From IMG/VR virus record IMGVR_UViG_3300023284_001575, positions 1 to 23,227 of that record: a stretch of DNA of 23,227 nucleotides. One strand, given 5' to 3'. How positions within the stretch are numbered: the first letter of the stretch is position 1; each line of letters starts with the position of its first letter. The translations under genes and the position numbers were made by a program. The DNA comes from a virus. This document shows positions 1 to 23,227 of this stretch, piece by piece. The notes beneath the pieces were generated by a model. That model made no database searches. It had not been told where the DNA came from and worked only from the letters and a program-made list of their open reading frames with translations.

Positions 1-216
1 GGGTCCGAAGCCAAGGATGTTGTTATCGGTATTCAAGATGATAAGGGTGAAATTGCCAAGATACAGGATTTGTCCGCGAGTACGGTGGGGAATATCACGA
101 TCCTCGGGCCAATACCTTTTCAGCCCTCGGCAAATGAGCGGTTTGTTATTATTACGACAGGAGCAACAGCGGAAATGCGTGCGACAGTGATCGCCGATAG
201 TCCCGCACTACTATAA
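1..216 (+). CDS. C-terminal end of a structural protein (partial, 5' end outside window)
   Basis: An open frame runs from base 1 to a TAA at 214-216 and gives 71 residues of a protein that starts upstream of the window. The residues are small, beta-prone and polar (segments such as VGNITILGPIPF and ERFVIITTG), which suits the last beta-sandwich of a virion or fibre protein, but no family is recognisable. The next gene starts two bases after the stop, so this gene is probably in the same transcript as the beta-helix protein. Absence of stop codons over the whole stretch and the tight junction are the only support for it being real; function is unknown. Confidence 0.7.
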   Translation, partial: GSEAKDVVIGIQDDKGEIAKIQDLSASTVGNITILGPIPFQPSANERFVIITTGATAEMRATVIADSPALL

Positions 217-217
217 A

Positions 218-1507
218 ATGGCTTCAACAGCATTAATAGCGCCGTGCCTGTCCATCTTCCACGATGGTGTATTGCAAGACGGCACCGGCGCTGGTATACC
301 GGTACCCGCACCACCGGGTGCGGGCGGGGGTATACCTGATTTTCGATTAGTGGCGGGAGTATCTCCGTCAGGCGGCGAATTCACATCTATTCAAGCCGCT
401 AATGATGCGCTTGTAGCTACAGGACTTATTAATCTTGCCACTGGGACTTACGGGTTAATTGTAGCAGGCCCGGGAGTTTATGCTGAAGATGTTATTCTTT
501 CACCCGGCGTGCATTTGACGGGACTTGATGCTGAAGCAACTTGGATTATTGGTGCAGGCACCGTTTCAGGTCATTTAGTTACACTTAGTGGAAATTCCTC
601 TATACAGAATTTTACTATCTCTCCAGCGGCAGCAGCTTATACAAGCGGTATACGGATTATAACTTCCGCAGCTCCGCCCCTTTTGGTAGACCCTCGGGGA
701 AATAGAAACTTAAATATATATTCAGGTATAGGTGGGACATTAGTAGATGCTATTCGACAGGAAGCAGTAGATGCCGGGATTGCTTTGGTTACTTTCGATG
801 GGTTGACTACTTTTGGCGAGACCAATTCCATTAATACCCTAGCGGTTTCTACCCAAGATGTTTCGATTCGGGATTCAAAATTGTTATCGGGGGACATTTT
901 ACTTGACGGCAGTGGTGAGCTTACTTTGATTGGTACAGACCATACGCCAGTAAATGATGTAATTGTTAACGTAGATAATGTTTTTAAGCCTATTGGCTCT
1001 GGTCATGGTACAGTAATAGGTAGTTCAACTGACCCATTTGTAGCCGGGTCTAAATTGGCCCCGGTTAACCAAATGGTGTATAGGCCGGGCAACGCTGGAT
1101 TTGCTGCAAATGCCCAAATGGATTCAGTAATTGAGAATCTGACGCTAAGGGATAAATATCCTATGCCGTTTTTCGTTGGTGTACCTGAAGTGGGTGACTT
1201 TATTGCGGGCAATGCTACTGACGGTTACGAGCCTGGAAATGCCATAATATATAAAAACGCGGATATTGAATGTCGCACGGCTCCTACAGGCACAGATTTA
1301 ATTATAAAGATAAATGACCTTGTTGGAACTACTGATAGGAAGCTGACCATACCGGCAGGAACTAACTTTGCAAAGGCTTTACCAGTCATTAGGCATACGG
1401 GTAATCCAGATAATCTTGCGTTGCCTGCTGAGTTTAGTATGGAGATTGAACAGCAAGGTAGTGATATTAAAGCTGGAGATATTGCGATTAGCTTTAATTC
1501 TATTTAA
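218..1507 (+). CDS. Right-handed beta-helix (pectate-lyase-like) surface or fibre protein
   Basis: The 429-residue protein has a proline/glycine-rich head (about residues 20-40) followed by the entry pattern of a parallel beta-helix: FTSIQAANDAL (about 55-66), then a GPGVYAEDVILSPGVHLTG strand pair near 84-102, and short repeated beta rungs to about residue 270. The last 150 residues look like a separate beta domain. This fold is common in phage tailspikes and fibres that bind or cleave polysaccharide, but I see no catalytic signature and do not claim enzyme activity. The ATG lies two bases after the previous stop, with no good Shine-Dalgarno, so translation is probably coupled. Location upstream of the neck genes also allows a capsid-decorating role. 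No signal peptide is seen. Confidence 0.7.
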   Translation: MASTALIAPCLSIFHDGVLQDGTGAGIPVPAPPGAGGGIPDFRLVAGVSPSGGEFTSIQAANDALVATGLINLATGTYGLIVAGPGVYAEDVILSPGVHLTGLDAEATWIIGAGTVSGHLVTLSGNSSIQNFTISPAAAAYTSGIRIITSAAPPLLVDPRGNRNLNIYSGIGGTLVDAIRQEAVDAGIALVTFDGLTTFGETNSINTLAVSTQDVSIRDSKLLSGDILLDGSGELTLIGTDHTPVNDVIVNVDNVFKPIGSGHGTVIGSSTDPFVAGSKLAPVNQMVYRPGNAGFAANAQMDSVIENLTLRDKYPMPFFVGVPEVGDFIAGNATDGYEPGNAIIYKNADIECRTAPTGTDLIIKINDLVGTTDRKLTIPAGTNFAKALPVIRHTGNPDNLALPAEFSMEIEQQGSDIKAGDIAISFNSI

Positions 1508-1524
1508 TTTAGATAGGGATCACA

Positions 1525-1770
1525 ATGGCTCAAAATTATAAATTCAAAGCGGGAAAAGCGAAGGATAGGAGTAAATCTCTCGCCACGGAAAGTCTACCCA
1601 ATTGGGCTTCTGCAGTTGCTAGAGCTAAAGCATTATCCCGACAAAAAAATGATTTTGTGGGAATATATGTTGAAGGTGGAATTATCGGAGTAGTCCATAC
1701 CCAAGTTATTGATGGAGTGAATCAGTTTTTTGGTGACGGCGTATATACTTGTGGCGGAAGAGTAGAGTAA
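1525..1770 (+). CDS. Small hypothetical protein, 81 aa
   Basis: I do not recognise a family. The protein has a very basic N-terminal third (MAQNYKFKAGKAKDRSKS) followed by a mixed alpha/beta part with a glycine-rich hairpin near residues 46-58 and a final glycine-rich strand. It starts with an ATG preceded by AGGGAT five bases upstream and ends one base before the next gene. It sits between the beta-helix protein and a beta-rich fibre-like protein, so an accessory role in that structure is plausible but not shown. Confidence 0.6.
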   Translation: MAQNYKFKAGKAKDRSKSLATESLPNWASAVARAKALSRQKNDFVGIYVEGGIIGVVHTQVIDGVNQFFGDGVYTCGGRVE

Positions 1771-1771
1771 A

Positions 1772-2419
1772 ATGAGTAGAAACACACAACATGGAATTAG
1801 AGACGCAACGGCAGACCCCGGTGTTAGTGACGATATTACAGAACAGATTAGGGTACTTACGCCTTGGTTGAATGAGTCCACGAATAGAATATTTATTTGT
1901 GCTGATAATGCTGATGGTGCTGCCGTGTGGAAGCCTATTACGGGGGCGCAACTCTTCAGTTTTGATGTGAATGAGGCTATATATCCTGCAAGCAACCCCG
2001 CACAGGCCGGTAGTCGAAACGGGCATCCGCTTCTGGACTTTGATGATACGACGGATGAGACTATAATTTTTAACGGCAAAATGTCCCGCGATTACGCAGG
2101 AGGGAATTTTACTCTTGATATTGATTGGGTGGCCGCTAGTGCAATAATTGGTGATGTGAAGTGGGATGTGTCTTTCGAGCGAGTTGCTCCGGGTGGGCAA
2201 GACATTGACTCCGATGGTTTTGCTGCCATCCAGACTGCGACAGAAACTACCAGTGGCACTTCGGGTGTCGTCACTAGAACCTCGATCACTTTTACACAAG
2301 CTCAGGCTGACAGCATCGCCGCTGGTGATACCTTCAGGTTGAAGATCACGAGAGATGCAAGTGTAGCTGGAGATGTGGTCGGGGACGCGCAAATACGAGC
2401 AGTGGCAGGAAGACAATAA
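1772..2419 (+). CDS. Beta-rich virion or fibre-like structural protein, 215 aa
   Basis: Two parts can be seen. Residues 1-55 carry the pattern DDITEQIRVLTPWLNESTNRIFICADN..AAVW, often seen at the start of phage fibre and collar proteins (a short beta repeat ending in alanine-valine-tryptophan). Residues 85-215 form a compact beta-sandwich with DFDDTTDETIIFNGKM, then a tryptophan-containing strand and FRLKITRDAS near the end; similar modules occur in phage structural proteins. No catalytic motif is seen. The stop TAA overlaps the next ATG by one base (TAATG), implying translational coupling with the LamG-like protein that follows. Exact function is unknown; it may attach the neighbouring lectin-like proteins to the virion. 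Confidence 0.65.
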   Translation: MSRNTQHGIRDATADPGVSDDITEQIRVLTPWLNESTNRIFICADNADGAAVWKPITGAQLFSFDVNEAIYPASNPAQAGSRNGHPLLDFDDTTDETIIFNGKMSRDYAGGNFTLDIDWVAASAIIGDVKWDVSFERVAPGGQDIDSDGFAAIQTATETTSGTSGVVTRTSITFTQAQADSIAAGDTFRLKITRDASVAGDVVGDAQIRAVAGRQ

Positions 2420-3081
2420 TGGCTTGGTTATTCGATGCAGCAAGCAATGAGTATATAGACTTCGGTAATCCGTCATACTTTGACATTACGGGCGACCTCA
2501 CTTTGTCGATATGGGGTAAGCCAAATGATACGGGCGCGGAAAGAAAGCTATTTGCTAAGTGGGCAGATGCAGGAGGTCAGTTTAGCTACCTACTCAGTAT
2601 ATTATCTGATGGGACATTGCAGGGTGTTATCAATACTGGTGCCAACGATGTCGTCAATGGCACAACAGACTTGGATGACGGAGAATATCACCACCTCGCA
2701 TTCACTTACGACGGGTCAAATCTCCTCCTCTATGTGGACGGGATAGAAGAAGACTCGGTAGGGGCAAGTGGAAGCATTACTAGCACAACCGCGCCTGTTC
2801 GTATTGGTGCAGGCTCGGGCGGCTTGGGAACTGAGCAGCCTTACGACGGTGAAGCTGGTCATGGTGCGATTTGGGATGCTGCACTAACTCCCTCAGAAAT
2901 CGCTTCACTCGCCAAGGGAGTTAACCCTCTCCTTATTCGTCGTGGCAGCCTAAAATCTTATCCTCCGCTCAATGGTCAGAGTCCTGAGTATGATGTTGTT
3001 GGCGGAGCTTCTGGTATTGTTACCGGAGCTGTCGTAGTCGGAGAACCACCAATCCCCCATTCCATCGTGGCACCGGGATAA
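2419..3081 (+). CDS. LamG/concanavalin A-like lectin domain protein
   Basis: Residues 1-165 show the LamG jelly-roll pattern in order: LFDAASNEYIDFG, LTLSIWGKP, KLFAKW, YLLSILSDGTLQGVI, DGEYHHLAFTYDGSNLLLYVDG (H-x-L-A-F-T-Y-D-G followed by L-Y-V-D-G), PVRIGAGSGG and the closing GEAGHGAIWDAALTPSEI. Such domains bind carbohydrate and are common in phage fibres and head decorations. The last 50 residues are a short tail without a clear fold. Translation is coupled to the previous gene (TAATG) with AGGAAG upstream. Placement far from the baseplate fibres suggests a head or neck appendage, or a side-fibre module; the sequence cannot decide. No hydrolase residues are claimed. Confidence 0.85.
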   Translation: MAWLFDAASNEYIDFGNPSYFDITGDLTLSIWGKPNDTGAERKLFAKWADAGGQFSYLLSILSDGTLQGVINTGANDVVNGTTDLDDGEYHHLAFTYDGSNLLLYVDGIEEDSVGASGSITSTTAPVRIGAGSGGLGTEQPYDGEAGHGAIWDAALTPSEIASLAKGVNPLLIRRGSLKSYPPLNGQSPEYDVVGGASGIVTGAVVVGEPPIPHSIVAPG

Positions 3082-3101
3082 AGAATAAGGAGGATAGCCT
3101 A

Positions 3102-3428
3102 ATGAGCGATGTTGTTATTTACGATCCTGATGACGCTGTAGTAGCAGGTCGGGTCACTGGTTACTTAAAGAGTGTGAACACTCCAGACTATTCGGGCAAC
3201 CCCAATACTTTGGTTAACCCTGATTTGTCAAGCTTATCCGCAGTTGCACAAATATATTGGAAAGAATCTTCTGAAACAATTGTTGAAATGACAGCGGGGG
3301 AAAAAACGGATATTGATGCTGACCTTGTTCCGGCAAGAAATATGAAGCTCAATTTAGATTCAGCTACGAAGAATTGGGACCTAAAAGTTGATGATTCGGG
3401 TGTGTTAACGCAGACGGAAGTTACTTAA
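3102..3428 (+). CDS. Small hypothetical virion-associated protein, 108 aa
   Basis: Family not recognised. The protein is acidic and soluble, with an N-terminal beta stretch (DVVIYDPDDAVVAGRV) and a C-terminal strand pattern (NWDLKVDDSGVLTQTEV) around a short helical middle. It has a strong ribosome binding site, AAGGAGG, about eight bases before its ATG, stronger than those of its neighbours, so it may be made at high level, as decoration or accessory structural proteins often are. It lies between the LamG protein and a membrane-anchored coiled-coil protein. Confidence 0.65.
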   Translation: MSDVVIYDPDDAVVAGRVTGYLKSVNTPDYSGNPNTLVNPDLSSLSAVAQIYWKESSETIVEMTAGEKTDIDADLVPARNMKLNLDSATKNWDLKVDDSGVLTQTEVT

Positions 3429-3479
3429 TGTTTACATTACTTTGTATGAAGACCTTGAATAAGGAATAGGAACAGATGA

Positions 3480-3884
3480 ATGTGGGACGCTATTACAGAA
3501 GTATTAAAATCAGCGATAGAATCCGGCGATGCGCTGGCTATACTGCTAATTATGTTCCTAGCGACTTGTGCGTTAGCGGGAATAGTGATTTGGCAGCTTA
3601 TCCGGTACTTCGGGAAGCGGGAGACGGCGCACGATGACCAAATTAAAGAGATGCAAGAGGCGTTTGCTAAAGCCCTCACCGAGCAACAGGTCCATTATGA
3701 GGGTGTCTATGCTCGGATTACCGAGTCCCATGATAATTTGATCGAGGAATTGATGAGAGGACAGCAGAAATTGAATGAGATGGTCGCCGATGGGCTTATG
3801 AATTCGACCGAGGCGGTTGGATCAGTGAAGACACTTATGACCAGCATCCAAACTATTCTAATGACTCGCGGAGGTAGCAACTAA
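3480..3884 (+). CDS. Membrane-anchored coiled-coil protein (possible holin-like or accessory protein)
   Basis: The 134-residue protein has one strong hydrophobic segment at about residues 19-43 (ALAILLIMFLATCALAGIVIW), then a basic stretch (RYFGKRE) and a long helix with heptad-like spacing from about 48 to 128. Short N-terminus, one membrane helix and a cytoplasmic coiled coil resemble some phage holin-like or membrane-associated lysis proteins, but no lysis partner (endolysin, spanin) lies in the window, and an assembly role is equally possible. The ATG is chosen because it opens the long frame and has AGGA upstream; an ATG four bases earlier is in another frame. The stop overlaps the next start (TAATG). 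Confidence 0.65.
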   Translation: MWDAITEVLKSAIESGDALAILLIMFLATCALAGIVIWQLIRYFGKRETAHDDQIKEMQEAFAKALTEQQVHYEGVYARITESHDNLIEELMRGQQKLNEMVADGLMNSTEAVGSVKTLMTSIQTILMTRGGSN

Positions 3885-4180
3885 TGAATTTTCGTAAATC
3901 AAAAGATGCCGAGATAGTCTGCCCACCGGAGGACGAGAAGCCGATGTTCTCCGAGATCGCCGAGGGTCGTGAGGAACGCAGTAATGCGCGTCGAGTAACC
4001 CGTGAGGCAAAGCAGCAAAAGATACGGGAGCAATGCGGGCCGTCCGAAGCGGTCAAAGAGCAATCTGAAAAGCTAAATAGCTCGTATAATTTGATGTGTG
4101 AGGAATTAAGCAAGATTTTATCGCCCACGGTGAAAGAAGATGAGGAGGAACGCGGAAAAGTTATTCCGCTACACGCATAA
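3884..4180 (+). CDS. Charged helical hypothetical protein, 98 aa
   Basis: No family recognised. The protein is almost entirely hydrophilic, with a strongly charged helix (about residues 28-70, rich in E, R, K and Q) and an acidic C-terminal run before a basic end (RGKVIPLHA). It has two cysteines (about 13 and 51) and one more near 72, not arranged as a zinc ribbon. It is coupled by TAATG at both ends, between the membrane coiled-coil protein and the neck protein, with GGAGG visible upstream of its start. A scaffold or assembly-chaperone role would fit its composition but is only a guess. Confidence 0.6.
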   Translation: MNFRKSKDAEIVCPPEDEKPMFSEIAEGREERSNARRVTREAKQQKIREQCGPSEAVKEQSEKLNSSYNLMCEELSKILSPTVKEDEEERGKVIPLHA

Positions 4181-4659
4181 TGGGTCTATCACTAAGACGA
4201 ATTGGCCGTTGGGAGGCGGCAGAGGACAAAATTAATCCTCGGCGGTTTCAGCGAGGGGTTCTCCCCATAGCCGCACTTGCTATCTCGATGACGGGTAATG
4301 CTATTGCTAAGGAAGCCAAGTCGATGATTCGGACCAATCGCGCAGTCGGCCCCGCGCTAGCCGCCTCTACAATAATGGCAAAAGGAAGTTCGACCCGGTT
4401 GCTTGATACGGATGAGTTACACGACTCGATTATATTCCGTCGTAGAGGATTGACCCGTGGATTTGTCGGTGTGCCAGATAATCGGCGTCATCCGTCGGGA
4501 TCACGCATGTCGGATATTATGATGGCCCACGAAATAGGGACTTCTCATGTACCGGCGCGTCGAGTATTGACCCCGGCAGCGACCAAGATCGAAAAACGGG
4601 TTATTCCGTTCAAAGTAGCGGCTATTTTTGGCACATTTTGGGCCGGGAGGCGTATCTAA
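4180..4659 (+). CDS. HK97 gp10-like neck / tail-completion protein
   Basis: The 159-residue protein begins with a basic helix, then a helix with the pattern of pore-ring neck proteins (residues about 25-50, ending in AIAKEAKSMIRTNRA). It continues with TGEL-like L-L-D-T-D-E-L-H-D-S-I, a beta hairpin (RRRGLTRGFVGVPDN) and the typical end AHEIGTSHVPARRVLTPA. This order (initial helix, L..S-I strand, E-x-G-T, P-A-R-x-x-L-x-P-A) is that of the HK97 gp10/phage virion morphogenesis family, which forms the ring between head connector and tail. Its place just upstream of sheath and tube genes agrees. Coupled at both ends by TAATG; no clear Shine-Dalgarno of its own. Confidence 0.75.
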   Translation: MGLSLRRIGRWEAAEDKINPRRFQRGVLPIAALAISMTGNAIAKEAKSMIRTNRAVGPALAASTIMAKGSSTRLLDTDELHDSIIFRRRGLTRGFVGVPDNRRHPSGSRMSDIMMAHEIGTSHVPARRVLTPAATKIEKRVIPFKVAAIFGTFWAGRRI

Positions 4660-5891
4660 TGCCTACTACCTTTTTTGAGTGGGATGGCCTCGATGGCCAA
4701 ACACAAGATGATGAAATCGCTGTGGTCGATGAAAAGGCATTAATCCGCCCATTGCTTGATGCAAATGGTTTTGGCAATATCACGACGGTGGATGCAATAA
4801 TCACTTCCCGCACGCATAACGCCAGCGCGATGGAGGATTTGTTCTCCCTCGAGGTAGAGGAGATTACGCCCTCCGATTCATCGATCGTTTATCGCATGTC
4901 TAATGACGATGGGGCGACTTATCTTTATTGGGATGGCGCAGCATGGTCACTCGCGGGCGCGACAGATTTTAATACTCTAATCGACATCAATGCCAATATC
5001 GAGACTTTCCCCTTTTCGGCGGATAAGAGTGTCAAATTTCAGGTCAAATTGATTGGGTCTACTGACGAGACTGTTTCGCCGAAGGTCGGGCCTCTATGCC
5101 TTGGAGTTCACTATGATTTTCACAACTTCTTTGAGGATGTGCTCCGCACTCTCCACAATACATGCTCACAAAGAGCCAATACTAATATGCGATTCGATAT
5201 ACCAGCGCTGGACCAAGATCGTACCTCGATCCCGCTCAATTACCGGTTTACAATTACGGAGGTTCTTGCGGTATATGATCTTACTAATGACCCGGGGCGC
5301 ACGACCAACCTATTCTCATCGGTCACGAATAATGTGGTGGCATTGACGGACACAATTCCGTCAGGTGCCCGTGTAGAAATATCCACACGGTCCACAATTC
5401 CTTGCTTCCTACGACGGAAGCCGGAGTTCAAGTCTGCCGATTTACCGTTTTTGCTCATCGAACTGGACGAGTCTAATGACGAGAATATGGCCGACGCCGG
5501 TGAACCGGATGTGATTAAGAATTTGCAGACATCCAAGGCCCGTTTGTACGAACCTCCGCTATATGAGCGCATGTCGGCGACTTTCCGCGCAGTGGCGGCG
5601 TCACAGATACAATCATTGGCTATTATTGACGGTGTTCAAAGGTCACTTATGCCGGGTCCCCCGGATTTGGACAAGTTTGGGCAACTTCGTTTACTTGGTA
5701 ATGGGGAGAAGCTCGAAATTCTCGCCGTTGAACCTTACACATTCCCGATCCGTGCGGATCGTGGACAATCTGAGTCCGCTGTGGTCATCGATTTCGTAGG
5801 AAAACGGTGGTCAGAGCAATTTGAAGAAGTACCGCTCCATATTGAGACAGAGCTTTTTGTCAAAGTGGGGCAGATTGGAGAAGCCGCGTAG
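4659..5891 (+). CDS. Large structural protein between neck and sheath genes, 410 aa
   Basis: I chose the ATG that overlaps the previous stop (TAATG) with GGGAGG nine bases upstream, rather than the in-frame TTG at 4638. Residues about 63-153 look like a beta-sandwich with YRMSNDDGATYLYWDG, a tryptophan strand and F-x-V-K-L..S-T-D, a layout found in several phage structural proteins. The rest (155-410) is mixed, with LRTLHNTCSQRAN, a DYR-like beta region and a C-terminal VVIDFVGKRWSEQFEEVP strand pair. I recognise no family for this second part. The position, after a gp10-like neck protein and before the sheath, is where tail terminators or tail-completion proteins are encoded, but at 410 residues it is longer than known terminators. 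Followed by a 57-bp gap. Confidence 0.7.
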   Translation: MPTTFFEWDGLDGQTQDDEIAVVDEKALIRPLLDANGFGNITTVDAIITSRTHNASAMEDLFSLEVEEITPSDSSIVYRMSNDDGATYLYWDGAAWSLAGATDFNTLIDINANIETFPFSADKSVKFQVKLIGSTDETVSPKVGPLCLGVHYDFHNFFEDVLRTLHNTCSQRANTNMRFDIPALDQDRTSIPLNYRFTITEVLAVYDLTNDPGRTTNLFSSVTNNVVALTDTIPSGARVEISTRSTIPCFLRRKPEFKSADLPFLLIELDESNDENMADAGEPDVIKNLQTSKARLYEPPLYERMSATFRAVAASQIQSLAIIDGVQRSLMPGPPDLDKFGQLRLLGNGEKLEILAVEPYTFPIRADRGQSESAVVIDFVGKRWSEQFEEVPLHIETELFVKVGQIGEAA

Positions 5892-5895
5892 CCTA

Positions 5896-5925
5896 AACGC
5901 CTTGCTTTTATATATAAATGGCGTT
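5896..5925 (+). promoter_or_regulatory. Intergenic palindrome with T4-late-like TATAAAT; candidate promoter or RNA hairpin
   Basis: In the 57-bp gap before the sheath gene block, AACGCC (5896-5901) and GGCGTT (5920-5925) form a 6-bp inverted repeat. Between them lies a perfect 12-nt palindrome TTTATATATAAA (5907-5918). TATAAAT at 5913-5919 matches seven of eight bases of the T4 late promoter consensus TATAAATA. This is one of only a few real gaps in the operon and lies ahead of the most highly expressed tail genes (sheath, tube), so a promoter is reasonable. There is no run of T after the stem, so a terminator is less likely. Low confidence. Confidence 0.3.
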
Positions 5926-5948
5926 ACGGTGCGGCGAAGGAGCTAATT

Positions 5949-6197
5949 ATGGCGACTTTATTTAACAAGTCAAAGAATACATTGAGTTTGACCATCGGCG
6001 GTGAAGGGATAATTATTTTCCCCAAGCAGTCGTCTGTTCCGCTCAAGAAAGAGGACATCGAGAAGTGTCGTCGGGCGATGAAAAATATCGCCAAAGGACG
6101 CTTAAAGCTCGTAGAGCGGACGGTGGCCCCAAAATCTGAAGATAAGCCGAAAAAGCCTGTTAAGAAGGCGGACGGCGAGAACGGGGGAGGTAACTAA
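5949..6197 (+). CDS. Small basic pre-sheath protein, 82 aa
   Basis: Family not recognised by name, but small proteins with this plan (N-K-S-K-N-T-L-S-L-T-I beta strand, then a P-K-Q-S-S-V-P-L segment and a short helix) commonly precede sheath genes in contractile phages. Residues 1-58 look folded; 60-82 are a lysine/proline/glycine-rich disordered tail (KSEDKPKKPVKKADGENGGG). AAGGAG lies seven bases before the ATG. It is the first gene after the gap and its stop is two bases from the sheath start. A role in sheath or tube assembly is suggested by position only. Confidence 0.7.
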   Translation: MATLFNKSKNTLSLTIGGEGIIIFPKQSSVPLKKEDIEKCRRAMKNIAKGRLKLVERTVAPKSEDKPKKPVKKADGENGGGN

Positions 6198-6199
6198 CA

Positions 6200-8188
6200 A
6201 TGGTTGAAATCTCCACGCCTCCGGGCGTAAGGTTTATTGATACACCACAAACCCCCACGATTGAGGGCGTTGCCGTCGATGTGGCGGGGTTTGTAGGTCT
6301 TGCACGATGGGGTCCCGATGATGAGGAGCGTTTGCTTACCTCATTCGACGACTTCCGCCGGATTTATGGTGATTTGCGCGTAGGCGACTACGGCGGATTT
6401 GCTACGGGAGCCTTTTTCCAAGAGGGCGGCCAATTCCTCCACTTTTCTCGTGTTGTCGGATCGGGTGCTGCCAAGGCAACCGGCGCAACGAAGGCTGCGG
6501 CGGGTGATGCTGATACGATCGACGCATCTGGCCGATATTTCGGCGAGTTTGGGAATCAGCTCACTGTAGCGACCAATAAGGTCACGACCGAAGTCGCGGT
6601 AATAACAGCCGCGATCGATACGGATGTGGCGGTGGTTTCGGTACGAGGATTCCAAGTAGGCGATGTTGTGGACATCGACGACGGCACAAACCGGACTACG
6701 GCTTGGGTTGTTCGGATCGACACAGCGGCCCGCAAATTGGAGTTGGATGTAGCAGTCGGCTTTGTCTTTGCCGTTGGCACGGCGGTCGGTACAGCAACCA
6801 CTCACCGGATGATTAGTGATTTGGCGGTGGCTTTCACACCACCGGGCGATGCAAGTTCGGGGACATTCACTGTAACCGATGCAAGCGGTATAGGCATTGG
6901 CGATATTATCTTTATCTACACGGGAGCGAGTACAGCGTCTCAGCTTCTTGTGGAAATGAAGGTCACGAATGTCAACGGTACATTGATTACCGCAACTCAG
7001 TTGAACAATCAAACGGCGGTGCTTACAGAGCTTCCAATCGGAGCTTTTGTAACCTCGATTAATTTCGATGTAACCGTCCAGCGAAATGGGGAGGTAGTGG
7101 AGACGCACCGGTCATTGACGCTGGAAATCGAGGACATCGACGGATTTGTGGACGATCGGCTCTCAGGGGTCGATAATCCATCCAATTTCGTCGAAGTTGT
7201 GGATGCGAGTAACGCGGAAGTCTTGGATTTCCGGTCATTCGCGTACCCTCACTTTACGGCGGCTCCGCTCTCGGGCGGACTCGACGGATCGGCTCCCCTT
7301 GATACCGACTTCCTTGGGACAAACACCGGTAAGGCGTTTACCCACGGGGTACGGCTATTCGATACGGTCGCTGACATCCGAATTCTGGCTGTGCCGGGAA
7401 TTACAACCTTGGGCGTGGTCAAAGGATTTACGGATTATGCGGATGAGTTCGAGGAAAAGCTCCATTATTTGATGGATGCTCCGCTCGAAGATGATACGCT
7501 AGACGAGCTAAACGATTTTCGGCTTACCGAGCTTGGTCGATTTACTCGCAAAGCGTGTCTCTACGCTCCGTGGAACAAGGAGACTAATCCCCTTGACCCT
7601 GCAGCGGCGTTGTTAGACCTCCCACCGTCGGGTCGAGCAGCGGGTGTTTGGGCCGATGTAGCTCGGCGTCGCGGGATTGAGAAATCCCCTGCCAACGAAG
7701 CAGTTACAGTCGATGGGCTGACTGCTCAGTTCACTGACCCAGAGCATGCGTTCTTGAATGACATCGGAGTCAACCTTACTCGGGACTTACCGGGTCGAGG
7801 CATCTTGATTTTTGGTGCGCGGACACTCCACCCTCGGGAGGATGGTCGGCACTTTATATCGGTTTCTAGAATCGAGGATTTTGTCAAGCTCTCTGTCAAG
7901 GGAAGCGCGACACAATTCAACTTTGATCCAATAACTCCGGCTCTTTTCGCGCAGATCGAAGGAAGCGTAACCCGTTTCTTGCTGAATCTGTGGCTAAAGG
8001 GAGCCTTGTTTGGACAGACTGCAAAAGAGGCGTTCTCAGTAACGGTTAATGCCTCGACTAATCCCAAAGATGTGACAATCTCGGGTAAGGTACGCGGTCT
8101 TATTACAATTTTCCCAACCCCACCGGCAGAGAAGATTGAGTTTGGTTTCAATCTATTCTCCACAGGTGGCGAATTCTTCGAGGTGTAA
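6200..8188 (+). CDS. Contractile tail sheath protein
   Basis: This subunit forms the contractile sheath around the tube. The N-terminus carries the family pattern (STPPGVRFID, IEGVAVDVAGFVGLARWGP at about residues 5-39). The C-terminal third is the conserved sheath domain: FLNDIGVNLTRDLPGRGILIFGARTL (about 525-550), SVTRFLLNLWLKGALFGQT, EAFSVTVNASTNP, and FPTPPAEKIEFGF near the end. At 662 residues it is longer than minimal sheath proteins because of an inserted beta-rich region (about 100-310) holding two similar small beta-barrel-like modules. GGGGGAGG precedes the ATG. The tube gene starts two bases after the stop, the usual sheath-tube order. Function is certain at family level; the role of the inserted modules, probably on the outer surface, is inference. 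Confidence 0.95.
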   Translation: MVEISTPPGVRFIDTPQTPTIEGVAVDVAGFVGLARWGPDDEERLLTSFDDFRRIYGDLRVGDYGGFATGAFFQEGGQFLHFSRVVGSGAAKATGATKAAAGDADTIDASGRYFGEFGNQLTVATNKVTTEVAVITAAIDTDVAVVSVRGFQVGDVVDIDDGTNRTTAWVVRIDTAARKLELDVAVGFVFAVGTAVGTATTHRMISDLAVAFTPPGDASSGTFTVTDASGIGIGDIIFIYTGASTASQLLVEMKVTNVNGTLITATQLNNQTAVLTELPIGAFVTSINFDVTVQRNGEVVETHRSLTLEIEDIDGFVDDRLSGVDNPSNFVEVVDASNAEVLDFRSFAYPHFTAAPLSGGLDGSAPLDTDFLGTNTGKAFTHGVRLFDTVADIRILAVPGITTLGVVKGFTDYADEFEEKLHYLMDAPLEDDTLDELNDFRLTELGRFTRKACLYAPWNKETNPLDPAAALLDLPPSGRAAGVWADVARRRGIEKSPANEAVTVDGLTAQFTDPEHAFLNDIGVNLTRDLPGRGILIFGARTLHPREDGRHFISVSRIEDFVKLSVKGSATQFNFDPITPALFAQIEGSVTRFLLNLWLKGALFGQTAKEAFSVTVNASTNPKDVTISGKVRGLITIFPTPPAEKIEFGFNLFSTGGEFFEV

Positions 8189-8189
8189 C

Positions 8190-8696
8190 ATGGCCGAGTT
8201 TCTTAATGCAAAACGGCGTGATCCTCATCGGGGATACCGCTTCCGTCTGACTGACCTATCGGGCGAGTTCCAATTTGGTGGATTCCGCTTGGTCTCCGGT
8301 CTCGGAAAAGAGATTGAGGTAGTTGAATACCGCGAAGGGGATGACGGAGCAACCGTAAGGAAGCTCCCGGGAATGGCAAACTTCCCGAATGTTGTCCTCG
8401 AAAAAGGTATTTCCGATAACAATTCTCTCCAAATATGGAGTGATAAAGCTTATCAGGCATTGGCGGACGACACTCTAGCGGCGGATGACGAATTGCGAAA
8501 AGACATTCGGGTTGTCTTGCTGGCACGCGGCGGTACGGTCGCAAAGGGCTGGCGAGTTCTCGAATGTTGGCCCGCAATCCACGGGATCGCTGATATGGAT
8601 GCGAGTTCCTCAGATGTGCTTATTGAGCGTGTTGAATTGGCTAATGAAGGGAATTATTTGGAAGGTACTGATACCGACCCAACATCCCCAGCCTAG
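8190..8696 (+). CDS. Tail tube protein (gp19/T4-like family)
   Basis: The 168-residue protein matches the contractile-tail tube family: YRFRLTDLSGEFQFGGF (16-32), the hallmark EVVEYREGDDGATVRKLPG (about 43-61), FPNVVLEKGISDN (about 64-76), LQIWSDKAY, and a closing alpha/beta segment with WPAIHGIADMDASSSDVLIERVELANEG. It stacks as hexamer rings inside the sheath. I start at the ATG two bases after the sheath stop rather than at an in-frame codon 18 residues earlier inside the sheath gene, because the family's N-terminal beta strand begins just after this ATG. Followed by a 74-bp gap with no strong signal except the ribosome binding site of the next gene. Confidence 0.95.
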   Translation: MAEFLNAKRRDPHRGYRFRLTDLSGEFQFGGFRLVSGLGKEIEVVEYREGDDGATVRKLPGMANFPNVVLEKGISDNNSLQIWSDKAYQALADDTLAADDELRKDIRVVLLARGGTVAKGWRVLECWPAIHGIADMDASSSDVLIERVELANEGNYLEGTDTDPTSPA

Positions 8697-8770
8697 TTCG
8701 ATACTTCGTAAACCCTTCCCGCCCAGAGGCCCGATTCGTTGGGCACAAGAGGCACTAGGAGGTCATTACA

Positions 8771-9775
8771 ATGACTACTGAACAAAAGTTAGGCCATGTG
8801 CCCCCGGGTGGGGGCACGGTGCCACTCCCAGAAACGAAATCGATTGCGCCCGACGAACCTGTCGATGCTATCGCCACGGCTGAGGTTAACGAATGGTCCG
8901 ATTCGGAGATCGAGGAGCCAACAGCTCCCCCTTTGAGCCCCGGCGTAGAAACCGGGTCGCTTGGACTTACTCCATTAGAGCTAGAGGTCGAGTTGCCGTG
9001 CGGATTGCTCTTGGACGGTGAGCGGTTACGCAAAGTGACGATTACGCCCCTCACTCCACGGGATCGTAAGACCGTTTTTGATAAGGCTATTAGGAACAAC
9101 TCTGGCAAGATTGTGACCAAACTCCTACTCGGAAAAATTACCGATATGGAGGGCCGCAAACCAACGGAAAAGATGATTCGCGGCTTGACCACAGCGGATC
9201 GTGATTATCTGGTGCTCAAAATTGGCCAACTCACTCACGGAGACGATATGGATGCTGGCCAACGGTGTACCAATCAGTCCTGTTTGGAGGAGTTCGATGT
9301 GTCTGTGGACTTATCCAAGGTCGATATTATTTCTATTCCTGATGGTTGCTCGGCAACCGAAACCGTGGAGGCTTTCTGCATTAAAGATGATAAGTGGTAT
9401 TGGGAAACAACGATTGCGCGGGGTCAGTCCCTCATCCCGCTCAAGATGTACTACCCAACCGGCGATATGCAAGAGAAGCTACCACGGATGCAAGATATGG
9501 GAGATTTGCACGATTACGAGTGCAAATTCTTTCAGCTCATGTTGTTTGATTGGAATAACTTGGGCCGTGGCCTTACCAAAAATGAGTTGGAGACAATGGA
9601 TTATCCCACTTTCCAGAAACTTGAAGAGGTTGCTGCCGAACATCGGGTAGGTGCCCAATTGGTCGATTCGGTGCAATGCCCTGAATGTGGAGCGCATCAA
9701 GACATGGCGGTCGATATTATGGGTTTTTTGTTTGGGGGGACACGGAAGGCGACGAACATGGTGCCGATGCTTTAG
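8771..9775 (+). CDS. Tail assembly chaperone, zero-frame product (334 aa) with zinc-ribbon cysteines
   Basis: By position between tube and tape measure, and by the frameshift into a second short frame, this is the tail assembly chaperone, equivalent in role to lambda G, P2 E and similar proteins that hold the tape measure during tube assembly. Residues 1-60 are disordered (Pro, Glu, Ser rich); 70-260 hold the folded domain with PLTPRDRKTVFDKAI and LTTADRDYLVLKI. Four cysteines in two pairs, C166-x4-C171 and C303-x2-C306, could make a split zinc site, a feature seen in some T4-like baseplate assembly proteins. AGGAGG lies seven to eight bases before the ATG. A T TTT TTG heptamer covers codons 319-320 and allows a -1 shift. 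Family level assignment is good; the zinc site is inference. Confidence 0.8.
   Translation: MTTEQKLGHVPPGGGTVPLPETKSIAPDEPVDAIATAEVNEWSDSEIEEPTAPPLSPGVETGSLGLTPLELEVELPCGLLLDGERLRKVTITPLTPRDRKTVFDKAIRNNSGKIVTKLLLGKITDMEGRKPTEKMIRGLTTADRDYLVLKIGQLTHGDDMDAGQRCTNQSCLEEFDVSVDLSKVDIISIPDGCSATETVEAFCIKDDKWYWETTIARGQSLIPLKMYYPTGDMQEKLPRMQDMGDLHDYECKFFQLMLFDWNNLGRGLTKNELETMDYPTFQKLEEVAAEHRVGAQLVDSVQCPECGAHQDMAVDIMGFLFGGTRKATNMVPML
9724..9730 (+). promoter_or_regulatory. Programmed -1 ribosomal frameshift site, T TTT TTG
   Basis: In the zero frame the codons read GGT TTT TTG, so the heptamer T TTT TTG sits exactly in the X XXY YYZ register needed for simultaneous -1 slippage of both tRNAs. The same heptamer is known from the P2 tail gene E/E' shift. 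The -1 frame is open for 65 more codons and ends at the tape-measure start. I did not find an unambiguous stimulatory stem downstream; a partial GGCGAC/GGTGCC pairing exists but is weak. Confidence 0.85.
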
Positions 9776-9927
9776 ACCACGCAATGTTTTTCCTAGCTGC
9801 CGAGCTTCATTGGACTTGGGCGGACATGATTGACATGCCGATACCGGAGCTTATGAAGTGGGTTTCGATGACTAATCAGTTTGTTCGTGCGAGAAAGGAA
9901 GCGATAGACCGCGCCCATAGAAAATAA
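9730..9927 (+). CDS. -1 frame extension of the tail assembly chaperone (fusion product about 385 aa)
   Basis: After slippage at 9724-9730 the ribosome would add 65 residues to the first 320, beginning VWGDTEGDEHGADALD and containing FLAAELHWTWADMIDMPIPE, then a helical basic end. A histidine-tryptophan helix followed by M-P-x-x-E-L is typical of the second-frame part of tail assembly chaperones, which binds the tape measure. There is no ribosome binding site at the only internal ATG (in DHAMFF), so independent initiation is unlikely. The stop overlaps the tape-measure ATG (TAATG), so ribosomes that shift frame end where the tape measure starts. Expression as a fusion is inference from this arrangement and from known phages. 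Confidence 0.82.
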   Translation, partial: VWGDTEGDEHGADALDHAMFFLAAELHWTWADMIDMPIPELMKWVSMTNQFVRARKEAIDRAHRK

Positions 9928-12035
9928 TGGCGACTCTACAAACATTCGGATTCGGGTTCGAGCTTTTATTCAAAGATCGCGCTTCGAGGGAAATGAGGAA
10001 GGCATGGGCAACCCTTAAGGCCGGTGCGGGGGCTGCCGATACAGTCGAGCAACGCGCCGCGCTTATGAGTCGCGGTTTACGGACGGCTGGGATTGCGGCG
10101 GTTGGCGCGAGCGTAGCTATCAGTGCAGCACTTGGTATTTCCGTGAAGAAGGCGGCTGATTTTGAGTCATCTCTTATCCAGATGGAGATTTTGACAGGTA
10201 AGACGGCAGAGCAGCTCAGTGGACTTAAACAGAAACTCCTTGAAGCGTCTGCACCACTCCCACTTTCGGCACAAGAACTGGCACAGGCGGCTATTGCTGC
10301 TGCCAAATTTGGTATCGAGGGCGAGGATGCCATGATTAAGGTCGCCAAGGCTGCTGCTGCTATGGCTGCGACAACGGATTTTTCTGTAGAGGAAGCCGTA
10401 AAAGCAATGGCGATCTTGTCCAAGCAATTTCGCATTCCGATTGCGGAAGCCGATAGGATGGCGTCGGTATTAGCACGCTTGGATTTGATCTCAGTAGGTA
10501 CTGCAAAACAGATTTCAGAGATTACGGCTCGTGCCGCGCCGCTTGCTCGATCGTTTGGTCTGAGTTTGCCCCAAATGGCAGGCATGGCGGCGGCTCTTCT
10601 CAATACCGGTCTCCGCGTAGAGGCGGCGGGCACGAATCTCGGTAAATTCTTGAACTTGCTCTCGACCCATCCGGCCAAGCTGGCTAAGGCGACAGGTTTT
10701 ACGGAAAAGTATATTAAGAGCGTACAGGATATTAAAGACCCAACCGAAAAAGCAACAAAAGCACAACAGATTTTACTGAAGTGGGCGACGGCTGCCGCCA
10801 AGGTACCAAACTCAGAGTGGGATAAGTTTGCACGCGAGTTTGGGATTAATGGGGTGCGGGTAACTTCGGTTTCCGCTGGTATGCGAGAGGAAATGTCACG
10901 GCAACTAGAGGGTCAAACAGGCTTGGTCGATGTTTTGAAGCTGGCCAACAAATTGTGGGATGAAGGCACGGCTGCTCAAGATGCGTACTTAAAGTCTATT
11001 AGATCGGTCAATCAGGGCCTCGCCATTGCTGGCGGGTCTGTCGAAACGGCGGCGATTACTCTCGGTGACGAATTACTCCCCATTGTCCGAAAAGCCACCG
11101 GCGTTGTTATCGACCTATCGTCCGCGTTTATCGCAATGGACCCTCGCTGGAAGAAGCTGATTGCCTTTGGGGGCGTGGCAGCCGCTATTATTTTGGGTAT
11201 TGTTGGTGTTGCGGCGCTCGCGGCTGCATCATTTGCAGGGATGTCTCTTATATTGGGAGCAGCAGGGATTACATTTCTCGCCATTGCGGTTATTGCAATT
11301 AAAGTTATCGCGGTAATTGCCCTTATCTCGGCAGCCATTATCGTGTTTTCAAAGCTCTGGGAATCTAATTTTGGATCATTCCGAGACATATTCCTTGATG
11401 CTATTGAGCCGCTCAAGGGCACGGTTTTGAGCTTATTCGCAGAGCTGGGCCGTTTGGTCGATGTGATTAGGTTTGCGTTTTCTCCGCTTGGCGAGGTTAA
11501 GTCCGAAGGGGAGGGACTTCAGACGACTTTCAGGCTTTTATTCTCATTCCTTGCCGCTGGATTCAAGATTGCCGTGTTATCCATTCGTACGTTTATTTTC
11601 ATACTGCGATTAGTTGTACTGGCGGTGGAAGGTATTGTATTAGCTATTCGGGGTTTGGTCGATTGGGTACATACAGTTATCGAGGTTTTCAAACAATTCG
11701 ATTTAGGCGCTCTCGGCGATCTTGCTTTAGAGTTTATTGTGGGTGATCCGGGCGCGGCTGCTGCACAGCCCACAGGACATGCGGCAAACCGCATACAAGC
11801 GGCTCGTGATCGTGGAACGGCGGCAGGGGGTATGATGGTGGCGGCTAACCAACCTCTCTCCCGAGCAGACCGTATTAGTCAACTTCGGGGGGCGAGCGGA
11901 GTCGGGGGTCCAATTACAGAAGGCAACACAATAATAAATATCATGCAACAGCGCGCATCTTCTGAGGCACTGGAGAAGACACTACAAAAAACACGCCGAG
12001 ATCGCGGTAATAGGCCCACAGCAGGCCCGGCATAG
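9927..12035 (+). CDS. Tape measure protein (TP901-type minor tail protein)
   Basis: The 702-residue protein sets tail length and is probably ejected with DNA. Residues about 70-240 match the TP901 core: KKAADFESSLIQMEILTG, LSAQELAQAAIAAAKFG, FSVEEAVKAMAILSKQF, and ITARAAPLARSFGLSLPQM followed by AALLNTGLRVEAAGTNLGKFL. Residues about 411-480 are a long run of hydrophobic helices that could insert in the host membrane, a usual trait. The C-terminal 80 residues are glycine/alanine/arginine rich and end in a short basic helix. At roughly 1.5 angstrom per residue, 702 residues would predict a tail near 100 nm; this rule is general knowledge and only an estimate. ATG overlaps the chaperone extension stop. 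Confidence 0.92.
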   Translation: MATLQTFGFGFELLFKDRASREMRKAWATLKAGAGAADTVEQRAALMSRGLRTAGIAAVGASVAISAALGISVKKAADFESSLIQMEILTGKTAEQLSGLKQKLLEASAPLPLSAQELAQAAIAAAKFGIEGEDAMIKVAKAAAAMAATTDFSVEEAVKAMAILSKQFRIPIAEADRMASVLARLDLISVGTAKQISEITARAAPLARSFGLSLPQMAGMAAALLNTGLRVEAAGTNLGKFLNLLSTHPAKLAKATGFTEKYIKSVQDIKDPTEKATKAQQILLKWATAAAKVPNSEWDKFAREFGINGVRVTSVSAGMREEMSRQLEGQTGLVDVLKLANKLWDEGTAAQDAYLKSIRSVNQGLAIAGGSVETAAITLGDELLPIVRKATGVVIDLSSAFIAMDPRWKKLIAFGGVAAAIILGIVGVAALAAASFAGMSLILGAAGITFLAIAVIAIKVIAVIALISAAIIVFSKLWESNFGSFRDIFLDAIEPLKGTVLSLFAELGRLVDVIRFAFSPLGEVKSEGEGLQTTFRLLFSFLAAGFKIAVLSIRTFIFILRLVVLAVEGIVLAIRGLVDWVHTVIEVFKQFDLGALGDLALEFIVGDPGAAAAQPTGHAANRIQAARDRGTAAGGMMVAANQPLSRADRISQLRGASGVGGPITEGNTIINIMQQRASSEALEKTLQKTRRDRGNRPTAGPA

Positions 12036-12043
12036 GATAAGAC

Positions 12044-12607
12044 ATGGTAGCGCCCCGAATAACATCACAGGACCAACTAGACCGCACTGGTGGCCGTGGT
12101 GAAGTATCCACGAAATCCCGTCTGGTCAACTTGCGGACGAACGAAATCTTGGTTTTCCACTATAACCCGGGATCGTTTACGGACAGGTACGGTTCTAATT
12201 TTGCCGAGGTGGACATCCCCGGCGGTGTGACGCCCCTTTTCCAGTTTGGGTCGGGTGCCGCGAGAGAATTGCGGCTCCAACTCTTGTTTAATGAGTACAA
12301 ACAAGAGGCGAGTCGCCCGAAACAAAAGATTACTCATACGGTCGAGGAGGCCATCCGATTTATCCAAGGTGGAATGGAACCGAAAAAGATTGCCGTTAAT
12401 CAGGGTGGGCTGTCATTTACGGTCGCCTCCGCCCCTGACCCATTTGTCTTCCTTTGGGGGCAGATTAAATTCAACGGAATACACCCGGGAATCGAGTGCA
12501 TTATTGACGACTGTAATGTAACTCGTAACTTTTTCCGTCGCGGAACCCAAGAAGCTATCCGCGCCACGGTGGATATAACACTGAAACAGTTTAGGATTGC
12601 GACATAA
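12044..12607 (+). CDS. CIS tube-like / LysM-linked baseplate adaptor protein
   Basis: The 187-residue protein has the plan of the contractile injection system tube-like adaptor (Afp7-type family): LRTNEILVFHYNPGSFTDRYG (N-P-x-S motif, about 31-50), VDIPGGVTPLFQFGSGAARELRLQLLFNEY (57-86), a helix, then APDPFVFLWGQIKFNGI with the F-x-W-G motif (about 130-147), and a closing NFFRRGTQEAIRATVDITLKQF. In related systems this protein joins tube and hub and is followed by a LysM protein, exactly as here. AGGATAAG precedes the ATG. The stop overlaps the LysM gene start (TAATG). Location: top of the baseplate at the tube-hub junction, by analogy. Confidence 0.82.
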   Translation: MVAPRITSQDQLDRTGGRGEVSTKSRLVNLRTNEILVFHYNPGSFTDRYGSNFAEVDIPGGVTPLFQFGSGAARELRLQLLFNEYKQEASRPKQKITHTVEEAIRFIQGGMEPKKIAVNQGGLSFTVASAPDPFVFLWGQIKFNGIHPGIECIIDDCNVTRNFFRRGTQEAIRATVDITLKQFRIAT

Positions 12608-12921
12608 TGGCTGTACGAACTAACTCGCGCCATGCCCAAAACGGTCGCATCCTCTTGGTACCGGATGAGGACAGTGGTCGCGATCGCCGATTCCTTTTCA
12701 CACGGAGACAGTTCACTTTGGATGATATTGGCACTCGTCATACGGTGCATAGCATCCAGCTTGGTGATCGACTTGATACATTGGCCGATAAATTTGGTGG
12801 CGACGCACGAAAATGGTGGCTTATAGCCGATATTAACGACATCGTGGGATTTCCCCTCGATTTAGAACCCGGAGTGCAATTGATTATTCCATTTCGGGAG
12901 ATTTTTGACACGGTAGGATAA
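12607..12921 (+). CDS. LysM-domain baseplate protein (gp53-like)
   Basis: Residues about 45-94 form a LysM-like domain: HTVHSIQLGDRLDTLADKF, then ARKWWLIADINDI and LEPGVQLIIP. The W-W-x-I-A-x-x-N and G-x-x-L-x-I-P landmarks are those of T4 gp53-like baseplate wedge proteins and of LysM proteins in contractile injection systems. The first 40 residues are an arginine-rich lead with a beta strand. The gene overlaps the adaptor by TAATG and is two bases from the hub gene, so the three are probably translated in concert. Peptidoglycan binding is possible from the fold but in these systems the domain is usually structural. Confidence 0.85.
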   Translation: MAVRTNSRHAQNGRILLVPDEDSGRDRRFLFTRRQFTLDDIGTRHTVHSIQLGDRLDTLADKFGGDARKWWLIADINDIVGFPLDLEPGVQLIIPFREIFDTVG

Positions 12922-12923
12922 TC

Positions 12924-14786
12924 ATGGTTACAGATGGAGGCGGAACACTTGTGGTGCCTGCGGCAAAGGCTATAGGAACTTTTGGTATTGATCCATTTGA
13001 TGTGTTGCGTGTATCATCAGCGTTAGGAAAATTGCAGACTTCACCTTTTGCGGGAGCGTTTATCAATAAGACCGCCCCGACCCGTGCGATTATTCTCCGG
13101 CGTCCTCGCCCCCCCTCAGCGGCAATAGTAGCTAAGGAAAGAAAAATAACTATCGAGGCGAAAAAAAGCATAGAGAGAGAGACCAATTTTCTAAAGTTTT
13201 TGAAGGACGGCTTGGAGAGCGGAAAATTTACTGAAGAAGAAATTAAGACTATACAGGAAAAACGACTGGAATTACGGAAACAAAAAGCTGCCAAAGCAAG
13301 AAAAAGCCAGTCGAAATCTTTAACGATAGACGACGCTTTATTTGAGCAGAAATTGCAGTTGGTGCCTGTGCAAGCCAGAGCAGCTATTCGTGAGCGGCGT
13401 GCCGAGGCAAAGGCCCGTAAAGACGCCAAAAATCGAAAAACTAAGGGCCTCGATAAACGCGAGCCGACGGACATTAAAGCTGCTCCTGCTCCGATAGCTG
13501 AATTCGATACGCTGGAATTAACTCGATTCGTGAAGCGGGTAGAAATTGATGAGGAATCAGGCAAGGACACACAAGTAACGGTTATTTTGGAGGATGTGGG
13601 CAATATCTTATTGGACTCATCGCTGGTCGAGACAGGATCATTTATCCGGGTATTCCTCGGATATGTAGATGACCTCAAAGATTTTGGCGAATTTATTATC
13701 AAAGAAATCCAGCCGACTCTACCACGAGAGGGAGAGGCAGAAATTCGCTTGGTGGCCCAATCCAAAATGATTAAATTTGCCCAAGAGGATGAGACGGCGG
13801 CATTTAAGAATTTGCGCGATTCAGATATTGCGCGTGCCACAGCGGCTCGATTTGGTCTTCAAGCGAAAATCCAGCAATCACCGATCGTGCATCGAGAGTT
13901 GACTCAGGCAAATCAGTCATTGGCTAATTTCATGCAAGAGCGGGCGGATACGCTCGGATACGAGTTTTATGTCGAGGATGACACGCTCCATTTCCATGAG
14001 CCGCAGGATGATCGCGTGGAGAAAGTCTTACAATATCGTGGTGAGAATCCCAATGTTGGCAATCTTGTGGAATTTGCGATCAATGAAAACAGGCATCGGC
14101 GTGCGCGGAAACAGGTGGCTAAGAAAATCGACGCCAAAACAGGGAGAGCGGTTGACCTCCAAGAAGACTTAATTGACCAAGGCCCTGCAGCCGAGGCGAT
14201 TACGGCAGAGAATAAATTGCAGAAGAAGGCGCGAATAACTGCTCAAGAGGCGTTTCTCGATACAATTATCGCCGAGCGACCGGTACAATTTGTGTCGCTT
14301 ATGGATGCGGAGGGGCTGGAATCCGAAGTTCGCGAGTTGCTTAATACTCGGGAGCGGGAAGCTAGGTATTTCGTAGATATTGAGGGGATGGCGATTGGGA
14401 TGCCCGACCTCCGCCGTGGTAAAACCGTCAAGATTGAGGGGATCGGCGTAAAATACAGTGGTTTGTATTATATCAAAAAGGCTACGCACACCCACGATGA
14501 GAATGGCTACATGACGGCATTCATGGCCAAGACAACGGAGCGGAGTGAGGGTAAGTCGAACATTGACGATAGGGCCGCCAAGGATACCGCTGAGGAAGAC
14601 AATAACAAGAAAAAGAATGGAAGACTTGAGCGCGATCGGGCACAATATGAGCTTTTGGTATCCAAGATGAGCGAGGACGAGCGGAAAGAGCTGAAGCGAC
14701 TTCAAGTCATCTTACGCAAGGATCGGGAAAAGCGGGAGGCTCGTCGCGAGCAAAAACAAGCCGAATTGGATGCGAGTAAACGATAA
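12924..14786 (+). CDS. Baseplate hub protein, gpD/gp27-like, with long charged extensions
   Basis: Residues about 190-540 match the late control gpD/hub family: ELTRFVKRVEIDE, GSFIRVFLGYVDDL, DSDIARATAARFGLQAKI (299-316), the strongest motif NQSLANFMQERADTLGYEFYV (about 330-350) with DDTLHFHEP, and the C-terminal beta barrel part with PDLRRGKTVKIEGIG and YYIKKATHTHDENGYMTAF. The hub trimer caps the tube and holds the spike encoded by the next gene. Unusual are residues 1-190, which add a glycine-rich start and a lysine/arginine/glutamate coiled coil (about 68-175), and residues 545-620, a second charged helix. The DNA for the first coiled coil is visibly A-rich compared with the hub core. AGGA precedes the ATG; the stop overlaps the spike gene (TAATG). 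Confidence 0.88.
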   Translation: MVTDGGGTLVVPAAKAIGTFGIDPFDVLRVSSALGKLQTSPFAGAFINKTAPTRAIILRRPRPPSAAIVAKERKITIEAKKSIERETNFLKFLKDGLESGKFTEEEIKTIQEKRLELRKQKAAKARKSQSKSLTIDDALFEQKLQLVPVQARAAIRERRAEAKARKDAKNRKTKGLDKREPTDIKAAPAPIAEFDTLELTRFVKRVEIDEESGKDTQVTVILEDVGNILLDSSLVETGSFIRVFLGYVDDLKDFGEFIIKEIQPTLPREGEAEIRLVAQSKMIKFAQEDETAAFKNLRDSDIARATAARFGLQAKIQQSPIVHRELTQANQSLANFMQERADTLGYEFYVEDDTLHFHEPQDDRVEKVLQYRGENPNVGNLVEFAINENRHRRARKQVAKKIDAKTGRAVDLQEDLIDQGPAAEAITAENKLQKKARITAQEAFLDTIIAERPVQFVSLMDAEGLESEVRELLNTREREARYFVDIEGMAIGMPDLRRGKTVKIEGIGVKYSGLYYIKKATHTHDENGYMTAFMAKTTERSEGKSNIDDRAAKDTAEEDNNKKKNGRLERDRAQYELLVSKMSEDERKELKRLQVILRKDREKREARREQKQAELDASKR

Positions 14787-15973
14787 TGGCTATGATAATT
14801 GATGCTGAGGGGCATAACCGCTGGGTCGGTAAGTATCGCGCCTTTGTGGTGGATGCTGCCGATCCTGACCAGCAATTTCGGTTAAAGCTCCGTATTCCAG
14901 AAGTGCTCCAAGATGAGGAATCCGCGTGGGCACTCCCTGCCTTTCCGCCGATAGGTGAGGGGCTTCCGGCGGTCGGAGATATGGTATGGGCCGAGTTTGA
15001 GAGTGGTAAGCCCTCTCAGCCTATTTGGGGTGGGCGGATTATAAGCGCCAAAGACGGTGACAAGCCCGCTACGCCACTCGCTCGCGGCGAATCGGATGAT
15101 ACCGTGCATGGGCCGATGGGCCGCATTCCAATGGAAATTGATGAGAATACAACGATTAATCAGCCGCCTCCGGCATTCCAAGGTCAGTATGGCGATGACG
15201 GAAATCGGGTATTTCGCACGCCGGGTGGCCATCTTATCGAGATGGACGACACGCCGGGCGAGGAGCGAGTCCGAATTCGCCACTCTGCCGGGGGGCTTGT
15301 GGAGATTGTAAAAGACGGCTCTATCCGAATCTTCGGAATGAATTTGGATCAAACGATCCGAAGGGCGTTTCGCCAGCACATCGAAGGGACTGAAACGAAG
15401 AAAGTTGAAGGGCCGTCGGTACAGGTCTACGCGGATGATGTAAACGAAACATATCAAGGCCGCCATACAGTCGATCACCAATCCGAGTTAGTGGAGACGG
15501 TACGCGGGCAATCCACTCGCACGGTTGGGGGAAAGCGGCGTGAAAATGCTCAAGGCGCTTTCGAGATGAACGCTGGCGGTAGCATGCAAATTCAATCTGC
15601 CGGAGAATTTAAGTTAGGCACCGGGGGAAATGCTGCGCATATTATTGGTGGAAATTTGAATATACTTGTGGCCAACTCGTTTCTCGATACAACCGCGATT
15701 AATATCCAAGCGGTACTCGGTAATGCACGGATTTCAGCTAATGCGGGCATCCTCGATATGGAGGGAATCCTTATGAGATTGGGGGGCGTGCTGGGAGTAC
15801 ATCCATTATTGTTAGGTGAGGTATTTATCGCGTTATTACTGCCATTTTTATCGGGGCATACGCATCCCGTATCAGGGGTCACTCCCGGCGGCGGCGCGGT
15901 GGTGTCCGACTCGCCAACACAAGCGGTACCTAACCTTGGCGCGGCATTATCATTTAGGAGTTTTACGGCATAA
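14786..15973 (+). CDS. Baseplate spike protein, gpV/gp5/VgrG-like
   Basis: The 395-residue protein forms the membrane-piercing spike at the tail tip. Residues about 10-95 are the OB-fold: GKYRAFVVDAADPDQQFRLK, WALPAFPPIG, LPAVGDMVWAEFESGKPSQP and W-G-G. Residues 140-180 continue with RTPGGHLIEMDDTPGEERVRI, the usual linker to the beta-prism, followed by repetitive short strands (about 195-310) with glycine and asparagine spacing. The C-terminal 90 residues hold a hydrophobic patch (FIALLLPFLSGHTHPVSG) with the H-T-H-P motif often found at the end of gpV proteins, where metal binding at the tip is known in relatives. No separate PAAR protein is visible. No lysozyme domain is present, unlike T4 gp5. 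Confidence 0.9.
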   Translation: MAMIIDAEGHNRWVGKYRAFVVDAADPDQQFRLKLRIPEVLQDEESAWALPAFPPIGEGLPAVGDMVWAEFESGKPSQPIWGGRIISAKDGDKPATPLARGESDDTVHGPMGRIPMEIDENTTINQPPPAFQGQYGDDGNRVFRTPGGHLIEMDDTPGEERVRIRHSAGGLVEIVKDGSIRIFGMNLDQTIRRAFRQHIEGTETKKVEGPSVQVYADDVNETYQGRHTVDHQSELVETVRGQSTRTVGGKRRENAQGAFEMNAGGSMQIQSAGEFKLGTGGNAAHIIGGNLNILVANSFLDTTAINIQAVLGNARISANAGILDMEGILMRLGGVLGVHPLLLGEVFIALLLPFLSGHTHPVSGVTPGGGAVVSDSPTQAVPNLGAALSFRSFTA

Positions 15974-16167
15974 TGAGTGGTCTAATCAAATTACAGGGTG
16001 AAGAAGTTCCGATTGTAAAGCGGCTGCGCTCGATTTCGGCGAGGTATCAAGAATTGGCCGATGAGGTTCGGCGACAGGCCGAGGAGCGGAATATAGTTAT
16101 GGAACCGGCGATCGAGCGATTGGCTAATCCTCCGCAGGGCTATTCGACGGAGTTGGGAGAGGAATAA
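15973..16167 (+). CDS. Small helical baseplate-region protein, 64 aa
   Basis: Family not recognised. After a short strand (GLIKLQGEEVPIV) the protein is one charged helix (KRLRSISARYQELADEVRRQAEERN, about residues 17-41) with a disordered end. It is joined by TAATG to the spike gene before it and the hydrophobic protein after it, with TAGGAG upstream. Its size and position between spike and wedge genes suggest a small baseplate or assembly factor, but this is only context. Conserved spacing and both junctions support that it is a real gene. Confidence 0.65.
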   Translation: MSGLIKLQGEEVPIVKRLRSISARYQELADEVRRQAEERNIVMEPAIERLANPPQGYSTELGEE

Positions 16168-17273
16168 TGGCTATTGAATGGGATGTAATTCCTCTTTCCG
16201 AGTTTCTCCCGCAAGAGCTGCTCGATTTTGTTGACGCGGCTGCCGAGGTGGTGGGCGCGGTGGCCGCTTTTCTCGACCTTATCGCAGATGCGGTACGGAC
16301 GGCGGCATTTTTATTCCTCGCGGTAACAAATCCGATTATTGCGCTGGTACAGGCTCTCGAAAATGAGATTACGGCCTTTATCGACGACATTATCAATGCA
16401 GGAGTATTTAGATTGCCAATTGTTCCTCGCGATGTGGATGATCTTATGGGGTCGCCTCGATTTATTCAGACTACAATCGATTCATTTGTGGATTTGGCGG
16501 ATGCTCAGAGACCGATATTTAGTCAGAGCGCCAATGTGGTCGGCCTCACATTCTTAACGGGAATTGAGTTCCCGATACTTACGCAGAAGGCAGCAGCGGC
16601 GGCCAACCAGAGTTTTTTCGTGGATGCCGACACAGGCGAAGTAGTGGGTAAGGTCAATGCTCTCCGCTCACTATTTGACTTCTTTATCGAGCCGATGTCC
16701 AAGTTATTTGGCACAGGCGAGTTCAAAGAGCTGGAGTGGATTAAATCCAGCGACGCGGTGGACGACCCGGGCATATTTCAAGATTCAAGCCTCAGCCGGG
16801 CAACCGGCGTGGAGCCGGACTGGAAGGAAGCATCGCTGGCGTCGCTGTTCCCAGAGGTGTCGAATGTGCTGGTTGGTTTGAGGGAATTGATTGACGGACT
16901 ATTCCCGGGCGAATCCGTAAGTAGTTTCGTCTCCCAAATTGCGACTCTTATTGCTGACCGTGCTGATGCTCTACAAAAGCGCGCTGATGAGCTACAGGAC
17001 CTTGCTGACGCGCTCGCGGACTTCTTTGATATAACAGGGGTGTGGGTTTTCAATTCGGGCCTTGTGGGCGGCACAGACGGATTTAGGGTAGCAATGGCAG
17101 ATTCAGTCAACCGGCCCCCATTTGAGGAAGGCCGAGCATACACGGCGGGAATTACGCTTCTTGCGGGCGGACCGGGGATTGACGGGTTTGTACGATTACT
17201 GGGATTGGATGGAGTAAAACAAGCACTCGAAGATTTAGAGGTACCGGAAGGTGGGCAGGTATTATTGCCATGA
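16167..17273 (+). CDS. Unrecognised baseplate-region protein with hydrophobic N-terminal helices, 368 aa
   Basis: No family recognised. Residues about 12-75 contain amphipathic and hydrophobic helices (VVGAVAAFLDLIADAV, TAAFLFLAVTNPIIALVQAL) with enough length for membrane contact, though acidic residues break them. The middle has a repeating-looking region FIQTTIDSFVDLADAQRPIF and VVGLTFLTGIEFP, then KVNALRSLFDFFIEPMSKLFG. Residues about 268-292 are a helix rich in alanine, aspartate and leucine (IADRADALQKRADELQDLAD), possibly a coiled coil. The end is beta-rich. Being between the spike and gp25 genes, and coupled to both sides (TAATG before, ATGA after), it is probably a virion protein of the baseplate. 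GAGAGGA precedes the start. Confidence 0.7.
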   Translation: MAIEWDVIPLSEFLPQELLDFVDAAAEVVGAVAAFLDLIADAVRTAAFLFLAVTNPIIALVQALENEITAFIDDIINAGVFRLPIVPRDVDDLMGSPRFIQTTIDSFVDLADAQRPIFSQSANVVGLTFLTGIEFPILTQKAAAAANQSFFVDADTGEVVGKVNALRSLFDFFIEPMSKLFGTGEFKELEWIKSSDAVDDPGIFQDSSLSRATGVEPDWKEASLASLFPEVSNVLVGLRELIDGLFPGESVSSFVSQIATLIADRADALQKRADELQDLADALADFFDITGVWVFNSGLVGGTDGFRVAMADSVNRPPFEEGRAYTAGITLLAGGPGIDGFVRLLGLDGVKQALEDLEVPEGGQVLLP

Positions 17274-17656
17274 CACGGACAGATTTTGAGCAAGAGCTAA
17301 TACAGACCACCCTATCGGAAAATTCTGAGGAGGGATTGCGGCGTGTGGAACAAGCACGGCATGATCTGGATAGCGAGTTTATACGGCGAGAGAAAAAGAA
17401 GATCAAATTGGAGAATGAGATTGTGCTTTTGGAGAAGTATATTGTAGAGACAGAAACGAAATCGATTGCACAATCGACACGACTGCTCATATTATTGGCA
17501 AAAAGGCGTCGATTACTGCTCAAAAAGCGCATTGATACCTTAGAAATCAATAAATTACTCGATAAATCGGAGAAATTACTGCTCCGAGAAGGTGAAATTT
17601 CGGTAAATAGGTCTATCGTTAACGAAATTGTAGAGATGGCAAAAGATGGGGCGTAA
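17270..17656 (+). CDS. Coiled-coil protein of the baseplate region, 128 aa
   Basis: No family recognised. Apart from short ends the protein is predicted helix with strong heptad character (about residues 20-110; leucine and isoleucine at regular spacing among lysine, arginine and glutamate). The start overlaps the previous stop as ATGA, and its end overlaps the gp25 gene by 11 bases, so it is embedded in the baseplate operon. The DNA is A-richer than that of its neighbours, partly because of lysine and glutamate codons. A rod-like wedge or assembly role is suggested by shape and position only. Confidence 0.65.
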   Translation: MTRTDFEQELIQTTLSENSEEGLRRVEQARHDLDSEFIRREKKKIKLENEIVLLEKYIVETETKSIAQSTRLLILLAKRRRLLLKKRIDTLEINKLLDKSEKLLLREGEISVNRSIVNEIVEMAKDGA

Positions 17657-18074
17657 CGATTTTCTAGGTGTAGGGTGGCAATATCCGTTCCAGTTTACGG
17701 CAAATGGCGGAGTTGCGCGTACCTCTGACCTTCCTGACGGGTCTACCTCAGCGGATCGGCAGCGGGAGCACATCACAAATGCTATCGAACAAGTGGTTCG
17801 GACGAATCTAGGCGAGCGGCTTTTACGACCGGAATTTGGCTCTCGCATTACTGAACTGGTTTTCGATGCTGCCGATCCGTCGCTGCTCGGACAGATGCAA
17901 TTCTTTCTCGCCGCCGGTGTTGGTCGGTGGGAAAAGCGGGCCGAGCTGGTCAATGTCGATGCGTCGATAGATCGTGAACGAGGGATAGTTTTATTCCTTG
18001 TGGATTATAAATTGATAGAAAACAACCAGCCGGGTAATATGGTCCTGCCATTCTTCATACTTGAAGGGGGATAA
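17646..18074 (+). CDS. Baseplate wedge protein gp25 (GPW/gp25 family)
   Basis: The 142-residue protein has the gp25 pattern: VGWQYPFQFTANGGV at the start, IEQVVRTNLGERLLRPEFGS (about 48-67; G-E-R-x-x-R-P-x-F-G is the family signature) followed by ITELVFDAADPSL, a helix, and the final beta sheet RAELVNVDASIDRERGIVLFLVDYKLI. gp25 starts sheath assembly on the baseplate wedge and its C-terminal sheet joins the sheath by handshake contacts in known systems. The ATG lies inside the end of the previous gene. In related phages the gpJ gene follows directly; here an HNH gene intervenes one base after the stop. Confidence 0.93.
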   Translation: MGRNDFLGVGWQYPFQFTANGGVARTSDLPDGSTSADRQREHITNAIEQVVRTNLGERLLRPEFGSRITELVFDAADPSLLGQMQFFLAAGVGRWEKRAELVNVDASIDRERGIVLFLVDYKLIENNQPGNMVLPFFILEGG

Positions 18075-18075
18075 G

Positions 18076-18180
18076 ATGGTCGATAACTTAAAAACACCAG
18101 TATTGGATTACGATAATCGCGATTTCGAGAGTGTGCGTGACGATGCGTTGGAGCGCGTTCCATTCTTCACTCCCGAGTGG
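18076..18180 (+). repeat. Copy 1 of the J gene head (35 codons), now the 5' end of the HNH gene
   Basis: Codons 1-35, ending CCC GAG TGG, encode the start of baseplate J. Compared with copy 2, 67 of 105 bases and 33 of 35 residues agree; only seven codons are identical and the longest identical run is GAGTGG. The differing residues are A24 and P29 here against V in copy 2. It is preceded by a strong Shine-Dalgarno and follows gp25 at the usual spacing, so I infer that this is the native head. Confidence 0.97.
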
Positions 18181-18804
18181 GTGCCGTGCGCTTGCGGCTG
18201 TGGTAAGTTTCGACCTAGATTTGATGGGAGAGGCCGCGAACGCAAATTTATTCGGGGACATTCGTCCCGACTAGCCTCCCAAAAGAAGGTTTGTTGTCGG
18301 CGTTGCCAAACGCCTTTTATTCCAACCACGGCGAGGGGACAAAAATACTGTTCCTTGGATTGCCGTTTTCCGACAAGAGCATGTGAGTGTGGGTGCGGAG
18401 GATTAATTGTAGGCAAGGCCATCGAGACGAGGTTCCTTCCGGGGCATCATTGGATTGGACGAAAGCATACTGACGAGGAAAAGCGTAAAATCGGCCTTCA
18501 CTCTCAAGGCGAAAAAAACCCTAATTGGCGGGGTGGCATCGCCCATAAGCCGTATACGAGGGAATTTGTCCTGTCGTTACGCCAGCAGGTGTATGATGAG
18601 TACGGAGGCAAATGTGGGCTATGCCCTACCACTGGTGACGGCCATGAAATACATATTCACCATATCGACTACAATAAGGAAAACAATGACCCATTAAATT
18701 TGATGGCTTTGTGCCGATCTTGCCACGGACGGACTAACTTTAATCGCGAATACTGGCAAGACTATTTATCGACACTGAGGTTGGAGGTATATCATGGTGG
18801 ATAA
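18076..18804 (+). CDS. HNH homing-type endonuclease (NUMOD3) fused to the displaced first 35 residues of baseplate J
   Basis: Residues 1-35 are not endonuclease sequence: they equal the start of baseplate J (33/35 identical to the J gene that follows). Residues 36-242 are the endonuclease: C38/C40/C42 in CACGCG, a zinc pair C74-x2-C77 with C92-x3-C96, a second CECGCG (103-108), a NUMOD3 DNA-binding motif (HTDEEKRKIG at 131-140 with GEKNPNWRGG to 154), and the HNH core C180-x2-C183, H195-H196-I-D198, N208, C213-x2-C216-H217. NUMOD3 and HNH together are typical of phage homing endonucleases. I start at the ATG two bases after the gp25 stop, with GAAGGGGG upstream, not at the in-frame TTG at 18061. 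The gene uses what must have been J's own ribosome binding site. Its last 11 bases overlap the current J start. Confidence 0.92.
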   Translation: MVDNLKTPVLDYDNRDFESVRDDALERVPFFTPEWVPCACGCGKFRPRFDGRGRERKFIRGHSSRLASQKKVCCRRCQTPFIPTTARGQKYCSLDCRFPTRACECGCGGLIVGKAIETRFLPGHHWIGRKHTDEEKRKIGLHSQGEKNPNWRGGIAHKPYTREFVLSLRQQVYDEYGGKCGLCPTTGDGHEIHIHHIDYNKENNDPLNLMALCRSCHGRTNFNREYWQDYLSTLRLEVYHGG

Positions 18805-18898
18805 TCTGAAAACGCCGGTTCTCGACTACGACAACAGAGATTTTGAATCAGTCAGGGATGACGTCCTAGAAAGGGTCGTATTTTTTACCCCAGAGTGG
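18181..18898 (+). mobile_element. Endonuclease insertion element carrying a recoded replacement of the J gene head (718 bp)
   Basis: The element is inferred to begin just after TGG of codon 35 in copy 1 and to end at the same codon of copy 2. It contains the endonuclease domain, a Shine-Dalgarno (GGAGGT, 18783-18788), a new ATG and 35 replacement codons. Removing these 718 bases joins copy 1 in frame to T-D-L-N-P-N-D-F-G of J. There is no room for a group I or II intron and no inverted repeats of a transposon. The exact ends are uncertain by a few bases because GAGTGG is shared. Confidence 0.8.
18794..18898 (+). repeat. Copy 2 of the J gene head (35 codons), recoded
   Basis: The current start of the J gene. 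Relative to copy 1, 26 codons differ synonymously and two differ in amino acid (A24V, P29V). Changes include serine AGT to TCA and arginine CGC or CGT to AGA or AGG, codon switches that alter two or three bases. The copy is preceded by GGAGGT inside the end of the HNH gene, so J translation is now coupled to it. Confidence 0.97.
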
Positions 18899-20485
18899 AC
18901 GGATTTGAATCCTAACGATTTCGGCGTTGTGCTTACCGAGCTATTCGCGGGAATGGCCGACATCCTTCATTACTATGTCGATTCGCAGGCTAATGAGTGC
19001 TATCTCCCGTCGGTTAAAACACGGAGAGCCGCTCGTTTTATTGCGGAGCCTTTGGGAAGCCAGTTCAAAAGCGCGGTCCCGGCAAAAGTAGACCTGACCT
19101 TCACACTAGCTGCTATCGAAGTGTCAGATGTGACAATCCCTGCCGGAACGCGGGTGAGCACTTCGGGAATTGGTACAATCGTTCAGTTTGAGACTGATGT
19201 GGTCAATGTCATCCCTGCCGGAGAGTTGGTGTCATCGTTGGTTCCCGCTACGGAAGGCGACACGCAATCTGAGGGGTTAGGAACAAGTGACGGATCAGCT
19301 TTTCAGGTTTACGAGTCGGCACTGAATTCGGTCATTGATGATTCGTGGGAAGTAGAGGTGGGTGGAGCAGTTATTTGGACATCAGTTCCCTCTCTCATTA
19401 CTTTTGGGCCGGAGGATGAGGTGTACCAAGTCCGCCGAGATGAGGACGATATTATTACGATCGAATTCGGCGATGGAATTAACGGCAAAATTCCGCAAAC
19501 CGGCGACGATATTGACCTGACTGCTCGGGTGGGCGGAGGCCGTGACGGAAATGTGTCCTCGGATACGATTCAGACGGTCGTGGATGTGCTTCCGGTTACG
19601 GTGACTGTCAATAACGATGTGGCTGCCAGTGGTGGTGAGGAGCGCGAGTCTCTCGAAGATTTCAAAACCCGCGTGCCACTCGAATTCCGGTCGCTCGAAC
19701 GGGCTGTGACATTGGAGGATTGGGAGGGCCTAATCGCTGCGGTGGCGGGCGTGTTTCGAGTACAGGCGAGAGTGGAGTCGGTTGGGTTGGTCGGCCTTTA
19801 TATCGCCCCTGCAGGCGGCGGAGAGCCGAGCACCGGGCTAATCACAACAGTCGAGACACGAGCAAACGAGATTCGGATCGCGACCGATGCTTTTGAGGCC
19901 AACCCGGCTACTTATATTGACATTGATATTACTGGCACGGTCACAGTCTTGCAGAATTTCGTACAATCGGTGGTCGAGGCGGCTGTTCTGGAGGCGATCG
20001 ACGAATTTCTCGATATTGAGAACCGAGTATTCGGTGAGGTCGATAGCCCTGCCGGAGACATCCGCGAGTCGGATGTGTTCGCGCTTATTGAGGAAATTGA
20101 GGGCGTGGATTTCGTAGAATTGGATGTGCTAACTCTGGTACCCGCGCCGGTATTTATCGTTGCAACGGGTGATGCCGAGTTTGGTCCCATATCAGCATCC
20201 CTTACGACCGTGCCCGAGGTATGGACTATTAATTTCACCTCGGCGACAACATTTACGGCTAGAGGTAGCGTGTCGGGTCTTCAGGTGGCGGTAGGTATTG
20301 TTGGTACACCATACACCTCTGACAATGGAGAAGTTGCATTTACGATCTCGAATACAGGTGCTCCGATGGCTGCAAACGATCGAGCAGAGTTTAGGGTAAG
20401 CGAACTGAAAGGCTCTGTGGACATCCTTCCGACGGAGATTGGGCAGAAGGGCCCGATTAATATGTCCTTTCTAGGTGGTGTCTAA
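18794..20485 (+). CDS. Baseplate J-like wedge protein (T4 gp6 counterpart)
   Basis: The 563-residue protein is the main wedge component of the baseplate. Its N-terminus has the family pattern DYDNRDFESVRDDVLERV, then FTPEWTDLNPNDFGVVLTEL and FAGMADILHYYVDSQANECYL (about 31-71). The central baseplate J domain shows V-T-I-P-A-G-T-R-V-S-T (about 114-124), ITIEFGDGINGKIP (about 217-230) and GGEERESLEDFKTRVPLEFRSLERAVTLEDWEGL (280-313, the usual helix-turn before the last sheet). The C-terminal 100 residues form an extra beta domain. Codons 1-35 are the recoded replacement head supplied by the HNH element; from codon 36 on the gene is the native one. The stop overlaps the next gene (TAATG). Confidence 0.94.
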   Translation: MVDNLKTPVLDYDNRDFESVRDDVLERVVFFTPEWTDLNPNDFGVVLTELFAGMADILHYYVDSQANECYLPSVKTRRAARFIAEPLGSQFKSAVPAKVDLTFTLAAIEVSDVTIPAGTRVSTSGIGTIVQFETDVVNVIPAGELVSSLVPATEGDTQSEGLGTSDGSAFQVYESALNSVIDDSWEVEVGGAVIWTSVPSLITFGPEDEVYQVRRDEDDIITIEFGDGINGKIPQTGDDIDLTARVGGGRDGNVSSDTIQTVVDVLPVTVTVNNDVAASGGEERESLEDFKTRVPLEFRSLERAVTLEDWEGLIAAVAGVFRVQARVESVGLVGLYIAPAGGGEPSTGLITTVETRANEIRIATDAFEANPATYIDIDITGTVTVLQNFVQSVVEAAVLEAIDEFLDIENRVFGEVDSPAGDIRESDVFALIEEIEGVDFVELDVLTLVPAPVFIVATGDAEFGPISASLTTVPEVWTINFTSATTFTARGSVSGLQVAVGIVGTPYTSDNGEVAFTISNTGAPMAANDRAEFRVSELKGSVDILPTEIGQKGPINMSFLGGV

Positions 20486-21426
20486 TGGCGCAATTTGACC
20501 AATTTACCCTCCAAACCGGGGTGGACTTGCGAAAACCCTCAGTCATCAAACTCGATGATGGGCGATTGGTGGCGGCATGGCACAATCGAGATGCGGGCCG
20601 GATTGAAGTTGCACATTCTTTCGATGATGGTGTCACATTTTCGGCTCCGCGCACCATTTCTACGGCAGTAGATGCGAGTCCCGATGATGTAGTGGTATTT
20701 CAGGTGCCCGCAGGGACACACAAGGGTAAGGTTATCGTCGCGTGGAATAATGCGGCCAACTCTCCTGCCGGGCAGATTTTGTCTAGGTACAGTGACGATA
20801 ATTCTATCACTTTCAACGGATCGGACATTGTTATTTACGATGACAATACCGACCAAGGGGCTCCCGGGCCATTTGAGCTATTCCAAGCGCACGATGATGA
20901 CATTGTTTGCGGGTTTTCGGTGCTTCATGTGCTTCCGGCGACCAATGAAGATTTGGAACTGGCGCGTACTGCTGACCCGACAAGTAACTGGCCGGGTGCG
21001 TTGGTGACGATATTGGTAAATTCCAATGTGCGCCCGCTATTTGCGAAATTCGGGACACAAAAGATAGTGACTATCCATGATCGTGATACAGGCACGCCGA
21101 ATGAGAATGTTGTGGCCATCCAAATATCTACGGACGATGCGGCGACCTTTGGTGCAGAGGTGGATATTTACGATCCAGCGGGTACCGGCATTGAAGCACA
21201 CGCAAGAGGGCTTATACGGCTCCCTGACGATCGCTTGATAGCCCTCATTACGGTCAATGAGGATGTGAGTGGGCAATTTGATTTGAAGTTTATGGAGTCA
21301 GCCGACGAGGGTTCAACATGGGGCCTTCCGAAATTGCTCTTGCCAGATGTGCTGGAAGGTTTTGGGTTGGGCGGGATGATTATATTTCCCGATGGGCGGA
21401 TCGCGTTTTCCGAGGAGGCTGCTTAG
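20485..21426 (+). CDS. Sialidase-like (BNR/Asp-box) beta-propeller protein in the baseplate operon
   Basis: Asp-box motifs (S-x-D-x-G-x-T-F/W) recur along the 313 residues: SFDDGVTF at 45-52 and SADEGSTW at 272-279 are complete; SDDNSITF (103-110) and STDDAATF (215-222) are degenerate. Each sits near a strand of the type P-S-V-I-K-L-D-D-G-R-L-V-A-A-W (18-32), G-L-I-R-L-P-D-D-R-L-I-A-L-I (242-255) and M-I-I-F-P-D-G-R-I-A-F (298-308). LRKPSV near residue 15 resembles the R-I-P motif of sialidases, whose arginine binds the sialic acid carboxylate. I cannot assign the other catalytic residues (arginine triad, tyrosine, glutamate), so it could be a glycan-binding propeller without activity. It lies between J and I, where P2-type phages have no gene. 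Confidence 0.8.
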   Translation: MAQFDQFTLQTGVDLRKPSVIKLDDGRLVAAWHNRDAGRIEVAHSFDDGVTFSAPRTISTAVDASPDDVVVFQVPAGTHKGKVIVAWNNAANSPAGQILSRYSDDNSITFNGSDIVIYDDNTDQGAPGPFELFQAHDDDIVCGFSVLHVLPATNEDLELARTADPTSNWPGALVTILVNSNVRPLFAKFGTQKIVTIHDRDTGTPNENVVAIQISTDDAATFGAEVDIYDPAGTGIEAHARGLIRLPDDRLIALITVNEDVSGQFDLKFMESADEGSTWGLPKLLLPDVLEGFGLGGMIIFPDGRIAFSEEAA

Positions 21427-21429
21427 TCC

Positions 21430-22965
21430 GTGGCTACTTCTCTATTATTTTTCCTTGCTTCGACCGAAGCTGAAAGAGCGCAGAATGTCGAGGTACGGCG
21501 GGCTTATGAGGGGCCTCAACTTGTCCTCACATGGGATCACCCTCGGATTCCGGTGTTGGAGATTACGGTAGAGGACAGTTGGCAGGACATCGGCGACGAT
21601 GCGGCACGCTCATTCGCCTTTCAAACCTTCCAATTGACTCACGATTTCGACTTGTCCCGCGTAGATTTGCGTTTAGCCCGCACCGGTCTCCCTGAAGACT
21701 CAATCAAAGTCTCGATTTACGACACGGCGGCGGGCGACCCGGATAACCTTCTTGTCGAGATGAGCGAAGTAGAGGGACGATTGCTTCCCGAACAGCCGAC
21801 CAGCGGTTCCGTCCAAGAGACGCAATTTACGATTCCCGTGGCGGATCAAATTACGCTCACCGGCGGAACGACATACGCACTTGTGATCGAGCGAACCGGG
21901 GCGATCGATGCGGTAAATTACTACAACATCCGTGCTGAGGCAGCGGGCACATACTTTAAAGGCAATTATGGAGTGGGCGACGCGGTTCCGGCGTGGACCG
22001 GTGGCTCGGAGGATGCTTGGTTTAAGATTTATGAGCGAGGCGCGGTCCGAATCCGTCGGCAAGAGTTTGATTTCCCGCAGGCCCCGTCGGAAGGCACGGA
22101 AGTATTTGCCGGGGATACCGAGAGCTTCTCAGATATTGTGGTTTCGTCCCAGCAAGTTCAGTATTATACGGTATTTACGGACATCGCTTCCCAGCTTTTC
22201 GACACCAGCACGCAAGGGCACGAGATGGTGGCCGATAATCAAGGTACACCGGGTTTACTATTCTCCCGTGTGCCAGCCGTATACCAGCAAAAGGATCGCC
22301 AGCAAGGATTACTCCGTCTGCGGCCCGAGGTGGCCGAGTTAGATGGTGAGCAATTCAATTGGCTTGATGACCAATCGGAACGAGGCCAACTTGAGAGGTT
22401 TCTCAAGCTATTTGCTCTTGAAAATGGCGTTATTCAGGAGCTAATTGCCTACTATCGGCAGTTTTATAATGTTTGCGAAGTCGATTTGGATCACCTTCCA
22501 TTCTTGGCCGACCAGTATGGATGGAGATTTATTGGCAATACCTCGAATGCCCGCCAGCGATTTTTGGTAAAGAATGCGATTTTCCTGTACCGAATTCGTG
22601 GAACGCAGGACGGCATTATTGTTTTTGTTGAGATGATTTTCGGAGTGACACCGATAGTGACCGAATCCCGCAATAATGTACTGTTTTCAAACACGGTAGG
22701 ATCGACTTCGCTGGATTTCGACCCGGGGAATCTGGCAAAGATAGGAAATCCCGATGAGGAAGTAGATTATGTTATTGATTTCGCGGTTGGTAGCCGATTT
22801 AACCATCGTGGGCTAAACTTATTTCTCCCAATTCGTGATATTGATGTCGATCCAGACGACTTAACAACACTTTTGGAGTATTTTGCGCTGTTTGTTCCGT
22901 CAACTGTGGCGGTTTACATATTTGCACAAGATGGCTCTGGCGGATATAATCAAATAAATCCATAG
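21430..22965 (+). CDS. Baseplate I-like wedge protein with N-terminal FN3 and nested lectin-like domain
   Basis: Residues about 276-511 match the P2 gpI family: LLFSRVPAVYQQKD (about 277-289), a long helix LERFLKLFALENGVIQELI, CEVDLDHLPFLADQYGW, and ARQRFLVKNAIFLYRIRGTQDG (R-x-x-x-x-x-x-x-Y-R-x-R-G-T), then a beta end. Residues 19-40 (VEVRRAYEGPQLVLTWDHP) and 206-251 (VRIRRQEFDFP to QQVQYYTVFTD) look like two halves of one FN3 domain. Between them residues about 58-201 form a beta-sandwich (FQTFQLTHDFDLSRVDL, IKVSIYDTAAGDPDN, TLTGGTTYALVIE) resembling cell-surface or lectin-like modules. The start is GTG, four bases after the previous stop, with GAGGAGG upstream. Confidence 0.85.
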   Translation: MATSLLFFLASTEAERAQNVEVRRAYEGPQLVLTWDHPRIPVLEITVEDSWQDIGDDAARSFAFQTFQLTHDFDLSRVDLRLARTGLPEDSIKVSIYDTAAGDPDNLLVEMSEVEGRLLPEQPTSGSVQETQFTIPVADQITLTGGTTYALVIERTGAIDAVNYYNIRAEAAGTYFKGNYGVGDAVPAWTGGSEDAWFKIYERGAVRIRRQEFDFPQAPSEGTEVFAGDTESFSDIVVSSQQVQYYTVFTDIASQLFDTSTQGHEMVADNQGTPGLLFSRVPAVYQQKDRQQGLLRLRPEVAELDGEQFNWLDDQSERGQLERFLKLFALENGVIQELIAYYRQFYNVCEVDLDHLPFLADQYGWRFIGNTSNARQRFLVKNAIFLYRIRGTQDGIIVFVEMIFGVTPIVTESRNNVLFSNTVGSTSLDFDPGNLAKIGNPDEEVDYVIDFAVGSRFNHRGLNLFLPIRDIDVDPDDLTTLLEYFALFVPSTVAVYIFAQDGSGGYNQINP

Positions 22966-22974
22966 GAGATAACA

Positions 22975-23227
22975 ATGGGTACTCGATCAGGTGATTACAG
23001 TGGCGATATACATGACCCGCGCAAAAGATTCCTAGCGCAGCTCTTGCAGGAAGGTGTACCGGTCGTAGACCGTGATGTGAACGATGCTCAAGAGTCGCTC
23101 GCTAACAACACCCGCCGCCCTATACAAGCAGCTTTCGACCGCCAGTTTGTCGGGGACTCGTTTAATATCATCGGTGCCGGATCGGCTAACGATTTCGATA
23201 TTGACGGCAATGGCGCAGTCTTTACTC
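22975..23227 (+). CDS. Tail fibre/baseplate appendage protein, N-terminus (partial, 3' end outside window)
   Basis: The first 84 residues are present. The opening SGDYSGDIHDPRKRFLAQLL followed by QEGVPVVDRDVNDAQESL resembles the N-terminal domain of contractile-tail appendage proteins of the DUF6519 type, whose usual start is D-x-x-x-D-x-F-D-P-x-K-x-Y with Q-Q-G-R-V-x-L-D-A-D-x-N-E; here the pattern is recognisable but diverged (V-D-R-D-V-N-D). Then DRQFVGDSFNIIGAGSANDFDI begins a beta part. AGGAGAT precedes the ATG. Coming directly after the I-like gene it probably attaches to the wedge and continues as a fibre or adaptor beyond the window. Confidence 0.75.
   Translation, partial: MGTRSGDYSGDIHDPRKRFLAQLLQEGVPVVDRDVNDAQESLANNTRRPIQAAFDRQFVGDSFNIIGAGSANDFDIDGNGAVFT

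Follow-up and report, generated by a model that had tools for sequence, protein, structure and literature searches.

Why would a phage carry the beginning of its baseplate J gene twice, written in largely different codons, and once in fusion with an endonuclease? The window, by which we mean the whole 23,227-base stretch of DNA analysed, is a metagenomic virus record that holds a contractile-tail gene cluster encoding sheath (a weak match), tape measure, V, W, J and I proteins. An HNH ORF lies between W and J (Table 1), and its stop codon (18802-18804) overlaps the J start. The first 35 codons of the HNH ORF (copy 1) and of J (copy 2) encode 33 identical residues out of 35, the two differences being A24V and P29V. 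At the DNA level the copies differ at 38 of 105 bases; 28 codons differ, 26 of them synonymously, and the longest run in common is 6 nt. These counts had been given in a preliminary description of this DNA and were reproduced exactly. The similarity begins at the start codon, with only 9 of 30 bases identical upstream of the ATG, and drops abruptly past codon 35, with 7 identical bases in the next 30. The HNH and J ORFs matched each other by blastp with an E value of about 1e-18, and a tblastn search of the record with J gave matches at the places of the two copies only.

Table 1 Features of the W-HNH-J region of the window.
Feature	Position	Strand	Evidence
Baseplate W/gp25 gene, 5' of the insertion	17646-18074	+	PF04965 GPW_gp25, E 2.8e-13
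Shine-Dalgarno-like GGGGG, probable resident J initiation site, now that of the HNH ORF	18066-18070	+	Sequence
HNH ORF between W and J	18076-18804	+	PF01844 and NUMOD3
Copy 1, most likely the resident J head (35 codons), fused in frame to HNH	18076-18180	+	33/35 residues as in the J head; phage-typical codon usage
Inferred left insertion boundary, J codon 35/36	18180-18181	+	Similarity ends abruptly; J uninterrupted in relatives
HNH endonuclease proper, codon 36 to stop	18181-18804	+	PF01844, E 5.5e-05; PF07460, E 3.6e-04; PHROG HNH families
Shine-Dalgarno-like GGAGG within the end of the HNH gene, serving J	18783-18787	+	Sequence
J gene, baseplate J/wedge protein	18794-20485	+	Complete 563-aa ORF
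Copy 2, probable recoded replacement J head (35 codons)	18794-18898	+	Codon usage anomaly ending at codon 35; synonymous changes
Resident J body	18899-20485	+	PF04865, E 2e-21; phrog_6 baseplate wedge subunit; codon usage of codons 36-70

Relatives of J were recovered by an alignment-based search of the viral contigs, after a single-sequence query had given none; a degenerate DNA pattern for the J head had no match, and a scan of genome contigs for J found distant relatives only. The closest relatives, alignable over their full length, were 51% (loci L037/L038) and 46% (L039/L040) identical to the window's J, and in all four of them W runs directly into J with no insert. The 80 J loci examined contained no HNH ORF of the window type. 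Copy 2 together with the J body aligns end to end with the J of relatives. The split falls at PEW|T, between W35 and T36 of a PEWTD motif in which W35 is invariant and T36 nearly so among the aligned J relatives, and which is recognisable even in distant homologues. On this sequence evidence, the HNH element is inserted between J codons 35 and 36, as the preliminary description had proposed, and J genes without the insertion, for which it had suggested searching in related phages, are present at those four uninterrupted loci. It had also proposed that the endonuclease took over J's start and ribosome-binding site, which agrees with the GGGGG motif in front of copy 1: by the same comparison, the HNH gene now uses the resident head, start and ribosome-binding site of J, and full-length J is restored by copy 2 with a new ribosome-binding site, GGAGG. 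The right border, at codon 35, is placed by codon usage and by the end of copy 1, since the J relatives are at most 51% identical and the element-free allele of this lineage is unseen. At one more locus (L101:5968-9370), two adjoining ORFs of ~570 aa that are 55% identical to each other lie just 3' of J.

As to which of the two heads originally belonged to J, we scored codon choice against the remaining phage genes in 6,370 windows. Copy 1 was ordinary (z -0.23) and copy 2 strongly atypical (z -3.06, in the lowest 0.1%), an anomaly that was gone from codon 36 onwards (z +0.08 for J codons 36-70). Other gene starts of this phage also tend to score low, down to z -2.5, so that the anomaly of copy 2 is in part an effect of its place at a gene start and, taken alone, is suggestive and not decisive. 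Log-likelihood ratios of HNH-gene versus phage codon usage were +1.6 for copy 2, which fits the HNH gene, and -7.3 for copy 1, which fits the phage. The DNA of L038 shares 66 of 105 bases with copy 1 versus 57 of 105 with copy 2 at equal protein identity, and in the relatives other than L038 the nearness to the two copies is equal or slightly reversed; the closest J relative (51% identity) has 18 of 35 head residues in common with either copy. Given the normal codon usage of copy 1, the anomaly of copy 2 that extends to codon 35, and the greater nearness of copy 1 to the L038 DNA, the resident head is most likely copy 1, copy 2 having arrived with the element. The earlier suggestion that the head fused to the endonuclease was J's own and the other one foreign is supported.

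The synonymous difference between the copies is larger than would be expected from codons chosen independently. Over the 33 shared residues they differ at 34 bases, where independent draws under phage codon usage are expected to differ at 21.6 ± 3.1; none of 20,000 random draws reached 34 (P < 5e-5), and the maximum possible given copy 1 is 39. Under phage codon usage the corresponding z was 4.0; it fell to 3.9 when copy 2 was given the usage of the HNH gene, to 3.7 under flat usage, and to 3.4 when either copy was drawn from its own usage. All seven six-fold codons (three Leu, three Arg and one Ser) switch box (P 0.0009), and when they were removed the excess had a P of 0.012. With codons 1-4 left out on account of their overlap with the HNH stop, codons 5-35 alone gave P 5e-5. 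Shuffling the codons of copy 2 within each amino acid, so that its own usage was kept, gave weaker values, a P of 0.016 when bases were counted and of 0.043 when codons were. In an empirical control of 5,014 overlapping, and hence non-independent, 35-codon windows from natural J-J pairs that share 30 residues or more, the maximum z was 2.74 and the 99th percentile 0.51, and no window was as extreme as copies 1 and 2; despite their overlap the windows point clearly in one direction. Selection for mismatch between the two copies is therefore likely, as far as can be judged from codon statistics. The preliminary description had favoured a plain import of copy 2 from a J gene that had diverged naturally; this was not borne out, because such a donor would be expected to approach synonymous saturation and not to exceed it, which makes an ordinary diverged import insufficient.

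The protein encoded by the HNH ORF has a zinc-finger-like N-terminal part followed by a NUMOD3 module (18457-18525) and the HNH domain (18613-18732). The catalytic domain is present, with PF01844 above its cut-off and an HHID...N...CH motif that aligns in relatives; the NUMOD3 recognition module is barely over the cut-off in the window's protein and strong in its HNH relatives. A search of annotated phages with the HNH protein returned one distant match only. The first HNH-specific codon is a GTG (18181-18183), which could start the endonuclease separately, without the J head.

The reading that we favour, with a probability of roughly 0.6, is that of an HNH homing-type element carrying a recoded replacement for J codons 1-35; the evidence for the insertion in the J head comes from one contig. 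The mobile unit would consist of the endonuclease gene, from the position of J codon 36, and the recoded J head with its own ribosome-binding site. The enzyme would cut or nick uninserted J at the conserved PEW-T codons, and repair would copy the element in, with W and the resident head used on its left side and the J body on the other. The recoded head would keep J functional while escaping recognition by the enzyme, and would be too unlike copy 1 for recombination to delete the element. After each homing event copy 1 would be the recipient's own head, which would explain how it stays J-like without selection at the protein level. Recoding would be favoured because rebuilding full-length J would otherwise rebuild the cleavage site, and because similar 105-bp direct repeats flanking the gene would permit its recombinational deletion; selection for both non-recognition and non-recombination would carry the difference between the copies past what random synonymous drift can reach.

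We collected 157 distinct HNH ORFs of the window's family from viral contigs and compared the gene parts on either side of the nuclease at gene ends, with shuffled or cross-locus nulls; an unfiltered self-comparison of all loci was too noisy and was superseded by these gene-end tests. The cross-locus null reached a maximum score of 49 in about 1,500 pairs, and the window scores 178. Five more loci have a gene head or tail duplicated around the endonuclease. In one (L164:3459-4675, score 66), a 33-aa truncated cupin head lies upstream and the HNH ORF runs in frame into a second head and the body, which are fused to it. A mirror-image case (L177:3501-4555, score 59) has an HNH ORF whose C-terminal extension duplicates the end of the helix-turn-helix gene before it. 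At L282 (2620-3543, score 51), the tail of the preceding gene likewise recurs at the end of the HNH ORF (YKRLTLVRSGNNAD / YKRLTIVKTGNTND), and this ORF overlaps the gene that follows, in the way expected of the native tail. A truncated 47-aa head, the HNH ORF and then an intact gene with a related head (MFYDDKIGIGWG) follow one another at L184 (3643-5477, score 50). In the last (L295:1123-2374), an HNH ORF starting with MKIVIDPGH stands directly before an Amidase_3 gene with the head LKIVLDPGHGG; its score of 48 (P 0.0007) is borderline alone, and the DNA there is largely common to both heads. Both head and tail versions thus exist in the survey; the copies at the five extra loci are shorter or less alike, and strong recoding like the window's is found in the window only. 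Uninserted relatives of the L177 helix-turn-helix gene and of the L282 gene were sought and none was found. Two further candidates were rejected as duplicated ends: L223 (695-3557), where a capsid-like gene broken into several pieces occurs with HNH ORFs and an 18-bp repeat and the interruptions are probably introns, and L201 (230-1140), which was too weak. At L201 the HNH ORF lies before dnaK, and an upstream IVGIDLG that has no start codon resembles the dnaK head, possibly by chance.

In an alternative account the insertion is the same, but co-conversion carried copy 2 over from a distant J gene of natural origin and mismatch was not selected for. This origin has a parallel in Glomus atp6, where the native end matches relatives and the native and inserted ends show a similar 63.5% nucleotide and 91% protein identity (PMC3630166), as compared with 64% and 94% here, and it would suit the foreign codon usage of copy 2. 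Nevertheless, we consider it rather unlikely, given a difference that exceeds saturation under every codon usage tried and exceeds every natural J-J window, and given that a donor sharing 33 of 35 residues would normally be much nearer in DNA, when even the closest J relative shares only 18. Excess over saturation also weighs against an old tandem duplication in which copy 1 became a functional domain of the HNH protein (e.g., for baseplate or virion docking) and the copies diverged in place under protein-level selection. Such a role would explain why copy 1 retains its J residues despite the endonuclease fusion; however, divergence in place would neither go beyond saturation nor leave copy 1 codon-ordinary and copy 2 anomalous, and a J-like head occurs in none of about 160 other HNH relatives, which makes this history highly improbable.

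Two other possibilities concern the element itself and the record. The HNH gene could now be immobile, the outcome of a single illegitimate recombination of which only the function of J was kept; there is one example only at the J site, but the HNH and zinc motifs appear intact, the site lies in a near-invariant codon motif of the kind typical of homing targets, and related elements sit in other genes with the same logic, so that we regard this as very unlikely. That the J genes of two strains were joined around the HNH gene during assembly is conceivable for a metagenomic contig, yet extremely improbable in view of the tight overlap, with the HNH stop inside the J start and a good ribosome-binding site, and of a codon choice that copy 1 and the J body have in common with the rest of the contig; moreover, two strains would not be expected to differ beyond saturation. 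Some known arrangements were rejected outright. A group I intron or intein does not fit a locus with a stop codon and a second start, a J complete alone, and no match to an Rfam intron or other RNA family. A split gene of the nrdA-mobE type is incompatible with a full 563-aa J ORF that aligns from end to end with relatives, and a diversity-generating retroelement with changes that fall on all bases, not on template adenines only, and that are synonymous in 26 of 28 codons.

Taking the reading of a homing element with a recoded J head one step further, natural phage 'home-and-rescue' elements would exist in which selection drove the J rescue copy near the limit of the code (34 of 39), sparing it both the enzyme and recombination; we hold the odds on this wider claim to be about even. 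If true, the cutting of an essential gene combined with a recoded copy of it, an invention of gene drives, would also have evolved in phages, and the cut-and-rescue design could act on gene starts and not only on gene ends. The J element would be convenient in that small DNA pieces suffice to probe how widely an HNH homing enzyme recognises its site across synonymous changes, and would allow self-protection and avoidance of excision to be separated as drivers of the recoding. Stray pieces of neighbouring genes at the start or end of some phage endonuclease genes, by which annotation can be misled, would also be explained.

Free-standing phage HNH homing endonucleases include T4 Mob, nrdA-mobE of Aeh1 and the I-HmuI type, and enzymes of this family cut or nick alleles that lack the element, into which repair then copies them (PMC2988022). 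Like them, the window element has an HNH nuclease domain, DNA-binding motifs and an insertion in an essential gene (PMC2988022). However, in nrdA-mobE and gene 60-mobA the interrupted gene stays as two polypeptides (PMC2988022), whereas the window's J is made whole by the second head. The ShiLan domain, an out-of-frame HNH insertion in a phage methylase, resembles the window in lying within a coding gene and being neither intron nor intein; translation passes through that insertion in the frame of the host gene, and the abstract on it mentions no duplicated recoded end (PMC11855218). In the literature searched, the coverage of which was partial and does not prove absence, we found no phage precedent with a replacement gene end, so that a phage HNH element of this kind is apparently undescribed, the C-terminal versions of fungi being already known. 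The proposed combination of a nuclease against an essential gene with a recoded rescue is also that of the HomeR home-and-rescue drive, which is engineered, based on Cas9 and used in insects (PMC7968924), whereas that of the phage is natural.

Among known systems, the closest are mobile ORFs of fungal mitochondria that carry replacement gene ends, described in Allomyces atp6, in Glomus atp6, atp9, cox2 and nad3, and in Phlebia cox2 (PMC3630166, PMC4019555). In these, an endonuclease ORF sits in a gene, with the displaced native end beside it and a replacement end that restores the gene; the endonuclease ORF of the window likewise has a version of the J head on either side, the second of which restores J, and the analogy with Allomyces atp6 drawn in the preliminary description is apt. 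The fungal ORFs concern the C-terminal end, mostly encode LAGLIDADG or GIY-YIG enzymes and are mitochondrial, whereas the window element concerns the N-terminal end of a phage baseplate gene, encodes an HNH enzyme and, unlike them, brings a new ribosome-binding site and a gene end recoded past saturation. By its sequence organisation, the window element is thus nearest to the fungal mobile ORFs and would work like them, and it is not a member of that type because an N-terminal end and an HNH enzyme take the place of their C-terminal end and LAGLIDADG or GIY-YIG enzymes.
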